Of a DNA stretch of 62,645 nucleotides, positions 1 to 62,645 are shown piece after piece. Position 1 is the stretch's first letter. Each line of letters opens with the position of its first letter. A program made the translations under genes and the position numbers. The notes under the pieces were generated by a model. The model saw only the letters and a list, made by a program, of their open reading frames with translations, was not told the origin of the DNA and searched no databases. The DNA is from Chloroflexota bacterium. Lineage in GTDB: Bacteria > Chloroflexota > UBA11872. Where the stretch lies: positions 1 to 62,645 of the forward strand of contig JAJEGF010000026.1 in assembly GCA_022820025.1 (NCBI GenBank). Reading direction: 5' to 3'.

Positions 1-480
1 CACCGCCCCATACCGCCTCCGGTTGAGTTAGACTCTATCCGCCGGAGACGCTGTTCTGTCTACTTCTCCCTTGAGGGAGAAGGTAGGGATGAGGGTGGCT
101 GCCGACCCTATTCCCCACGCCCAACAGCAGCAACCCACGACCCCAACCGACTCTTCATTCCTTCTTCGAGTATTTCCAAAGTCACCACGTAATCCGAAAC
201 GGAATCGACTGCCGCGGCCCCCGCGGCCGCACCGCCCCAAACCGGCTCCCGTGCATCGAATTTCCAACCGCCGGAGACGCCGCTCTTTCTCCTTCTCCCT
301 TGAGGGAGAAGGTTGGGATGAGGGTGGCTGCCGACCCTATTCCCCACGCCCAACAGCAGCAACCCACGACCCCAACCGACTCTTTTTCCTTCTTCGAGTA
401 TTTCCAAAGTCACCACGTAATCCGAAACGGAATCGACTGCCTCGGCCCGCGCGGCCGCACCGCCCCAAACCGGTCGTACA
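1..480. repeat. Tandem ~228-bp direct repeat, two full copies plus a partial one
   Basis: Two nearly identical blocks (roughly 62-240 and 291-470) repeat with a period of 228-229 bp, and positions 1-60 are the diverged tail of a third copy. Each unit contains an inverted motif around CTCCCTTGAGGGAG, the string GATGAGGGTGGCTGCC, and the segment that codes the last ~18 residues of the terminase on the minus strand. The copy next to the terminase is the one being translated. A shorter relic of the unit recurs near 6321. The palindromic core resembles dispersed intergenic repeat families. No gene is supported in 1-409. Confidence 0.85.
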
Positions 481-1720
481 GCCAGTAACACAGCGCCTTG
501 ATCGCGTGATTGTCCGCGTCGATCGGCTGTTCCGAGACCGGGTGATGCTCCCGCGGCTCGTGATAGCGGTGATTCGCGAACTCCCGGATCAGCGCCTGGC
601 ACCGCGAATTCACCGTAATCCGCGGTTCCCCGGTCCCCGGATTCCGCAGGAACGTCCGCAGCCGCTCCATCCCGTCCTGCAGCAGCACCCGGTGCGAGCG
701 CAGCCGGATCCGCGCCTGCGCCAGCCACACCTCGATCTGGCTCGGCATCGCGTGATGCTGCCGCCCGGCGATGTCGATCACCCCGCTCCGCACGTGCGGC
801 CACCACGACCGTCGCTGGCACGCCTCGATCACCTGCGACGTCATCGCGTACTGCATATACACCTCGTCCAGCACAAACACGTCCGGGCCCCGCTGCGCCA
901 CCGCCAGCACCGCGTACGCCCCTGCGTACCCCGGATCCACCGCGATCTCGATGTTGTCGAAACTCTCGTACGCGTCCGTGATCGTCCGCACGTGCGCCGC
1001 CGGCTCGAACTCCCGGAACACCAGCGACACCGGCGGACATGGCACCCCGCCGAACCGTTCCTGGAACAGGTCGCTCGGATACGTCGTCTCCAGCCGCCGG
1101 ATCTCCGGGTCCGCGCGACCGCCGGGGAACAGCGTCCGGTTCGACCACGACGGAACCGAAAACGACGCCGCCTGCTCCGGGTTGTCCGTCTGCCACGCCC
1201 GGAACCGCTCCGCGTACCAGCCTCGGGACCCCTCGAACGTCCCGCTCAGCCACAGCCAGCCCCGCCGTTCGGCAAGTCGGCCGCTCAGCCGCAGGAACGA
1301 CTCGTACGACAGTTGCGCCGCCTCGCACCCCAGGATCCCGTCCGGCGCCTGCCCCGCCAGCCGCATCGCCCGCTGCGCCGTGCGGGTGGCAATCACCGTC
1401 CCGTTGCGCAGCAGCATTCGGTTCGACTGCCCGGTCGGAGTGGCTAGCGACTCGATCGCGTCCAGCGCCTCCAGCGCTTCGATCAGGTACGCGAACTCCG
1501 GCCGGCATAAGTCGTAATCCGGCCCCACCAGCCAGTACAGCTGCCCTTCCAGGAACCGCCCCGCCAGCTCCATCGCCGCGCTGCGGCTCTTCCCGGCCCG
1601 TTCGCCCCCGGCAATTAGCCGGATGCGCGCCTCCGAGTCGTGCGCTGCGAGTTGTTCGGCATAGGGCCGGTACCCCACCCGCGCCCACAGATGGTCACGA
1701 ACCTCTCGCGGCAACTGCAC
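410..1720 (-). CDS. Phage terminase large subunit
   Basis: This is a 436-residue terminase large subunit, the ATPase-nuclease that packages phage DNA into capsids. A Walker A-like GGERAGKS lies at about residues 38-45 and a RuvC-like nuclease core follows: D262 in IAVDPGYAG, D316 in GVIDIAG, and D401/D403 in the C-terminal DADNHAIKAL motif. The start is the GTG at 1720, chosen because GGAGG sits 6 nt upstream and because residues further upstream match another frame. It overlaps the preceding small gene by about 26 nt. The final ~18 residues are encoded inside the 228-bp repeat, so the original C-terminus may have been replaced. No portal, capsid or tail genes follow, so this is probably a prophage or gene-transfer relic rather than an active phage. 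Confidence 0.85.
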   Translation of the reverse strand: MQLPREVRDHLWARVGYRPYAEQLAAHDSEARIRLIAGGERAGKSRSAAMELAGRFLEGQLYWLVGPDYDLCRPEFAYLIEALEALDAIESLATPTGQSNRMLLRNGTVIATRTAQRAMRLAGQAPDGILGCEAAQLSYESFLRLSGRLAERRGWLWLSGTFEGSRGWYAERFRAWQTDNPEQAASFSVPSWSNRTLFPGGRADPEIRRLETTYPSDLFQERFGGVPCPPVSLVFREFEPAAHVRTITDAYESFDNIEIAVDPGYAGAYAVLAVAQRGPDVFVLDEVYMQYAMTSQVIEACQRRSWWPHVRSGVIDIAGRQHHAMPSQIEVWLAQARIRLRSHRVLLQDGMERLRTFLRNPGTGEPRITVNSRCQALIREFANHRYHEPREHHPVSEQPIDADNHAIKALCYWLYDRFGAVRPRGPRQSIPFRITW

Positions 1721-1934
1721 GCAAGTCCTCCAACAGTCCCGCGAACGCCTGTCCGCTCCCCGCGCGCGGCGGTTCCCCAAACGCGTATCTGAACGCCAGT
1801 TCCACCGCCCAGCGCTCCCCCGCCAACGCCTTCGCCACCACCAGGTCCGACAACTCGTCGGCCTTCCCCAGCACCGCCGACCGAAACCGCTGCTCCGCGC
1901 TCGTCGGCCGCTTCCGCCCACCTCGCGTGCTCAC
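1695..1934 (-). CDS. Small protein upstream of terminase; possible small terminase subunit
   Basis: A 79-residue basic protein directly upstream of, and overlapping, the large terminase gene. Position and size suggest a small terminase or DNA-recognition subunit. The sequence (KADELSDLVVAKALAGERWA, then AFRYAFGEPP) resembles the DUF5681-like small proteins that precede terminases, but I cannot confirm the family. Start: GTG at 1934 with AAGGGG about 7 nt upstream; an in-frame TTG at 1940 is the alternative but lies too close to that Shine-Dalgarno. Read from this strand, a palindromic AGTGTACACT about 70 bp upstream may belong to its promoter region. Confidence 0.55.
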   Translation of the reverse strand: MSTRGGRKRPTSAEQRFRSAVLGKADELSDLVVAKALAGERWAVELAFRYAFGEPPRAGSGQAFAGLLEDLRAVAARGS

Positions 1935-2098
1935 CCTCAAACCCCTTCGTCATGCGTTCGCGCTCACCACTCCGCCGCCCCTGGTGCGAACTGTGTGCAA
2001 TAAGTGTACACTGGCCATGTCCGTTTGACCACTCGGACTTCACCGGCGTTCCCCTCCCCGCTCCACCGGTCTGCCGCATTCCCCCAACCTCCGCGTTC

Positions 2099-2330
2099 GT
2101 AGAGGCGGGTCCCCGACCCGCCCGTCTTCCGCACACCAACAGCCCCTTACCCGTCTGTGGTGAGGCGCCTTGTGCTTGTGGCCCAGGCTGCGCGCAGCCT
2201 GGGACCCGCCCGTGCGGCCCCCCGGCCCTCGCTGCCAAATCCGCCCTGACCCTGCCAATGGGACGCCAGTCCGTTCGTGGTGAGCCGAGCCGTAGTCTTT
2301 CGGAGGGGCGTGTCGAACCATCCCCCGAGA
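2099..2330. repeat. Cluster of REP-like palindromes in an intergenic region
   Basis: The 400-bp gap between the terminase genes and the nuclease gene holds several short palindromes. GGCGGGT, a CCCCG loop, then ACCCGCC lies near 2104-2122. A perfect inverted repeat CCCAGGCTGCG / CGCAGCCTGGG lies near 2182-2203. A degenerate motif beginning GTTCGTGGTGAGCC and ending GTGTCGAACCAT lies near 2273-2320. GTGTCGAACCAT occurs again near 3514. These look like non-autonomous dispersed repeats. I see no convincing gene here. Confidence 0.6.
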
Positions 2331-2339
2331 CACCATTCG

Positions 2340-3353
2340 CTATCCCGGTTTGTTGTCGGATGAACCAGCGTGTAGTGAATTTGCGAGCTCAGCGAGCGGC
2401 TTGTCAGGTTCGTCGACGAGACACCAGTACCAGTACGCGCTGAAGCCGACATCAGGAAACGGGACGGAATGCTTGTCGCGGAGGAGCACGCTGAGATTGG
2501 TCAGTGAGTACGCCCTTCCATTCCAGTTCACATTGCGACGTGCGCTCGGCTCTGATCCAAAGTGTGCGTGCCACTTCGAGTCGTCGATGTCGAATTCATC
2601 AGAGTCCGAAAAGTAGGGAGAGAAGAGCTTTATCTCTTCTCCACCCTTGATCCGCCCGTGATTGAACAGAACGTTTGAAGTAGGCGGTCGGCGCTGTCGA
2701 GTGACAGACTCGACCTCTTCCGCCCTTCTTCGGACTTGCACGAGGTAGTCGTCGGCTTCGGCAAGTGGTATCAGCTGGCTGGCGTCAACAAACAACTTGT
2801 GGTCTGAGTGATAGAGGATTAGTCGAACGCAGCGGATGTCCAAGCCAGAGTCGTTCAGCCACAGGACGCTGGTTGCCAGTTCCGTAGGAAACTCAGGGGC
2901 AACGAGGACGATTCGTGGCTTCGCGGTTTGAATGTCGTCGCGCTGTATTTCCTTTTCATTCAGGAATTCGTCCAACCTGTTAGCCGCGTCACCGTCCAAT
3001 CCCTGATCTTCTATGAACGCCTGATGCGCCTCGGTCAGCTGCTCGAACGTGATGTTGGCGACCATCGCCGCGTATCTCAGCGCTTGGAGGTCCATATGTC
3101 CCGGATCCTCGTTGCGCTTGAGTTCGACTACGGTCAGTGTTCCGTCGCTATCGATCGCAAGCAGATCAATCCTTCGTGAACTTTCCGACCAGTTCCCGAA
3201 CTCCTCGTCCACGATGAACATGTCACTGCCGAGCGCGCCTGGCTGATTGATGATGAGCTGCTGTAGATCCCGACGCTCTTGCAGGCCCTGTGCCTGGAAG
3301 GTCGTTGTCGGAACGGCCTTCAACTCCTTGTCATCGATTCGGTAAAGGCTCAT
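2340..3353 (-). CDS. NucS/DUF91-type endonuclease-like protein
   Basis: A 337-residue protein with a PD-(D/E)XK-like nuclease signature of the NucS/DUF91 group: RRIDLLAIDSDG followed by LTVVELKR, giving D63, E77 and K79 as candidate catalytic residues. Such proteins cut DNA or serve as nuclease modules in repair or defence. The C-terminal part (about 240-337) is unassigned and aromatic-rich, possibly a recognition domain. The ATG at 3353 is the first start consistent with a compact protein; sequence upstream of it does not look coding. No strong Shine-Dalgarno is visible. Its position beside the DUF5131/TcmP pair and phage DNA suggests a defence-island role, which is inference. The nuclease fold call is fairly firm; the target is unknown. 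Confidence 0.7.
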   Translation of the reverse strand: MSLYRIDDKELKAVPTTTFQAQGLQERRDLQQLIINQPGALGSDMFIVDEEFGNWSESSRRIDLLAIDSDGTLTVVELKRNEDPGHMDLQALRYAAMVANITFEQLTEAHQAFIEDQGLDGDAANRLDEFLNEKEIQRDDIQTAKPRIVLVAPEFPTELATSVLWLNDSGLDIRCVRLILYHSDHKLFVDASQLIPLAEADDYLVQVRRRAEEVESVTRQRRPPTSNVLFNHGRIKGGEEIKLFSPYFSDSDEFDIDDSKWHAHFGSEPSARRNVNWNGRAYSLTNLSVLLRDKHSVPFPDVGFSAYWYWCLVDEPDKPLAELANSLHAGSSDNKPG

Positions 3354-3909
3354 GTGATCAATGTCGCGTTTAGGGGCCCGCCCGATAAGTACAGGTCCAC
3401 TCACGAGGTGGCCATATGAAACCAAGGATGGCCAGAGTACTCGGTGATCCGAGACGCTCGCACCTTTGCTGTCGTTGAGCCCTGATTCGCGGTTAGCCGG
3501 TGCGCACGAGGCGGAGCATGGTGTCGAACCATAAAGCCGCCTATCGACTGACATCGTCGTATCCCAACCTGTCCCCAAGGAAGCTGTCCCACCCACTCCC
3601 GTCCTTGCCTGCATGACCCGCACCGCCGAACACACCTTCAACGCTCAACTCGCCCGTCCGCTCGGCGGCAAGCATCCGTGCTGCAGGTAGCGCGTCGACG
3701 TCAACCAGGCCGTCCTGCCCGGCCGCATGGCTGGAGCGACCTTCGATTTCTACGTCTTCGTCGACTTCACCGAAAACGCCGTTCCCCTCGCCTGCCGGCT
3801 GCAAAATGCTCGAAGAGCTTGAGCGCCTGCAGTTACGCAGGCCTTGCCAGCTTGACAAGGGCAATTACAATTGATTCGTTCGGTTTCCGTTCGTGCAAGG
3901 TGCTGGTCC
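3354..3909. other. Intergenic stretch with a possible decayed reading frame
   Basis: No intact gene is visible. On the plus strand from about 3613 a short frame begins MTRTAEHTFNAQLARPLGGK, then hits a stop, and a later frame reads FDFYVFVDFTENAVPL. This could be the broken N-terminus of a phage or restriction-associated protein, but the evidence is thin. A copy of GTGTCGAACCAT, shared with the repeat cluster near 2309, lies near 3514. Confidence 0.3.
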
Positions 3910-4680
3910 ATGCCGTCGACGATTGAATGGACGGACGAGACGTGGAACCCGGTTACGGGCTGCACGCGCGTGTCGCCCGGCTGCGATCACTGCTACATGT
4001 TCGCCATGTACCCGCGCCTGACGGCCATGGGCGTGCGCGGGTATGAGTTGGACCCACAGGAAGTGCAACTGCTGCCTGAACGGCTGGACGCCCCGCTCCG
4101 CTGGACAACGCCACGCCGGGTCTTCGTCAACAGCATGTCAGATGTGTTCCATCCGCTCGTGCCATATGAATTTGTCACCGAGATGTTCGATGTCATGTGC
4201 GCGGCGGCACGGCGCGGACACATATTTCAGGTCTTGACGAAGCGGCCGGGTCGGGCCCTTGGGTGGTGGGACCGCAACCAGGCCCGCTATGGCGGGACAT
4301 GGCCCGCCGGGGTGTGGATCGGCACGTCGGTGGAAAACCAGAAGTACGCGCCCAGGGTCAGCGTGCTTGCGCGGTTGCCGGCCGCTGTGCGCTTCGTCTC
4401 CGCCGAGCCGTTGCTCGGTCCCGTTGACCTTCGGCGATGGCTTAGTCGTGGGGACGTTCAATGGGTTATCGCCGGGGGCGAAAGCGGGAGAGCCGCACGG
4501 CCCATGGACCTGGCCTGGGCAAGGGACTTACGCGATCAGTCACTCGAGACCGGTGTAGCGTTTTTCCTCAAGCAGCTCGGGGGACGGCGCGGCAAACGAT
4601 CGGGAGACGAAGCAATGCTTGATGGGCGCCACTGGCGTGAGTACCCCAAGCACAAGAAAGAACCCGTCCGTGCCCCCTAG
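3910..4680 (+). CDS. DUF5131 / phage Gp37-Gp68 family 'three-Cys' protein
   Basis: A 256-residue DUF5131 (Gp37/Gp68) protein. It opens with the family signature IEWTDETWNPVTGC and then SPGCDHCY, placing C18, C25 and C28 as the conserved cysteines, a likely metal or Fe-S site. Other family blocks are RVFVNSMSDVFHP, FQVLTKRP, WIGTSVENQ and FVSAEPLLGPVDL. The biochemical function is not established; the fold resembles radical-SAM-type barrels. The start is the ATG just before PSTIEW; upstream residues do not fit the family. Its 3' end overlaps the downstream TcmP gene, the classic pairing for this family, so the two are co-translated. Base composition drops in GC from here into the partner gene, suggesting transfer. 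Confidence 0.9.
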   Translation: MPSTIEWTDETWNPVTGCTRVSPGCDHCYMFAMYPRLTAMGVRGYELDPQEVQLLPERLDAPLRWTTPRRVFVNSMSDVFHPLVPYEFVTEMFDVMCAAARRGHIFQVLTKRPGRALGWWDRNQARYGGTWPAGVWIGTSVENQKYAPRVSVLARLPAAVRFVSAEPLLGPVDLRRWLSRGDVQWVIAGGESGRAARPMDLAWARDLRDQSLETGVAFFLKQLGGRRGKRSGDEAMLDGRHWREYPKHKKEPVRAP

Positions 4681-5758
4681 TACCGCCACTTGGGACCTTG
4701 AGCCGCATACCACCGGGAAACACTTGGTCCTTGGACGCTATATGCAGGCATGGCTGCCGATCATGACCAGGTGGAACGGTCGAGTGCTCTTCATCGACGC
4801 CTTCGCAGGACCGGGCGAGTACTCAGGCGGCGAGCCGGGTTCACCCGTCATTGCGCTGCGAGCGTTGATCGATCATCGTGCCAAGAACCAGATGCGAAGT
4901 GAAATTAACTACCTGTTCATAGAAAAGGACGGTGATCGCTGCGAACGCCTGACACAGGTGCTCAATAGTTTAAGTGGCCAGCTACCGCCCAACTGCAACT
5001 ATAAAGTCATCAACTCAACCTTTGACGAGACGCTCACAGATGTTCTCGACAATATCGACCACCAAAAGGCGCGCCTAGCTCCAGCATTTGTCATGATCGA
5101 TCCATTCGGTGTCTCCGGCACCCCGATGAGTGTCGTAGGACGAATCCTAGAGAACCCTAAGTCAGAAGTTTACATCTCCTTCATGTACAGAGAGATAAAC
5201 AGATTCAAGAGGCATCCCAATTTTGAGAATCACTTAGATGAGCTCTTCGGCTGCTCAGAGTGGCGGCAAGGTATAGATATGCCTGACGGAAATGAGCGTA
5301 AAGTCTTCTTCTACAATTTGTACAGGGACCAACTCAAAGTGAACGGAGCACTGTATGTGGTCCGTTTTGAGCTCTACGCAGGTGAGCAACTGGTTTATGC
5401 GATTTTCTTTGGCACTAAGAGCCTTGACGGGTGCGACAAGATGAAGCAGGCCATTTGGAAGGCAGCTCCCTTTGGAGACTTCAGATTCCGAGGTGGTCGG
5501 CTGGGTCAGCACACTCTTGGCGAAGACTTTGTAGACTTTCGGTTACTTGAGGAGGCACTTAAGCGAGAGTTTCGAGAAAAAGGCTGGCAGAATATAGAAG
5601 CTGTTGAGAACTTCGTAAAGTCCGACGCCACGGACTTTTATTCCGGTCACCTCAAGCGAAAGACACTGACCCCAATGCTGGGCAACGGCAAGATTGAGGT
5701 AGAGCGCCCTCCAGGTCGACGTGGATTCGTCCCTGGAACCCGAATCCTCTTCCGGTGA
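4670..5758 (+). CDS. tcmP: Three-Cys-motif partner protein TcmP
   Basis: A 362-residue TcmP protein, named for its constant adjacency to the three-Cys protein encoded just upstream. Recognition rests on WDLEPHTTGKH, the SAM-methyltransferase-like glycine motif VLFIDAFAGPGEYSGG (about 39-54), FIEKDGDRC and MIDPFGVSG (about 142-150, a DPF-type catalytic-looking motif). It is therefore probably a class I methyltransferase-like enzyme, but no substrate is known. The GTG at 4670 overlaps the upstream stop by 11 nt; an in-frame GTG at 4637 is an alternative. The coding sequence is markedly AT-richer than the window average (for example TTTGAGAATCACTTAGATG near 5221), a sign of horizontal acquisition. 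Confidence 0.88.
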   Translation: MPPSTATWDLEPHTTGKHLVLGRYMQAWLPIMTRWNGRVLFIDAFAGPGEYSGGEPGSPVIALRALIDHRAKNQMRSEINYLFIEKDGDRCERLTQVLNSLSGQLPPNCNYKVINSTFDETLTDVLDNIDHQKARLAPAFVMIDPFGVSGTPMSVVGRILENPKSEVYISFMYREINRFKRHPNFENHLDELFGCSEWRQGIDMPDGNERKVFFYNLYRDQLKVNGALYVVRFELYAGEQLVYAIFFGTKSLDGCDKMKQAIWKAAPFGDFRFRGGRLGQHTLGEDFVDFRLLEEALKREFREKGWQNIEAVENFVKSDATDFYSGHLKRKTLTPMLGNGKIEVERPPGRRGFVPGTRILFR

Positions 5759-5776
5759 ACGGACGTACGTACCTTC

Positions 5777-6235
5777 TCATACCGCGACAGGCAGGACCCT
5801 TCGAACTGATAGACAACGTTGAGTGCGGAAGCCACTATTATGTTGGCCTGCAATAGCTCGACGCGCTGGCCGGGATAACGGCGCAAAGTGACCACGGTAG
5901 CTGCCCTTGCTCGGCGGGGTGCAGGAGGCCCTGGCCAGTCCGACAGCGGAGACCGCTATCGACTGCTCGAATTGGGCTCGCACACTTCGCGTATCTTGAC
6001 GATTCTCGGTCGCTGGAATCAGCGTCCGGTTCCGCGACCTATCAAGCCAGCAAAGCTGCGACAAAGCCTCCGCCGTTCCAATCACATTCAGCACCACGAC
6101 CAGCAACAACCCAACGATCCACACTCTGCGATCAGCAAGGTCAGCCTTCGTGCCGTAGTGCTTCAGCGTCCAATCCAGTTCCTCCCGCAGGCCCTAGCTG
6201 GTCAAAGGCGGCTTCTGGACCGGAACGGTCGTCAT
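5777..6235 (-). pseudogene. Decayed small membrane-protein gene
   Basis: Reading from the ATG at 6235, the frame runs MTTVPVQKPPLTS, meets TAG at 6194-6196, then continues GLREELDWTLKHYGTKADL and a hydrophobic helix WIVGLLLVVVLNVIGTAE. Beyond that the residues no longer look protein-like. The pattern, a short charged N-terminus followed by one transmembrane helix, fits a small membrane or holin-like protein inactivated by a stop codon. The family is not identified. It may belong with the phage relics to the left. Confidence 0.4.
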
Positions 6236-6320
6236 CTTCTCTCCCCTCTCGTATCGCCTTCATCGCGCCCGCTGAACGACTCGTGTGCCGACCGTACGAT
6301 TCCATCGACTGACAAGACGC

Positions 6321-6357
6321 ACGCGACGCCGCTCTTTCTCCGTCGCCCTTGAGAGAC
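6321..6357. repeat. Truncated copy of the 228-bp repeat
   Basis: GACGCCGCTCTTTCTCC followed by CGCCCTTGAGAG matches the segment at 274-305 of the left tandem repeat (GACGCCGCTCTTTCTCC, then TTCTCCCTTGAGGGAG) with few differences, and then diverges. It shows that the repeat is dispersed rather than confined to the terminase region. Confidence 0.6.
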
Positions 6358-6879
6358 CTTTGCAAAACGCCCCACGTTTTCGAATGTGCAGCAACGTCTT
6401 AATCCTTTGCATGTTCCAGATGCCTTGGATTGACCAAGGTCACAGTGAGCGGGCCGGGACGGACCGGACACATGCTGGACAGGTGTTTCGAGACATGGTG
6501 GACACCTGCGCCGGCTCCCGCGGATCTAGCGCGCCCGGGTCGTCGGTCTGGAACCGCATGGCCCGCCAGCCGCGCAGGGCCTTGGTCAGCCGCGGCTGAC
6601 GGCCCGGAAGGACACCCGGCCGCCGGCCTGGACCTTGCGGCCCTGCCTCGCGGTCCTGTACGGCGGCGCGAGGAGGGGCGACAGTTCGCTTCGGCCTGCG
6701 ACTGGCCGGTGCGACGAGGAGCCGGATCGGTCCGCCCCCGCCGCCCATCGGTCATTCGATAGACTGCCGCTCAGATCGTCTCGGGGGGATCTCGAATGGC
6801 CGTTGGCCGTGGGCCGCGCAGATGTCAGCACTTGCTAATTTCGCGAAAAAACGCGTGAAATCTACCGGATAAAGAGCGC
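6358..6879. other. Non-coding stretch, possible insertion-sequence end
   Basis: No gene is supported. Two near-identical 14-mers, ATGCTGGACAGGTG (6472) and ATGGTGGACACCTG (6495), sit 23 bp apart around TTTCGAGAC. Read on the minus strand this resembles the TGTCCACCATGTCTCGA-type sequences that flank many IS481-family transposases, so it may be the remnant end of such an element; no transposase remains. The rest is GC-rich and shows no codon-like structure. The ATP-grasp gene begins at 6880. Confidence 0.3.
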
Positions 6880-8313
6880 ATGGATTTCAACGACTATGAA
6901 CTGGACGGACGCATCTATGACGAGATGTTCCATGCGGATGGCAACGCCCGATCCCATTACCAGGGAGTCCACACGGCCTTAACCGGGACGTCCGCGGCTG
7001 ACCTGGCCGACATCCAGGATCAGGTCACCGGCTCGTTCTCCAGCGAAGGCATCTCCTTCAAGGTCTACGGCGACGACGAAGGCGACGAGCGCATCATCCC
7101 CGTCGACTGCCTGCCGCGCGTGCTCTCGGCCAGCGAGTGGCGCGAACTCGAGACCGGCCTCACCCAGCGCCTCAAGGCCCTCAACCTCTTCCTGGCCGAT
7201 GTCTACGGCCCGGCCCGCATCGTGGAGGACGGCGTCATTCCGGTCGACGTCGTGCGCGGCTGTCCCCAGTACCGGATCGAAATGCGCGGCTTCAAGGCGC
7301 CGCACGGCGTCTGGGTCGCGATCTGCGGAACCGACCTCGTCCGAACAAATGAGGGCTTCAAGGTCCTCGAAGACAACTTGCGCGTGCCCTCGGGCGTCGC
7401 CTACATGCTCGCCAACCGCAAAGCCGTCAAGGCCAGCTTCCGCCGTCTGTACCGCTCCTCGCGGGTACAGGAAATCGAGCATTACGGGCGCGTCCTCCGC
7501 ACGACGCTTGAGGAACTGTCGCCCGCTGGAACATCCGACCCGACCATCGCGTTGCTAACCCCCGGCGTCTACAACTCGGCCTTCTACGAGCACATGTTCC
7601 TGGCCGGGCAGATCGGCGCGGAGCTTGTCGAGGGGCGCGATCTCCTGGTTGACGATGGCTTCGTCTACATGCGCACGACCGCCGGCTTGCGGCGGGTCGA
7701 TGTGGTGTACCGGCGTATCGACGACGACTTTCTCGACCCCGTCGTGTTTCGCGAGGATTCCCTGCTGGGCGTCCCCGGCATCATGCACGCCTGCAAGCAG
7801 GGCAACGTCACGCTGGCCAATGCTCCGGGAACCGGAGTCGCCGACGACAAGAGCGTCTACGCCTACGTTCCCGACATGATTCGCTACTACCTGGCGGAAG
7901 AACCGATCATCGCGAACGTCGAGACCTATCTGTGCCGTAATCCCGAAGGACTCGAATACACGCTCGACAATCTGGCAAACCTCGTGGTCAAGCGCGTCGG
8001 CGAGTCCGGCGGCTACGGCATGCTGATCGGCCCGCATGCCACGCCGGCCGAGCGCGCGGAGTACGCCGAGCAAGTGCGGGCTAATCCCGCCGACTTCATC
8101 TCTCAACCGGTGCTCGACCTGTCGCGGGCGCCCTGCCTCATCGATGGCCGCATCGAACCTCGCCATGTCGACCTGCGCCCCTTTGTGCTGCATGGCCGCC
8201 AGACCCGCATCGTGCCCGGCGCGTTCTGTCGAGTGGCCTTGCGGCGCGGCAGCCTGGTGGTCAACTCCAGTCAGGGTGGCGGCGGCAATGACCTCTGGGT
8301 GCTGGAGAACTAA
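6880..8313 (+). CDS. Circularly permuted ATP-grasp protein
   Basis: A 477-residue circularly permuted type 2 ATP-grasp protein (DUF404/DUF407). Family blocks include FKVYGDDEGDERIIPVDCLPR, VLEDNLRVPSGVAYML, PGVYNSAFYEHMFLA, VYRRIDDDFLDP and VKRVGESGGYGMLIGP. ATP-grasp enzymes make amide or peptide bonds through acyl phosphates; members of this subgroup are predicted to build short peptides or peptide tags, but the product is unknown. It heads a three-gene operon with an alpha-E protein and a transglutaminase-like protein, spaced by only a few bases. The ATG at 6880 gives the expected N-terminus. No clear Shine-Dalgarno precedes it. Confidence 0.92.
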   Translation: MDFNDYELDGRIYDEMFHADGNARSHYQGVHTALTGTSAADLADIQDQVTGSFSSEGISFKVYGDDEGDERIIPVDCLPRVLSASEWRELETGLTQRLKALNLFLADVYGPARIVEDGVIPVDVVRGCPQYRIEMRGFKAPHGVWVAICGTDLVRTNEGFKVLEDNLRVPSGVAYMLANRKAVKASFRRLYRSSRVQEIEHYGRVLRTTLEELSPAGTSDPTIALLTPGVYNSAFYEHMFLAGQIGAELVEGRDLLVDDGFVYMRTTAGLRRVDVVYRRIDDDFLDPVVFREDSLLGVPGIMHACKQGNVTLANAPGTGVADDKSVYAYVPDMIRYYLAEEPIIANVETYLCRNPEGLEYTLDNLANLVVKRVGESGGYGMLIGPHATPAERAEYAEQVRANPADFISQPVLDLSRAPCLIDGRIEPRHVDLRPFVLHGRQTRIVPGAFCRVALRRGSLVVNSSQGGGGNDLWVLEN

Positions 8314-8318
8314 GCCGC

Positions 8319-9287
8319 ATGCTGTCGCGCAGCGCCGAGGGTCTCTACTGGATGGGCCGCTACTTGGAGCGCGCCCAGCATCTCAGCCGGCTGCTGCGCA
8401 TGCAGGCGGAGGCCCTGGTCGATCGGCCGGTCAACGAGATTCACTTCGGCTGGCTGCGCGTCTACGGCAGCCTGCACCGTCAACCGCCGGTCGGCAGCCT
8501 TGAGCTTCTTGCCCAGGACGACTACACCCTGGCGGATTCCTACACGCTGGCGGATGACCTCACGTTTGAACCCACCAACCCGGCCTCGGTGTGGAGCGGA
8601 ATCTCGAGTGGACGCGAAAACGCGCGGCATGTACGTCACTGTCTCAGCGCCGAGATGTGGACCTGCCTGAATCGAACCTATCTGCGTGTTCAGGGCATGA
8701 CGATCCAGGACATCTGGGCGTCGTCGCCCGAACGCTTCTATGCGGAGACGGTGGCTGACATCGACACCTTCGCCGGCGTGGCCGCGGCCACGATGTACCG
8801 CGACGAAGGCTGGAGGTTCCTGAATCTCGGCCGCGCGATCGAGCGGGTGCAACTCTCATCCGCGCTGCTGCATGCGCAGATCGTGGCTGCCGAACGCACC
8901 CGCGATGTCTCCGAAGCCGCCTGGACCGGGCTCCTTCGCCTCTATCACGCGCTCGAGGCCTACCATCGAACCTACGGTCTCACGGTCGTGCCGCGTCAGG
9001 CCCTGGACCTGCTGGCCACCGATGCGCGATTGCCCGACTCCCTCTGCCGGTCGCTGGACATGCTCTCCGCCGAACTCGCCGACACCGCCGCCAGCCCCAA
9101 CGATCAGGCCGCCGGCGCCGCGCAACGCCTCATGGGTCGCATGAGCGCCCTGGTCAACTACGCCTGGCTGGATCAGGATGACCCGAAAGCCTTGCTGCAG
9201 CAGCTGAACGAGCACGGACGAGATCTCCACGACCTGCTGACGGATTCCTTCTTCAACTACCCGGTTCACGACGTTCCCGCTCGCTGA
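8319..9287 (+). CDS. Alpha-E domain protein (DUF403)
   Basis: A 322-residue alpha-E (DUF403) protein, predicted to be all helical. The characteristic N-terminus MLSRSAEGLYWMGRYLERA and the block YRDEGWRFLNLGRAIERVQ (about 158-176) are both present. It starts 5 nt after the ATP-grasp stop, so translation is coupled. In many genomes this protein is always linked to the circularly permuted ATP-grasp and a transglutaminase, and is thought to be their structural or substrate-handling partner. No catalytic residues are known. Confidence 0.92.
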   Translation: MLSRSAEGLYWMGRYLERAQHLSRLLRMQAEALVDRPVNEIHFGWLRVYGSLHRQPPVGSLELLAQDDYTLADSYTLADDLTFEPTNPASVWSGISSGRENARHVRHCLSAEMWTCLNRTYLRVQGMTIQDIWASSPERFYAETVADIDTFAGVAAATMYRDEGWRFLNLGRAIERVQLSSALLHAQIVAAERTRDVSEAAWTGLLRLYHALEAYHRTYGLTVVPRQALDLLATDARLPDSLCRSLDMLSAELADTAASPNDQAAGAAQRLMGRMSALVNYAWLDQDDPKALLQQLNEHGRDLHDLLTDSFFNYPVHDVPAR

Positions 9288-9291
9288 CGCT

Positions 9292-10170
9292 ATGGCGGGT
9301 CCGGTCCGCTACGAGATCGAGCACGAATCGCGCTACGCCTACACCGCGCCCGCCCGCTACTGCGTCATGCGTCTCTGCCTCAAGCCGCGCGGCGACGGCG
9401 GTCAACGGCTTGTGCGGTTCGCGGTTTCCACCGACCCCGCATCCACCCTCAACGTTGAGACCGACGCCTTCGGCAACACCCGGCACCTGCTCAATCTCCA
9501 TCGCGAGCACGCCGCCCTTGCCATCTCGGCCTCGTGCGCCATCGAGATTCGTCCGTCGCCGCTCCTGCCCCATTCGCTGGGCCCGGATGCCTGGACGGCC
9601 CTCCACGCCGAGCGTGATGCCTTCGCCGACTGGGACTTCACCCGCCCCAGCGCCCTCACAACGCCGTCGCCCGCGCTCTCCGCATTCACGCGCCGGTGCG
9701 GCATCCGTGTTCGAGACGATCCACTCCAGAGCCTGCGCCGCCTGTCGGACTCGCTCCATGACAACTTCACCTACAGCCCCGGCAGCACCTCGGTCATCTC
9801 TCCCATCGACCACATCCTCGAAACCGGCCACGGCGTCTGCCAGGACTACGCCCACGTCATGATCGCCATCGCCCGATCCTGGGGAATCCCCACCCGCTAC
9901 GTGTCCGGCTACCTGCACGTCACCGGCGCGCAAGGCGAGCAGGCGCCGTCAACCCTCACCCATGCCTGGGCCGAATGCCGCCTGCCCGGCCTCGGCTGGA
10001 TCGGCTTCGACCCCACCAACCGCACCCTCGCCGACCATCGCCACGTCCGCCTCGCCGTCGGCCGCGACTACCAGGACGTCTCCCCCACCCGTGGCGTCCT
10101 CCGCGGCGGCGGCCAAAGCCGCCTCCACGTCAACGTCCGCATCCACCCACTCACACCCCCACCCGCCTGA
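9292..10170 (+). CDS. Transglutaminase-like cysteine protease
   Basis: A 292-residue transglutaminase-family protein with the bacterial N-terminal beta domain (EIEHESRYAYTAPA) and a papain-like core. The catalytic triad is visible as C183 in GHGVCQDYAH, H224 in LTHAW and D240 in GFDPTN. Such enzymes hydrolyse or exchange amide bonds. As third gene of the operon, 4 nt after the alpha-E gene, it probably processes or cleaves the peptide product of the ATP-grasp enzyme; that role is inferred from conserved linkage. The protein ends in a proline- and histidine-rich tail. Confidence 0.92.
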   Translation: MAGPVRYEIEHESRYAYTAPARYCVMRLCLKPRGDGGQRLVRFAVSTDPASTLNVETDAFGNTRHLLNLHREHAALAISASCAIEIRPSPLLPHSLGPDAWTALHAERDAFADWDFTRPSALTTPSPALSAFTRRCGIRVRDDPLQSLRRLSDSLHDNFTYSPGSTSVISPIDHILETGHGVCQDYAHVMIAIARSWGIPTRYVSGYLHVTGAQGEQAPSTLTHAWAECRLPGLGWIGFDPTNRTLADHRHVRLAVGRDYQDVSPTRGVLRGGGQSRLHVNVRIHPLTPPPA

Positions 10171-10191
10171 CCACCCAACCCCCTCGCCGCA

Positions 10192-10350
10192 GGACACAAC
10201 GACACAGGCCCCTCCAGCCTGATCTCCCGGCGCCACACGCCGCCGCCCACAACGCCACAAGTCCCTCCAGCCTGATCTCCCGGGCGCCCCACGCCGCCGG
10301 ACAAAACGCCTTGAGCCCTCGGGGCCTGATCGCAGTCCCTCGCCGGCTGC
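10192..10350. repeat. Three tandem copies of a 53-bp repeat
   Basis: CCCTCCAGCCTGATCTCCCGG occurs at about 10210 and 10263, and a diverged third copy (CCCTCGGGGCCTGATCGC) at about 10316, giving a regular 53-bp period. The flanking parts (CACAAC, then GCCACA, and CGCCGCCG) repeat too. The array lies just after the transglutaminase gene and before the helicase promoter. It is not CRISPR: unique spacers are absent. Confidence 0.75.
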
Positions 10351-10365
10351 CTCGGACCACGCTGA

Positions 10366-10394
10366 TTGCGGCCTGTATGCCAAAAGTGTACGAT
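10366..10394 (+). promoter_or_regulatory. Sigma70-type promoter upstream of uvrD
   Basis: TTGCGG (10366-10371), a 17-bp spacer and TACGAT (10389-10394) form a good housekeeping promoter pointing at the helicase gene. The same TACGAT -10 occurs in the promoter at 54527. If transcription begins near 10401, the leader before the preferred GTG is about 270 nt; an ATG at 10402 in the helicase frame would be leaderless. Confidence 0.5.
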
Positions 10395-10581
10395 AGTCGG
10401 GATGTTTCCGCAACTCACACTTCGCATGTCCCGCAACCGCCCACTGCTCGCTGTCGCCGCTCCCTCGCCCGGCGTCATCCGGCAGCGCCGGTGCCTGCCC
10501 TGGCCCGCCCGTCACGTCCACTGCCCCTCGGCGCGCTCTTTCGTCCTCGTCACCTCGCCCGAAGAGGCCCCGCGGCGCCTC

Positions 10582-10605
10582 AAGAGTTTTTTGGAAAAAA
10601 CTCTT
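10582..10605. promoter_or_regulatory. Perfect 24-bp AT-rich palindrome in the uvrD leader
   Basis: AAGAGTTTTTT, a central GG, then AAAAAACTCTT: the two 11-bp arms are exactly complementary. It stands out sharply in a very GC-rich leader, about 65 bp before the GTG start of the helicase. With a 2-nt centre it is a poor RNA hairpin as written, so a dimeric-repressor operator is more likely, though with four unpaired loop bases it could still act as an attenuator. No known regulator is assigned. Confidence 0.5.
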
Positions 10606-10671
10606 ACGTGCGCGAACCCGCCCCATTTCGCCCCCCGCGCCCCCCTCTCCACAGGTGCCCTAGAATCGCGC

Positions 10672-12906
10672 GTGAGCGCCACCCACCACCCCCAGGCCGC
10701 CGGCCTGCTGCCCCTCGATCTCAGCGGCCTCAACGACCAGCAGCGCGCCGCCATCGACCACGTCCACGGCCCGCTGCTCGTGTTCGCCGGCGCCGGCTCC
10801 GGTAAAACCCGTGTCATCACCTGCCGGGTCGCCAACCTCATCGCCCAGGGCGTCGCCCCCTGGAACATCCTCGCCGTCACCTTCACCAACAAAGCCGCCA
10901 ACGAGATGCGCGAGCGCATCGTCGACCTGGTCGGCCGCATGGCCGCCGGCGTCCACGTCGGCACCTTCCACGGCCAGGCCCTCCGCATCCTCCGCCGCGA
11001 CATCCACAACCTGGGTCGCGAGCCCGAGTTCACCATCTACGACGCCGACGACCAACTGCGCCTCGTCAAGCAGGCCATGGGCGACGTCGGCATCGGCCTC
11101 ACCACCATCAGCCCCGTCGCCATCCGCAACGCCATCTCCCGCGCCAAGGACGAACTGGCCGACCCCTTCGTCTACGCCGAACGCTCCGAGGGCTACTTTG
11201 AGGAAGCCGTCGCGCAGGTCTACCACCGCTACCAGCGCCTGCTCGACAGCGCCAACGGCGTCGACTTCGGCGACATGATCGCCTTCTGCGTACGCATCTT
11301 CCGCGAGTTTCCCGAGATCCGCGCCTTCTACCAGGACCGCTACCGCTTCATCCTGGTCGACGAATACCAGGACACCAACCGCGCTCAGTACGAGTTCGTC
11401 AGGCAACTCGCTGAGGGCCGCGGCAACGTCTGCGTCGTCGGCGACGACGACCAGAGCATCTACACCTGGCGCGGCGCCGACATCCGCAACATCCTCGACT
11501 TCGAAGCCCAGTTCGCCGACGCCCGCGTCATCCGCCTGGAACGCAACTACCGCTCCACCGGCAACATCCTGGCTTCAGCCAACGCCGTCATTTCCAAGGT
11601 CGCCAACCGCGCCGAGAAGACCCTGTGGACTGAGCGTGACGACGGCCAGCAGCCCGAAATCATCGAAGCCTTCGACGAAGACGACGAAGCCCGCCAGGTC
11701 GGCAATCTGATCCGCGAGCTGCGCGGCGAGGACGTCCCAAGTCACGACATCGCCATCATCTACCGCACCAACGCCCAGTCGCGGCCCTTGGAGGAGTGGT
11801 TCGTCCGCCAGGGCCTGCCGTACCAGTTGGTCGGCGCCACCGAGTTCTACGGTCGCCGCGAAGTCCGCGACGTGCTGGGCTACCTGCGGGCCATTGCCAA
11901 CCCCCGCGACCTGGTCAGCTTCGAGCGCATCGCCAACACCCCGCGCCGCGGCATCGGTGCCAAGACCCTCCAGGTCCTCCGCGAGTGGGCCGAGGACTCC
12001 AGCCGCTCCTCAGGCGAACTGACACGGCTGCTGGCCGCCGACGCCGACTCGGGCCAGCCGATCCAGCACACGCTCGATAATCCGCTGCCCACCCGTGCCA
12101 CTCGCGCCCTGATCGAACTCGGCCGCCTATTGCGCCGCCTGGACACCCTGGCCGACGAGGTGCCCGTCGGCGGCCTCGTCAACGCCGTCGTCCGCGAATC
12201 CGGCTACGACGATGTCCTCGACAACGACCCCGACAGCCCCGAAGAGCGCTGGGAGAACGTGGTCGAGCTTCAGACCGCCGCCTCCAAGTACGACGGTCTC
12301 GGCCCGCGCGAGAGTCTGTCCCGCTACCTCAGCGAAGCTGCTCTAGTTGCTGATGTGGACAACCTGGCCACCGGCGGCGACGCGGTCACGCTGCTCACCG
12401 CTCACTCGGCCAAGGGTCTTGAGTTCGGTGTCGTGATTCTGGTCGGCCTGGAGGAAGAGCTCTTCCCCCACGCCCGCAGCTACGACGAACCCGCCCAGAT
12501 GGACGAGGAGCGCCGCCTCGCCTATGTGGCGCTTACGAGGGCCAAGGACCGCCTGTTCCTCGCCTACACTCGCCACCGCTCCGGCTGGGGCGCCCCCGTG
12601 CGATTCCCATCACGCTTCCTGCAGGACATCCCTCCCGAGCGGCTCTCCTATCGGCGCCGCCTTGACGCGCGTCCGACCGTCTTGGCGTCCGGCTTCGGCG
12701 TCGACGCTGAAGACGACCAGCCGCAGCCGCCCACTGAACGCACCTACCACGATGGTCAGCGCGTCCGCCACCCGGTCTTCGGCGAGGGACTAATTGTCGC
12801 CGGACAGATCACCAACTTCGACGAGGAAGTTACCGTCATGTTCGGGGGTGACGTTGGCCTCAAGAAGCTCGCCGTCAGCTACGCCAAGCTTGAGGCCGTG
12901 ACCTGA
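10672..12906 (+). CDS. pcrA: UvrD/PcrA-type superfamily 1A DNA helicase
   Basis: A 744-residue ATP-dependent 3'-5' helicase of DNA repair and replication. Motifs in order: Q motif LNDQQRAAI, Walker A AGAGSGKT (39-46), motif Ia VTFTNKAANEMRERI, Walker B/motif II LVDEYQDTN, motif III GDDDQSIYTWRGAD, motif IV RLERNYRST, motif V LLTAHSAKGLEF and motif VI YVALTRAKDRL. The C-terminus carries the GxRVxHPxFGEGxI-type tail seen in PcrA. The GTG at 10672 is preferred: the family-typical N-terminus starts there and TAGAAT lies 5 nt upstream, allowing a near-leaderless transcript. An open frame extends back to 10366, including ATG 10402, but its Arg/Pro-rich residues do not look like helicase. Confidence 0.93.
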   Translation: MSATHHPQAAGLLPLDLSGLNDQQRAAIDHVHGPLLVFAGAGSGKTRVITCRVANLIAQGVAPWNILAVTFTNKAANEMRERIVDLVGRMAAGVHVGTFHGQALRILRRDIHNLGREPEFTIYDADDQLRLVKQAMGDVGIGLTTISPVAIRNAISRAKDELADPFVYAERSEGYFEEAVAQVYHRYQRLLDSANGVDFGDMIAFCVRIFREFPEIRAFYQDRYRFILVDEYQDTNRAQYEFVRQLAEGRGNVCVVGDDDQSIYTWRGADIRNILDFEAQFADARVIRLERNYRSTGNILASANAVISKVANRAEKTLWTERDDGQQPEIIEAFDEDDEARQVGNLIRELRGEDVPSHDIAIIYRTNAQSRPLEEWFVRQGLPYQLVGATEFYGRREVRDVLGYLRAIANPRDLVSFERIANTPRRGIGAKTLQVLREWAEDSSRSSGELTRLLAADADSGQPIQHTLDNPLPTRATRALIELGRLLRRLDTLADEVPVGGLVNAVVRESGYDDVLDNDPDSPEERWENVVELQTAASKYDGLGPRESLSRYLSEAALVADVDNLATGGDAVTLLTAHSAKGLEFGVVILVGLEEELFPHARSYDEPAQMDEERRLAYVALTRAKDRLFLAYTRHRSGWGAPVRFPSRFLQDIPPERLSYRRRLDARPTVLASGFGVDAEDDQPQPPTERTYHDGQRVRHPVFGEGLIVAGQITNFDEEVTVMFGGDVGLKKLAVSYAKLEAVT

Positions 12907-13577
12907 CCGACAGAGCCGCCCGCTGGGCCTTCGTCTTCGACTTCGACGGCACCATCTCCCCCAAGGACATGGGCCACGTCATCTTCGACGCCTTCGCCGA
13001 CCCCACCTGGCGCGACATCGACGACGAGTGGATCCGCGGCGAAATCCCCACCAGCGAACGCGCACGCCGCCAGTTCGCGCTGGTAAATGCCCGCGAGCAC
13101 GAGTTTCAACGGCTCATCGACCAACACGCCATAGACCCAGCATTCGCGCCGCTGGTCGCTGATCTCAGGGACCACGGCATCCCGGCCCAGGTCGTCAGCG
13201 ACGGCTTCGACGCCTACGTCAAGCCCATGCTCGCCCGCGCTGGGTTCTCCGACCTGCCTTTCCAGTCAAACCGCTTGTTCTTTCGGAACGGCTCAATTGA
13301 GCTTGAGTTCCCCCACGAACGTCCCGGCCACGATCCCCGCGGCGGCTGGAAAGCCGGACCGGTCCGGGCGCTGCAGGCCCAGGGCTGGCGAGTCGCCTAC
13401 GCCGGCGACGGCATGAGCGACTGGGCCGCCGCGCAGGCCGCCGATCTGCTGTTTGCCCGATCCCAATTGGCGGAGCGCTGCAAGCTCGACCGGATTCCCT
13501 ACCATGCCTTCGAAAACATGCGCGACATCCACGACTGGCTGCGCGCCAACTTGCTGACCGTGGGTGGGGGCGCATGA
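12903..13577 (+). CDS. HAD-superfamily phosphatase (MtnX/SerB-like), probable CTG start
   Basis: A haloacid-dehalogenase phosphatase of about 224 residues. The essential nucleophile motif is FVFDFDGTIS near residues 10-19; later motifs are VVSDGFD and AYAGDGMSDWAAAQAADLLFA. The first ATG (12969) lies after the DFDGT motif and would remove the catalytic aspartates. The only candidate upstream in frame, after a stop at 12891, is CTG at 12903, which overlaps the helicase TGA as CTGA. I therefore call CTG as the start. The substrate is unknown; relatives hydrolyse phosphoserine-like or methylthio-pentulose phosphates. It is translationally coupled on both sides and overlaps the ligase start. Confidence 0.8.
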   Translation: MTDRAARWAFVFDFDGTISPKDMGHVIFDAFADPTWRDIDDEWIRGEIPTSERARRQFALVNAREHEFQRLIDQHAIDPAFAPLVADLRDHGIPAQVVSDGFDAYVKPMLARAGFSDLPFQSNRLFFRNGSIELEFPHERPGHDPRGGWKAGPVRALQAQGWRVAYAGDGMSDWAAAQAADLLFARSQLAERCKLDRIPYHAFENMRDIHDWLRANLLTVGGGA

Positions 13578-15469
13578 CGTTTCGCGAACTGGCCGAAGTC
13601 TTTGAACGCATCGACGCGGTCTCCGGTCGCAACGCCATGATCGAGATCCTGGCCGAGCTCTACCAGCGCGTTACCCCCGAGGAAGCCGCCCAGGTCACGT
13701 ACCTGATGCAGGGCCGCCTGGTCCCAAAGTTCGTCGATCTTGAGTTCGGGATGGCCAGTCGCCTTCTCCTCCGCTCGATCGCCCAGGCCTTTGACGCCGA
13801 GCCGGACGAAGTTCAAGCCGTCTTTCGCGAGGCCGGCGACCTGGGACTCGCGGCAGAATCTCTGACACCTGCGGAATCGATTTCCGCCACCCCACCTCCT
13901 TCTCGGGGGTGGGGATTGGCGACGGGATCCAAACCTGGGAGTGCGACTCGTCCGCGGCGCTTCGGCCAGGGCCGAATCTATTGGCACACCGCCATAGGCA
14001 ACCCGTCTTGGCGGGCGCGTCGCCAACGCGAGCTTGTCCAGGACTGGGCCAGTGACGTCTCGGTCGGCGGCGTCTTCGCGCGCCTGCGCGAGGTCGCCGA
14101 GGCGGAGGGCGCCGAATCACAGGAACGCAAAGTCGCCGGCGTCGCCGGCCTGCTGCGCGACCTGGACCAGCGTTCCAACCGCTACCTTCCGCGCATTCCC
14201 GTCGGCCGCCTGCGCCTCGGCATCGGCGATCCCACGTTCATGGATGCACTCTCCTTTGCCCGCGTCGGCGACAAGTCCGACCGCAAGGCCATCGAGCGCG
14301 CCTACAACCTGACCTGCGACCTCGGTCAGACCGCCCGCGACTATCTGCGAGGCGGCGCCGACGCTATGGCTCGTGCCCGGGTCCGCGTCGGCAATCCTGT
14401 CCGCATGGCCCAGGCCGCCCGGATGTCCAGCGGCCAGGAGATTGTCGACAAGATTGGCTCGGCCGCGGTCGAGCCCAAGCTGGACGGCTTCCGCGTCCAG
14501 ATCCATCGCGACGGCGACCAGGTCCGCATCTACAGCCGCAACCTCGAGGACATGTCCCGGATGTTCCCTGACGTGTCGCACGCAGCGCGATCCCGCCTGA
14601 AGAAGCCGCGGGTCATCATCGAGGGCGAGGCCATGGGTGTGAATCCGGAAACTGGCGAATTCCTGCCCTTCCAGGTCACAACCTCGCGCCGCCGCCGCCA
14701 CGGCATCGAGGCGGCGGCTAAGGAGATTCCGCTCCACGTCCACGCCTTCGACCTTCTCTACGACGGCGACAACGTGATCGAACTGCCATTCACCGAACGG
14801 CGGCGACGGCTTGAAGAGATCGTCGGGAGCGAAGGCGACGACCTTCAGGTCTCGGAGTGCATCATCACCGACGATCCCGAAGCAATCGACGTCTTCTTCA
14901 ACGAGCAGGTACACGCTGGATTCGAAGGCGTCATGGCCAAGCGCCTCGACTCCGTCTACCAGGCCGGTCAGCGCAACTTCAACTGGATCAAGTACAAGGC
15001 CAGCTACTCCTCGGCTCTTACCGACACGCTGGACTGCGTCCTGATCGGCTACTGGCGCGGCCAGGGCAAGCGCACCCCCTGGGGCATCGGCGCCTTGCTC
15101 AGCGCCGTCTGGGACGCCGAGGAGCAGGTCTTCAAGTCCATCGCCCGCATCGGCACCGGCTACTCCGACGAAGAATGGGTTCGCATCCGTGAGAAGCTTG
15201 ACGAAATCGCCGTCGCCGACCGTCCCGCCAATGTCGACTCCGACGTCGTCCCCGACGTATGGGCCAGCCCGGAAATCGTGGTCGAAGTCCTGGCCGACGA
15301 GCTCACCCGCAGCCCGATGCACGTCGCCGGCCGCACCGAGGATGAACTGGGGCTGGCCCTCCGCTTCCCCCGAGTCATCGGCTTCGTTCGCGAGGACAAG
15401 GCCCCCGCCGACGCCACCACCGTGGCCGAGGTCCGCGACCTCTTCGCCCGCCAGGGCGCCTCCAGCTAG
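13574..15469 (+). CDS. lig: ATP-dependent DNA ligase with in-frame repeat insertion
   Basis: A 631-residue ATP-dependent DNA ligase that seals nicks through a lysyl-AMP intermediate. Order: N-terminal DNA-binding domain (1-95 and ~165-280), adenylation domain with motif I EPKLDGFR (K302), motif III-like AFDLLYDGD, motif IV FEGVMAKRL and motif V NWIKYKASY, then the OB-fold. Residues ~97-160 replace the usual short linker with low-complexity sequence rich in Ser, Pro, Arg and Gly, encoded by palindromic repeat-like DNA, so the gene seems to have absorbed an element without losing frame. The ATG overlaps the phosphatase stop by 4 nt. The gene ends convergently with the ADP-ribosylglycohydrolase, sharing CTAG. 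Confidence 0.93.
   Translation: MTFRELAEVFERIDAVSGRNAMIEILAELYQRVTPEEAAQVTYLMQGRLVPKFVDLEFGMASRLLLRSIAQAFDAEPDEVQAVFREAGDLGLAAESLTPAESISATPPPSRGWGLATGSKPGSATRPRRFGQGRIYWHTAIGNPSWRARRQRELVQDWASDVSVGGVFARLREVAEAEGAESQERKVAGVAGLLRDLDQRSNRYLPRIPVGRLRLGIGDPTFMDALSFARVGDKSDRKAIERAYNLTCDLGQTARDYLRGGADAMARARVRVGNPVRMAQAARMSSGQEIVDKIGSAAVEPKLDGFRVQIHRDGDQVRIYSRNLEDMSRMFPDVSHAARSRLKKPRVIIEGEAMGVNPETGEFLPFQVTTSRRRRHGIEAAAKEIPLHVHAFDLLYDGDNVIELPFTERRRRLEEIVGSEGDDLQVSECIITDDPEAIDVFFNEQVHAGFEGVMAKRLDSVYQAGQRNFNWIKYKASYSSALTDTLDCVLIGYWRGQGKRTPWGIGALLSAVWDAEEQVFKSIARIGTGYSDEEWVRIREKLDEIAVADRPANVDSDVVPDVWASPEIVVEVLADELTRSPMHVAGRTEDELGLALRFPRVIGFVREDKAPADATTVAEVRDLFARQGASS
13862..14030. repeat. Repeat-like insertion inside the ligase gene
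   Basis: This stretch contains the hairpin CCCCACC, a TCCTTCTC spacer region, then GGGGTGGGG near 13890-13915, the string GGGATCCAAACCTGGGAGTG, and inverted GGCG/CGCC motifs near 13990-14030. It resembles the intergenic palindromes elsewhere in the window and codes for the atypical linker of the ligase. Boundaries are approximate. Confidence 0.5.
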
Positions 15470-16848
15470 GCGGCGAACGGCCCCCGCGCCAACGCCGCCG
15501 TCCGCGCGATCAGGTCGCTCAATCGCAGCGTCCCGATCCCGCTCACAATCGTCTCCACCCGGTCGTGGAAATCTTCGGTCCATGCCGCCGGCACCACTTC
15601 CGCGCCCTTGGTGGCTCCAAGGATCGAACCGGCCGTAGCGCCGTTGCAGTCCGTGTCCTCCCCACACTCCACCGCAATCCCAACCGTCGCCGCAAAGTCC
15701 CCGCGCCCATACGCCAACCCCAGCACCACAAAGCACGCGTTGTTGATCGTGTGCACGAAGTTGTAGTGCCCATACGCCTCGTCAACCTGCTCCCAGGCGT
15801 CCTGCCAGTCCGCGTACTCCTCGCTCCAGGCCAGCGTGTTCGTCAGCGCCGCGTGCAGTCGGCTGTTGGTCGGAATCTGGTCCATCCCGGCCCGCACCGC
15901 GTCCAGCGGATCGTCTAGGCTGAAAGCCGCAGCGATGGCGGCCGCCGCCCACATCTCGCCGTAAATCCCGTTCTTCACATGAGATAACGCCGCATCGCGA
16001 AACGCCAGCGCCGCCGCGTCCTCCGGCCGGCCCGGATGCACCCAGCCCAGCACGTCGGCCCGAATCTGCGCGCCGATCCATTCGCGGTACGGGTTATTGA
16101 CCGTCGCCGCTTGGCTGGTCGGCACTCCCAGCACCAGGTTCCGATACGCGGCGCGCTCGGCCGTATACACCCGCCAGTAGGGCAGCATCTCCAGCCACGA
16201 CTGCCCGAAATCTGCCGTGGATACGCCGGGCCCATAGGTCTCCAGGATCTCCAGCGCCAGGATGCAGTAGTCGATGTCGTCATCGCGGGGCACGCCATCG
16301 ATCCGTCCCTGCGCCGAGTACACCGCCGACGGATGCCACGCGCGACCAGCGGGATTGGGCTCCAGGTACGGCACGTAGAAACGCAGGTCGCCAATGTCGG
16401 CCGCATCCAGCACTTCGCGAATCTCAGCTCGCGACCACCCCTCCACCGGCTTGCCCAGGGTGCAGCCGGCGCAGCGCCCGATCCAGGCGCCGCGCAAGCG
16501 CCGTTCGTAGTCGCTGTCGTCTGCTTCGGGAATGGCTTGGCCCGTGGGCCGCGCGGCTTGAATCCCGGCCAGGTCGCTCGGTTCGTCATACGGGAAGTCC
16601 TCCCGCATGGGAAGTCCCTTAAGTCGAGCCAGTAAGGACTCAACGGTGGCGGCGTCCATCGACAGCACGTCCGACGCAAGAACTTCGGCCGTGATGTCCT
16701 CGACGTCGCAGCCTTCCTCATTGAGCTGAACCAATTCGTCCGCCAGCGTCTTGCGAAGGTTGACGGCAGGATCGTCCGGTCGCCGGCGCCTGAACTGCTC
16801 CTGCAACTGCCTGTCGACTCGTTCACGAAGGTCCAGGATGCCCATCAA
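15466..16848 (-). CDS. ADP-ribosylglycohydrolase family protein
   Basis: A 460-residue protein of the ADP-ribosyl-[dinitrogen reductase] hydrolase/ADP-ribosylglycohydrolase family, di-magnesium enzymes that remove ADP-ribose. Recognisable blocks: RLRGAWIGRCAGCTLGKPVEG (about 117-137), the acidic RDDDIDYC and the C-terminal metal motif GEDTDCNGATAGSILGA. Residues 1-115 form an N-terminal extension of charged helices that the basic family lacks. The start is ATG 16848 with another ATG codon next. Its stop shares four bases with the ligase stop on the opposite strand, so the pair is convergent with no terminator between. Confidence 0.87.
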   Translation of the reverse strand: MMGILDLRERVDRQLQEQFRRRRPDDPAVNLRKTLADELVQLNEEGCDVEDITAEVLASDVLSMDAATVESLLARLKGLPMREDFPYDEPSDLAGIQAARPTGQAIPEADDSDYERRLRGAWIGRCAGCTLGKPVEGWSRAEIREVLDAADIGDLRFYVPYLEPNPAGRAWHPSAVYSAQGRIDGVPRDDDIDYCILALEILETYGPGVSTADFGQSWLEMLPYWRVYTAERAAYRNLVLGVPTSQAATVNNPYREWIGAQIRADVLGWVHPGRPEDAAALAFRDAALSHVKNGIYGEMWAAAAIAAAFSLDDPLDAVRAGMDQIPTNSRLHAALTNTLAWSEEYADWQDAWEQVDEAYGHYNFVHTINNACFVVLGLAYGRGDFAATVGIAVECGEDTDCNGATAGSILGATKGAEVVPAAWTEDFHDRVETIVSGIGTLRLSDLIARTAALARGPFAA

Positions 16849-16912
16849 TCAATTCCTCCATCTCTATCGGCAGAGGTGTTCCGAGCCGCCAACTCGGAAT
16901 CCGCACTCAGAT

Positions 16913-17365
16913 TCAACGACGCTGGCGCGCATGTCGAGTGACCGCGCCGACCTGACTTACCAACCAAGGCGGCGCACTCTCGTGGGCCAAAATCTCGTTG
17001 GCGGTCATCCAGTTAATTTTCTCCACCTCGCCCGACGCAGCAATCCGTGGCTCGCCCGTTTCGTAGCTCCCAAGAAAGACAACGTCCACGACGGGTGTCC
17101 CATCTGGCAACGTGAAGGCTTCGCTCCGAACGTATTCGATCTCGGCTGAAATCGTAATACCTGTTTCCTCAAATACCTCACGCCGGACTGTTGACTCGAG
17201 AATGCTCTCAGGCCCGTCCTCCGCTTCCACTTTGCCGCCCGGAAATGCAAGTACCCCCGAGGCGTGCTCAACGGCGGCGCCCCTGGTAATGATCAGAAAC
17301 CTGTCGTCTCGAAGAACAGCACACTGTGTGTTCACTATGAATCTCATGGGATCGCCTGCCGTCAT
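16913..17365 (-). CDS. NUDIX hydrolase
   Basis: A 150-residue NUDIX hydrolase that cleaves nucleoside diphosphates linked to another group. The Nudix box is GGKVEAEDGPESILESTV followed by RREVFEETGI, slightly longer than the GX5EX7REUXEEXGU consensus between its first Gly and the REVFEE helix. A second in-frame ATG six residues downstream (17347, MRFIVNTQ) is an equally likely start. The substrate cannot be told from sequence. It stands alone between the ADP-ribosylglycohydrolase and an MFS gene. Confidence 0.88.
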   Translation of the reverse strand: MTAGDPMRFIVNTQCAVLRDDRFLIITRGAAVEHASGVLAFPGGKVEAEDGPESILESTVRREVFEETGITISAEIEYVRSEAFTLPDGTPVVDVVFLGSYETGEPRIAASGEVEKINWMTANEILAHESAPPWLVSQVGAVTRHARQRR

Positions 17366-17444
17366 CAGGTGACTAAGGAATCGGGTCTTTGCAGGTCCTG
17401 ACGCTCGATCTGGTCAGACCCTCCGCGACGCTCTGTGACTCTCA

Positions 17445-18617
17445 TCAGCCCGCTCCTCCAGCCGCGCTCTCCGCCGGTTGCGGCGCTAACTGTCCGCCGC
17501 CAGTCCTGCCGGGAATCCAGCGTAGCGCCACCAGTACGGCGACCTGGGCCACGGCCATCAGCATGAATGCCACGTTGAGTCCGGCGGCATCCCCCACGAA
17601 GCCTGTCACCGGGTTCCCGATCGCCGCCGCGCCAAACGAAACGCCCAGAATCACGCCGGTGCCCACGCCCATGTGCGCCGGAACCAGCCGTTGCATCAGG
17701 AGCACGGTCGGGGTAAACCCGGCTCCAATCAGCGCGCCAACCGCGGCGACCGTCACGTATGACGACGCGCCGACCGGCACTAAGGCGAACGACGTTACAC
17801 ACGGGATCAACAGCAGCGACGAATAGCCGATCATTCGCCGCACGCCCAGCCGGTCGGCCAACACGCCCCCACTGAACGCCCCCGCGGCGTGGAATCCCAG
17901 GTACACCGCCAGCATCGATCCCGCAAAGCCCGGGTCAGGTCGGTCCGGGGAGACGAAGAACGGAATGTAGGTATTGAGGCTGGCGTAGGCCCATCCTCGG
18001 ATCAGGGCCACGACCAGGACCGCCACCAGCGCGGAACCAATGCCGCCCAACGAGCCGAAGCCACCGAACCGAGCCGTGGACCTGACGCTGGAGAACCCGC
18101 GCAACCCCAGCGGAATCAAGACGGCGACTACGAGCGCCGGCAGAGCCAGCAGCGGCATCCAGTCCAGTCCGCTGGCCGCCAGAACCGCGCCGGCCGCCAG
18201 CGGCGCAACCGTGAAACCCAGGTGCCCGCCCAGGAAAAACGTCGACACGCCGGCGCCTTTATTGCGGCGCGACGCCTCGTTGGCGATGACTCCGCCCTGG
18301 GGGTGGTATCCGCCGACTACGATTCCGGCGGCGCCCAGCAGCAGCAGCAAGGCACCGTACGACGGCGCCATCGGCACAAATGCCACCAGCACTGCCATCG
18401 TTCCGACCGTTCCAGCGGCCAGCCAGCGCCGCCCAAAGCGGTCGCCGAGGTATCCGAAGATTGGTTGCGACGTGGAGGAAGTGATAGCCCAGACGGCCGA
18501 CGCCACGCCCACGATCCCGAGTGACAACTCAAGGCGTTGTGCCAGAAACGGGTACATCATGTTGGGCAGCATGGCTGTGAAGTCCACGGCAAAGTGCCCG
18601 AGAGCGACCGTGGCCAC
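17445..18617 (-). CDS. MFS transporter
   Basis: A 390-residue major facilitator protein with about twelve hydrophobic helices in the inner membrane. The helix 2-3 loop signature FGYLGDRFGRRWLA and the second-half equivalent GVLADRLGVRRMIGY are clear. The N-terminus ALGHFAVDFTAMLPNMMYP resembles the fosmidomycin-resistance/cyanate-type branch of efflux carriers. The substrate is unknown. The start used is a GTG; the frame could begin a little upstream but no better codon is apparent. Confidence 0.85.
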   Translation of the reverse strand: MATVALGHFAVDFTAMLPNMMYPFLAQRLELSLGIVGVASAVWAITSSTSQPIFGYLGDRFGRRWLAAGTVGTMAVLVAFVPMAPSYGALLLLLGAAGIVVGGYHPQGGVIANEASRRNKGAGVSTFFLGGHLGFTVAPLAAGAVLAASGLDWMPLLALPALVVAVLIPLGLRGFSSVRSTARFGGFGSLGGIGSALVAVLVVALIRGWAYASLNTYIPFFVSPDRPDPGFAGSMLAVYLGFHAAGAFSGGVLADRLGVRRMIGYSSLLLIPCVTSFALVPVGASSYVTVAAVGALIGAGFTPTVLLMQRLVPAHMGVGTGVILGVSFGAAAIGNPVTGFVGDAAGLNVAFMLMAVAQVAVLVALRWIPGRTGGGQLAPQPAESAAGGAG

Positions 18618-18765
18618 CCAGCGCCGGGCCGCGCTGAAAACGGAAATCTGCCGACCTTCCCGGAAGTACGCGACCGCGGGCGCGTCCGGGCGCGATGGTA
18701 CATTCGAGAGCCGTGTGCGCCGTGCCCCCGCGGCGCGCTAACCCAAGAGCCGGAGCCCCTTTCGC

Positions 18766-21420
18766 ATGTCAGCCACCGACCACAAGTGGGTCTACCTGTT
18801 CCGCGAGGGCGCTGAGTCGATGCGCAACCTGCTCGGCGGCAAGGGCGCCGGCTCCGCCGAGATGACCCGCGCCGGCATTCCCGTCCCGCCGGGCTTCACG
18901 ATCACCACCGAGGCGTGTCTCGCCTACTTCGAAACCGGCCGAAAGTTTCCGGCCGGCATGCAGCAGCAAATCGACCGCGCGCTCGCCGAAGTCGAGGTGC
19001 AGACCGGCAAGCGCTTCGGCGACCCCACGAATCCGCTCCTGGTATCGGTGCGTTCCGGCGCGCGCGTGTCCATGCCGGGAATGATGGACACCGTGCTGAA
19101 CCTCGGACTCAATGCCCAAACCCTCGAGGGCCTGACTGAACTCACCGGCGACGCTCGTTTCAGCCGCGACTCCTACCGTCGCTTCGTCCAGGGATTCGGC
19201 GCGATCGTGCTGAACCTCGACAGCCGTGCTTTCGAAGACATCATTCACGAGCACAAGCAGCGCCTCGGGAAGTCCGAAGATCCCGAACTGACCGCAGCTG
19301 AGTGGGACGCGGTTGCCGCCGACTTCAAGAGCCTGATCTTCGAGGAAACCGATCAGCGCTTCCCGGAAGACCCGCACGAGCAACTCGAACGCGCCATCCG
19401 GGCGGTGTTCGACTCCTGGCACGGCCGCCGCGCCGTCGACTACCGGAACTTCCACCGCCTGCCCCACGACTGGGGCACGGCCTGCAATGTGCAGACCATG
19501 GTCTTCGGGAACATGGGCGAGCGTTCGGGCACGGGTGTGGCCTTCACCCGTGACCCCAATGACGGAAACCCGGTGCTCTTTGGTGAGTACCTGCTTAACG
19601 CCCAGGGCGAAGACGTGGTGGCGGGCATTCGCACGCCGGAGCAAATCAGCACATTGCGCGAGACGCTGCCCGAGGTTTACGGCGAGTTCCAGGCATACGC
19701 CCACGCCCTCGAAGCTCACTACGCCGAGATGCAGGACCTCGAGTTCACGATCGAGGACGGCCGCCTTTACATGCTGCAAACGCGCGCCGGCAAGCGCAGT
19801 CCGGCGGCCGCCGTTCGCATTGCAGTCGATATGGTCCACGAGGGCAAGATCGACCGGGAGACCGCTGTTCGCCGCGTCGAAGCCGAGCAGGTCAGCGCCC
19901 TGCTGCATCCGCGCATTGACGCCTCAACGCCCGTGGACCCCATCGCCCGCGGCCTCAACGCATCCCCGGGCGCCGCGACCGGCGAAGTGGCCTTCACCGC
20001 CGACGATGCCGCCGCGCTGGCCGAAGAAGGCCACCCGGTCATCCTGGTGCGGCCGGAGACCTCGCCCGACGATTTCCACGGCATGGCCGCCTCACAGGCC
20101 ATCCTCACGTCACGGGGAGGCGCCACCAGTCACGCGGCCATCGTGGCCAGGCAGCTTGGATTGCCCGCCGTGGTGGGCTGCGAGGTCCTGGACATTGACA
20201 TCGATGCCGGCGAATTCCGGGTCGGCAGCGAGGTGGTTTCGGCCGGCGACACCCTCACCATCGACGGCACCCTCGGCAACGTGATCCGCGGGCAAGTGCC
20301 TTTGATTCCCGGCGAAATGACGCAGGAACTTCACGAACTGCTTAGTTGGGCCGACGAAATCCGCCGGCTCCAGGTCTGGGGCAACGCCGACACGCCCGAA
20401 GAGGCCGAACTGGCGCGCTCCTATGGCGCGCAGGGCATAGGCCTTTGCCGTACCGAGCACATGTTCCGGGAGGGCGACCGGCTGCCCATCGTGCAGGACA
20501 TGATTCTGGCGGAGTCCGAAGCCGAGCGCCGCCGTGCACTCGAAAAACTCCTGCCTATCCAGCGAGAGGACTTCGTTGGAATCTTGCGGGCGATGCACGG
20601 TCTTCCGGTCATCATTCGCCTGCTTGACCCTCCGCTGCACGAATTCCTGAGCGGTGTTGAAGACGAGCTGGCCGGCCTGGAGCAAAACGACGCATCGGAA
20701 GCCGATCTTGCGCTGGCCCGTCGCAAGGTGGCGCGGGCCGCCGAGTTGCACGAATTCAACCCCATGCTCGGCTTGCGCGGCTGCCGTCTGGGGCTCATGT
20801 ATCCAGAGGTCTACGAGATGCAGGTCCAGGCCATAGTTGAGGCTGCGATGCATCTGAAATCTGAGGCCGTGCACGTATTACCGGAGATCATGATTCCGCT
20901 CATTGGACACATTTCCGAACTCACCACCATTGAGTCCCGGCTGCGGGCTACCGCCGAGCACGTCCAACAGCGCGCCGGCGATCGAATCGCGTACAAGTTC
21001 GGAACCATGCTGGAAGTGCCGCGCGCCTGCCTGACCGCGACCGAGATCGCAGGCGTGGCCGAGTTTTTCAGCTTCGGCACTAACGACCTCACCCAGACCA
21101 CCTTCGGTATCAGCCGTGATGACGCCGAGGGACGCTTCCTGCTCAAGTACGTGGAAGACGGCATCCTCGTTGACAACCCCTTCGGCGTGCTCGACCGCGA
21201 CGGCGTCGGCGCGCTCATGCGCACCGCGACCGAGCAGGGACGCGCCGCGCGGCCCGACATTGAAGTCGGGATTTGTGGCGAGCACGGAGGGGATCCGGCT
21301 TCCATCGACTTCTGCGAGTCGCTCGGCCTGGACTATGTCAGCGCGTCACCCTATCGCGTGCCGGTTGCCCGAATCGCCGCCGCCCATGCGCGCCTGGAGC
21401 AGGGCTTCCGCGACCGGTAG
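18766..21420 (+). CDS. ppdK: Pyruvate, phosphate dikinase
   Basis: An 884-residue pyruvate phosphate dikinase that interconverts pyruvate + ATP + Pi and PEP + AMP + PPi. The N-terminal ATP-grasp domain begins LGGKGAGSAEMTRAGIPVPPGF; the phosphohistidine domain has H456 in SRGGATSHAAIVARQLGLPA; the C-terminal TIM barrel ends with FFSFGTNDLTQTT and the cysteine loop EVGICGEHGGDP. Length and order match the family. The ATG at 18766 gives the standard start. TACATT (18699-18704) could be its -10. It lets the cell run glycolysis or gluconeogenesis reversibly with pyrophosphate. Confidence 0.96.
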   Translation: MSATDHKWVYLFREGAESMRNLLGGKGAGSAEMTRAGIPVPPGFTITTEACLAYFETGRKFPAGMQQQIDRALAEVEVQTGKRFGDPTNPLLVSVRSGARVSMPGMMDTVLNLGLNAQTLEGLTELTGDARFSRDSYRRFVQGFGAIVLNLDSRAFEDIIHEHKQRLGKSEDPELTAAEWDAVAADFKSLIFEETDQRFPEDPHEQLERAIRAVFDSWHGRRAVDYRNFHRLPHDWGTACNVQTMVFGNMGERSGTGVAFTRDPNDGNPVLFGEYLLNAQGEDVVAGIRTPEQISTLRETLPEVYGEFQAYAHALEAHYAEMQDLEFTIEDGRLYMLQTRAGKRSPAAAVRIAVDMVHEGKIDRETAVRRVEAEQVSALLHPRIDASTPVDPIARGLNASPGAATGEVAFTADDAAALAEEGHPVILVRPETSPDDFHGMAASQAILTSRGGATSHAAIVARQLGLPAVVGCEVLDIDIDAGEFRVGSEVVSAGDTLTIDGTLGNVIRGQVPLIPGEMTQELHELLSWADEIRRLQVWGNADTPEEAELARSYGAQGIGLCRTEHMFREGDRLPIVQDMILAESEAERRRALEKLLPIQREDFVGILRAMHGLPVIIRLLDPPLHEFLSGVEDELAGLEQNDASEADLALARRKVARAAELHEFNPMLGLRGCRLGLMYPEVYEMQVQAIVEAAMHLKSEAVHVLPEIMIPLIGHISELTTIESRLRATAEHVQQRAGDRIAYKFGTMLEVPRACLTATEIAGVAEFFSFGTNDLTQTTFGISRDDAEGRFLLKYVEDGILVDNPFGVLDRDGVGALMRTATEQGRAARPDIEVGICGEHGGDPASIDFCESLGLDYVSASPYRVPVARIAAAHARLEQGFRDR

Positions 21421-21450
21421 CTCGATCAGAGGATTCCACCGAGCCGCCAA

Positions 21451-22272
21451 ATGGCCGAATTCGTCGTACGGCGGCACCCGGATGTGAAAGCGTTTCTGGC
21501 GCGAGCGCAGGAAATCCTCGTGCGGCGAGAGGCCGAGAACGTGCTCATGCTCGGGGTGGCATCTAGCGCGACCGAGGCCGAGCACCTGCTAACCGTGGAG
21601 TGTGGTGCGAACTGCGTCATGGCGGCGCTGCAGTCGGGAGCCAACCTGATCCATTCTCGCGGGCAAACGGGCGCCGTTGAAGCGCTGGTTAAGCAACTGA
21701 GCGCGGATGATTCCTCACTTCCCGGGGTAATCGGTCCGGCCAGAACAACCGAGTGTTTCCTGCAGAACTGGCACGCGCGGACCGGTCACGAGACGCGTCT
21801 CCAAATGCACACGCGCGTCCACGAATTGACCGAGATCATCCCACCGAGGCGACCGCCTGCCGTTTTCAGACAGGCCGGCATATCCGACGTGGAAGCCCTG
21901 GCCACGTGGGCCGATGCGCTGAATGTGGAGCTTCGATCTGAGGATCCGGCGCCCGGCGAACAAAGCGTCAGGAAGCGCATCGGCCTGGAGCGTATGTACG
22001 TCTGGGACAACGGAGGACCTGTGTCGATGGCTGCTTGCGACGGGCCCACGCCACGCGGCATCAGGATCAACTTTGTCTACACGCCGCCTGAACATCGGGC
22101 GCGCGGGTACGCTGCGGCCTGCGTCGCCGACCTGAGTCAACTGTTGCTCGACGAAGGTCGACGGTTCTGCGCGCTGTTCACAGACCTGGCCAATCCTGTG
22201 TCCAACCGGCTCTACGCGCGGTTGGGTTACCGGCCGATCTGTGACTTCGACGAGTACATCTTTGTGCCCTAG
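21451..22272 (+). CDS. GNAT family N-acetyltransferase
   Basis: A 273-residue protein whose C-terminal half is a GNAT acetyltransferase fold: FVYTPPEHRARGYAAACVADLSQ contains the acetyl-CoA pyrophosphate-binding RxxGxA signature, followed by LFTDLANPVSNRLYARLGYRPI. The N-terminal half (1-140) is less conserved, as in GNAT proteins with an N-terminal regulatory half-domain. The substrate is unknown. It begins 30 nt after the dikinase gene and may be co-transcribed with it. Confidence 0.85.
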   Translation: MAEFVVRRHPDVKAFLARAQEILVRREAENVLMLGVASSATEAEHLLTVECGANCVMAALQSGANLIHSRGQTGAVEALVKQLSADDSSLPGVIGPARTTECFLQNWHARTGHETRLQMHTRVHELTEIIPPRRPPAVFRQAGISDVEALATWADALNVELRSEDPAPGEQSVRKRIGLERMYVWDNGGPVSMAACDGPTPRGIRINFVYTPPEHRARGYAAACVADLSQLLLDEGRRFCALFTDLANPVSNRLYARLGYRPICDFDEYIFVP

Positions 22273-22373
22273 TACCCGCTGCTTGGTCAATCTCGCACGC
22301 TCGAATCGCGAGTCTCGCGGCGCCTAACCTGTAGCGCCAGGCGCGCGGAAGGGTGCCTTAAGCTTGGCGCGAG

Positions 22374-24230
22374 ATGGCGACGCCGGTAGAGGAAGTCAAG
22401 GCCCGGCTGGACGCGGTCGAGTACATCGGCCGTGACGTTCGGTTGCAGCGCGCCGGCCGTAACTGGAAGGGACTGTGCCCCTTCCATAGCGAAAAAACGC
22501 CGTCCTTCTTCGTCTTTCCGGACCGCGGCAGTTTCAAGTGCTTTGGCTGCGGCGAAGGCGGCGACCTGCTGACCTTCGTAATGCGTCGTAACCGCATCGA
22601 GTTTCCTGACGCCCTGGACGAACTCGCGCGCGAAGCCGGCATCGAGATTCAGCGCGGACCCGCCGATCCCGAACGGAGGGGCCGGCAAGACGCGATGCTC
22701 GGCCTGTTGGGCGAAGCCCAGAAGTTCCTGCACCGGCAACTCCGGGAATCGCCTGCTGCGGAAGAGGCCCGCGTCTATGTGAAAACTCGCGGGCTGGCGG
22801 ACGCGACCGTGGCGAAGTTTGGGCTGGGGTATGCGCGGAGTAGCGGCTCGCCGCTGCTAGTCCACCTGCGCACTCTCGGATTCGAAGTTGGCGCGATCGA
22901 GGCCGCTGGCCTGGCCCGCTCGGACGAGCGCGGAGTCCGCGACTACCTGTTCGACCGACTGATCTTCCCCATCTGGAACCGCTCCGGCGCCGTCGTGGGC
23001 TTCGGTGGCCGCACGCTTCGAGACATTGAGCCGAAGTACCTGAACACGCGCGATTCCGAGGTCTTCACCAAGGGCCACCTTCTCTACGGCTATCACCTGG
23101 CCCGCGACGCCATCCGCGAGGAGCGCACGGCGGTCATCGTCGAGGGCTATATGGACGTGATTGCCGCGCACGAAGCCGGCTTCACCAACACCGTGGCCTC
23201 CATGGGCACTTCTCTTACACAACAGCAAGCGCGCATGCTCACCACCTCCGGCGCGTCGCGCGTGGTCATTGCTTTGGACGCCGACGCCGCCGGCGCCGCG
23301 GCAGCCCGGCGCGGGCTGGACGTCGTGCGCGAGGCCGGCGACTACGAGTCGGGAACCACGGTGGACGTCCGGGGCCTGGTCCGACACGAGGACCGGCTGA
23401 CGACGGACATCGGGATTGCCGAGCTGCCCGTTGGCGACGACCCGGACTCGCTGGTTCGCTCCAAGCCGCAGCGATGGCGCGACCTCATCTCCAATCCCAC
23501 CCCGCTGGCCGACTTTGCCTTTCGCTGGGCCGGTAGCCAGCACGATCTCACCGGCCTGAGCGGACGCCGCGCGGCCATGCGTGAGCTGCTGCCGATCGTG
23601 GCCGAGATCAGCGACGCCGTGGTACGCGCCCACTATTTCGGTCGACTGGCCGAGTTGAGTGGCGTGCCGGCCGATGAACTGCGGCGCATGGCATCTCGGG
23701 ACGGCCGGCGCGGCGCGCCTCGGGCGGCGACTCGCGACTCGCGCCCGCCCTCGTCCGAGACTCCTACGATGATGGACCGCCTCGAGGAAGGACTACTGCG
23801 GTGTGTCGTGAGGTCGGGGACCTCTGACGTGGGTCTAATCAGTCGCCTGGATCCGGCCCTGCTCACCGATCCGGCGGCCCGGCACATCATGGCTCGCATC
23901 GTGGCCGAGGCTCGAGAGAAGGGCGCTCTCGACTGGGACCGAATCGCCGCGACGCTCGATCCCATGTCACAGCAGCGGCTGGCCGCTGTTCTGGAACAAG
24001 CGACGGAGACGCCGGGGTCTGAGGCATCGCTGAGCGTGGAACTTCAGTTCGCGACGCTCCGCCTGCGGGAGCGGCAGCTGAATGCCGAACTTGAGGAAAC
24101 CAAGCTGGCGGCCGATGGCGATGCCGCCGAAGCGATCACCGCGCGTCGCCAGGAACTGATCAGCGAAATGGACAGCGTTCACCGCGCCAAGCTGGAGTTT
24201 ATCGGCGCACGCAGCTTTGCTGCCGGATAG
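22374..24230 (+). CDS. dnaG: DNA primase DnaG
   Basis: A 618-residue replicative primase making RNA primers for Okazaki fragments. The CHC2 zinc finger is C35, H38, C56, C59 (CPFH, then CFGC). The catalytic Toprim core has E257 in VIVEGYMDV and the ALDADAAG motif with D302/D304. A segment of about 17 extra residues follows Toprim (near 320-345, DYESGTTVDVRGLVRHEDR) compared with the usual primase. The C-terminal helicase-binding region is present but short. The ATG at 22374 matches the family N-terminus. A single-gene unit; no rpsU or rpoD neighbour is seen. Confidence 0.96.
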   Translation: MATPVEEVKARLDAVEYIGRDVRLQRAGRNWKGLCPFHSEKTPSFFVFPDRGSFKCFGCGEGGDLLTFVMRRNRIEFPDALDELAREAGIEIQRGPADPERRGRQDAMLGLLGEAQKFLHRQLRESPAAEEARVYVKTRGLADATVAKFGLGYARSSGSPLLVHLRTLGFEVGAIEAAGLARSDERGVRDYLFDRLIFPIWNRSGAVVGFGGRTLRDIEPKYLNTRDSEVFTKGHLLYGYHLARDAIREERTAVIVEGYMDVIAAHEAGFTNTVASMGTSLTQQQARMLTTSGASRVVIALDADAAGAAAARRGLDVVREAGDYESGTTVDVRGLVRHEDRLTTDIGIAELPVGDDPDSLVRSKPQRWRDLISNPTPLADFAFRWAGSQHDLTGLSGRRAAMRELLPIVAEISDAVVRAHYFGRLAELSGVPADELRRMASRDGRRGAPRAATRDSRPPSSETPTMMDRLEEGLLRCVVRSGTSDVGLISRLDPALLTDPAARHIMARIVAEAREKGALDWDRIAATLDPMSQQRLAAVLEQATETPGSEASLSVELQFATLRLRERQLNAELEETKLAADGDAAEAITARRQELISEMDSVHRAKLEFIGARSFAAG

Positions 24231-24275
24231 CACGATCCAAATCGCCGAGGGTCCGGATGACGTGCTGGGTGGGTG

Positions 24276-24608
24276 TTACGCCCCGTTCAGCGCCTGATCC
24301 AGGGCGGCGGCCAGGTCCGACTTCGGGCGGAACCCAACGATGCGTCCGACTTCGGTTCCGTCCTTGAACACGAGCAACGTCGGAATACCGCGGATGCCAA
24401 ACTGGCCGGGCGTCATGGGATTGGCGTCCACGTCGACCTTGGCAAAGCCAACCCGGCCGTCGTACTCCTCGGCCAATTCGTCCACAATTGGGGCGATCAT
24501 CTTGCAGGGACCGCACCACTCGGCCCAGAAATCCACCAGGACCGGGGTGGAGGCTTCGAGAACTTTGGACTGGAAATCGCTGTCGCCTACGGCTTCGGGC
24601 GCTGCCAT
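24276..24608 (-). CDS. trxA: Thioredoxin
   Basis: A 110-residue thioredoxin, the general cytosolic disulphide reductase. The redox site is WAEWCGPCK, with the cis-proline in [14 protein letters not shown]. The ATG at 24608 is preferred over an upstream ATG because AAGGAG sits about 7 nt before it and the mature family N-terminus begins there. It is convergent with dnaG and divergent from mobA, which begins 69 nt away. Confidence 0.94.
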
Positions 24609-24677
24609 TGGAGCTCCTTGGAGAACTACCGGACGTTCTGATTCGAGCGTAGGCAGGCCGGTGCGTGAAGTCAACGG

Positions 24678-25316
24678 ATGTCCATCGCGGTGACTTCCCC
24701 TCGGTTCTCGGTCGTCATCCTGGCTGGAGGGCAGAGCCGACGCATGGGCCGCGACAAGCGTGCGCTGCCGTGGGCACCGGCGGCTGATGGCTCACCGCAG
24801 ACGTTGCTTGGCCACGTGGTGGCCACCGTCTCGCGGCTGACGGACGACGTGGTGCTGGTGGCAAACGACGATCCGGGCGTGGCAGGCGCGCGCGTCGTGG
24901 GCGACCTGTACCCGCGCTCCGGGAGCCTGGGCGGAATCTACAGCGGCTTGGCTGCCGCGGCTTACGACCTCGCGTTCATTGCAGCGGCCGATATGCCCTT
25001 TCTCAACCTGAATCTGATTCGCCACCTGGTGCGGCGCGCCACTCGTGTGGATGCCGTGGTGCCCGTGACCGACAGCCGGCCGGAGCCGCTGCATTCGGTG
25101 TACCGAAAGACGGTGTTGGCCCCGGCCCGCCGACAGATCGAGCGCCGCGAACTCAAGATCGCGCTTCTAATCCGCGCGGTGTCGGCTACCAAAGTTCCGG
25201 AGGCGGACGTCCGCAGGCTCGATCCGGACCTCCAGTCGTTCTGGAACCTCAATACGCCGGAGGAATACCAACGCGCGTTAGACCTGGCCGGAGGTCAGAG
25301 AACCGAAGTCGCCTAA
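24678..25316 (+). CDS. mobA: Molybdenum cofactor guanylyltransferase
   Basis: A 212-residue MobA-type nucleotidyltransferase that attaches GMP to molybdopterin. The GTP-binding signature [21 protein letters not shown] is at the N-terminus, with [25 protein letters not shown] as the metal-binding and catalytic block. The 3' end (WNLNTPEEY) is typical. It implies that the organism makes bis-MGD molybdoenzymes, although no other moco gene is in the window. Confidence 0.92.
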
Positions 25317-25361
25317 ACTGGTGGTACTGGATCCTCGAACCGAACGCTCATCGACGTTGAC

Positions 25362-25895
25362 CTGACCACGTTTCGCCTGCGTATCCACGACGCGGCTGCG
25401 CGACCGCTGCGCGTCAATCGCGATGAGTCCGGCTCTCTCGTGGAGATTCTGCGGACGGACTGGACCGATGTCTATGAGGACGAGCGCCGTCCCTTCGCGC
25501 AGACCTATTTCTCCACCACACCTGCCTGGATGGCTCGCGACGAGGACGAATGGCATGTCCATGAGCACCAGGAAGACCGCTTCGTGGTGGCCGCCGGTGA
25601 CATCATCCTGGCCCTCTGGGACGGTAGGGACGGCTCACCAACCGCAGGCACACTGGACTTGCTGCCGATGGGCCAGTCCCAGCGGGACGACGCGCAATAC
25701 ACGGTGTTGATTCCCAGACTGGTACACCACGGCTTCATGGTTGCCGGCGACCATCCGGCGACCTTGCTGAACTCGCCGACCCGGCTTTATAACCCCAGCG
25801 ACGAAGGCCGTGACCAGTTTGCTGAAGTCGGCGCGTCCTTCGACTGCGGCCGATCGTTCAGCTGGGCAGCCGTTCGCGAGATTCTGCGCGGCTAG
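25362..25895 (+). CDS. RmlC-like cupin/epimerase-type protein, uncertain start
   Basis: A cupin-fold protein resembling dTDP-4-dehydrorhamnose 3,5-epimerases: DESGSLVEILRTDW, AQTYFSTTP, then the cupin residues WHVHEHQEDRFVV, and LIPRLVHHGFM. The conserved DESGSL block lies just before the first GTG (25440), so a start there would cut the domain. Upstream in frame, back to the mobA stop, there is no ATG, GTG or TTG; CTG at 25362 is the most plausible start (177 residues). The enzyme activity is uncertain because full epimerase catalytic residues cannot be verified. It overlaps the glutamate dehydrogenase stop at its 3' end, convergently. Confidence 0.7.
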   Translation: MTTFRLRIHDAAARPLRVNRDESGSLVEILRTDWTDVYEDERRPFAQTYFSTTPAWMARDEDEWHVHEHQEDRFVVAAGDIILALWDGRDGSPTAGTLDLLPMGQSQRDDAQYTVLIPRLVHHGFMVAGDHPATLLNSPTRLYNPSDEGRDQFAEVGASFDCGRSFSWAAVREILRG

Positions 25896-27151
25896 GGGTA
25901 GATTCCGCGAAGCTGGGTGGCCTCCGCCACCCGTCCAACCGCAATCTGGTAGGCCGCTTCGCGCAGGTTGACGCCACGATTCTGAGCCAGATCCCAAACC
26001 TGCTGCGCGGCCCGCCGCATGTGCTCCGCCAGCAGCTTGTTGATCTCCTCGCGGCTCCAGAAAAAGTGCTGCATGCCCTGTACCCACTCGTAGTAGGACA
26101 CCGTCACGCCGCCCGCATTGGCCAGGATGTCGGGAACAACCACCACGCCCCGGTCGTTCAGCAGGGCGTCGGCCTCCGGCGTGACCGGACCGTTGGCGCC
26201 TTCGACGATCATCGCGGCGTGCACCTTCGCGGCGTTGCCGGCGTGAATCTGGCCTTCGATAGCGGCCGGCGCCAGCACGTCTACGTCCAGCGCCAGCAGG
26301 TCGGCGTTGGAGATGTGCTCGGCTTCGCAGTAATCGGCCAGCCAGCCGCCATCCGAAACGTGTGTATATACCCGCGACGCATCGAGCCCCGCCCGGTTGA
26401 ATACGCCACCGCTGCTGTCGCTGATGGCGACGACTGTGAATCCGGCCTCGCTGAAGAGTCGTAGCGCGTTCAGGCCTACGTTGCCGGCGCCCTGGATGGC
26501 GACAGTTCCAGTTGCCGGACGCCCAAGCCGCTCCAGCATGGCCTGCGTGGCCACCAGCAGGCCTCGGGACGTGGCCCTTTCGCGGCCCTCCGATCCGCCG
26601 ATGGCCACGGGCTTGCCCGTGACCACGGCGGGGACCGAGTAGCCCACGTGCATGGAATAGGTGTCCATGATCCAGGCCATCACCTGCATGTTGGTGCCCA
26701 TGTCCGGGGCTGGAATGTCGCTGTCGGGTCCCATGAGCGGGATGATTTCGGTGGCGTAACGGCGGGTGAGATTCTCTAATTCGTGGCGGCTGAGGGTGCG
26801 CGGATCCACGGTCACGCCGCCCTTGGCTCCGCCGTACGGCAGGTTCATGACCGCGCACTTCCAGGTCATCCACATGGCCAGGGCGCGGACTTCGTCGAGG
26901 TCGGCGCTGGGGTGATAGCGGATGCCGCCCTTGGCCGGGCCGCGAGTGACGTTGTGCTGGACGCGGTAGCCGGTGAAACAGGTGATTGATCCGTCGTCCA
27001 TCTCGACCGGGAAGTTGACTGTGAGCTCGCGCTTGGGACAGCGCAATACCTCGCGCAGATTGGAGTCCAGTTCGATCTGGTCGGCCGCCTGGTCGAACTG
27101 GGCCAGGGCGGCGGCGTACGGTCCATCCTTGGGCGCTGCTCGGGTGGTCAT
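25892..27151 (-). CDS. gdhA: Glu/Leu/Phe/Val dehydrogenase
   Basis: A 419-residue NAD(P)-dependent glutamate dehydrogenase family enzyme, linking 2-oxoglutarate and ammonium to glutamate. The catalytic lysine block is LPYGGAKGGVTVDP, preceded by RGPAKGGIRYHPS; the Rossmann nucleotide-binding motif is VAIQGAGNVG. The ATG at 27151 (MTTRAAPKDG) fits the family better than an in-frame ATG 14 codons upstream. The C-terminus GRVAEATQLRGIYP is normal. Confidence 0.94.
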   Translation of the reverse strand: MTTRAAPKDGPYAAALAQFDQAADQIELDSNLREVLRCPKRELTVNFPVEMDDGSITCFTGYRVQHNVTRGPAKGGIRYHPSADLDEVRALAMWMTWKCAVMNLPYGGAKGGVTVDPRTLSRHELENLTRRYATEIIPLMGPDSDIPAPDMGTNMQVMAWIMDTYSMHVGYSVPAVVTGKPVAIGGSEGRERATSRGLLVATQAMLERLGRPATGTVAIQGAGNVGLNALRLFSEAGFTVVAISDSSGGVFNRAGLDASRVYTHVSDGGWLADYCEAEHISNADLLALDVDVLAPAAIEGQIHAGNAAKVHAAMIVEGANGPVTPEADALLNDRGVVVVPDILANAGGVTVSYYEWVQGMQHFFWSREEINKLLAEHMRRAAQQVWDLAQNRGVNLREAAYQIAVGRVAEATQLRGIYP

Positions 27152-27285
27152 GTGGTGTTCTCTGTGTGAAGTGGCATGTCGAGCATCTGGCAAGTCTGTT
27201 CCTAGTTCATCCTAATTCGCCTGCCAAGTGTCCGAAGGCGTTCGCGATCTCTGTGGGCGCGTCGCGGATCCGGCTGGGCGTTGCG

Positions 27286-28011
27286 TTAGGGTTTCTGCCA
27301 GCGCATGAGGGTGAATTCGGGAATGCGGTACCAGTCTTCGAAGCGGGGGTTGTTGCGGAGGGTGTCGTCGGGCGGGACGGGTTCGAGGAAGCGGCGGAGG
27401 ATGAGGTTGGCGGAGAGGTAGGCGTGCATGTAGGCGCTGAGGGGGCGGTGCCAATTGACTACCTCATGGCCGCGCCAGTTGAGGGTGATCGGTCGCTCGT
27501 CGACGTATTGGTCGATGGGTTTGTAGAGGCGGCATCCGTCGGGTGAGCGCTTCCAGCCGGGGGAGGCGGTGATGAAGCCGAGATTAGCGGCGACGAGCTG
27601 GCCGCCGGGCTTGAGGACGCGGGCGGCTTCGGCGATGGCCGTCCGAAAGTCAGGGACATCGACCCAGACGACGTAGCTGACGACGATATCGACGATAGAC
27701 GAGGCGATGGGCAGGGCGGTGGCGGGGGACCTGACGACGGCGCCGCGGCCGGATGAGCGATGTCGGGCGGCCCGGACCATGGGCCACAGAAGGTCAAGGG
27801 CAATGGTGCGGGCGCCGCGCCGGGCGAGCATGCGACTGAAGCGTCCTTCGCCGGCACCGACATCAAGAACGAGCTTGCCGCAAACGCCACCGCACTCCTC
27901 CAGCATGACCTCGTCCAGCAGCATGGTTCGGCTGGGGTCGCCTTCGTCGATGAAGCGGATGAACTCGGAGGCGAAGGCCTGCCAGCCGGTGGGATCGCTT
28001 TCGTCGGGCAT
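27286..28011 (-). CDS. Class I SAM-dependent methyltransferase
   Basis: A 241-residue methyltransferase. Motif I is LVLDVGAGEGRFSRMLA, with the acidic strand-2 residue in TIALDLLWPMV, and VDIVVSYVVWVDVPDF plus EAARVLKPGGQLVAAN as motifs II/III. It belongs to the UbiE/Methyltransf_11-like group; the substrate is unknown. The ATG at 28011 (MPDESDPTGW) is preferred over one 21 codons upstream. It is divergent from the broken C45 gene. Confidence 0.86.
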   Translation of the reverse strand: MPDESDPTGWQAFASEFIRFIDEGDPSRTMLLDEVMLEECGGVCGKLVLDVGAGEGRFSRMLARRGARTIALDLLWPMVRAARHRSSGRGAVVRSPATALPIASSIVDIVVSYVVWVDVPDFRTAIAEAARVLKPGGQLVAANLGFITASPGWKRSPDGCRLYKPIDQYVDERPITLNWRGHEVVNWHRPLSAYMHAYLSANLILRRFLEPVPPDDTLRNNPRFEDWYRIPEFTLMRWQKP

Positions 28012-28190
28012 AGCTCTCCGTCTCGTCAGAGGGACGGGCATTGTGCACGAGCGACGCGACGTAGTGGTCTCCATTGGCAGAGCCGACGACCTGTTGGTGC
28101 CGTCGAATTCGCCCGCCTCGTAGCGTATCGGTGGTGGAGAACCTAGGCTCGGAGTGTGCTGACGCTTCAGTTGATCCAGATAGAAGACTG

Positions 28191-29209
28191 ATGCCTACTT
28201 TTCCTGTAGTTGATGCCGATGGTTCGCCGTATGAGGTGGGGCGGGTGCATGGGGCGGCGGTGGCGGGGATGGTTGGGGCGGAGGTTGAGGCGAGGCTTGG
28301 CGGGCAGGATCGGGATTCGGCGTTTCGGCATGTGGCGGGCGTGGAGGCCTTTGTGAAGTGATGGGCGCCGCATTTGCTGGATGAGGTGCGGGGGATTGCG
28401 GATGGGGCGGGGATCGACGAGCGGGCGGCGCTGTGGTTGCAGTGGGGGATGCGGGCGCCGGAGGCGTGTACGGCGTTTGCGGTGGGGCCGGAGTTTACGG
28501 GTAACGGGACGGTGTACGCGGGGCAGACGAAGGACACGGGGCCGGGCGCGAATGAGCGTTCGATCGTGCTGAAGGTCCGGCCCACGGGACGGCCGGCGAT
28601 TCTGAGCTTCAGCTACGCGGGGCACCTGGCGCAGATTGGAATCAGCTCAACGGTGTGTCGCTGTGGGGGATGTCGCTGTATATCGACAATCCCGGCGGCG
28701 GCGGCGGCCCGTTGCTCAAACGAATGCTGCTGGAGTGCGACAGCGTATCCGCGATGTGCGAACTGGCCGGGGCTATTTCGGACGACAGCACTGGCGCGTT
28801 TGGGTTCAGCGACGCCGCGGGGAATGTGGGTGTGCTGGAGCAATTGCCGGGCCGGCAGATCTGGCTGGACGGCGGGCGCGACGCGATTGGCCACGCGAAC
28901 ATGATTGTCTCGCCGGAGCCGGCGGATCGGGCGCTGGATTGCTATGAAACGAGATGCCCGAGTGCCGGGGCGCGCCACCACCGGGTGAACGCAGCGCTGG
29001 CTGAACGGCGGGGCGCGTTCGACGTGTCGGCCGGTTTTGCCATCCTGTCGGATCAGTCGGACCACCCGAAGTCGATCTGCCGGGAGACGACGGAGGTGGA
29101 CGGGATCCTGACGAACTCGGCGATCGTGGCGGAGCCGCTGGCAGGGCGGCTGCACGCGACGTATGGGCCGCCGACGAAGGCGGCGCCGCAGACGGTGAGT
29201 TTGGACTAG
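28191..29209 (+). pseudogene. Broken C45-family acyltransferase/amidohydrolase gene
   Basis: Joined across two lesions, the reading frame gives a C45 (acyl-CoA:6-APA acyltransferase-like, Ntn-hydrolase) protein. From ATG 28191 it reads MPTFPVVDADGSPYEVGRVHG, meets an in-frame TGA at 28359-28361 (between VEAFVK and WAPHLLDEVRG), continues through EACTAFAVG, whose Cys would be the autocatalytic nucleophile, then loses frame near 28640 (after GHLAQIG). The correct frame resumes as LNGVSLWGMSLYIDN and runs to TAG at 29207-29209. One stop plus one frameshift suggest a true pseudogene, or two sequencing errors. An intact version would hydrolyse or transfer acyl groups on amides. Confidence 0.75.
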
Positions 29210-29279
29210 CCCGACGCTCTGGTCGACGGCTTGGCCGGGCGAAAGGGGCTCTTCTTGACTTGCGGTTCGCGACGTTTCG

Positions 29280-29687
29280 CTATGTCTCGATTCGTCGAGC
29301 CCAGGGTGTTTCGGCGATGCCGCAAAGTGCGCCGCTCGGCAACGAAAGGCGGGCCGTGGTTTGGCCCCAGGGCTCCACTTTCGGGCCGTGGAGGAGCTGA
29401 ATGCCGCGGCTATTCAGGGTATGTGAGGCTGACGGAACGTCATCGACTTCGAACTCGATGGTTAGGCCCGGGGTGACTCGGTCAACCGCCGTCCTTTCGC
29501 CGTAGGTAGCTTCGGCGGCGGCTTCGCGGCTCCAGAGGCCGAAGTGGATGACGCCCGGGATCTTGACTGAGGCGTAGTCGGCGGACTCGGAGTCGTCGAC
29601 TTCCAGGCCGAGGTCGTTGCGGTAGAAGCTAACCGCGGCCTCCAGGTCGTCCACGATTTCCGCGATCCCGGCGAGGTGTCTGATCAT
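29280..29687 (-). CDS. VOC/glyoxalase superfamily protein
   Basis: A 135-residue vicinal-oxygen-chelate fold protein. The first beta-alpha-beta unit is IAEIVDDLEAAVSFYRNDLGLEV, and the second includes TIEFEVDDVPSASHTLNSRG. Metal-binding residues appear only partly conserved, so it may be an enzyme or a binding protein. A single gene with no obvious operon partners. Confidence 0.75.
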   Translation of the reverse strand: MIRHLAGIAEIVDDLEAAVSFYRNDLGLEVDDSESADYASVKIPGVIHFGLWSREAAAEATYGERTAVDRVTPGLTIEFEVDDVPSASHTLNSRGIQLLHGPKVEPWGQTTARLSLPSGALCGIAETPWARRIET

Positions 29688-29796
29688 TTCGAGGGTCTTT
29701 CGAGGTTGTTTGCCGAGGGTCGGCGAGGTTGAGCATAGGGTGACGCCGACCTACTGATGGCGCCGCTGAGGGCTTGGTGAGAGCCGGAGGCGGCAA

Positions 29797-30345
29797 TTAG
29801 CGCTCAGTATTCGGCGGTGGGCGGTCGATGGAACGGCGGAATTCGCGGAGAACCGTTTTCCGCCGGTTGGCGAGGCCGGTGCGCTCGGCTTCGGTCAGCG
29901 GGCGGTGGGTGCCAAGGGTGACAGTGTCGCTGTGGTCGGCGGGGTAGGGCGGGCTCGTGACAAAGAGGACGCGGGCTGGCGTGTCGTCGGCCGCGGCGAA
30001 CTGAAGCGAGTGGCCGGGAAGGGTGACGATGGACTGGCCGGCGTCGGCCTGGATTTCCAGAGTCTGGCCGGTCTGTGGGTCGTGGGTGATGGCGCGGATG
30101 CGGCCGGAGAGGACGTAGGTGATCTGCTCGAGCGTCAAGTGGGCGTGGATGCCGTAGGTGTGGCCGGGCTGGATGTCGCCCTCGGCCAGGGCGAGGTGGG
30201 CGCAGGGAGTGAGGTCGATGGGGTAGACGACAATTCCGTCGGGGGCTGTGACGGAGGGGCCGGCTGCACGGGCGGACGGCGCAGCTGTTCGGTCGACAGC
30301 GCGGAGTACTTCAGCATCCGGACCTACACATGAGGAGTCGGGCAT
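29797..30345 (-). CDS. Cupin-domain protein
   Basis: A 182-residue protein with a central cupin barrel: PGHTYGIHAHLTLEQITYVLSG is cupin motif 1 and IVTLPGHSLQFAA is motif 2. The ATG at 30345 (MPDSSCVGPD) is the first sensible start. It may sense or modify a small molecule; no DNA-binding domain is present. The C-terminal 30 residues are polar and arginine-rich. The gene begins 8 nt after the DUF4160 stop and is likely co-transcribed. Confidence 0.7.
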   Translation of the reverse strand: MPDSSCVGPDAEVLRAVDRTAAPSARAAGPSVTAPDGIVVYPIDLTPCAHLALAEGDIQPGHTYGIHAHLTLEQITYVLSGRIRAITHDPQTGQTLEIQADAGQSIVTLPGHSLQFAAADDTPARVLFVTSPPYPADHSDTVTLGTHRPLTEAERTGLANRRKTVLREFRRSIDRPPPNTER

Positions 30346-30352
30346 ATCGTTG

Positions 30353-30613
30353 CTAGTCCAGAGGTTCGATCTTTCCGGGCGGATCCATGCGCCTGGCTCG
30401 CGTCCACGCGTCGCGCAATTCGTCCTGGTGCTGCACTGCCCACTCGATGACAAGACCCTGAGCGCGCGGTGGGAGGCGACCGGAAAGTACTGCCAGGGTG
30501 TCAATGCCAAAAACCGCCTCGTCTCCGCCGTAGTAGGCGTGAAAGTGCGGGGGCGCGTGATCGTTGAAATACATCCGGATGATGATTCCGTAGAAGCGGC
30601 AGATTTCAGGTAT
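30353..30613 (-). CDS. DUF4160 protein with non-standard start
   Basis: A DUF4160 protein of about 86 residues. The family begins PxIxxFYGIIIRMYFxD and contains PHFHAYYG; here PEICRFYGIIIRMYFNDHAPPHFHAYYG is intact. The only position for the usual initiator is an ATA at 30611-30613, overlapping the DUF2442 stop; the first ATG (30574) would delete the FYGIIIR segment. DUF4160 and DUF2442 are recurrent neighbours, often considered toxin-antitoxin-like, but function is unproven. Confidence 0.7.
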   Translation of the reverse strand: MPEICRFYGIIIRMYFNDHAPPHFHAYYGGDEAVFGIDTLAVLSGRLPPRAQGLVIEWAVQHQDELRDAWTRARRMDPPGKIEPLD

Positions 30614-30890
30614 TAACGCCGAGGCTATTGACGCCTTCTAGCACGTCATCCACGGGAACACCGGTGAGTTGCAGGTAGGTGGCATCGGGACACAATTCGA
30701 GGTTGTTTCGCCAGGCAATTCCGCCGTGGGGTGCGATGTGCACGTCTTCGAAGCAGCGCCGGTCGTTCCACGCCGCGAAGACGCCACGGCCTGCCAGATG
30801 GGACAGGTCAACAACCCCGTTGGCACCATCGTCGTAGCGGATCCAAATGCGGAAGCCGTCGCGAGGTTTGACCTCGACTGGTCGGATCAT
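30606..30890 (-). CDS. DUF2442 protein
   Basis: A 94-residue DUF2442 protein recognised by WIRYDDGANGVVDLSHLAGRG, FEDVHIAPHGGIAW and LELCPDATYLQLTG. It lies directly upstream of the DUF4160 gene on the minus strand, with an 8-nt overlap, the standard pairing of these families. The pair is often reported as a putative small toxin-antitoxin-like module; no experimental function is assumed here. The ATG at 30890 is the family start. Confidence 0.85.
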   Translation of the reverse strand: MIRPVEVKPRDGFRIWIRYDDGANGVVDLSHLAGRGVFAAWNDRRCFEDVHIAPHGGIAWRNNLELCPDATYLQLTGVPVDDVLEGVNSLGVNT

Positions 30891-30952
30891 TCTCGACCGG
30901 CCCCCGCCTTTCCCGCCGTCCTCATACGCTCTTCACGTTGACGACAAAGCGT

Positions 30953-31723
30953 CTAGTGGGACTCCTCGGCTACGGGGACGCCTTCGAGGAGGCCGGCTTT
31001 GTGCATTTTTTCCCAGGCGGTGAGGAAGGTGGCGTTCCACTCGTCGGTCAGGGGGTTGTGGAGCATGTCGCGGAAGACTTCCCAGAAGACGATGATGCCG
31101 TCGGCACCCGCCTGGAGGGCGGCGTTGGCCACGTCGACCGAGCGGACGAGGGCTGCGGTGATGTAGGGCCGCTGCTCCCAGCCGGCGAACATGTCCGCGC
31201 ACTCGCGCACGTGCCAGACCGGGTCCACGCCGACGCCCTTGTAGGGCTCGCAGAAGGGCAGGATGTGGGTGGCGCCGGCCTGCGCGACCACCGCGGCCTG
31301 CGTGAGGCTGAATGTCGTCGTGCAGAAGGTCTCGACGCCCTCGGCGGCCAGGGTGGAAAAGGCCTCCAGGCCCTGGGTGGCGCAGGGGATCTTGATAACG
31401 ATCTGGTCGGACATCCGGGTGAAGACGTGGGCCACGTCCAGGAGTTCGGCGGTGGTGTGGCCGTCGATCTCGACGACGACCTGCTTGTCGGTGATGTCGA
31501 GATAGCGGCGAACGACCTCCGTCAATTGCCCGTACTTCTGGGTCATGTCGTCCAGGACGACGGTGTTGGTGACGATGCCGTAGCCGCCGCGGGGCAGCCA
31601 GACTTTGAGGTCTTCAGGGTCGCCGGCCAGCCAGATGGCGGGGCCGCGTTCGGTGAGTCGCGCCTGGGTAACCGGGCCTACGTCGGCCTCGACGCCGTCA
31701 GCCGTGATTGTCATGCCAGCCAT
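30953..31723 (-). CDS. Transaldolase family protein
   Basis: A 256-residue class I aldolase of the transaldolase/fructose-6-phosphate aldolase type. The Schiff-base lysine is in QIVIKIPCATQGLEAFSTL, followed by ETFCTTTFSLTQAAVVAQAGATHILPF and later ITAALVRS. It differs from housekeeping transaldolases in its N-terminus (WLAGDPEDLKVWLPRGGYGIVTN) and probably acts on a secondary sugar. Its ATG overlaps the stop of the VOC gene upstream (31723), so the two are translated together. Confidence 0.85.
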   Translation of the reverse strand: MAGMTITADGVEADVGPVTQARLTERGPAIWLAGDPEDLKVWLPRGGYGIVTNTVVLDDMTQKYGQLTEVVRRYLDITDKQVVVEIDGHTTAELLDVAHVFTRMSDQIVIKIPCATQGLEAFSTLAAEGVETFCTTTFSLTQAAVVAQAGATHILPFCEPYKGVGVDPVWHVRECADMFAGWEQRPYITAALVRSVDVANAALQAGADGIIVFWEVFRDMLHNPLTDEWNATFLTAWEKMHKAGLLEGVPVAEESH

Positions 31724-32136
31724 TAGAGATGCCTCCCGTCAACCAGTTGCAGTCCCACGCCCAGGGTCTTGTCGGTGTCGAGAAATGAGATGCGCCAGTC
31801 GGAGGAACTGACGATCGGGTCGGTGCCGCCGATACCGAACTCGCCGCTGAGGGTGGCCAACGTGTCGTCCATGGCGTCGTCGCGGAAGGCGACGTGGTGG
31901 ACGCTGGGGCCGTGTTCGTGCAGGTGGGCGGCGAACTTGCTGACCTCGTCGTTGGTGGGGCAGATGATTTCCAGGTAGCTGTCGGTGTCGCCGATCTGGA
32001 GGGCGGCGTAGGCGTTGCCTTCTTCCTCCGACTCCCAGATTTTGAAAGGGGTCATGCCCAGCTTTTCCTGGAACAGGGCCAGGGCGGCTTCGCGGTCGGG
32101 CACGACGTAGGCGATGTGGTGAACGGCATCGAACAT
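31723..32136 (-). CDS. VOC family protein, methylmalonyl-CoA epimerase-like
   Basis: A 137-residue VOC protein: FDAVHHIAYVVPDREAALALF has the metal-ligand His of epimerase/glyoxalase-type members, and PSVHHVAFRDDAMDDTLATL supplies the second-half His. YLEIICPT gives a Glu. The pattern is close to methylmalonyl-CoA epimerase but the substrate is not certain. It overlaps the transaldolase gene by one base and may belong to the same sugar/acid catabolic operon as the dehydratase upstream. Confidence 0.8.
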   Translation of the reverse strand: MFDAVHHIAYVVPDREAALALFQEKLGMTPFKIWESEEEGNAYAALQIGDTDSYLEIICPTNDEVSKFAAHLHEHGPSVHHVAFRDDAMDDTLATLSGEFGIGGTDPIVSSSDWRISFLDTDKTLGVGLQLVDGRHL

Positions 32137-32209
32137 GGCGGCCTCCGGGGGCGGCCTGCAGATTTAGGGAAAGTGTACGCCTTCGAGGTCGGTACGGGTT
32201 GCCGCGCAA

Positions 32210-33334
32210 CTACTCGATGAAGGTGCGCCAGGGGTAGGAGGGTTCGGGGCCGTCGGGCTCGTCGTCCAGGGCGTCGAGGTTCAGATCGTCGATGCCAAGG
32301 CCGGGCTTATCGCTGAGGTGCATGTAGCCGTCGTGGACTTCCATGGACTCGCCGGCGACGCGGCGGCGCAGTTCGGCCTCGGGGTAGGCGGTTTCGAGCA
32401 CCTGGAAGTTGGGGGTGACGGCGGCGATCTGCATGGCCATGGCGGCCGAGATGGGCCCGCCGGAGTTATGGGGCGCGACCTGGATGTAGTACGTCTCGGC
32501 GGCGGCGGCGATTTTGCGGACTTCGGTGAGGCCGCCGGCGTGGGTCAGGTCGGGCTGGATGAAGGCGGCGCCCTGGCCCTCGATCAGTTCGCGGTAGTCC
32601 TGGCGGCTGAAGAGCTTTTCGCCGCAGGCGATGGGGGTGGCCATGCGCGGGGCCAGGGCGCACATGGCTTTGACGTTTTCGGCGGGAATGGGTTCTTCCA
32701 GCCAGACGGGCCGGGAGGGGGCCAGGGCCTGGGAGGCTTCGATGGCGAGGCGCGGGGTCAGGCGCTCGGCGCACTCGATGTGGATTTCGAAGTCGGGGCC
32801 GGTGGCCTCGCGGATGCCCTCCACGAGCTCGGCGGCGAAGCGGATGGCGGCAACGTCGGTGCGCTGACCGGGTGATCCGAACGGGGTGACCTTGACGCCG
32901 CGGTAGCCCTCGTTCTGGGCGCGGATGGCGCCTTCCACGTGGTCGGCCACGGAGTCCATCCAGCGCGAAACGCCGCCGGCGTAGACGCGGACCTTGCGGC
33001 GGACGGGTCCGCCCAGGAGTTTCCAGACCGGCACGCCGTAGCGTTTCCCCTGCAGGTCCCAGAGGGCCCCGTCAATGGCGGAAATGGCGCTGTTGACGAT
33101 GGGGCCGCCGCGCCAGCCGGTGTAGAGGTCGCGCCAGATGAGCTCGATGGCCGAGGAGTCGCGGCCAAGCAGATGGGGTGTGAACTGCCGGATGACGGCG
33201 GCGACGGCGGGGCCGCGGTCGGAGGTGGAGCCTTCGCCCCAGCCGAAGAGGCCCTCGTCGGTCGAGACGCGGACGAACAGCCACTCGCGCCAGCGGACGA
33301 ACTTGATGACGACGTCGATTCCCGTGATCTTCAT
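32210..33334 (-). CDS. Mandelate racemase/muconate-lactonizing enzyme family dehydratase
   Basis: A 374-residue enolase-superfamily enzyme close to galactonate/sugar-acid dehydratases. The capping domain includes VRVSTDEGLFGWGEGS and ALWDLQGKRYGVPVWKLLGG; the barrel carries FEIHIECAERLTP, WLEEPIPAENV and PIACGEKLFSR as metal-binding loops, then FIQPDLTHAGGLTEVRKIA and QVAPHNSGGPIS, with the His typical of the D-galactonate group. The ATG at 33334 overlaps the endonuclease III stop as ATGA. With the VOC and transaldolase genes it suggests a sugar-acid degradation unit. Confidence 0.9.
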   Translation of the reverse strand: MKITGIDVVIKFVRWREWLFVRVSTDEGLFGWGEGSTSDRGPAVAAVIRQFTPHLLGRDSSAIELIWRDLYTGWRGGPIVNSAISAIDGALWDLQGKRYGVPVWKLLGGPVRRKVRVYAGGVSRWMDSVADHVEGAIRAQNEGYRGVKVTPFGSPGQRTDVAAIRFAAELVEGIREATGPDFEIHIECAERLTPRLAIEASQALAPSRPVWLEEPIPAENVKAMCALAPRMATPIACGEKLFSRQDYRELIEGQGAAFIQPDLTHAGGLTEVRKIAAAAETYYIQVAPHNSGGPISAAMAMQIAAVTPNFQVLETAYPEAELRRRVAGESMEVHDGYMHLSDKPGLGIDDLNLDALDDEPDGPEPSYPWRTFIE

Positions 33335-34077
33335 GCGCGGACCGCCTGGAAGGGGGATTTGGCCGGCCGGACCGGCGCGGCGGACGAGGGGCAGATGTCG
33401 TTGAGCACGCAACCCTCACAGTCGGGCTTGCGGGCGTCACAGACGCGGCGGCCGTGCCAGATGACGGCGATGCCGGCGAAGATCCAGTCGTCCTGGTCCA
33501 GCGTGTCGGTCAGGTCGCGCTCGATCTTGACCGGGTCGGTGGCGCGGCTGAGGCCCAGGCGCTGGGACAGGCGCTTGACGTGCGTATCGACGACGACGCC
33601 GCTGGGGATTCCGAAGGCCTCGCCGAGGACGACGTTGGCGGTCTTGCGGGCGACGCCGCGGAGGCGAAGGAGTTCGGGCATGGTGCGGGGGACCTGGCCG
33701 TCGAAGTCGTGGATGAGTTGGGCGGCGGTTTCGCGGATGGCGCGGGCCTTGCTGCGGAAGAAGCCGGTCTGGCGGATGACTTCCTCGACTTCGAGCTGCG
33801 GAGCGGCGGCCAGAGCGTGGGGCGTGGGGTAGCGGCGGAAGAGTTCGGGGGTAACGCGGTTGACCGTGACGTCGGTGGTCTGGGCGGAAAGGATCACGGC
33901 GATGAGGAATTGGAAAGGATTGCGGTAATCCAGTTCGGCGGCGGCTTCCGGGTAGAGCTCGCGGAGACGGCGGATGATTTCGGCGGCGCGGGCGCGGCGG
34001 ACGGCTTTGGATTCGCGCCAGCGGCGGATGGCGAACGATCTCTTCTTTGCGCGAGGGGACCGGCGTCGGGCTGCCAT
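33331..34077 (-). CDS. nth: Endonuclease III
   Basis: A 248-residue HhH-GPD base-excision glycosylase/AP lyase. The helix-hairpin-helix LRLRGVARKTANVVLGEAFG contains the catalytic lysine, the catalytic aspartate is in VVVDTHVKRL, and the 4Fe-4S ligands follow as CDARKPDCEGCVLNDIC. The N-terminal ~30 residues are very basic. The stop overlaps the ATG of the dehydratase, an unusual coupling of a repair gene with sugar catabolism. Confidence 0.94.
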   Translation of the reverse strand: MAARRRSPRAKKRSFAIRRWRESKAVRRARAAEIIRRLRELYPEAAAELDYRNPFQFLIAVILSAQTTDVTVNRVTPELFRRYPTPHALAAAPQLEVEEVIRQTGFFRSKARAIRETAAQLIHDFDGQVPRTMPELLRLRGVARKTANVVLGEAFGIPSGVVVDTHVKRLSQRLGLSRATDPVKIERDLTDTLDQDDWIFAGIAVIWHGRRVCDARKPDCEGCVLNDICPSSAAPVRPAKSPFQAVRA

Positions 34078-34196
34078 GGCGGCAGGATATCCGGCGGAAT
34101 GGGGAGGCGGCTACGCGGCATTGCCGCCCGCATGCAGCGCGTCGGAACTTCTATGCAACGCCCTAGACTTGCCGCCGTCCGGGACTCCAGACCACG

Positions 34197-35738
34197 ATGC
34201 GGAAAAGCCTCCAGAAAGGCTCGGTGTTGTCCTTGCAACGACGCGTGACTCGGCGCCGGGCGCTGGCTCTGTTTGGGTTGAGCATTGGTGGATCGATCGC
34301 CCTGGCGGCTTGCGACTCGCCGGGCAGTGTCGGGGAGACTGCGGCGCCGTCGGGTGGACGGACCGAGGAGACGCCGGCGGGGTCGCAGGACTCGGTGACG
34401 GAAAGGACGGCGGACAGGAGCAAAGTCGCGGCGATGACGAGTGAGCAATCGGCTGCGCGCGAGTCAGTCGAAGTCGTCTTTTCCACCGACAGCATCTACG
34501 GTCCGCGCGGGGCGGCCATGCAGTGGGGGTTGCGCCGCTTTGCTGAGATTCGGCCGGAAATTTACGTGAAGCTTGAGCCGAGCGACAATCTCCAGACTCG
34601 ATTCCTGGCAGATAGTCTGCCGCATGTTGCGCTCGTGCATCAGCATGATTTCCTGAGGTTTCGTGGAGACGGGACATTCACTGAGGTGACTGACTTACTT
34701 GAACAGATGCATGTTGACAACGACGACTACTACTTTCTGCCTGACACGCACACGTTCAACGATCTTGATCACTCATTTCCGCCAACGCAGACGGATAGTG
34801 CCCCGCAGTACGGAATGCCGTTTGAGTTCGAGATCAACGGGTTTGTGGGAAACATCTCCCTGGCAGAGGAATCCGGTGTCTATTTCCCTATCAGCATAGA
34901 CTCGTGGACCTGGGACGACTGGACGCAGTGGGACGCGCAGATGACCGATGCTGACGCTGGTACCTACGGATCTTGGGCGCGACAGGACTATCAGTACCAG
35001 TACTTGCCGCAAATGTACTCCAACGGTCTCAAGAAGCCCTTTGATGACGGCCTAACGAAGACCATGTTCGACCAGCCGGAAGCGCTGGAAGCCTGGGAGT
35101 ATCTGATCAACAAGATATTCCAACATCGAACGTCGCCGCCGGCCGATCTAATAAAGACGCTTTCGGGCGACTATCAGGATCTGTTTACGGCCGGCAGGAT
35201 TGGCATCTGGCCTTCGGGCCGCGTCTACTCGACCGGGTTTTCGCTGCCGTTTATCAAGAATCGATTCCGCTGGACGCTGCTCCCGGCGGTAGTCGCCGCA
35301 CGTGGCGGCCCGCCCGGGCATGGCGCCCACGCGGAACCAAACCTGATTACACGCCGCGCTTCGCTCGACGGGTTGGAGGAGCCTTCGCTGGCGCTGGCCG
35401 TCTATCTGGCGAGCGAGGAGTTCCAGGGCCGCGTTGGGATTGAGCGCGGGCACATGCCCGTACACAAGGCGGCCCTGAGAGTGCCGGAATCTCGTAGTCC
35501 GCCACCGGAAGGTATGAAATGGCTGAAGGTTTATGCCGACCGGCCGGACAATCGTGGGCTGTTCCCGTTTCACTCCTGGCGGGACTGGTGGATTCGGCAC
35601 CAGCAGATTGGGAGGGCCGGCTGGGAAGGCAGGCAGGCTCCGGCGGCGGCGCTGGCGGCGTGCCAGGCATGGGGTGTGGAGCATCTGTCGTCGTATGAGG
35701 GGCCCACGCCGTTTGTGCGTGAGCCGGTCTATCCGTAG
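34197..35738 (+). CDS. Tat-exported lipoprotein resembling an ABC solute-binding protein (paralog 1)
   Basis: A 513-residue predicted lipoprotein. The N-terminus has a twin-arginine signal (RRVTRRRALALFG) and lipobox LAAC near residue 39, so it is exported folded and lipidated. The mature part resembles family 1 extracellular solute-binding proteins (LPHVALVHQHDF, WTWDDWTQWDAQMTDADAG, FTAGRIGIWPSGR). It shares long blocks with the next gene and the one at 38448-39971: GPRGAAMQWGLRRFA, GLTKTMFDQPEALEAWEYLI, EFQGRVGIERGHMPVHKAAL. No permease or ATPase lies nearby, so the transport role is open. Substrate unknown. Confidence 0.78.
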   Translation: MRKSLQKGSVLSLQRRVTRRRALALFGLSIGGSIALAACDSPGSVGETAAPSGGRTEETPAGSQDSVTERTADRSKVAAMTSEQSAARESVEVVFSTDSIYGPRGAAMQWGLRRFAEIRPEIYVKLEPSDNLQTRFLADSLPHVALVHQHDFLRFRGDGTFTEVTDLLEQMHVDNDDYYFLPDTHTFNDLDHSFPPTQTDSAPQYGMPFEFEINGFVGNISLAEESGVYFPISIDSWTWDDWTQWDAQMTDADAGTYGSWARQDYQYQYLPQMYSNGLKKPFDDGLTKTMFDQPEALEAWEYLINKIFQHRTSPPADLIKTLSGDYQDLFTAGRIGIWPSGRVYSTGFSLPFIKNRFRWTLLPAVVAARGGPPGHGAHAEPNLITRRASLDGLEEPSLALAVYLASEEFQGRVGIERGHMPVHKAALRVPESRSPPPEGMKWLKVYADRPDNRGLFPFHSWRDWWIRHQQIGRAGWEGRQAPAAALAACQAWGVEHLSSYEGPTPFVREPVYP

Positions 35739-35771
35739 TTGGAGTTGCCGAACGTGGCGCGCGGGCGAGTG

Positions 35772-37319
35772 ATGGCGGATGCAGGGCGGCCGCCGGCGGG
35801 ATCGCGCGTTTCGCGGCGCCGGGCGATGCGTCTGCTGGGGCGGCTGGGGTTCGGAGCAGGCGGGACTCTTGCCCTGGTGGCCTGCGGCTCGCCTGACGGC
35901 GTTGTCGAGGTCGCCGCGCCGGCTGGCCAAGGGACCGAGGCGACGCCTACCGCTACGCAAACTCCGGCCCCGATTGAGAACCAGGCTGCGAAGAACGTCA
36001 CACCAGCTAGGGACGAACCGCCGGCTCAACGCGACTCGGTGGAGGTTTCCTTCGCGACCGCCAGCAGAGCCGGACCGCGCGGCGCAGCGATGCAGTGGGG
36101 ATTGCGGCGCTTTGCCGATATGCGTCCAGACATTTCGGTGAGGGTGGAGCCGGAGTCTCCTCTGGGGACTCGCGTGGCGGCGGGAACAGCGCCGCATGTG
36201 GCCCAGGTGCAGCAGCAAAGCTATTGGTACTTACTGGGAGTAGACGCCCTCACTGAAATCTCCGGTTTGCTGAATAAGATGAACGTGGTGAAGGCGGACT
36301 ACTATTTCGTCCCAGACACTTATACGTGGAATGACCTTGACCACTCGATCCCACCGCCAAGGCTGATGCAGGGGCCGCAGTTCGGCATGCCATTCCAGAT
36401 CGAAATCAGCGGTCTTGTCGCCAATGGCACGCTGGCCGACGTCGCAGGCGTGAGCCTGCCGGACAGCGAGAATTCATGGACATGGGCCGACTGGTCTGAG
36501 TGGGACGCGAAGATGACAGATCCTGAAGCTGGCACCTATGGGACGTGGGCACGTCAGGACTATCACCACCAGTACATGCCGCTGATGTACTCCAATGGAC
36601 TGAGGAAGCCATTTGACGACGGCTTGACCAAGACGATGTTCGATCAGCCGGAAGCGCTGGAGGCTTGGGAATACTTAATCGGCAAGATTACTGTGCATCG
36701 CACGTCGCCGGCATACGATGAGACGCCTACAGTTTCCGGCGACCAGTCCAATCCCTTTGCCGCGGGCAAGATTGGGATTTGGCCCGGGGGGCGGGCGTTC
36801 TCAACCGGCTACGGACTTGCAAAGATCAAGGAACGTTTCCGCTGGACCCTGCTGCCCGAACCCCTGGCCATTCGTGGCGGTCCCCCCGCACATCTCGTAT
36901 CGGAAACTCCGAACGTGGTCACCAACCGCGCCACACGCGATGGGTTGGAGGAGCAGGCGACGGAGTTGACTGTCTACCTAGCCGGCGAGGAGTTTCAGGG
37001 CCGAGTCGGGATCGCGCGCGGACACATGCCAGTGCACAAGGCCGCCATCGGGGCGCCCACGTCAGTTGCGCCGCCGCCGGACGGGATGCGCTGGCTGAAG
37101 GACTATGCCGATCGCCCAGCCAATCGCAGTCGGTTCTACTTCGGCACATGGTGGGAGTGGTGGCAGCACAACAGGACAATTGGATCGCGGGCATGGCGGG
37201 GCGAACAGGCGCCGGCGGGGGCACTGGCTGCCTGCCAGGCATGGGGCATCAAGCATCTGGCGGAATATCAAGGCCTTGGAGGTCTGCAGCCATTTGTGAG
37301 TGCGCCGGTGTATCCATAG
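35772..37319 (+). CDS. Tat-exported lipoprotein resembling an ABC solute-binding protein (paralog 2)
   Basis: A 515-residue paralog of the preceding gene, about 33 nt downstream and in the same orientation. Signal: SRRRAMRLLGRLGFGAGGTL ending in lipobox LVAC. Conserved blocks are GPRGAAMQWGLRRFADMRPD, GTWARQDYHHQYMPLMYSNG and GVARGHMPVHKAA-type sequence near residue 420. The ATG at 35772 places the Tat signal correctly; an earlier in-frame TTG (35739) also exists. A recent tandem duplication is likely. Function is probably binding of an external solute; substrate unknown. Confidence 0.78.
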   Translation: MADAGRPPAGSRVSRRRAMRLLGRLGFGAGGTLALVACGSPDGVVEVAAPAGQGTEATPTATQTPAPIENQAAKNVTPARDEPPAQRDSVEVSFATASRAGPRGAAMQWGLRRFADMRPDISVRVEPESPLGTRVAAGTAPHVAQVQQQSYWYLLGVDALTEISGLLNKMNVVKADYYFVPDTYTWNDLDHSIPPPRLMQGPQFGMPFQIEISGLVANGTLADVAGVSLPDSENSWTWADWSEWDAKMTDPEAGTYGTWARQDYHHQYMPLMYSNGLRKPFDDGLTKTMFDQPEALEAWEYLIGKITVHRTSPAYDETPTVSGDQSNPFAAGKIGIWPGGRAFSTGYGLAKIKERFRWTLLPEPLAIRGGPPAHLVSETPNVVTNRATRDGLEEQATELTVYLAGEEFQGRVGIARGHMPVHKAAIGAPTSVAPPPDGMRWLKDYADRPANRSRFYFGTWWEWWQHNRTIGSRAWRGEQAPAGALAACQAWGIKHLAEYQGLGGLQPFVSAPVYP

Positions 37320-37641
37320 GGGACGACTTCAGTGCCGTGCCGGCCGACCAGGCGGGCACGGTAGCCCTCGCCGCGGCTGGCGCCAAGGACCTGGTGGCTG
37401 GAGACATCGCCCGCCAGGCCACGTCCGCGGCGAGCAAGCTTGAACAGGAGGCACCCGCGTGTGCCTTTGCGACCAAGGCTGACGTGGGCATTGGCGTCCG
37501 AGTTGTAGCTCTCCATGTTCGTGTAGTGCTTTTGGCACGCTTGACGATGAAGGGCGGACGCAACTGCCGTATCGTGCCCGACAGCCGAGCGGCCGTTCGC
37601 GTAGGATTGGGCGTGCGCGAGGCGGAGTCGAGATCGAAGCG
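37320..37641. other. Intergenic stretch, no gene called
   Basis: The 322 bp between paralog 2 and a tiny lipoprotein gene has open frames on both strands, but none looks like a known protein. A minus-strand frame reading MESYNSDANAHVSLGRKG, then GCLLFKLARRGRGLAGD is the most protein-like and may be an old fragment. I see no clear regulatory element. Confidence 0.35.
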
Positions 37642-37881
37642 ATGGCTGCTTACATCAAAGCACCTGAGCAGATAGCACGGCGGCGGTTGCTGCGTGCGGC
37701 GTCGGTTTCGACTCTCGTCGCGGCGAGCGGCGGAGTTCTGGGTGCTTGCCTGGGCGACTCGTCACGCGATGAGGACGGGTACTACAAGTTCGCCCGCACG
37801 CGGGCGCGGGGAACTTATGAGTACGACCCGCAGGAGCGCGAACGGCTGCGGCAGGAGTACCAGCCGAGTGGCGGTTCATAG
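37642..37881 (+). CDS. Tiny Tat lipoprotein (1)
   Basis: A 79-residue protein consisting almost only of an export signal: ARRRLLRAAS twin-arginine region, hydrophobic core VSTLVAASGG, lipobox LGAC at about residue 35, and a mature charged tail of about 44 residues with many Arg, Glu and Tyr (YEYDPQERERLRQEY). No family recognised. It recurs in type with the genes at 38049 and 40338, all lying among the large solute-binding-like lipoproteins, so it may be an accessory subunit. The ATG at 37642 follows GAAGCG only; no strong Shine-Dalgarno. Confidence 0.6.
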   Translation: MAAYIKAPEQIARRRLLRAASVSTLVAASGGVLGACLGDSSRDEDGYYKFARTRARGTYEYDPQERERLRQEYQPSGGS

Positions 37882-38048
37882 TCGCATGACGATACCTGCA
37901 CCGTCGGCTGTGGAATTGGGGCTTGAGTCGAAGGTCTGGAGCGAGGCGCTCCGGGATGTGCCGGTCTGCATAGGCCGCATTGCGTTGATGTAGTGCGGAT
38001 ATACTTCAAGGTCATAGTTGAGGCTGCATCCGCACTCGCGAGGTTCTT

Positions 38049-38255
38049 ATGGCCAACGACACGGATCGACGAGTCCAGACTGCATCCTGGGCTGGTACGC
38101 GAATCCAGCGACGCCGGCTGTTGACGTTGGGCGCCGCTGTTGCAGCCACGGTTTGGGTAGCGGCCTGTGCTCCGGAAGACGAAGGCGCCGGAACCCGCGA
38201 CAACCCATTCCCGTATAGCGAAGAGCGAACGAACCGGCTGCGTACGCGCATGTAG
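38049..38255 (+). CDS. Tiny Tat lipoprotein (2)
   Basis: A 68-residue protein with twin-arginine signal IQRRRLLTLGAAVAATVWV, lipobox VAAC and only about 28 mature residues (APEDEGAGTRDNPFPYSEER). A possible -10 TATACT lies at 38000-38005, about 44 nt upstream. It ends before a strong terminator at 38380. No known family; grouping with the other two tiny lipoproteins is from shared architecture, not sequence identity. Confidence 0.6.
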   Translation: MANDTDRRVQTASWAGTRIQRRRLLTLGAAVAATVWVAACAPEDEGAGTRDNPFPYSEERTNRLRTRM

Positions 38256-38379
38256 CCCCGCCGCGCGGCGTCAGTGGTGCTGTGCGTCTCGATGCCGCGC
38301 GTCCACGATACTTGCATACGGCATTCTCTCGGCCTGATCTCAGGAAGCCAGTGGCGGCTGCGCGTGAGCGATCCAAACA

Positions 38380-38411
38380 TCAAGGCCCGGCGCCGAAGCG
38401 CCGGGCCTTGA
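38380..38411. terminator. Bidirectional hairpin terminator
   Basis: A 14-bp perfect stem (TCAAGGCCCGGCGC paired with GCGCCGGGCCTTGA) with a CGAA tetraloop. It sits between the convergent tiny lipoprotein gene and the large lipoprotein gene at 38448. A T-run is lacking, but stem strength and position support a terminator for both strands. Confidence 0.8.
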
Positions 38412-38447
38412 CTCTGTCGGCGTCCGATGGAAGGACGCTGGCCAAGT

Positions 38448-39971
38448 CTAGAGCGGCGGGAAGCCGAACTTCTGGCGACCCTCGTTGAGCAGGTCGCGCT
38501 GACCGGCAAGCGACGTCCGTACGAGGTTCTTGGCCTCCTCAATTACCTGGTCGACGGACTTGTCGCCCAGGTAGGCGGCGTCTGGCGTCTTGCGCCACTC
38601 GTACATCTCCCACCAAGCGGGGAGCGCCATCATGAGATGGCGGTTGACGTTGCCAACGTCAGCGTAGGCCTTGAGCCACTCCATACCCTCGGGCGGCGGC
38701 GCCTTGGCCTCGGTCGAATCGTATACGCCCCGATGCATGGGCAGGTGGCCACGGTCAATTGCCACGCGGCCCTGATAGACCGGTCCCCCGAGGAAGAGGA
38801 TGAGGTCGATCGCTTCCTCGATGGTCCCGTAGCGCTGCGCGCCGTTCGTGACCAAGTGCGGTTGGTCGTTCCACTCGTGGATTTCCTCGCCAAGCGACGC
38901 GAGCGGCATGGGGCCGAGCGACCACTTGAAGCGGTCCTTGATGCGTGGGACGTGGTAGCCGGTGGTGTACACCACGGAGCTTAGCCAAGACCACACCTTG
39001 CCGGCGGCGAACGGGTTGCCGAACTCACCCGCCAACCGCTTGTTGTCGGCGAGTGGGAAGGAGACATTCTCCTTGTGGATCAGACCCACCGAGAAGTTCA
39101 GACCGAAGTCGCCACCGTTGTCAAAGACGGCCAACTCGGTCTCGTCCGCATTGCGCATGGCCGTGGCACCCGACATGAACGCCATGGGGCTCCAGTGGAA
39201 TTCGTAGCCGTTGTGGGCCCAAGTGCCCCACTGGTCGATGTCGGGATCGGTTACCTGCTTGCAGGACTCAAGAAACTCGTTCTCGTAGGTCCATCCCTCG
39301 CTGGGGAACTGGACGCCGTACTCCTCGCCCATCGTGGTGTTCATCACGATGCCGCCGAGCGCGCCCTGGAACGGCATTCCAAACTGCGCGCCCTCTATTA
39401 CGTTGGAGGGATTTGACCCCTCGTCGTGGGCGTGGTCGTGATTGACGGTATACAGGTCGGGGATGAAATAGTAGTCCTCGGGGACGTAGTCGTCGCGCTT
39501 GGCCAGGCCGTCGTTGATTTGGGTGAAGCCACCGTCGTTGACGAAGGCGCCGAGCATGCCGCCGTCAAGCATGGCCACTTCCGCCTGGGTGCCGGCGGCC
39601 ATCTGCAACGGGAACACGCTGGTGGCGTAGTCGGCCGGTTGCGGAATGAACTTGACGAAGATGTTCGGCCGCAGGCTGGCGTACTGTTTGAGTCCCCACT
39701 GCATGGCCGCGCCGCGTGGGCCGGACGTGTGGTCGCCGACATAGCTGAGGGTGACGGTTTCCGGCTGGGGCGCCTCGGTCATTGCGGGCGCAGGTGTCGC
39801 GGCCGGCTGCGCGGGTGCCGCCGCAGGAGCGGCCGCTGCTGCCGCGGGTGCCGCAGGTTCAGGTTCGGGCTCCGACTCACCGCAGGCCGCCAGGATTGCC
39901 ATGCCGCTAACGCCAATGGCGCCTGTGCCGGCAGCGCGGAGAATAGTGCGCCTTGACGGGCGATTGCTCAT
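38448..39971 (-). CDS. Tat-exported lipoprotein resembling an ABC solute-binding protein (paralog 3)
   Basis: A 507-residue lipoprotein related to the two genes at 34-37 kb but in opposite orientation and more diverged. Signal SRRTILRAAGTGAIG with lipobox LAAC near residue 29, then an Ala/Pro-rich linker (about 35-70), then GPRGAAMQWGLKQYASLRPN, AQFGMPFQG, YQGRVAIDRGHLPMHRG and PPPEGMEWLKAYAD. The ATG at 39971 is well supported by GGAGGGG about 6 nt upstream. A predicted solute receptor or surface lipoprotein. No transporter genes are adjacent. Confidence 0.82.
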   Translation of the reverse strand: MSNRPSRRTILRAAGTGAIGVSGMAILAACGESEPEPEPAAPAAAAAAPAAAPAQPAATPAPAMTEAPQPETVTLSYVGDHTSGPRGAAMQWGLKQYASLRPNIFVKFIPQPADYATSVFPLQMAAGTQAEVAMLDGGMLGAFVNDGGFTQINDGLAKRDDYVPEDYYFIPDLYTVNHDHAHDEGSNPSNVIEGAQFGMPFQGALGGIVMNTTMGEEYGVQFPSEGWTYENEFLESCKQVTDPDIDQWGTWAHNGYEFHWSPMAFMSGATAMRNADETELAVFDNGGDFGLNFSVGLIHKENVSFPLADNKRLAGEFGNPFAAGKVWSWLSSVVYTTGYHVPRIKDRFKWSLGPMPLASLGEEIHEWNDQPHLVTNGAQRYGTIEEAIDLILFLGGPVYQGRVAIDRGHLPMHRGVYDSTEAKAPPPEGMEWLKAYADVGNVNRHLMMALPAWWEMYEWRKTPDAAYLGDKSVDQVIEEAKNLVRTSLAGQRDLLNEGRQKFGFPPL

Positions 39972-40147
39972 GCGTTCCCCTCCCTGGAAGCAAGCGACTT
40001 CAGGTTGCGCCGGTCTTCGGCCACTATCCTCCCGGCGACGCTCCACCAAAGGGTCGGAGTACCCGACGCCGGTCGACGCTTGCCTCAAAGCACCGTGCGT
40101 GCAAATGCAGCTTGTTCTATTTCGAACTACACGTCAAGTGGCTTATC

Positions 40148-40175
40148 TTGACCGGAAGTGAGCAGGCGATATCTA
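40148..40175 (+). promoter_or_regulatory. Possible promoter for tiny lipoprotein (3)
   Basis: TTGACC (40148-40153), a 16-bp spacer and TATCTA (40170-40175) in the 366-bp divergent region between paralog 3 and the tiny lipoprotein gene at 40338. The match to consensus is moderate, and the implied leader is about 155 nt. The remainder of 39972-40337 shows no gene. Confidence 0.35.
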
Positions 40176-40337
40176 GTCTGGACCAGAATCATCTCGAGGA
40201 GTCCAGGAATTTGCCGTGGCTTTGAATCCGCGTAGGGTGCGGAGCTTCGCCGGACGCTGCAGCTGGTGCCTCGGCTCGAAGTCGATCCGCGATCCATAGG
40301 CCAGCGAGGGGCAAGACAGATGGAGGTTCGAAGCGAC

Positions 40338-40598
40338 ATGCGACGCAGGGCTGGACCGAAGGCTTTGTCAGTTTGGGAGTCAGCCGCGAGGTTCAGGCGT
40401 GGCAAAAGTGTCTGTCCCGGTGTTAGTCGGAGAAGCGCGCTGCTCACGATTTCCGGCATGCTGCTGGCAGGTGCGCTGTCCGCCTGTGCCGAGAAGCCGC
40501 CGCCCGCAGAGGTGACTCCATTCGCTTTTCCGGCTGTGGGTGCGGGCCAGAAGGACACAGCGCAGTTCGGCGCACGCAGCGGCCCCACGGTTCCCTGA
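40338..40598 (+). CDS. Tiny Tat lipoprotein (3)
   Basis: An 86-residue protein: a basic leader with VSRRSALLTISG, hydrophobic stretch MLLAGALS and lipobox LSAC near residue 52, then about 35 mature residues (AEKPPPAEVTPFAFPAVGAG). It has a longer N-region than the other two. ATG at 40338 assumed; an in-frame ATG lies six codons upstream at 40320, with GAGGTTCG in between. Unknown function, same architecture as the other tiny lipoproteins. Confidence 0.55.
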   Translation: MRRRAGPKALSVWESAARFRRGKSVCPGVSRRSALLTISGMLLAGALSACAEKPPPAEVTPFAFPAVGAGQKDTAQFGARSGPTVP

Positions 40599-40751
40599 TC
40601 GTCGACCGGAATTCGCCCACTTCTCGGCTCTCGACGATCCGGGGATAAGCGATCCGGGTCGCAAGGCGACCTTGGCGGCCACTCGTTAGACTGGACGTCG
40701 TGAAATCAATCCGTCGCCGTCGAGAATTGATCGGCGCGTGAATCACGTGCA

Positions 40752-42617
40752 ATGAACCGTCGCACATTGCTTGTGGCCGGGCTCGGGAGCGCCGTGGCCG
40801 CAGCTCCCGCGGCATTTGTCGCCACCCTGTTGGCGAGGCAGACGGACGAGCTTGCGGCTGGGGCAAGCGTTGGCGGAGTTGACGTTTCCGGGCTCAAGCC
40901 TGAAGAGGCACTGCAGCGCCTGGAGGCAACCTGGCGACCTTTTCTTGAGAGTCCCGTCGTCTTCAAGTTGGACGGTCGAGCCTGGCGGCCAGCCGGCGCC
41001 GACATAGGTCTTCGAGCTGACTTTCGGACGCCGCTGCGTGAACTCGTATTTTCGCGCGTGGCCGGTGGGGTGCTGAAACGTCTGGCCGGGGAGGCGTCGG
41101 GCACTAATCCCGCGGCCCCAGTCGTTACGTATGACCGGACCGTGGCTCGCAGCTACCTGCAGGCCCTTGCGGCCGGGTTCGACCAGCCCTCAGCAAATGC
41201 GGCGTTACAGGTTCGCAACGATGGGCGGATGAGTCTGACGCCGGGCCGGGCTGGCCGCGTCGTGGATGTGGAGCAGGCGCTGATTGAGCTGGAGGCCGGG
41301 TTGGCACATCGGGCTGTGGGCCACGTAGTTGACCTGGGCTATCGCCAAGACGAACCGGACGTGACGACCGCTGACGCTGAAGCGGCGTTGGAGACCGTGC
41401 GCCAGATGATTGGCCGACCGATCTGGCTTGAGCATGGATCTGGCGGCTGGACGCTAGAGCCGGCGCAACTGACGGCGGCAGTGGAAATACGGATCAACCA
41501 GACAGGCATACATCCCAGCATCGAGGTCACGCGATTCAACGACCTGTTCTTGAAGATGGAAGACACGCTTTCCGCCGAGCCGCGGCACGGGATGTTCGAG
41601 TTTGACGAGAAACAGGATCGGGTGTTGGCCTTTCAGCCCGGCCATCCAGGGCAGCGACTCGATCGGCCGGCATTGGAACGAGACATCCTGGACGCCGTGC
41701 ATCGGCCGGGTGAGCGGCGTGTGCAAGTCCCTGTGATCCTGTTGAACAAGGAGTTCGACACGTCTTCGAACGCCCTGGGCATCAAGGATCTGCTTGGCGT
41801 CGGTTCGTCGATCTACAAGGGCTCGCCGGACTACCGGGACCACAACATTGCGGTGGGCGCGGCCAAGCTGGATGGAATGATCGTGCGACCGGGCGACACG
41901 TTTTCCTTCAACGAGCGTATTGGCGCGTTCACGAAAGCCGAAGGCTGGGTGGAAGGCAGCGTGATCGTGGAGGACAGAACCGAACAGGGAATCGGGGGCG
42001 GCATCTGCCAGGTTTCAACCACGCTCTTTCGGGCCGTCTTGGCTGCGGGACTGCCGATCGAGGAGCGCTGGCCGCATCTCTACCGAGTTCGCTACTACGA
42101 GATGGGTAGCTCCCCAATTGGCTATGACTCGACGATCTTTTCCCCTGGAGTCGACCTCAAGTTCAAGAACGACTTCGAAGACCCGATCATGTTGCGAGTG
42201 CTGATCGACCGGCGGCTTGCGACCCTGGATTTCGAGATTTGGGGTACCGCCGACGGCCGGAAAGTCACCCTGAATAAGCCGCGCCTCTGGGATTGGGAAG
42301 ATCCACCGCCGGATGAGGGCGTTGTGAATAGCGAGGAAGAGCCGGACTTTGAAGAGCAGTTGGAATACGCCAAGGAGGGCGTAAAGGCCTCGATCACCCG
42401 CACCGTCGTCCTGGCCGATGGTGAGACCCGGACCGGCACCTTCCTCTCGACCTACGAGGCGTGGCCTAACCGGTATGTCGTAGGCATTGACGAAGCACGG
42501 GAGAGGTTTCCCGTGGCATTCAACAGATGGGTGGACGAAAACCAGGAAGAGGCGGCGCGGTGGGGCGCGACCAAGGTGCCCGGCGTTCCGTCGGACCCCG
42601 ACGCGCCTTCAGGGTAA
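40752..42617 (+). CDS. VanW family protein with peptidoglycan-binding-like domains
   Basis: A 621-residue exported protein. The N-terminus has a Tat-like or Sec signal/anchor (MNRRTLLVAGLGSAVAAAP), followed by two PG_binding_4-like regions (about 30-310; GVDVSGLKPEEALQRLEATW is the hallmark), then the VanW domain with GDTFSFNERIGAFTKAEGW, GIGGGICQVSTTLFRAVLAAG and YDSTIFSPGVDLKFKND. A C-terminal G5-like region follows. VanW proteins occur with glycopeptide resistance and cell-envelope genes; the enzymatic role is not settled. Transcribed alone toward tRNA-Pro. Confidence 0.9.
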   Translation: MNRRTLLVAGLGSAVAAAPAAFVATLLARQTDELAAGASVGGVDVSGLKPEEALQRLEATWRPFLESPVVFKLDGRAWRPAGADIGLRADFRTPLRELVFSRVAGGVLKRLAGEASGTNPAAPVVTYDRTVARSYLQALAAGFDQPSANAALQVRNDGRMSLTPGRAGRVVDVEQALIELEAGLAHRAVGHVVDLGYRQDEPDVTTADAEAALETVRQMIGRPIWLEHGSGGWTLEPAQLTAAVEIRINQTGIHPSIEVTRFNDLFLKMEDTLSAEPRHGMFEFDEKQDRVLAFQPGHPGQRLDRPALERDILDAVHRPGERRVQVPVILLNKEFDTSSNALGIKDLLGVGSSIYKGSPDYRDHNIAVGAAKLDGMIVRPGDTFSFNERIGAFTKAEGWVEGSVIVEDRTEQGIGGGICQVSTTLFRAVLAAGLPIEERWPHLYRVRYYEMGSSPIGYDSTIFSPGVDLKFKNDFEDPIMLRVLIDRRLATLDFEIWGTADGRKVTLNKPRLWDWEDPPPDEGVVNSEEEPDFEEQLEYAKEGVKASITRTVVLADGETRTGTFLSTYEAWPNRYVVGIDEARERFPVAFNRWVDENQEEAARWGATKVPGVPSDPDAPSG

Positions 42618-42748
42618 GACTGGTGGCTCAGGGCTCGGGCCCTGCGGCGTTACCGACAGCCCGCCTCGGCTGACCATTCACACGCCGCATAGACTCCAAC
42701 TGGGCATTTGGCCCATCCGCTATTTCCTGGCGATAGGATGGGCGAATA

Positions 42749-42822
42749 CGGGGAGTGGCGCAGCCTGGCAGCGCGCGGCGTTTGGGACGCCGAGGTCGCG
42801 AGTTCAAATCTCGCCTCCCCGA
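42749..42822 (+). tRNA. tRNA-Pro(UGG)
   Basis: A 74-nt tRNA with CGGGGAG/CTCCCCG acceptor stem, D-arm GGCGCAGCCTGGCAGCGC, anticodon loop TTTGGGA (anticodon TGG), T-arm GCGAGTTCAAATCTCGC and discriminator A. CCA is not encoded. TTGGCC at 42708 with GATAGG about 18 bp on may be its promoter. Confidence 0.97.
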
Positions 42823-42908
42823 CCCAGGCCGGGAATCCGGGGCGCAAGATCAAGCCGCGATCCGGCCTAAGCCAACTTCCACTGGTGAACTGCGGCGGCC
42901 GACGCGGC

Positions 42909-44456
42909 CTAAGGCGTCGGTTCGAGATTCAGCGTGATCTCGCGCCCATGGCCGTCTACCGCGCGCAACGCAAACGTCCAGGCGCCCCAGGTCGTTCCCT
43001 CGATGCCTGACTCGGGGCTGTCGAGTAAGACTTGCAGCCGATTCCAGCCAGCGCGCAGATGCACGCCATGCCTGGCGTTCTGGAAATAGGCGTGTCGTCC
43101 TACTGGTTTCCAGGGAGCATCGCCTATGCGCACTTGCAGCTCGTGCGCCCACCCAATGTGCAGAATCGTGTCCGTGTCGGTGTCGACGTACAGCCAAGAC
43201 TGCGCCAGGCCCACGGCCGGCCAGGTGACGGAATTGCCGGGATCCGACGGGCGGAAGGTGAGACCGAAGTCAACGAAGCCGTGAAGGTCCTCGGCCGGAA
43301 CCCAGCGAGCCACATGCCGGCCCTCATGCCGCCAGGGCGATTCGGCGGAATAACCGGTGTCCCGGACCGATGCGCTGGTATCGCCGAGGTCCGCGGCGGT
43401 GTGCAGCGCTGGCGTCGCATTGGGATGGAACGGGCCGTGAACCATCCAGCGTGATGGGAAATCGGGCGCACCTGTGGATCTGTACGGTAAGTCGGCACCG
43501 CGCAGCAACCGGTCCCAGCCCGGTATCCGAACGAATGGTCGATGCGGCGGTTCCTGGTACCAGTACGCCGTACTGCAGATGTCGTTGGCCATCGAGCCGA
43601 ACCGAACGTGGATGGACTGTTCGAACGGAACGGCGTCGGACGCGAAGAATCGGTAGGCCGCGAGCGTGTGTCGTGCGAAGGCTGGGCCAAGATCTTCCTG
43701 CGCGTAGTAGGGCACGCCTTGATCCAGGTGCGTCGAGGGCTGGTGCAGCACGCCGCCGTAGGAGGCGCCGAAGGTGTCCTCGCCGCCGCCGCCGCGTAGG
43801 TAGGCAAATGTTCCCTCGGGCGCGCCGGACTCGTTGGCGATGTAGATGTTCTCGGCCCCGGCATGCGACCAGCGGGCACGACTGTCACGTACGGCCACGC
43901 CATAGTTGAAGCCAAGGAAGTAGCCGCGGCCGACGGTGTCCAGCAGGAGATAGTTGCGGCCAAAGGCCTCGCACGGGTTTTCGCGCCGGAACTGCGCGTG
44001 GAAGCGCAGCGGCTCTTCGAGCGTGCCGTCTGGATAGGCGTGCCAGTCGACGAAGATGATGATTCGAGGAGGGTCAACGTCCGGTCCCGCCTCGGCCTCG
44101 ATCCGAGCGCCGTGCGCAAACGGCATGGGGAACGTGGCCGTGTAGCCGGCATGGGCTTGTGAGATCAAGTAGCGCGAGTTGAGCGGGTACGGCGGCAGAC
44201 CGTGTAGCTGTCCGAAGAAGTCGCCCAACGGCGCTTCCACGGCTGGCGTATTCGAGCCGTCCCAGAACATCCGCAGCACGGTTTGCCGTTGGTTTCCCGG
44301 CGAGGGGCGGCGGACCGTTGCCACGAATATGCGGCGAATGCAGCCGGCGCCCTCAAGACTGGCTATGGTCATCGGCCCATCCCGCGGTAGGTTTTGGTGC
44401 GTCAAGACCCGGCTGGGGACGAAGCGCTCCGGGAGGTTCAGGCGAGGGATGTCCAT
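42909..44456 (-). CDS. DUF2961 protein
   Basis: A 515-residue DUF2961 protein, a beta-sandwich family found mainly in polysaccharide-degrading and marine bacteria and recently tied to difructose-anhydride or fucose-type glycoside hydrolysis in some members. Family blocks: GAGCIRRIFVATV, VLRMFWDGSNTPAVEAPLGDFFG, and NPCEAFGRNYLLLDTVGRGYFLG. The C-terminal ~130 residues form a second beta-rich domain. No signal peptide is seen. The ATG at 44456 is preferred over an upstream in-frame ATG. The specific activity cannot be assigned. Confidence 0.85.
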   Translation of the reverse strand: MDIPRLNLPERFVPSRVLTHQNLPRDGPMTIASLEGAGCIRRIFVATVRRPSPGNQRQTVLRMFWDGSNTPAVEAPLGDFFGQLHGLPPYPLNSRYLISQAHAGYTATFPMPFAHGARIEAEAGPDVDPPRIIIFVDWHAYPDGTLEEPLRFHAQFRRENPCEAFGRNYLLLDTVGRGYFLGFNYGVAVRDSRARWSHAGAENIYIANESGAPEGTFAYLRGGGGEDTFGASYGGVLHQPSTHLDQGVPYYAQEDLGPAFARHTLAAYRFFASDAVPFEQSIHVRFGSMANDICSTAYWYQEPPHRPFVRIPGWDRLLRGADLPYRSTGAPDFPSRWMVHGPFHPNATPALHTAADLGDTSASVRDTGYSAESPWRHEGRHVARWVPAEDLHGFVDFGLTFRPSDPGNSVTWPAVGLAQSWLYVDTDTDTILHIGWAHELQVRIGDAPWKPVGRHAYFQNARHGVHLRAGWNRLQVLLDSPESGIEGTTWGAWTFALRAVDGHGREITLNLEPTP

Positions 44457-44546
44457 GCTGGAGGTTAGCGTCCCGTGCGCGCGGTGGCGCTGGACGCTAC
44501 CTGATCCGGGCGTTCTTCGCGCGCAAGGCACTACACGCGCGCCAGC

Positions 44547-45413
44547 TCAGGCGGACTCCTGAAGCCCCCGGAGGTAGGCAAGGTCTTCCAGTTCGCCACG
44601 TGCCCGCAGGGCAATGGCCTCAGGGGTGTATTCGCCGGCGCCCACGGTTGAGATGACATCCTGATCGGTTGTGTACTCGGTATGGACGGTGATCGGGCCG
44701 TTGAATTCCCAGGCTTTGAGGATTGCCATCGCTTCCGCCCACTCGGCCGCGCCCTGTCCAAGCAGCACGAAGCCGTCCGCGAATCTTGCCCGGCGGTCGG
44801 ATCGCTGGTCCGGGAAGTGGCGAGCATCCTTGGCGCCGATGGCGGAGAGTCTGTCGCGCAGCATCGCCAGGCCCATCTGCACGTCCTCGCCGTTGATGGC
44901 GAGGTGGCCCAGATCCACGTAGGCGCCCACGTGTTCCGGGTCGTAGCCCTGCAGCAGGTGGCGCATTCCGGCGCAGTTGGATCCGAGGCATTGGCCGCTG
45001 TGCGTGTGATACATGGCCTGAACGCCGGTTCGGCGGCTGAGGCGCTCGAAGCCATCAAGCTGCTGGCGAGCCAACGACCAGAGTTCCTCAAACGAGTTTC
45101 CGGGATTGAACTTGAAGTAGCCGATCTTGATACGCGGTACGCCGGCGGCGGCCGCTGCCTCGAATAGCGCAACGGCACTGGCGGCGCTGGGATCGATGAG
45201 ATCGGTGGACGAGGAGATCATCGGGCAGTCCACGCCGATCTCGCGCCAGGCGCGGACGGCGCCAGGGAGTTCGGCGGTCACGTTGGCTGAGCTGATGGCG
45301 TGACCGTCGCGGACCGCAAGGTCCAGGCCGTCGTAGCCGAGTTCCCGCGCGCGCTCGCCTAACTGGCGAATGTCCAGGTCTTCCCAGAACTTGGTGAACC
45401 GTACGAACTGCAT
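44547..45413 (-). CDS. Sugar phosphate isomerase/epimerase-like TIM barrel protein
   Basis: A 288-residue xylose-isomerase-like TIM barrel (AP_endonuc_2). Blocks: LGERARELGYDGLDLAVRDG, VPRIKIGYF, YHTHSGQCLG, HVGAYVDLGHLAINGED and ITVHTEYTT, with metal ligands E/D/H expected at these strand ends. The ATG at 45413 follows GGGAGATGAC, a good ribosome site. Located between DUF2961 and a PhyH dioxygenase, it likely serves sugar or polyol catabolism. Confidence 0.85.
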   Translation of the reverse strand: MQFVRFTKFWEDLDIRQLGERARELGYDGLDLAVRDGHAISSANVTAELPGAVRAWREIGVDCPMISSSTDLIDPSAASAVALFEAAAAAGVPRIKIGYFKFNPGNSFEELWSLARQQLDGFERLSRRTGVQAMYHTHSGQCLGSNCAGMRHLLQGYDPEHVGAYVDLGHLAINGEDVQMGLAMLRDRLSAIGAKDARHFPDQRSDRRARFADGFVLLGQGAAEWAEAMAILKAWEFNGPITVHTEYTTDQDVISTVGAGEYTPEAIALRARGELEDLAYLRGLQESA

Positions 45414-45515
45414 GTCATCTCCCGGCCGAACTTCGGCAGCGGCCCAGCATCCCACGCTTCCATCGGTCGTGCCGTCACTGAACGATGGATTGCGAGGTGC
45501 CACGCGAGTCCTACC

Positions 45516-45854
45516 ATGGCAGTGCCAGCGCGCACGGTGCTTCAACCGGAAATGTCGGGAACGCGACAGCAGATCCTGATCCTGCACTTGGCCGAACCCG
45601 ACCTTGGTGCGCAGACCGTGGCCTGGGCGCTCTTTGACGGAAGTCGTCCCGCCGGCGATCAGCAGATGCAGGCTGGTGACCAACCTGACCCGCCCTACGA
45701 ATCGGTGGTGGACGCCATGCACGCCGGCTGGCGGGTGGTGCAGTTGCCGCAGTTGCCCACCTACCCGCAGGGAGCCGAGCACGAGACGGGGCCGCTGCCG
45801 TGGGAATATGTGCTGGAGCGTTGCGTTCGCTTGGAGGCCGCCAATGACGACTGA
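45516..45854 (+). CDS. Small hypothetical protein upstream of PhyH
   Basis: A 112-residue protein I do not recognise. It contains ILHLAEPDLGAQTVAWALFDG, ESVVDAMHAGWRVVQLPQLP and GPLPWEYVLERCVRLE, an alternating acidic/hydrophobic pattern typical of a small globular cytosolic protein. Its end overlaps the PhyH start by 11 nt, so they are co-translated. It has no signal peptide or membrane segment. It may be a partner of the dioxygenase. Confidence 0.7.
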   Translation: MAVPARTVLQPEMSGTRQQILILHLAEPDLGAQTVAWALFDGSRPAGDQQMQAGDQPDPPYESVVDAMHAGWRVVQLPQLPTYPQGAEHETGPLPWEYVLERCVRLEAANDD

Positions 45855-46620
45855 GACTCAGATGAGCCACCGAATTGGGGCGCTCGAGATGGCGCGGTTT
45901 GTCGTGGACGGCTTTCTTGAGTATGGAGACCTGGTGCCCGACGACCTCAACGCGCAAGTGCACCGCGACGCCCTGGCCTACCCAAAGAACCGGGGCTACA
46001 ACCCGAACAAGCCGCGGGAGTTCTGGAACTTTTCCGACGCGGTGCGCGAGGTGTTTGATCTGCCGGCCGTGCGAGGCGTCGTGGAAAGCCTTGTAGGGCC
46101 GGATGCCATCCACGACCACTCATTCCTGCACACGGTGGCTCCCGGCAAGCGCGAGGCGCAACGCTGGCACGTGGACTCGAGCCTGGCATTGGACCATCCG
46201 CGACAGTTCGACATCCTGGTCTGCTATTTCCCGCACGACGCGCCGGCCGAAATGGGGCCGACACTGGTGCTGCCCGGATCTCATGTGCGCCGGGTGAGCT
46301 ATCACGACGTGACGCGCTACAAGAACTTCCTGGGGCAGCGACAGCTGAGTGGACCGGGAGGCCGGATCGCGTTCATTCACGAGTCGCTCTGGCACTGCGC
46401 GCAGCCCAACCAGACCGACCAGTGGCGGTTCATGTTCAAGATTCGCTACCTGCCGCGTGTTGAGCAGCGCGGGCTGTTTAGCGCGGATGACCTGGACGAG
46501 GCAGAGATCGAGGCGTTTTACAACGACTCAAACCGCAAGTATCCATGGGCCGGCGACCAGTTTGTGGCCATGGGGCAGGCTTGGCGCTCGTGGTGGCGCT
46601 ACCTCTCGGAAGCGGCGTAG
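45844..46620 (+). CDS. Phytanoyl-CoA dioxygenase (PhyH) family protein
   Basis: A 258-residue Fe(II)/2-oxoglutarate dioxygenase. Iron ligands fit WHVDSS (HxD) and the distal His in FIHESLWHCAQPNQ; the PhyH helix MARFVVDGFLEYGDLVPDDL starts the fold, and MGPTLVLPGSHVRR supplies the 2-OG region. PhyH enzymes hydroxylate alkyl or small-molecule substrates; the substrate here is unknown. ATG at 45844, overlapping the preceding gene. Expanded PhyH families are common in the SAR202 group, which supports the taxonomic guess. Confidence 0.88.
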   Translation: MTTETQMSHRIGALEMARFVVDGFLEYGDLVPDDLNAQVHRDALAYPKNRGYNPNKPREFWNFSDAVREVFDLPAVRGVVESLVGPDAIHDHSFLHTVAPGKREAQRWHVDSSLALDHPRQFDILVCYFPHDAPAEMGPTLVLPGSHVRRVSYHDVTRYKNFLGQRQLSGPGGRIAFIHESLWHCAQPNQTDQWRFMFKIRYLPRVEQRGLFSADDLDEAEIEAFYNDSNRKYPWAGDQFVAMGQAWRSWWRYLSEAA

Positions 46621-46635
46621 TGCCGCGCCGCCTGC

Positions 46636-47487
46636 CTAGGCGGGTTCGGACACTACCTTCTGGGCGATAACCCCGTACCAGAGGCGGGGTAGGAAGTCGA
46701 AGCGGATCTTGTCAACGGCGGCGCTCATCGCGTCGCTTAGCTCGGCCAGGCTCACGTCACGCGAGAAGGTCAGATCCTTGGCCATGCCGCGTACGAATAC
46801 CGGGTAGCGAGCGATGGCCTTGAGAGCGGTTCTAGTGAGGATGACTTCGCGGTCTTCCTCATGCACGACACGGAAGCCGGCGTCCCGAATCATCTGCTTG
46901 TAGTCCTCGTGCGATCGGTAGGCCAGCGTCTCGATCTTTCGCTCGCGCTTGGCCCCGGTCAGCCGCACAAAGTGGAGCTTCCATTCGCCGTGGCCGCGCA
47001 TCGAGTGGCCAACGGCCATTGAGGTCGCAGTGAACGAGCTATTGATTGATAAGAAGGCGCCGTTCCGGGCGACGTCGGCTAGCGAACTGAAGACGCGACG
47101 CTGGTTGTCCTCGCCTTCGATCTCATGAATCGCGTCGTGAATGCTGACCGAATCGACGCCCTCGGGGGGGAGGAGATCCTCCACGGCGGTCCGCACGTCG
47201 CGAGCGTCACCATGAACGAACGTCACACTGACATTCTCGTTTCCGCGCACGGTTTCGCGGGCGATCTCAAGGGCGCGCTGGTTTCGGTCGAGGGCAATGA
47301 CCCGTCCGTGGTAGCCGCGGGCAGTCGCTTCTTCAATGATGAGTTGCGGGATCAGACCGGCGCCGGTGGCCACATCCAGGTGAACGAACGGATTGGGCAC
47401 ACGGTCAAGCAGCCTGGCGACGAGGTCGCGGTTGACTTGCTGGTACTCGGGAATTGCCGAAAAGTGGCCGAAGTGAAGGTCAGTCAC
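46636..47487 (-). CDS. Class I SAM-dependent methyltransferase
   Basis: A 283-residue methyltransferase with motif I VHLDVATGAGLIPQLII, acidic loop VIALDRNQRALEIARE and VTFVHGDARDV. The C-terminal half (SFTATSMAVGHSMRGHGEW onward) is not conserved enough to name a substrate. Convergent with PhyH, the two stops 16 nt apart. Confidence 0.82.
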   Translation of the reverse strand: MTDLHFGHFSAIPEYQQVNRDLVARLLDRVPNPFVHLDVATGAGLIPQLIIEEATARGYHGRVIALDRNQRALEIARETVRGNENVSVTFVHGDARDVRTAVEDLLPPEGVDSVSIHDAIHEIEGEDNQRRVFSSLADVARNGAFLSINSSFTATSMAVGHSMRGHGEWKLHFVRLTGAKRERKIETLAYRSHEDYKQMIRDAGFRVVHEEDREVILTRTALKAIARYPVFVRGMAKDLTFSRDVSLAELSDAMSAAVDKIRFDFLPRLWYGVIAQKVVSEPA

Positions 47488-47725
47488 GCGCGTGGCGCTT
47501 CCATCGTCTGCTGATTCTGAAGGTCACAAGGCATGGCCTACCCACCGGAATGAGGGGTTTCGCCCTCCACTGAGCGGCGCACACCCATCTAGCGGCCAGC
47601 ATGTTAGCGGATATGGCGTTCGTGGGTGGGCGAAAAACCCCCGGCAACTGGTTCGGTACGATCAACGTGGTCAGGTTGGCGTCCGCAGTTGGTCGAAGTG
47701 CCGCGGGTCGGCGCCAATCTTGTCG

Positions 47726-47798
47726 GCGGGGGTAGCTCAGATGGTAGAGCGCTAGCCTTCCAAGCTGGATGTCGCGGGTTCGAATCCCGTCCCCCGCT
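47726..47798 (+). tRNA. tRNA-Gly(UCC)
   Basis: A 73-nt tRNA: acceptor GCGGGGG/CCCCCGC, D-arm GCTCAGATGGTAGAGC, anticodon loop CTTCCAA (anticodon TCC), T-arm GCGGGTTCGAATCCCGT and discriminator T, with no encoded CCA. A tyrosine recombinase gene begins 162 bp downstream, the usual arrangement where a mobile element has integrated at a tRNA 3' end. Confidence 0.97.
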
Positions 47799-47960
47799 CC
47801 TAACAGAAGTCGATCGGCGAATCGCGCCGATTGGCGGTGGTTCGCGACATCCAGCTTTCCGCCCGTCCGGATCACGCCCACGCCATGCCGGCGCGGCAGT
47901 CGCTCCCCAGGCGCGCCACGCCTCCGTGCGCGGCGCGCGATCCCATGGTAGGAGGGGGCG

Positions 47961-49004
47961 ATGCACCCCGATTCGGTCCCATTGGCCAGGGCCACCCTGC
48001 ACTATCTGGCCACCCTCACCGGGCAGGGCTACTCCCCGGAAACCGTGCGGCTCTACGGCGACAACCTGGCCGACTTCGCGGCCTTTGTCGGCGAGGCGGC
48101 GACGCTCGACGACCTCACGCTGGAGCGCGCGCTGTTGTATCAGCAGCACCTGCAGCGGCGCCCGCGCAAGGCCACGCCGCTCAACCGAAGGCCGCGCGGC
48201 GGGCTGAGTCCCTACACCATCCACCAGCGGGGCCGGGCCCTGCGCAGCTTCGCGGCCTGGCTCTGGCGGCACGGCTACCTGGAGGCCAATCGCCTGGCCG
48301 ACTTCCACCCCGGCCGGCTCCCTGAGCGCGAGGTGGAGCCGCTGAGCCCGGCGGAGCAGCAGCAGGTGCTGGCCGCCATGGATCAGGACACCTACGCCGA
48401 CGCGCGCGGCCGGGCGATCGTGCTGACGTTGCTGGACTCGGGCGTGCGGGCGTCGGAACTCTGTGGACTCACGGTCGACGGCCTCGACCTGGCCACCGGC
48501 GAGGTGCGCGTGCGCCGCGGCAAGGGCGGCAAGGCCCGCCACGTGGCGGTGGGCATGCGCACGCTGGCGGCCCTGCACGTCTACGTCTACCGCTACCGGC
48601 CGGAGCCGGCCCTGCCGGCCCTGGGCGAGCCGGTGTTCCTGACCCAGGACGGCTATCCGTTGACGCGCGGCTCGCTCTACCTGTGCATCCGGCGGCTGCG
48701 GAAACGCTGTGGCATCCCGCGGCTGACGGTGCATCTCTTCCGGCATACCTTTGCGGTCTCCTATCTCAAGGCCGGCGGCGACGTGCTCACGTTGCAGCGC
48801 ATCCTGGGGCACACCAGCCTGCGGATGGTCAATCACTACATACACCTGGCGCACTCGGACGTCGTGGCGCGGCACCGGCGGCACTCGCCGGTGGACCGGC
48901 TGCAGTTGCCGCGCGCGGTCGATCGGGTGACCCGTGGGCGGTCGGCCCGTCGGCGGCGGCCGGGGGGCTCGGTGCCGCCCGCGAATCTCCGAGGTCGCGC
49001 CTAA
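47961..49004 (+). CDS. Tyrosine recombinase/integrase
   Basis: A 347-residue site-specific recombinase of the XerC/D-like phage-integrase family. The SAM-like N-terminal domain is about 5-115, and the catalytic domain carries R163 in DSGVRASELCGL, K near RRGKGGKARH, HLFRH (H258, R261), LGHTS (H284) and the tyrosine nucleophile Y293 in VNHYIHL. All catalytic residues are present. It sits just downstream of tRNA-Gly and presumably catalyses integration there. The start ATG follows GGAGGGGGCG, a good ribosome site. Confidence 0.95.
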   Translation: MHPDSVPLARATLHYLATLTGQGYSPETVRLYGDNLADFAAFVGEAATLDDLTLERALLYQQHLQRRPRKATPLNRRPRGGLSPYTIHQRGRALRSFAAWLWRHGYLEANRLADFHPGRLPEREVEPLSPAEQQQVLAAMDQDTYADARGRAIVLTLLDSGVRASELCGLTVDGLDLATGEVRVRRGKGGKARHVAVGMRTLAALHVYVYRYRPEPALPALGEPVFLTQDGYPLTRGSLYLCIRRLRKRCGIPRLTVHLFRHTFAVSYLKAGGDVLTLQRILGHTSLRMVNHYIHLAHSDVVARHRRHSPVDRLQLPRAVDRVTRGRSARRRRPGGSVPPANLRGRA

Positions 49005-49104
49005 CGATCGACCGGCGACCGGGCCAGCCACCCGTCGACGCGCGTCGCGCGCCACCCGCCCTGCGGACGACGACCGCACGCGCCGGCGAGGCGGCGTGGC
49101 CCGG

Positions 49105-51444
49105 TCAGGGCGTGTCGGCCGACGACGGCGCCCGCGAGGCCATGCGATAGCCGACGCGAGGCTCGGCGACGACATACGTCGGGTTGCTCGCGTCATCGCC
49201 GAGCTTGCGGCGAAGTCGCGCGAGGTGGGTGCGAATCACGCGGACATCGCGGCCGGCCGCGGCCCCCCACACGCGCTGCAAGAGTTGGTCGTGGGTGATG
49301 ACCTGGCCCGCATGGACGGCGAGTTCAACCAGCAGGCCGTACTCGGTCGCCGTCAGGTGCACCGGATGCCCGGCCACCGTGACGCGTCGCTCGGCAAAAT
49401 CAAGAAACAGATCGCCGAGCACGAAGGGCTCGTTCGGCTCGATCCGCGTCGGCGCCGTTCGCCGACGCAGGGCCGCCTGGATTCGCGCCGACAGTTCGGT
49501 GGGCGAGAAGGGTTTGACGATGTAGTCGTCGGCTCCCATTTCGAGAGCCATGGCGATCACCTGGTCTCGGCCATACGCGGACAGAAAGATGACCGGCACA
49601 TCGGCAATCTCGAGAATGCCTTGCATGAGCTCGATGCCGTCAGAGTCGGAGAGCACGAGGTCAACGAGCGCGAGATTGGGCCGCCGCTCGCGCACAAGGC
49701 CGAGCGCCGAGGTGGGGTCGCTGGTTGCCATGACGTCATACCCCAGCATCGAGAGCTCGTCGCGGACGTATCGGAGCGTCTGCGGATCGTCGTCAACGGC
49801 CAGGATGCGCGTTCGTCGACGTCCCATCGCGTCGGCCCGCAGGGGGCGTGATTCAAGGGCGGCGGCCGCTTCCGCCACCGCCGGAATCGTGAAGGTGAAG
49901 CGAGCGCCATGCCCCGGCCCGTCACTCTTCGCCCATATGCGGCCGCCGTGGGCCTCCACGATCCCGCGACAGATGGCGAGTCCCAGGCCGGATCCGCCGA
50001 TGCTGCCGGGCCGTTCGAGATCCTTCGTGGGGGAGATTTTGTGGAAGAGATGTGGAAGCCGGTCGGCCGGGATCCCGACGCCGTCGTCGACGACCGAAAT
50101 CGCCACGTGCACATCGACGTGCCTGGCTTCGATTCGAATGGTCGACGACTCGGGCGAGTGTCGAGCCGCATTGTCCAGCAGGTTGTTCAGGACCTGGGCG
50201 ACTCGACGTCGGTCGGCCAGCACCCGGGGAAGGTCCAGCGGCAGGTCAATTTGAAGGTTGCGCGGGCCCTCAGCGCTTGCGAATGTCTTGCGGGCCTGAT
50301 CGATCAGGATCGCGAGGTCCGAGGGTTCCGGGGCCACCGCCAAGATTCCCGACTTGATGCGGGCCATGTCGAGCAGGTCACTTATCAGGCCGAGCATGTG
50401 ATTGGCTTGGTCGTCGATGATTCGGAAGAACTGGACCATGGCGTCGGAGTCAAGGACGGGTGACGCGCCAAGCACGGCGGCGGCCGAGCCCCTAATGGAG
50501 GTGAGCGGTGCGCGCAATTCGTGGCTTACCAGGCTCAGAAACTCGGTGCGCAATCGTTCCTGCTCATAGAGGGGCGTCATGTCCTGCAAGGTGGCCACGA
50601 CCGACTCGACCACGTCCGCATCGGAACGAATGGGCGTGGCGTTGACCAGGGCCGTGACGCTCCGCCCGTCCGGTACCTGCATCACGATTTCCTCGGCCCG
50701 CACGGCCTCGCCCACGCTCAGCGTCTCGACCAGGGGCGACTCCGCCAGCGAAACGACCCGCCCATCCGACAGCCGGTACGTCAGTGCGTCAAGGACCTGC
50801 TCCGCCGACTGATCTGGATCGCGTAACGGGTCGACGATTCGTCGTGCCTCCTGGTTGAGTAACAGCACCCCGCCTGTCCTGGCGTCGAAGACCACGACGC
50901 CAACCGGCGAGGTGTTGACGAGGGTTTCGAGGTCGGCGCGCGCCCGCTGTTCCTCGCGATAGCGGTTGGCGTTGGCGATGGCCATGGCCGCATGCGCGGC
51001 GAACATGCGAAGCGTGTCCTCATCCTCCTGGCTGAACGTCATACCCCCGTCCTTGTCCGAGACATTGACGTGCCCGACGTAGCGCCCCAGGTGACGGATC
51101 GGGGCGCCCAGGAAACTCCGCACCGGTCCGAGCGCGGGACCCAGGCGAGGGAGCCCGGCCGACGCGACATAGGCGGAAAAATCCGCGACCCGGAGTGGTT
51201 CGGGCATCTTGGTGAGGTAGTCGAAAATCGCGATGCCGTCCGGCAGGGCCACCATGCGTTGGTATTCAGCCGCGCTGATGCCTGAGGTTACGAAGGCCTG
51301 CAACTGGCCGGTGTCGTCAACGACGACGAGACACCCTCGGCTGGCCCTGGTCAGGGAGCGGGCCTCGTCCACCACCTCCTGCAACACCGCGTCGAGGTCG
51401 AGGCTTTCGGTGATGCGAAGACTCGCGTCGCTGAGCCTCGACAT
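49105..51444 (-). CDS. Cytosolic hybrid histidine kinase fused to a DNA-binding response regulator
   Basis: A 779-residue single-chain two-component system. Order: GAF (~10-165), PAS-like (~170-295), HisKA with H308 in LVSHELRAPLT, HATPase_c (N-box NNLLDNAARHS at 420-430, DDGVGIP, GGSGLGLAI), receiver (~546-660) with D595 in ALVDLVLSD and K644 in YIVKPF, and an OmpR-type winged helix (~672-770; TATEYGLLVELAVHAGQVITHDQLL). No transmembrane helix, so it senses a cytosolic signal. A phosphorelay from kinase to its own receiver would control DNA binding directly. The start may lie slightly upstream. Placed on the mobile element it likely controls transfer or cargo. Confidence 0.9.
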   Translation of the reverse strand: MSRLSDASLRITESLDLDAVLQEVVDEARSLTRASRGCLVVVDDTGQLQAFVTSGISAAEYQRMVALPDGIAIFDYLTKMPEPLRVADFSAYVASAGLPRLGPALGPVRSFLGAPIRHLGRYVGHVNVSDKDGGMTFSQEDEDTLRMFAAHAAMAIANANRYREEQRARADLETLVNTSPVGVVVFDARTGGVLLLNQEARRIVDPLRDPDQSAEQVLDALTYRLSDGRVVSLAESPLVETLSVGEAVRAEEIVMQVPDGRSVTALVNATPIRSDADVVESVVATLQDMTPLYEQERLRTEFLSLVSHELRAPLTSIRGSAAAVLGASPVLDSDAMVQFFRIIDDQANHMLGLISDLLDMARIKSGILAVAPEPSDLAILIDQARKTFASAEGPRNLQIDLPLDLPRVLADRRRVAQVLNNLLDNAARHSPESSTIRIEARHVDVHVAISVVDDGVGIPADRLPHLFHKISPTKDLERPGSIGGSGLGLAICRGIVEAHGGRIWAKSDGPGHGARFTFTIPAVAEAAAALESRPLRADAMGRRRTRILAVDDDPQTLRYVRDELSMLGYDVMATSDPTSALGLVRERRPNLALVDLVLSDSDGIELMQGILEIADVPVIFLSAYGRDQVIAMALEMGADDYIVKPFSPTELSARIQAALRRRTAPTRIEPNEPFVLGDLFLDFAERRVTVAGHPVHLTATEYGLLVELAVHAGQVITHDQLLQRVWGAAAGRDVRVIRTHLARLRRKLGDDASNPTYVVAEPRVGYRMASRAPSSADTP

Positions 51445-52112
51445 CCGCTCGCGTAGCGCCTGAATCGCTGGGCGCAGATCGTCGGACGACGTTACGGGAG
51501 CACCTGGCGTGAACGGCGTACGACCGACGGCCGCGCGCTAGGCGCTGGCCGCGATCGCAGATCGTCGGCAGCCGCCGTCGCAGCTCTGACGGCCGAACTG
51601 GAGCACACGGTCGACACGTCCCGAGCCGCACAACGAACTGTCATCGAATTGTAAAGCACCGTAACGTTGGTGAAACCCAGCGTGCGACATCATCAGCAAG
51701 TCCCAGTCGTGTGCATCGAAAGTGCCACATTGGCTCTGGATTGGCGACCGCCAGGCCGGGCATGCGCGGACCATCGGCGACACACGCCTCCGGCGGGCGC
51801 CGTACGTCGTCCGCCGCCGTGGCGTCTCGCATTGCCGCGGGAGACGACGCGAGCCTGTGTCGCTTGTGGAATCGCCCCGGCGCTGACCGATCCGGCCGCG
51901 AGCACGAACCGCCGGGGCATCGTATCGCCGATTCCCTGCGTACGGGTGCCACGGCGTCCGGACGGCCACACGGGAAACCATCGGTTCGTCGAGCGCGCAG
52001 TTCTGGCAGGCGTCCGCCAGGCCGTTGCAGTCGACGGGCGCGGCCATGACCGGGCGCCGTTGCGGCGCAGACGCGTCTGACCGATTGGGCGTCAATCTCG
52101 CAATCTCTGCCG
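51445..52112. other. Non-coding gap between divergent genes
   Basis: 668 bp separating the kinase-regulator gene from the membrane-protein gene. Reading frames here are GC-driven; none matches a recognisable protein. One candidate promoter for the kinase gene is listed separately. I see no RNA gene. Confidence 0.5.
51648..51674 (-). promoter_or_regulatory. Possible promoter for the kinase-regulator gene
   Basis: On the minus strand, TTCACC (51674-51669), a 15-bp spacer and TACAAT (51653-51648), a 5-of-6 match to the -10 consensus, in a locally AT-richer patch. The spacer is short, and the leader to the ATG would be about 200 nt. Confidence 0.35.
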
Positions 52113-53339
52113 GTGCACCTGGCGCTAGTGGCCTGCGGCGTGCTGGGGATCACCGGGCTGGTCAGGCGCATGCGGGTTCGACGACCTACCCCGGCCCAGT
52201 GGCTGGCCCTGGCCGCATTCGTCGCCTGGTCCTTGGGAGCCGGCATCGACGCTGGGTGGTCGTGGTTCTCCGTTCTTGGCGTCTTCCCCGAGGTTTGGCA
52301 CGCGGCCGTCGGCTGGCTTCGTGTGGTCTCGGTACTCGCGGTGGCACTGGTCGTTACGACCTTTGGCATTCGGGACCGCCTACGTCCGGCGTTCGTGGTC
52401 GGCGCCGTCGGCGCCGGCGCGCTCGTCTGCTGGCTCCCCGGTCCCGGCACCGTGCTGGGGCGCCGTTCGGAGATGGCGATGCTCGAGTGGTGGGCGCTCG
52501 GGTTGTACCTGGGCTACTTTGCCGCCGTGTGGCTGGCGCTCCTGGAGGTGGGTCGCACGCGCTATCGCGTCGGCCTGCCTCTCCCGAAGCAGGTGCAACT
52601 GCGCCTGCTGCACGCGATGGCGACGGCGGGGCTGACGCATGTGGCGGCACAGGCGGCTGTGGTGGTGGGGCTGCATACCGGTTGGCCGGGCTTCACCGCC
52701 GCGGAGGCCACGACGGTCCTGGGGGCGCTGCTGTTGGTCTTTGCCCTGCTGTTTTGGCTGGCGCTGGCACCGCCCGACCTCTGGCTGCGCATGCTGGCCC
52801 ATATCGAGGCGACCGAGGTTCGGGCCTTTGCCACGACGTTCGCGCTCCAAACGAAAGAGGATGCGGCGGCCGGCCGTGACCTTGGCTGGCGATCGGAGCT
52901 CATTGCGGTGGCGGAACAGATGGCGGTGGAGCAAGGACTCGAGTTCGACGAACTGGCCCAAGTCCGCCTCGCCGCCGCGTTGCTGCACACGGAACTGGAG
53001 GTGCGAACGCCACGCGAGCCCGAGGCGGCCAAGACTCCACCTCGAAGCGCCGGCGATGGGTCGGCTCAGCGGCTCGGCGTGCATCCGGTCGTCGCGCGCA
53101 CCGTTTGGGTACCCGCCGACGTCTTCGAGGTGTTGCACGACGCCGAGTCGGCCGCGCCGTGCAGTCGGAGCGCCCGAGTCCTTCGCGTGGTCGACCGGTA
53201 CCTTTGGCTCCGGCAATCCGGCCGGCGTGATGAGGCGTCCGTCACCGACTCGACGTGGGCCGTGGCGATGATGGACCGCGAGTTCCCGGGATGGGATGAA
53301 GTCGATGCCCTGCGAACGGTTGTCGGGCGCCTATCGTGA
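52113..53339 (+). CDS. Multi-pass membrane protein with soluble C-terminal domain (MAB_1171c/DUF6545-like)
   Basis: A 408-residue protein with about seven N-terminal hydrophobic helices (residues ~1-230: ALVACGVLGITGLV, LALAAFVAWSLGAGI, VLAVALVVTTFGI, FVVGAVGAGALVCWL, LGLYLGYFAAVWLALL, ATVLGALLLVFALLFWLAL) and a cytosolic domain of about 170 residues that begins EVRAFATTFALQTKE and contains AAALLHTELEV. Topology and the nearby XRE/ImmA pair recall the MAB_1171c/DUF6545 membrane proteins of actinobacterial elements, but this is similarity by architecture. GTG start at 52113. Function unknown. Confidence 0.65.
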   Translation: MHLALVACGVLGITGLVRRMRVRRPTPAQWLALAAFVAWSLGAGIDAGWSWFSVLGVFPEVWHAAVGWLRVVSVLAVALVVTTFGIRDRLRPAFVVGAVGAGALVCWLPGPGTVLGRRSEMAMLEWWALGLYLGYFAAVWLALLEVGRTRYRVGLPLPKQVQLRLLHAMATAGLTHVAAQAAVVVGLHTGWPGFTAAEATTVLGALLLVFALLFWLALAPPDLWLRMLAHIEATEVRAFATTFALQTKEDAAAGRDLGWRSELIAVAEQMAVEQGLEFDELAQVRLAAALLHTELEVRTPREPEAAKTPPRSAGDGSAQRLGVHPVVARTVWVPADVFEVLHDAESAAPCSRSARVLRVVDRYLWLRQSGRRDEASVTDSTWAVAMMDREFPGWDEVDALRTVVGRLS

Positions 53340-53587
53340 GACATGCGTTGAGCGGGCGCGCGAATGGACAACGGCCGGGGACGCGGACCGCGGCCGGGGC
53401 CAGCCATGACGGGTGCCCCCTGGGGTCTGGGCTGCGTGAACGCCGGTCTGCCATCGTCGGGCCGCGCAATCCGCCGTCGTGACGTTGGTGGTGCGGTCAA
53501 GCGGCGTCGGCCGATGCAGCGTGGACCCACGCCCGTTCGCATGCATGGCGACCGCCCGACCATCGTCGAGCCGTCACGTCGCGGAAC

Positions 53588-54091
53588 TCAACGCTGCTCG
53601 GACCACGGCGGTTTTGGTTGGTAGAAGGCGCGAAGCCGCGCACCAAGCATCGCCGACGTTCGTGCGGCACCACGCGGCGCTCGGCCCTGGATCAGTGACT
53701 GCAAACGCTCCGGCCGCTCGGCGAACGTCACCAGCGCGGCGCCCAGGGCTTCGGCGGCGAGCTCGTCGGCCGGCGACGGCACGTCGTCGCCGGCCAGGAC
53801 CTCGTCCACGGAGCGGCCCCCGTGTTCAAGCAGCAGGTGCGCGCATTCGTGGCACACAATCGCCAACTGCTGCCGGTCCGAGGCGCTGGCCGGATAGAAC
53901 ACGACGTGCGTCCCGTTCGAGGTAATGCGGGCACCGGAGACGCCGTCGGCGGGCAGCCGTCCATCGGGGACGGCCTTGATGGCGATCCCGAGCCGCGTCT
54001 CGAGTCGACCCAGGAGCAGGCTGCGGTCGAACCGGCGGCCACGTAGTCCCAAGTGCCGCAGCAGGACCCTGGCCTCCAGCAACGCGTTCAC
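53588..54091 (-). CDS. ImmA/IrrE-type metallopeptidase
   Basis: A 167-residue zinc peptidase with HExxH in IVCHECAHLLLEHGG; upstream ARITSNGTHVVFYPASAS fits the ImmA fold. ImmA proteases cleave the partner XRE repressor to switch on mobile-element genes. The GTG start overlaps the XRE stop (ATGTGA), so repressor and protease are made together. This is the ICEBs1-like regulatory arrangement, although targets have not been shown here. Confidence 0.87.
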   Translation of the reverse strand: MNALLEARVLLRHLGLRGRRFDRSLLLGRLETRLGIAIKAVPDGRLPADGVSGARITSNGTHVVFYPASASDRQQLAIVCHECAHLLLEHGGRSVDEVLAGDDVPSPADELAAEALGAALVTFAERPERLQSLIQGRAPRGAARTSAMLGARLRAFYQPKPPWSEQR

Positions 54092-54495
54092 ATGTCGAGG
54101 TCACGCTGATCGGTGATCCGCTGGGCCAGACGGATCATGTCCAGCAGGATGCGGCGGCCGTCGGGGCCGAGTTGCTCGGCTGATCGAAGGGCAACCTCAA
54201 ACTCTGAGGCTGGTGCCTGCGCCGTCGCCGCCGGCGTCACCGGCTCAAAGAAATACGCCGGTGAGACGTCAAAGAAACGGGCGAGCGCGGCGATGACTTT
54301 GCGGCTCGGATTGTCCTGACGGCCGGCCAGCATGTTACGCAGGTAGGTACGAGACACCCCTGTCCCTGATGCGACCTCGTCAATGCTGTAGGCGGTGCTG
54401 TCGGGCTTGCGAATTGTGACGAGGAGGTACTGCATGCGGAGCGCCATGTCGACGAGGTCAGCGTCCGTTCGATCACCATTGTGATTTATCGACAC
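54088..54495 (-). CDS. XRE-family HTH transcriptional regulator
   Basis: A 135-residue repressor-like protein. The helix-turn-helix spans about residues 36-85: YSIDEVASGTGVSRTYLRNM with AGRQDNPSRKVIAALARFFD and VSPAYFFEP. A short C-terminal tail probably mediates dimerisation or ImmA recognition. The start used is GTG 54495; the distance to the upstream TACTAT is so short that a downstream ATG (MALRMQYLL, 54447) could be the true start. Divergent from the LuxR-type gene; the 33-bp palindrome between them is the obvious operator. Confidence 0.85.
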   Translation of the reverse strand: MSINHNGDRTDADLVDMALRMQYLLVTIRKPDSTAYSIDEVASGTGVSRTYLRNMLAGRQDNPSRKVIAALARFFDVSPAYFFEPVTPAATAQAPASEFEVALRSAEQLGPDGRRILLDMIRLAQRITDQRDLDM

Positions 54496-54502
54496 AATAG
54501 TA

Positions 54503-54532
54503 TTGACAGGGCCTCCCGCCCATCACTACGAT
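54503..54532 (+). promoter_or_regulatory. Promoter of the LuxR-type gene
   Basis: A consensus TTGACA (54503-54508), an 18-bp spacer and TACGAT (54527-54532). The -10 box is inside the left arm of the 33-bp palindrome, so repressor binding would block RNA polymerase. Start codon at 54565, about 32 nt beyond. Confidence 0.7.
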
Positions 54533-54554
54533 GGCCGGCCACCATCATAGTGAT
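54522..54554. promoter_or_regulatory. 33-bp inverted repeat, probable operator
   Basis: Arms ATCACTACGATGG and, on the opposite strand, ATCACTATGATGG flank a GC-rich centre; only one mismatch occurs in the 13-bp arms. It overlaps the -10 of the LuxR-type gene and lies about 30 bp upstream of the XRE start. The best candidate for the XRE-binding site. Confidence 0.75.
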
Positions 54555-54564
54555 CCAATTCCCC

Positions 54565-55302
54565 ATGTCAACGCACGCCAGAGCTTGGCCGCCAGGGTCC
54601 GGGCCGAACGCGAGCCAGACATCCGCGCACGCGTTCGCCACAGCGCCGGGCCGCCACCGGCGCCGCCTCCGCACCATGGTGCTGTCGGCATGCCCGCGGG
54701 CGGCAGCGGGGATGCGGCGGCGCCTGGAACGTCTGTCGGCGGTCGAGGTGCTGGAGTCCGTGCACACTTTCGAGGCCGCGGTCGACCGCTGTGCCCGCGC
54801 GCGGATTGACGTTGTGGTGGCGGTCTTCGACGCGAAGACCGTGCCGGCCCGAGAGCTCGCGGGTGCCGCCTCGATCCGTACAAGGTTCCCAGCGACGCGG
54901 GTCGTGATGGCCCTCGGGAATCCCCACCGGCTGTGCCAATCCTTGGGCGCTCGCCCGGACGGCCTCCTGGCGGCTGCGGCTCCGGCGCTCGAGGTGGCTG
55001 ACGTGGTCGGCACGGCGGCTGCCGGACACCTCGCAGTCGGGCGCTCACTGCGTGACGCCTTTTTCCGTGCCTGTGCGCCTGCCGGCGAAGCCGCGGAATC
55101 GCCGCTGGACGAACTCACGCCGCGTGAGTTGCAGATCATCGCCGGCGGTGCGCGCGGTCTGACCTCACGGGAAATTGCCAAGGAGTTGCACTTGGCGATC
55201 AATACGGTGGATAAGGCGCTGACCGTGATCTACCGAAAGCTGCGCGCCAGAAATCGGACCGAGGCCTGCTTGATCGCCGCGCGACGCGGACTGCTGCCGT
55301 GA
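54565..55302 (+). CDS. LuxR-type response-regulator-like transcription factor with degenerate receiver
   Basis: A 245-residue protein. The C-terminal HTH is a clear LuxR domain: DELTPRELQIIAGGARGLTSREIAKELHLAINTVDKALTVIYRKL. The N-terminal region (~40-160) has receiver-like alternation (DVVVAVFDAKTVPARELAG, ATRVVMALGN) but the acidic pocket and conserved Thr/Lys are not evident, suggesting it is phosphorylation-independent. ATG at 54565. It sits under an apparently repressor-controlled promoter and directly precedes the transfer operon, so it may activate it. Confidence 0.82.
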   Translation: MSTHARAWPPGSGPNASQTSAHAFATAPGRHRRRLRTMVLSACPRAAAGMRRRLERLSAVEVLESVHTFEAAVDRCARARIDVVVAVFDAKTVPARELAGAASIRTRFPATRVVMALGNPHRLCQSLGARPDGLLAAAAPALEVADVVGTAAAGHLAVGRSLRDAFFRACAPAGEAAESPLDELTPRELQIIAGGARGLTSREIAKELHLAINTVDKALTVIYRKLRARNRTEACLIAARRGLLP

Positions 55303-55567
55303 GGCGGCCGGGCGGCGCCTCCGATTCGGCCGGTCCGACCGCCCGGGACGACTGACCGACGGTCGCGACTTCCTCAACCCGCGCCGGAAAGCCGCGTGAG
55401 TGGGCCCTGCGGCCACAACCCCGGCCTCGGCGTCGGTGCTGACCGGCAAGGTTTACGGAATCCTGGATACGCGGGGGCGGCGCGTGCGCCTACCGTGACT
55501 CCAGCGCGCAGACGGCGCGCACCCCCACGCCGGCGGCGGCGTCGCGCCTCCCCGACGCCGCCGCCTC

Positions 55568-56986
55568 GTGTCACCAGAGGAGCCCGGATTCGCCGTGAGC
55601 GACGAGGGAACGGCCCTACCGATTCGGGTGCATCTGTGCCTGCTGCGGTCTGCGGAGATCCAGGAATTGCGTTCGGCTATGCGCAGCCTCGGCGACCGAC
55701 GACTCGAGCTGGCCGGCCTGACCACTGACGGATCGGATGCCGCTCGGCACGTGGCGGCCAGTCAGTCGGACGTGGTGATCGCGGGGGCCGAGCTCTTCGG
55801 GGACGATGGCGGGAATGGCTTGGTGGCCTTTCTGACTGACGTCCAAGCTCTGGGCCCGCGTGCCATCGTGCTCATCGAAGTCTGGGACCAGGATTTAGGC
55901 GACGAGCTCGAGCGCCTGACCGCCGTTGCCGCGGTTGAAATGCGCCCCATCGATGCCGGCCGGGTCCTCAAGCGCGCGCTGGCCATCGGGGAGGCCGTTC
56001 GGGCGGCGCGGATCCGGGCTCGACAGCAGGAAACGGCGGCGGCGGAACGCTTGGCGGAACGGTTGGCTGTACCTCCGGCTGGCCGATCAATCGTGTGCGT
56101 GACCGCCCGCAAAGGCGGGATCGGCAAAGACACCCTCGCGTCGAACTTGGCCTGGGCCATTGCCGAACGCAATGTGCCCGTGCTGCTGGTCGGCGGGGAT
56201 CCGAAAGACGACCTGGCCGCCTACTGCGGGGCTGATCCCGCGCCGGGCGTGGCGGCCTTCCTGCGCCAGCCCACTCGCGACGGGTTCGCGTCGGGACTTC
56301 AGCGCTTCCGCAATTTCCACCTGATGGTGGGGTTAGCCGACGACCACCTGGCGGCGCAGTGGAATTCGCGCTTCGACCGTGACGAACCGAATCTCATCCG
56401 GGAACTGCTGATGACGGCACGCGACTTTCCCTATGGAGCCGTCGTGGTCACGCTGCCGACCGAGTACAGCCACTGGCGCTTCCAGCCGTTGGCGCGGGCC
56501 GACCGGATTCTGTACGTGGTGACGCCGGCGCAGGCGGACGTGGTGAATGCCATCCGCGACATCACGATGGTTCGACGCGACGTAGGACCGGAGTTTATGC
56601 CCGAGGATCGACTCTTTCTGCTGCTCAACCGGGTGCGCTCCGGTGATCGTCGACGGCTTACCGAGATCGCCAACGTCATTGCCGAGGGCGTGGGATTTGA
56701 AGTGCCCCTGATTGGGACCATTCCCGATGCGCACCCGTATATCGCGGTGGCGCAGAGTCGGGGCGAGTTGCCGCACAGCTGGATGATCGACGAACTCGAG
56801 CCCTTTCGCGTGGCCTTCGACGATCTTGCCGAGCGGCTGGGTCTCACCCGGCCGCGAATTCCCCGGCAGGACGGCGACGGCCGCAGGCTCGGCGCGCTGG
56901 TTCGACGCGTGCTGCGCGGCCTCGGGCGCGAAGGTACGACTGCGGACCCCACCGCGACCTCCAGCGCAGGCGAGTTGCCGGCATGA
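55568..56986 (+). CDS. CpaE/ParA-MinD-like ATPase of the transfer operon
   Basis: A 472-residue protein with an N-terminal receiver-like or CpaE-like region (~18-145) and a P-loop domain with the deviant Walker A KGGIGKDT (182-189), preceded by IVCVTA, then VVVTLPTEYSHW and LFLLLNRVRSGD. Such ATPases position secretion or partition machinery. The usual Asp of Walker B is not obvious (VVTLPT), so activity may be altered. GTG at 55568, with a second GTG at 55595 preceded by AGAGGAG. First gene of an operon with 4-nt overlaps. Confidence 0.78.
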   Translation: MSPEEPGFAVSDEGTALPIRVHLCLLRSAEIQELRSAMRSLGDRRLELAGLTTDGSDAARHVAASQSDVVIAGAELFGDDGGNGLVAFLTDVQALGPRAIVLIEVWDQDLGDELERLTAVAAVEMRPIDAGRVLKRALAIGEAVRAARIRARQQETAAAERLAERLAVPPAGRSIVCVTARKGGIGKDTLASNLAWAIAERNVPVLLVGGDPKDDLAAYCGADPAPGVAAFLRQPTRDGFASGLQRFRNFHLMVGLADDHLAAQWNSRFDRDEPNLIRELLMTARDFPYGAVVVTLPTEYSHWRFQPLARADRILYVVTPAQADVVNAIRDITMVRRDVGPEFMPEDRLFLLLNRVRSGDRRRLTEIANVIAEGVGFEVPLIGTIPDAHPYIAVAQSRGELPHSWMIDELEPFRVAFDDLAERLGLTRPRIPRQDGDGRRLGALVRRVLRGLGREGTTADPTATSSAGELPA

Positions 56987-57315
56987 CCGCGCGTCGACGG
57001 GCGCTGCTGGCGCTGGCCCTGGCGGTCCTGGCGACCATGGTTCCGGCAACGGTAGCTGCACAGACCGATCCGATCACGTTCGCCGTTGAATCGCTCAAGG
57101 GCTTTCTGGCAGCGATCGCCAGCCTGGTCGTTGCGGCCGCCATCGGGTGGAAGGCCATCGCCGCATGGACGTCCAACAGCGTGGATGCCCAGATTGATGC
57201 GCGTCGCTTTGCCATGCAGGCCTTGCTGATTTATGGGCTCGTGATGGCCTTCAATTTCGGCTTGCTGCAGAGCGCGGTGGAATTCTTGGTCAACACGCTG
57301 GGCGGTCGGACATGA
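56983..57315 (+). CDS. Small exported membrane protein, VirB2/TrbC pilin-like
   Basis: A 110-residue protein with a signal peptide (ALLALALAVLATMVPATVAAQ) and two further hydrophobic helices (FLAAIASLVVAAAIGWKAIAAW and FAMQALLIYGLVMAFNFGLL), the layout of T4SS pilins. Identity is from layout and operon position just upstream of a PrgI-like and a VirB4 gene; no specific motif is available. ATGA overlap with both neighbours. Confidence 0.6.
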   Translation: MTARRRALLALALAVLATMVPATVAAQTDPITFAVESLKGFLAAIASLVVAAAIGWKAIAAWTSNSVDAQIDARRFAMQALLIYGLVMAFNFGLLQSAVEFLVNTLGGRT

Positions 57316-57746
57316 CGGCGGCAACGCCGCGGTTTGTGATTCCTGAGGACCTGGAGCGCGTGCCCACGCGCTGGCCGCTCGGCGGATTTCGCCTCACGAG
57401 TCGCGAGTTGTGCTGGCTGGTGGTTCTGGGTGCGCTCGAACTCGGGTTGCTCAGCGTCCTGGTCCCCCTGGTTGGAATCGGACCACTGGCCGGATTCGCG
57501 CTGGCCGTCCCGGCGATTCTGGGGTGGTCGCTCATGCGGGTTCGGGTCAACGAAGTGCCCCTGGACGGCTATCTGCTGGCCATGGCTCGCTACTGGACCG
57601 GCCCTCGACTGCTCGGTCGGCAGCACCAGCCGCTCAGGCGGACATGGCGGGCTGCGCTTCCGGATCCCCTGTATCACTTGGATCTGAAGAACCCGCAGCC
57701 GACGACCATCGCCCGCCATGGATGGGGGTTTCGTGTTTCGCGATGA
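57312..57746 (+). CDS. PrgI/VirB3-like T4SS inner-membrane protein
   Basis: A 144-residue protein with two close transmembrane helices (LCWLVVLGALELGLLSVLV and GPLAGFALAVPAILGW) after a short N-terminus (PRFVIPEDLERVPTRWPLGG) and a basic C-terminal region ending before VirB4. This matches the PrgI (FATA-class) or VirB3 organisation. Overlaps VirB4 by 29 nt. Confidence 0.65.
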   Translation: MTAATPRFVIPEDLERVPTRWPLGGFRLTSRELCWLVVLGALELGLLSVLVPLVGIGPLAGFALAVPAILGWSLMRVRVNEVPLDGYLLAMARYWTGPRLLGRQHQPLRRTWRAALPDPLYHLDLKNPQPTTIARHGWGFRVSR

Positions 57747-60249
57747 CGGGCCAGCCGGGGTGTCGGAGCCGCGCGGCGACGTTGACACCGTCGGTCACCA
57801 CGCCGGCCGGGATGCGCCGGCTCAGATTCCCCTGGGCATCCGCGAAATCGGGCCGCACGGCATTGTGCGGTCCGATGGGGCGCTGATCGCCGTGCTTGCG
57901 GTGCGGCCGTTGAACCTCGAGGTGATGGTGACGGACCAGATCGAGGCGGCGGTGGCCGGCCTTGCGCAGTTCCTGGCCAGTCTGCCGTGTCCGATCCAGA
58001 TCGTGCTTCGTAACCGCGCCTTCGATCCGTCGGACTATCTCGGCGACGTCAACGCTCGCTGGTCGGCCGCCTGGGATCAGAAGCTGGAGCGTCGACGGCG
58101 CCTGCTAGGCGGGCCGGTCGGCGACGCCGACGGTGAGGCCGGGCGGCCATCGACATACGCCCAGGCCGTGGAGGCCGCGCACGGCAAGTGGCATCTCCGC
58201 CAGGTGCGCTGTTTTGTGCTGGTGGCACACGAGGCACCGGCACCGCGCGGATCGTGGTGGTTCCGGCGCTCGGCGCGCGACGGCCAGCGGGTTGATCCCG
58301 GTACGGGCGACGGTCGACTGCAGATGATTCGCGACGGTCTGTCGCGCGCCGGCCTCTCGAGCCGGCGTCTGGGCGGATTAGATCTGGTCGACCTGGTCGA
58401 GGGGCTGTTTCGTCATGCGCCGGGGGCAGCGCAACGGCTGCGCCACGTGCTGGGTGCAGCCCCGACCGGCGCCGAGGCGCGAATTCGAACCTACGCGCCA
58501 CCGGTCACGCGAGTGGGCTTCGACCTCGCCGATCCGTTTCCGGAGTGGATAGCCGTCAAGCCGGATCAGCTGGTCATTCAGGGCCCCGGCCCAGACACGC
58601 GCCGGCTGCGCACGCTCACCCTTCGACGCTTTCCCCGCGAGGTGGCGGCCGGCTGGCTGCGCTGGTTCACGACGCTGAAGCACGACCTGGATCTGTCGCT
58701 GTTCATTCGCCCGGTGGACGACCGCGAGGTGCACCGGCGGCTGTCCACGACGGAGCGTGAATTGCTCGGCGAAGTGGCGCGTGGCGAGGACGTCAACCCC
58801 GAGGCCGTCCGTGCATCACGCCAGCGCCTCGAGGACCTGGACGACGTGCACGAAGCGTTCCGGGCGCGCGAACGCTACGTGAGGGCCTCGGTGGTGATCG
58901 GCGTTGCGGCCGACGAGGCGGCGACCCTCGAGCAGGCCACGCTGGATGTCGAAGCAGAATTGGCGGCCCACGGCATGGGAGCCTCACGTGTCGTCGGCTA
59001 CCAGCAAGACGGCCTGCGCAGTCTGCTTCCGCTGGGCGACGATCGGCTCGGTCGTTGGCGAGGTCTCACGACCGGCCCATTGGCCGCCGCCGTGCCGTTC
59101 CACGCGCCCGGGCTGACCGAGCGCGGAGGCATTTTCCTCGGCACGACCGTTGGATCGGGACGAGGTCACGCACCGGTCATTATTGATCCCTTTGGGCCGC
59201 GGCATGAGAATCCACACTTGGCCGTCTTGGGTCAGAGCGGAGGCGGCAAGAGCCACTGTGCCAAGCAGATCGCCCTCGGGCTCTGGCTGTCGGGCGCCAG
59301 CCTGACTGTTCTTGATCCTAAGGACGAATACGGCGCCCTGGCTCGAGTATGCGGAGGCCGGGTGCTGCGACCGGCCATGGCGTCCGCCCACGCCATCAAC
59401 GTCTGGGACCTCGCCGGCGTAAGCGATGCCCGCGGCTTCGCACGCGTCGCAAGTGGGCTTCGTGGCTTCTGGCGACTGGCGCTGAGCGGACTCAGTGAGC
59501 AGCAGGGCACGATCATCGACAACTCCATCGAACCGACCTACCGTCGCCGACGCATCGACGCGTCCGACCCCGCAACGTACCGCCGACCGTCACCGACGAC
59601 GTCCGACTTTGCGCGCAGCATCGCGGATCGCTACGCCGACGACGCCATGTATCGCCAGGCCGCGCGCGACCTGGGAGAGCGGCTGCGCCGCTTTACCAGT
59701 GGGCAACTGGCAACGTTCTTCGATCGCCCGACCAACGTCGATCTTGACAACGACTGCACCGTATTTGCGCTGCGCGACCCGCGTGCCGATCAGGCCGACA
59801 TTCTGCCGCTCGTCTACTACGTCATTCTGCTGCACCTTCGAAACTGGATGGGCCGGGAGTCGCGACGGCGCGTCATCGTTGTTGACGAGGCTTGGACTCT
59901 GCTGCGATCCGAACAAGGTGCTGACTTTCTCCTCGAGCTGGCCAAGACGGCGCGAGCGCTGCAGACGATGCTCCTCTTGGTGTCGCAAGACGTCTCGGAG
60001 CTCGTGGAGAATTCGAAGACTCGCGCGATCCTGGCGAACTGCGCGGCCACGCTGCTGTTTCGCCAACATCCGGCCCACGAGCGAGCCCTGCGCGACGCCT
60101 TCGCGCTGACGCATCAGGACTTAGCCACGCTGGAGCAGGCGCGGCGTGGTCAGGGACTGGCAATCATCGGGGCCGGCGAGCGGGTGGCGCTGGAGACGCC
60201 GGCCGTCCGGCTCGACGCCGGGCCGACCCGGCGACGCGTGAAGCCATAG
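57718..60249 (+). CDS. virB4: VirB4-type conjugal transfer ATPase
   Basis: An 843-residue T4SS ATPase powering pilus assembly and DNA transfer. Walker A is LGQSGGGKSHCA (residue ~505), followed by TVLDPKDEYGALAR, and Walker B is VIVVDEAWTLL (D723), then LLLVSQDVSELV. The N-terminal domain (~1-480) includes the VirB4-like KPDQLVIQGPGP and LRSLLPLGDDRLGRWRGLTTGPLAAAVPF. It starts inside the preceding gene. Full length and intact motifs suggest it is functional. Confidence 0.92.
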   Translation: MDGGFVFRDDGPAGVSEPRGDVDTVGHHAGRDAPAQIPLGIREIGPHGIVRSDGALIAVLAVRPLNLEVMVTDQIEAAVAGLAQFLASLPCPIQIVLRNRAFDPSDYLGDVNARWSAAWDQKLERRRRLLGGPVGDADGEAGRPSTYAQAVEAAHGKWHLRQVRCFVLVAHEAPAPRGSWWFRRSARDGQRVDPGTGDGRLQMIRDGLSRAGLSSRRLGGLDLVDLVEGLFRHAPGAAQRLRHVLGAAPTGAEARIRTYAPPVTRVGFDLADPFPEWIAVKPDQLVIQGPGPDTRRLRTLTLRRFPREVAAGWLRWFTTLKHDLDLSLFIRPVDDREVHRRLSTTERELLGEVARGEDVNPEAVRASRQRLEDLDDVHEAFRARERYVRASVVIGVAADEAATLEQATLDVEAELAAHGMGASRVVGYQQDGLRSLLPLGDDRLGRWRGLTTGPLAAAVPFHAPGLTERGGIFLGTTVGSGRGHAPVIIDPFGPRHENPHLAVLGQSGGGKSHCAKQIALGLWLSGASLTVLDPKDEYGALARVCGGRVLRPAMASAHAINVWDLAGVSDARGFARVASGLRGFWRLALSGLSEQQGTIIDNSIEPTYRRRRIDASDPATYRRPSPTTSDFARSIADRYADDAMYRQAARDLGERLRRFTSGQLATFFDRPTNVDLDNDCTVFALRDPRADQADILPLVYYVILLHLRNWMGRESRRRVIVVDEAWTLLRSEQGADFLLELAKTARALQTMLLLVSQDVSELVENSKTRAILANCAATLLFRQHPAHERALRDAFALTHQDLATLEQARRGQGLAIIGAGERVALETPAVRLDAGPTRRRVKP

Positions 60250-60269
60250 GTGCCGACGCTCGGTTAGCC

Positions 60270-61535
60270 ATGGCAGGGCGCGGCTGGCTGGCTGCGCTGG
60301 CCCTGGGTCTGGCGGCCCTCCTATTCGGTGGGGTCGGTGTCCCGGTGCTGGCCGACTCGTCCACGGCTACCGACCCCGACGAACCGGATGTGGTCACATC
60401 GGCGGACGTGGCCGGCCGCATCGCCGACGACCTGGCTGACCCGCTCGGCGACCGTCTGAGCGTGATGCTTCGCGAGACGTTGAACTCACTGTTTCCGCCT
60501 GTCTGGCGTCACCCCGAGTCGGCGGCCGCGACCGCCAGTCTCGGGGCCACCACCTCACTGACGCACATGTTGCAGGCCCCCATGGGCTGGGCCTGGGAGT
60601 GGATGCTGACCGTGCCCGACAGCATTGAGCCGGCTCCGGGCGGGGAGCTCGATCAGGCATTTGCCGCCGTGCCCGGCGGGACCGCGTTTCGCGACTTCTT
60701 CATCCCATCGAAGGCCAACCAAGCGTTGCGCGACATGTGGGAACGAACGCGCGATCTCGCCTTGAACGCCAGCACCCCGCTGGTCTCATTGGTGGTGGCC
60801 ATCTTTGTTGGATTTGCGCTGTACAAGGTCTTCGTGGGCGCGCCGGTTGATCTGCGCGCCTTCGCCGGCCAGACCGTGATCGCCGTCGGCTTCGCCCTGG
60901 CCAGTTACACCTTGGTGGAGGCACTGCTGCAGCTCAACAATCTGCTGGTCCAGGCCTTCGTTGGGCTTGGCGGCGACGCCATCAATCGCGACAGCCCGCT
61001 GGAGCTCTATCGGCGATGGGGCTGGGGCGAATCGCGGACGGCTGGAGTCTTGGAGGGACTCTGGATCGATCTGTTCCGGACCCTGCTCTATCTCGTGCTC
61101 TTACTTGAAGTGGCCCTGCTGGCCATGAAGTTTGCACTGCGACTAATCTGGATCTGGGTGCTGGTTGTCGCGGCGCCGATCGTGATGGTGCTCAGCCTAC
61201 TGCCATTCGCCCGCGGCTTGATGGACGCCTGGGTGAAGCGCGTGGTCCAGGTAGTCTTCGAGAAGGCGGCCATCGTGTTCGGTCTGGTGGTCGTGTTTGG
61301 AATCGTGGCAGCGCAGCCTCCGAGCCTTCTGTCGATCGCCACGCTCATCGTCAGCTTGGGCGTGGTCTTGCAATTTCCCCGGTGGCTCATGGCGGGAGTG
61401 GCCGAATTGCCCGCCATAACGCCGCAGTCAGTATGGGGACGGGGTGTCCACCACTATCTCACGGTGCGCAACTTCGTGCGCGACACGCGAGCAATCCCGA
61501 GATCAGCCGGTTCACTTCGAGGTCCGAGTCGCTGA
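60270..61535 (+). CDS. VirB6/TrbL-like polytopic membrane protein
   Basis: A 421-residue protein with an N-terminal signal or anchor (AALALGLAALLFGGVGVPVLA), a periplasmic-looking segment (~30-165) and about five later transmembrane helices (LVSLVVAIFVGFALYKVFVG, TVIAVGFALASYTLVEALL, LLYLVLLLEVALLAMKFAL, IWVLVVAAPIVMVLSLLPF, AIVFGLVVVFGIVAAQPP). Such proteins form the inner-membrane channel of T4SS. Named by topology and position behind virB4. Confidence 0.7.
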   Translation: MAGRGWLAALALGLAALLFGGVGVPVLADSSTATDPDEPDVVTSADVAGRIADDLADPLGDRLSVMLRETLNSLFPPVWRHPESAAATASLGATTSLTHMLQAPMGWAWEWMLTVPDSIEPAPGGELDQAFAAVPGGTAFRDFFIPSKANQALRDMWERTRDLALNASTPLVSLVVAIFVGFALYKVFVGAPVDLRAFAGQTVIAVGFALASYTLVEALLQLNNLLVQAFVGLGGDAINRDSPLELYRRWGWGESRTAGVLEGLWIDLFRTLLYLVLLLEVALLAMKFALRLIWIWVLVVAAPIVMVLSLLPFARGLMDAWVKRVVQVVFEKAAIVFGLVVVFGIVAAQPPSLLSIATLIVSLGVVLQFPRWLMAGVAELPAITPQSVWGRGVHHYLTVRNFVRDTRAIPRSAGSLRGPSR

Positions 61536-61558
61536 TCACCACGAACTGAGCGTCCGCC

Positions 61559-62260
61559 ATGTCGGCACATGCACTCGGCGCTGCGCTCCAGCACGTGCTG
61601 ACCACGGTAACTCGAGTCCTTCTGCGAGCACTCGCCTTACGCCTGAGCGAGCAGATGCGCGAGGTCCAGCCAACCGTCGGGTGGCTATTCGGAGGAGTTG
61701 TCGTGATTGGCGTCATGCCGGCCGCGGCAGCGCTGGTCATGGGGATGCTTCTGCAGACGGTGGTCGCCGGGTCCTTCCCGAGCGGACACTTGCGAGCGGA
61801 CGAACACGCCGAGGGCTGGCGACGGCAGGTCGAAATCAAGGGATCGCTGGTTGGAAGCGAGTCCTCAGGCGAATGGAGTTGGCCGGTTAGTGGACGCCTG
61901 ACCACGCACTACGGTGGGTGCACGTTCGCTATGTGTCCACATTGGGGCATCGATATCGCCGGCGCGCCGGGCACCCCGGTGATGGCGGCCGGTGACGGTG
62001 TCGTTGCTGCCATTGGCTGGGATCCAGACGGCTACGGGCACTACGTGGTCCTCGCGCACGGCGACGGCTGGCAGACACTCTACGCGCACCTGCAGCCGCC
62101 TAACGGCAGCAACCCAAGGCTAAGTCTCAATAGCAGCATTCGTCGCGGCGATCCCGTCGGTGGTCTTGGGAGTTCGGGCGCATCGACAGGTCCGCATCTG
62201 CACTTCGAGATGTGGCGCGATGGACGTCGCGTCGACCCTGGTCGGGAACTTCCGAGCTAG
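61559..62260 (+). CDS. Membrane-anchored M23 peptidase
   Basis: A 233-residue protein with one or two N-terminal transmembrane helices (VGWLFGGVVVIGVMPAAAALV) and a lysostaphin-like M23 domain: HWGIDIAGAPGTPVMAAGDG and TGPHLHFEMWRDG carry the zinc ligands (HxxxD and HxH). It lacks a long coiled linker. In a transfer operon it would open the peptidoglycan for the secretion channel. The stop lies just before the tRNA-Arg fragment. Confidence 0.88.
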   Translation: MSAHALGAALQHVLTTVTRVLLRALALRLSEQMREVQPTVGWLFGGVVVIGVMPAAAALVMGMLLQTVVAGSFPSGHLRADEHAEGWRRQVEIKGSLVGSESSGEWSWPVSGRLTTHYGGCTFAMCPHWGIDIAGAPGTPVMAAGDGVVAAIGWDPDGYGHYVVLAHGDGWQTLYAHLQPPNGSNPRLSLNSSIRRGDPVGGLGSSGASTGPHLHFEMWRDGRRVDPGRELPS

Positions 62261-62270
62261 GCCAATGGAA

Positions 62271-62322
62271 CCCACGGCCTTCTAAGCCGTGGGTCGCAGG
62301 TTCGAATCCTGCCGGGGGCGCC
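62271..62322 (+). pseudogene. Truncated tRNA-Arg(UCU) 3' fragment, probable attachment site
   Basis: The anticodon arm (ACGGC, loop CTTCTAA with anticodon TCT, GCCGT), T-arm GCAGGTTCGAATCCTGC and acceptor 3' strand CGGGGGC with discriminator G are intact. The matching 5' acceptor strand GCCCCCG and D-arm are missing; the sequence upstream is the end of the M23 gene, with only slight D-arm-like similarity (AGCTAGGCCAATGG). Such 3' tRNA pieces mark att sites of tRNA-targeting elements. Confidence 0.8.
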
Positions 62323-62406
62323 GCCGCCTCGAAGCGCCGGGCCTTCCGAACCTGGTACGCGGACCTGAGGCTCGACCGGCCGGCCGTGCCCCAAACGGTG
62401 TTTCCT

Positions 62407-62645
62407 ATGCGAAGTGACCTACGGCCTGTATCTCGCCTCGACCCGACCGCCGACCGACCCGGACCGGACATGCAGCGGACCGCACCTCGACCGCTCGAGC
62501 TCGCGATCCCCATCCTCGGGCCGATGCATATGCCCCAGCCGCCGCTGCCCAGCCCGCCGCTGGCCGACCTGGCCGAGTCGTATCTGCTGCACCTGCAGGC
62601 CTCGCGCCGCAGCCCCGGCACCCTCACCATGTACACGCGCATCCT
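62407..62645 (+). CDS. Second tyrosine recombinase, N-terminal part only (runs off the window)
   Basis: The first 79 residues of an integrase-like protein, cut by the window end. PPLADLAESYLLHLQASRRS followed by PGTLTMYTRI is the SAM-like core-binding motif of phage integrases/XerD. The start is ATG 62407 or ATG 62470 (MQRTAPRPL), both in frame. Catalytic residues lie outside the window. Its position just downstream of the tRNA-Arg fragment suggests it belongs to an element that targets tRNA-Arg. Confidence 0.7.
   Translation, partial: MRSDLRPVSRLDPTADRPGPDMQRTAPRPLELAIPILGPMHMPQPPLPSPPLADLAESYLLHLQASRRSPGTLTMYTRI

Follow-up and report, generated by a model that had tools for sequence, protein, structure and literature searches.

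A TcmP/DUF5131 gene pair in a Chloroflexota bacterium is a candidate base-modification defence module without a nuclease

Several described systems bear on the gene pair considered here. The tRNA enzymes Trm5 then TYW1 are the precedent for sequential hypermodification of a base, and DarTG-like logic is the model for toxin-antitoxin immunity of a write-and-erase kind. We know of no immune system that combines a nucleic-acid methyltransferase with radical-SAM chemistry. The nearest listed candidate is PDC-M30/M41, the PADLOC names for an embedding-derived candidate that requires TcmP and DUF5131 in adjacent genes. No function for either protein was found in the literature searched and, in the portions of it available, no mechanism or experimental test for PDC-M30/M41; the available text of one report gives strain correlations only for its anti-phage activity (PMC10855318). 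The repressor-integrase region of phages is known for prophage defence genes. In phage CarolAnn, the prophage defence genes gp43 and gp44 are described, in the part of the source available, as co-transcribed with the Gordonia phage immunity repressor in a lambda rexAB-like organisation (PMC6426606).

The window analysed here is a stretch of 62,645 nucleotides from a Chloroflexota bacterium (contig JAJEGF010000026.1). It carries TcmP and DUF5131 in adjacent genes, and both proteins match models of both PDC-M30 and PDC-M41. The features of the locus are as follows.

410 to 1921, minus strand: terminase-large-subunit-like ORF, a phage relic outside the pair (PHROG phrog_2, 9.7e-20)
2340 to 3353, minus strand: NucS-C-domain-like PD-(D/E)XK nuclease, PADLOC PDC-S11, an independent neighbour outside the pair (family match, invariant residues)
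3751 to 3804, plus strand: probable short relic of the C-terminus of a type IIG/DrmMI-like gene (tblastn with an ORF of locus L099, and blastn)
3910 to 4680, plus strand: DUF5131 (PF07505), CX6CX2C, radical-SAM-type partner (profile match, model)
4670 to 5758, plus strand: TcmP (TIGR04474; PDC-M30A), predicted RlmJ-like methyltransferase fold plus a C-terminal part (profile match, model)
5794 to 5895, plus strand: relic of the N-terminus of an HKD+SNF2 helicase (tblastn)
6750 to 9810, plus strand: conserved chromosomal flank with an ATP-grasp-like gene (named by eye) and its neighbours (same-genus identity)

The nuclease gene (337 aa, ATG at 3353) and the DUF5131 gene (256 aa, ATG at 3910, stop at 4680) are divergent and separated by 556 bp (3354-3909), while the reading frame of TcmP (362 aa, GTG start at 4670, stop at 5758) shares 11 nt with that of DUF5131 (4670-4680). 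The coordinates, strands, overlap and gap given in the preliminary description were all reproduced. In NG86 comparisons, where dS was 0.8-2.2 and its upper values are near saturation, dN/dS was 0.07-0.12 for DUF5131 and TcmP (compared with loci L097-L099) and 0.14 for the nuclease (compared with L035); these three genes are therefore not chance open frames. The phage and repeat relics noted earlier are also present: the terminase-like ORF is 503 aa long, and a repeat with copies at about 49-135 and 278-364 recurs in same-genus genomes. The flank at 6750-9810 is 81-95% identical in 7 same-genus genomes, with alignments starting between 6610 and 6851, and three longer stretches (L330, L331 and L332) have no match left of 6754/6851. 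As judged by these alignments, the DNA to the left of the flank is a variable island.

TcmP matches TIGR04474 at 2.7e-54, and its structure model (pLDDT 91.5) predicts a Rossmann (class I) methyltransferase fold of the RlmJ type. The best fold match in the PDB is E. coli RlmJ (6qdx; E 5.8e-7, with modest TM-scores of 0.41/0.52 and identity about 12%). There are 151 PDB fold matches at E ≤ 1e-3, methyltransferases making up most of the 50 listed, and CmoA, Trm1, Trm5 and YhhF are in the top 50. By sequence, a PDB search with TcmP and DUF5131 gave nothing at a useful E-value, with RlmJ only at 0.42-0.48. The methyltransferase-like AGPG motif first noticed in TcmP lies within D-A-F-A-G-P-G at residues 43-49, and the predicted fold backs that assignment. 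Both the SAM-binding glycine motif and the motif IV acid of class I methyltransferases are present: D43, G47, G49 and D144-P-F-G are invariant in 49 long-type sequences, and D43, G47, G49 and D144 also in a wider set of 26. The remainder of motif IV varies, two wider-set relatives having DQ for DP and one phage copy having DQQG.

DUF5131 matches PF07505 at 9.5e-82. Its three cysteines (C18, C25 and C28) fall at the same positions as reported previously when counted from the ATG at 3910, and are invariant in 35 sequences; the spacing in the window protein is CX6CX2C, and the canonical radical-SAM motif CX3CX2C is absent from it. With the structure model (pLDDT 90.4), Foldseek found no PDB match at E ≤ 1e-3 and ranked a proline dehydrogenase barrel first; the top matches, all of them weak, include radical-SAM enzymes, which share a partial TIM-barrel fold, namely lipoyl synthase (probability 1.00) and spore photoproduct lyase (SPL; 0.97). 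In hhalign profile comparisons, DUF5131 matched a CX3CX3C class of TcmP partners at E 1.6e-4 (probability 51%), two unrelated controls giving E 0.096 and 0.13, and matched the larger SPL-type partner alignment weakly (E 0.011, probability 3.8%). Three partners of the CX3CX3C class match PF07505 at 0.0011-0.0071, below its cut-off, and DUF5131 matches TIGR04471 at 2.7e-5, far below the cut-off of that model. Radical-SAM chemistry would be the expected activity of DUF5131.

TcmP is rarely without such a partner. Among 80 named TcmP loci (the top-ranking 80 of 376 confirmed matches, a set that favours long-type TcmP, comes from contigs of very different length and contains some near-copies), 79 encode a radical-SAM-type protein no more than 1.5 kb away: DUF5131 in 65, an SPL-type protein in 11 and a third type in 3. 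The same holds for 18 of 19 viral TcmP loci, and both partnerless loci (1/80 named, 1/19 viral) are at contig ends. All nine of the substitute partners scanned score above the Pfam SPL or Radical_SAM cut-off. Both genes are common in the phylum, DUF5131 being found in 74 and TcmP in 67 of 301 sampled genomes. In this sample, 52 of 60 TcmP rows have a partner, 5 are at contig ends and 3 are lone TcmP-like genes that are divergent or truncated; of 71 DUF5131 rows, 30 lack TcmP, a single genome supplying 8 of these. The pairing is thus near-obligate and the dependence one-way, since the partner often occurs without TcmP. Gene orientation varies among loci. Protein distances of TcmP and DUF5131 correlate (r 0.49, 63 pairs, shared ancestry not removed), and 0 of 2000 permutations gave a value as high.

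TcmP was found in eleven phage records, which represent 7 distinct phages, all of Gordonia. In each of the five TcmP-bearing records examined, the pair lies between the immunity repressor and the integrase, with no annotated nuclease directly beside it. It had been considered at the outset that the pair might be confined to active prophages as a morphogenesis function; given its place in the lysogeny cassette in all five records, that role is rejected. As these phages are cultured, the function of the repressor-adjacent pair is directly testable with existing phages.

Genes near TcmP were also compared with those of control regions. PADLOC models were run on ORFs of at least 200 aa with midpoints at 2-10 kb of 12-kb regions, TcmP and DUF5131 excluded (70 of 119 ORFs from 20 TcmP regions, and 94 of 146 from 20 other regions of the same contigs). 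Among the families listed (25 of 38 near TcmP, 25 of 79 in the control), the restriction-type families near TcmP (type III, IIG and a type I model) have 2 members each, and RmrA, type I, helicase and other families 1 each; kinase models lead the control list. The defence-like contexts, namely the repressor-integrase position in phages and the cassette and relics described next, together with the PADLOC listing of the pair, bear out the initial suggestion that DUF5131/TcmP is a defence candidate.

In two close relatives (loci L097 and L098), the pair has a type IIG/DrmMI-like methylase on one side and an HKD-SNF2 helicase on the other; the methylase gene precedes DUF5131 in L098 and L099, and the helicase gene follows TcmP in L097 and L098. 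The window has neither an intact DrmMI-type methylase nor an intact DrmD-like helicase at this locus, only short sequences at 3751-3804 and 5794-5895. The first has 11 of 18 residues identical to the L099 ORF (tblastn, E 0.48 alone), and is supported as a methylase relic because 3755-5700 aligns continuously to L098 and L099 at 75% identity (blastn). The second matches the helicase ORFs of L098 (tblastn E 7e-5) and L097 (0.016) and contains an internal deletion and a stop. From these alignments, the window keeps a helicase relic and probably a methylase relic, and the locus is probably what is left of a defence island, its two-enzyme module still intact and descended from a cassette with the helicase and probably the methylase. 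Because the flanking genes have decayed, the pair may be a survivor and not a working system.

We consider it reasonably probable that the pair is a base-modifying defence module without a nuclease. The best reading, which we favour with moderate confidence, is a two-enzyme base-modification immune module and not restriction-modification, its substrate and chemistry being proposals. TcmP would be a SAM-dependent methyltransferase of nucleic acids, of the RlmJ/Trm kind, and would need a radical-SAM-type protein from the relatives of the spore-photoproduct-lyase group; in the window that protein is DUF5131. We infer that the two enzymes have one nucleic-acid base as their common target, that they modify it in a set order, and that the modification interferes with phage DNA or RNA directly; the neighbouring nuclease would not be needed. 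As to how, sequential hypermodification in the manner of Trm5 then TYW1 ranks first, and this order is advanced tentatively. More speculatively, TcmP may be the constant half of a new type of immunity, a methyltransferase active only together with an SPL-like radical-SAM enzyme from any of three interchangeable subfamilies, and the two would make a hypermodified base or reverse one. In temperate phages the pair would then serve as a defence expressed from the prophage; in lytic replication modules the radical-SAM half would occur by itself, for the phage's own modification or as counter-defence.

A toxin-antitoxin-like variant, in which TcmP sets a toxic base mark that an SPL-like partner reverses, and solo DUF5131 in lytic phages is counter-defence, is rather unlikely. 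It would explain why TcmP is almost never alone and its partner often is: of the 80 viral loci with DUF5131, 58 lack TcmP, 10 of them near the end of the available stretch, and tblastn found DUF5131 in 160 phage records and TcmP in 8. The substitute partners are related to a repair lyase, and in 5 phage records examined solo DUF5131 lies among replication and recombination genes. Of a toxin-antitoxin system, in which one partner is toxic alone and neutralised by the other, the one-way dependence was the only trait seen. However, the asymmetry between TcmP and its partner fits equally well with TcmP taking the product of that partner as substrate, and we know of no radical-SAM eraser of methylated bases. 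A convergent arrangement, unusual for toxin-antitoxin pairs, is found in 17 of 65 TcmP-DUF5131 pairs. Solo phage DUF5131 may also do another job, because 32 of 53 such rows group into two clades that contain no paired row (17 solo/paired label changes, against 43.6 when shuffled). At the 58 solo viral loci, no cluster but DUF5131 itself occurs in more than 5.

Housekeeping or mobile-element RNA modification (of tRNA or rRNA, for example) with no role in defence appears improbable. Although the best fold match of TcmP is an rRNA methyltransferase, with tRNA enzymes among the others, its distribution is patchy (67 of 301 genomes), and the pair occurs in phage lysogeny cassettes, on plasmids and in a restriction-type cassette.

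The base-modification module that we favour leaves the adjacent nuclease out. This protein had been described as NucS-like, which is right for its nuclease domain and wrong for NucS proper, because the match is confined to the catalytic part of NucS at its C-terminus: NCBIfam NF003270 (NucS) gives 1.7e-6 and 27.3 bits, against a cut-off of 216 for this full-length NucS/EndoMS model, over profile positions 129-196 of 250 only. There is no Pfam match at 1e-3; a profile search against PDB 2vld gives 1.5e-5. Residues 1-229 match the PDC-S11 model at 1.3e-89, and D63, E77, K79, Q90 and Y94 are invariant in an alignment of 15. PDC-S11 is a separate PADLOC candidate and no part of the TcmP/DUF5131 pair. 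The linkage that the preliminary description expected was not seen: the nuclease is close to TcmP in 1 of 12 sampled genomes with both, and that one is the present genome. In 10 of the other 11 (draft assemblies) the two are on different contigs, and in G023 they are about 957 kb apart. No S11 nuclease lies near the 80 named TcmP loci, no TcmP near 35 viral S11 loci, and the nuclease is absent from all 20 TcmP regions of 12 kb (ORFs of at least 200 aa). The most similar S11 protein (69% identity) is encoded on its own; its genome gave no TcmP match, though a solo DUF5131 gene lies on a different contig.

Restriction-modification calls for conserved linkage of a modification gene and a nuclease, which the sampled genomes and loci lack; the proposed logic of a modification enzyme plus a nuclease is therefore unsupported, and the nuclease is rejected as a third component. 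That TcmP and DUF5131 mark self DNA while the S11 nuclease cuts unmarked DNA is highly implausible here and refuted as a general rule: the genes are adjacent in the window and the nuclease retains the catalytic residues invariant in its family, but it is unlinked elsewhere, its nearest relative stands alone, and the Gordonia records examined have no annotated nuclease directly beside the pair.

PADLOC already lists TcmP/DUF5131 as a candidate (PDC-M30/M41). The present analysis adds the RlmJ-like model of TcmP, the near-constant radical-SAM-type neighbour and the repressor-side position in Gordonia phages; if the base-modification reading is true, immunity by radical-SAM and nucleic-acid methyltransferase enzymes would, to our knowledge, be new. 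Like CarolAnn gp43/gp44, the pair in Gordonia phages is beside the immunity repressor, a likeness of position. DISARM and type IIG cassettes resemble L097 and L098, which carry type IIG/DrmMI-like and HKD+SNF2 (C3a139, DrmD-like) genes around the pair, whereas the window has relics only of those genes. SPL-type proteins stand in for DUF5131 beside TcmP (11 of 80 named loci), and DUF5131 has a weak fold similarity to SPL, but the window DUF5131 spaces its cysteines as CX6CX2C and gives no match to Pfam SPL. E. coli RlmJ, a 23S rRNA A2030-N6 methyltransferase with DPPY as its motif IV, is closest to TcmP in fold, whereas TcmP has DPFG, an extra C-terminal part and a radical-SAM-type neighbour.

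Three intact genes, one gene relic and one probable relic make up the region considered here (coordinates are those of the window, itself one complete draft-genome contig, C16):

2340-3353, minus strand: NucS-like nuclease (S11), with a profile match to the catalytic part of NucS; PDC-S11
3751-3804: probable short relic of a methylase C-terminus (E = 0.48, weak alone; nucleotide alignment continuous from 3755)
3910-4680, plus strand: DUF5131 (PF07505, 9.5e-82)
4670-5758, plus strand: TcmP (TIGR04474, 2.7e-54)
5794-5895: N-terminal helicase relic, internally deleted and carrying a stop (E = 7e-5)

Frames and coordinates confirm the three genes of the preliminary description, as well as the 11-nt DUF5131/TcmP overlap and the 556-bp gap between the nuclease and DUF5131. 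Its naming of the nuclease as NucS-like holds for the nuclease domain; profile searches match only the catalytic part of NucS. The pair, proposed there as a defence candidate, is already in PADLOC as PDC-M30/M41; the nuclease matches a separate candidate, PDC-S11. All three genes have dN/dS values of 0.07-0.14 (part of the dS values being near saturation), indicating purifying selection. Among the best 80 of 376 matches, the nearest relatives of the window TcmP bear Dehalococcoidia/Chloroflexi names. To the left of the nuclease, a terminase-large-subunit-like ORF of 503 aa (410-1921, minus strand; PHROG, 9.7e-20) is apparently a phage relic. Copies of a dispersed repeat lie at 49-135, 278-364 and about 6328-6376, and also occur in same-genus genomes (L285, L287, L329).

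The nuclease is a bystander to the pair. A restriction-like locus of all three genes had been suggested, with lack of linkage named as its refutation, and outside the window no linkage was found in the samples compared. In a phylum sample of 301 genomes (E <= 0.001), TcmP was found in 67, S11 in 34 and both in 12; the two are close together in one of these 12, the window's own genome. They lie about 957 kb apart in one other genome (G023), and in the remaining 10 they are on separate contigs of draft assemblies, where distance is not readable. S11 was not found near TcmP in 80 named-genome loci (flanks up to 10 kb per side, many contigs being shorter) or in 20 TcmP regions of 12 kb, where ORFs at least 200 aa long were compared, nor was TcmP or DUF5131 found near S11 in 35 viral loci. 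Among 30 S11 genome loci with flanks of about 1.5 kb, TcmP is present in one: the window. The nearest S11 relative (69% identity) is flanked by ORFs that are oxidoreductase-like by eye; its genome has no TcmP match and carries a solo DUF5131 on a different contig. Three more S11-like matches occur in the window's genome, away from the pair (contigs C71, C54 and C50).

TcmP, by contrast with DUF5131, is rarely alone: its pairing with a radical-SAM-type protein is near-obligate. DUF5131 lies within 1.5 kb of TcmP in 65 of 80 named loci, a spore photoproduct lyase (SPL)-type protein in 11 and a CX3CX3C radical-SAM protein in 3, while the last locus sits at a contig end. All nine substitute partners scanned score above the cut-off of the Pfam SPL or Radical_SAM model. 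Since these loci are the best 80 of 376 matches and include near-copies, the phylum sample was counted as well: among 60 TcmP rows over the cut-off, a DUF5131 row lies within 2.5 kb of 41 and an SPL row within 2.5 kb of 3; the remaining 16 comprise 8 with another radical-SAM-type partner, 5 located at the end of a contig and 3 solitary genes that are divergent or truncated. Viral loci (n = 19) are similarly divided (DUF5131, 14; SPL-type, 3; CX3CX3C radical-SAM, 1; contig end, 1). Adjacency is kept throughout the 65 DUF5131 loci, with DUF5131 upstream of TcmP in 38, downstream in 9, convergent in 17 and divergent in 1. Pairwise distances of the two proteins are correlated (r = 0.49, 63 pairs; 0/2000 permutations as high), which shared ancestry alone could produce. 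TcmP lies beside two different SPL-type genes on an archaeal contig (L164) and on three viral contigs with common neighbours (L178, L179, L181), and a Rhodococcus plasmid (L336, 3415-6817) has one DUF5131 with two TcmP genes side by side.

DUF5131 is often found alone. No TcmP row is nearby for 30 of 71 phylum DUF5131 rows (a count that may include rows at contig ends), 8 of the 30 coming from one genome, G180, where they lie on eight contigs, and 58 of 80 viral DUF5131 loci have no TcmP, 10 of them close to the end of the sequence stretch. In five phage records examined, the genes around solo DUF5131 include those for RecT, a resolvase and a sliding clamp as well as replication and methylase genes. 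On a quick tree, 32 of 53 solo phage rows fall in two clades devoid of paired rows, and solo/paired labels change 17 times versus 43.6 when shuffled (0/500 shuffles as low). With TcmP rarely alone and DUF5131 often so, the dependence is one-way.

The predicted structure of TcmP (pLDDT 91.5) is closest to E. coli RlmJ (5.8e-7; TM 0.41/0.52), and its top 50 matches also hold CmoA, Trm1, Trm5, YhhF and further methyltransferases; the methyltransferase-like character proposed earlier thus finds support in the modelled fold. In the genome search, the E. coli control gave a match to the TcmP search model under the cut-off. For DUF5131 (pLDDT 90.4) no fold match reached E <= 1e-3: the first-ranked is a proline dehydrogenase barrel, but radical-SAM enzymes are conspicuous among the weak matches that follow (lipoyl synthase, the nitrogenase-cofactor enzyme entry 7bi7, spore photoproduct lyase and HydE). 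Its Cys spacing is atypical for radical-SAM proteins, and its profile matches the main SPL-type set weakly.

In the proposed mechanism, DUF5131 would carry out radical chemistry, both proteins would act on one base, and the outcome would harm or block phages. Of two schemes, we tentatively rank sequential hypermodification first. Second, and rather improbable, is that TcmP writes a mark which its partner erases. The asymmetry fits this, as TcmP may be toxic without its partner; it fits hypermodification equally, as TcmP may need the partner's product. Neither scheme needs a nuclease partner.

Two relatives, L097 and L098, have a type IIG/DrmMI-like methylase gene on one side of the pair (1.3e-117 and 5.7e-113, respectively) and a gene for an HKD+SNF2 helicase on the other (3.9e-47 and 1.2e-46); in L098 a single short ORF separates TcmP from the helicase. 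In the window, sequence to the right of about 6750 is conserved in seven same-genus genomes; to the left, no match was found in three longer same-genus stretches compared. Taken with the helicase relic and the probable methylase relic, this makes the pair the core that has stayed intact in an otherwise decayed island. Where neighbour ORFs of 20 TcmP regions were scanned with PADLOC against 20 control regions, restriction-type families appear near TcmP and kinase models lead in the controls among the families listed (25 of 38 and 25 of 79), a comparison that speaks clearly neither for nor against defence-island enrichment. Short proteins near the pair at other loci (L100:11177-12130, L097:4318-4713) are TIR-like by eye and have no PADLOC match; L100 also has a CRISPR-like repeat array near the pair, judged from translation only.

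Most core-set candidates of the PDC kind still await validation (PMC12988326). In a P. aeruginosa panel of 100 strains, 32 have a predicted PDC-M30 (68.8% phage resistant) and 10 a predicted PDC-S11 (90%), both correlations only (PMC10855318). The accessible text of PMC12429752 and PMC12445080, which name TcmP, gives it no function (bioRxiv and most subscription journals were outside the search); in the latter's table of regulated genes, SMa2243 (TcmP) directly follows hna (SMa2245) in table order.

The pair also occurs in a lysogeny context. TcmP is present in eight phage records, all from Gordonia, and a divergent copy in three more, representing seven distinct phages. In all five records examined (ThankyouJordi, Easley, Angelique, Bosnia and PantheRoc; protein families checked), an immunity repressor is followed directly by TcmP at -4 to +3 nt, with DUF5131 convergent and an integrase beyond. 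The PantheRoc TcmP (L345:4735-5721) is divergent, with DQQG versus DPFG elsewhere, in the same repressor-adjacent position. In phages of Gordonia's host group this variable region is a known site of prophage defence genes; for BaxterFox, that study singles out genes 31 and 32 rather than DUF5131/TcmP (PMC5559632). In CarolAnn, defence genes and repressor are transcribed together (PMC6426606).
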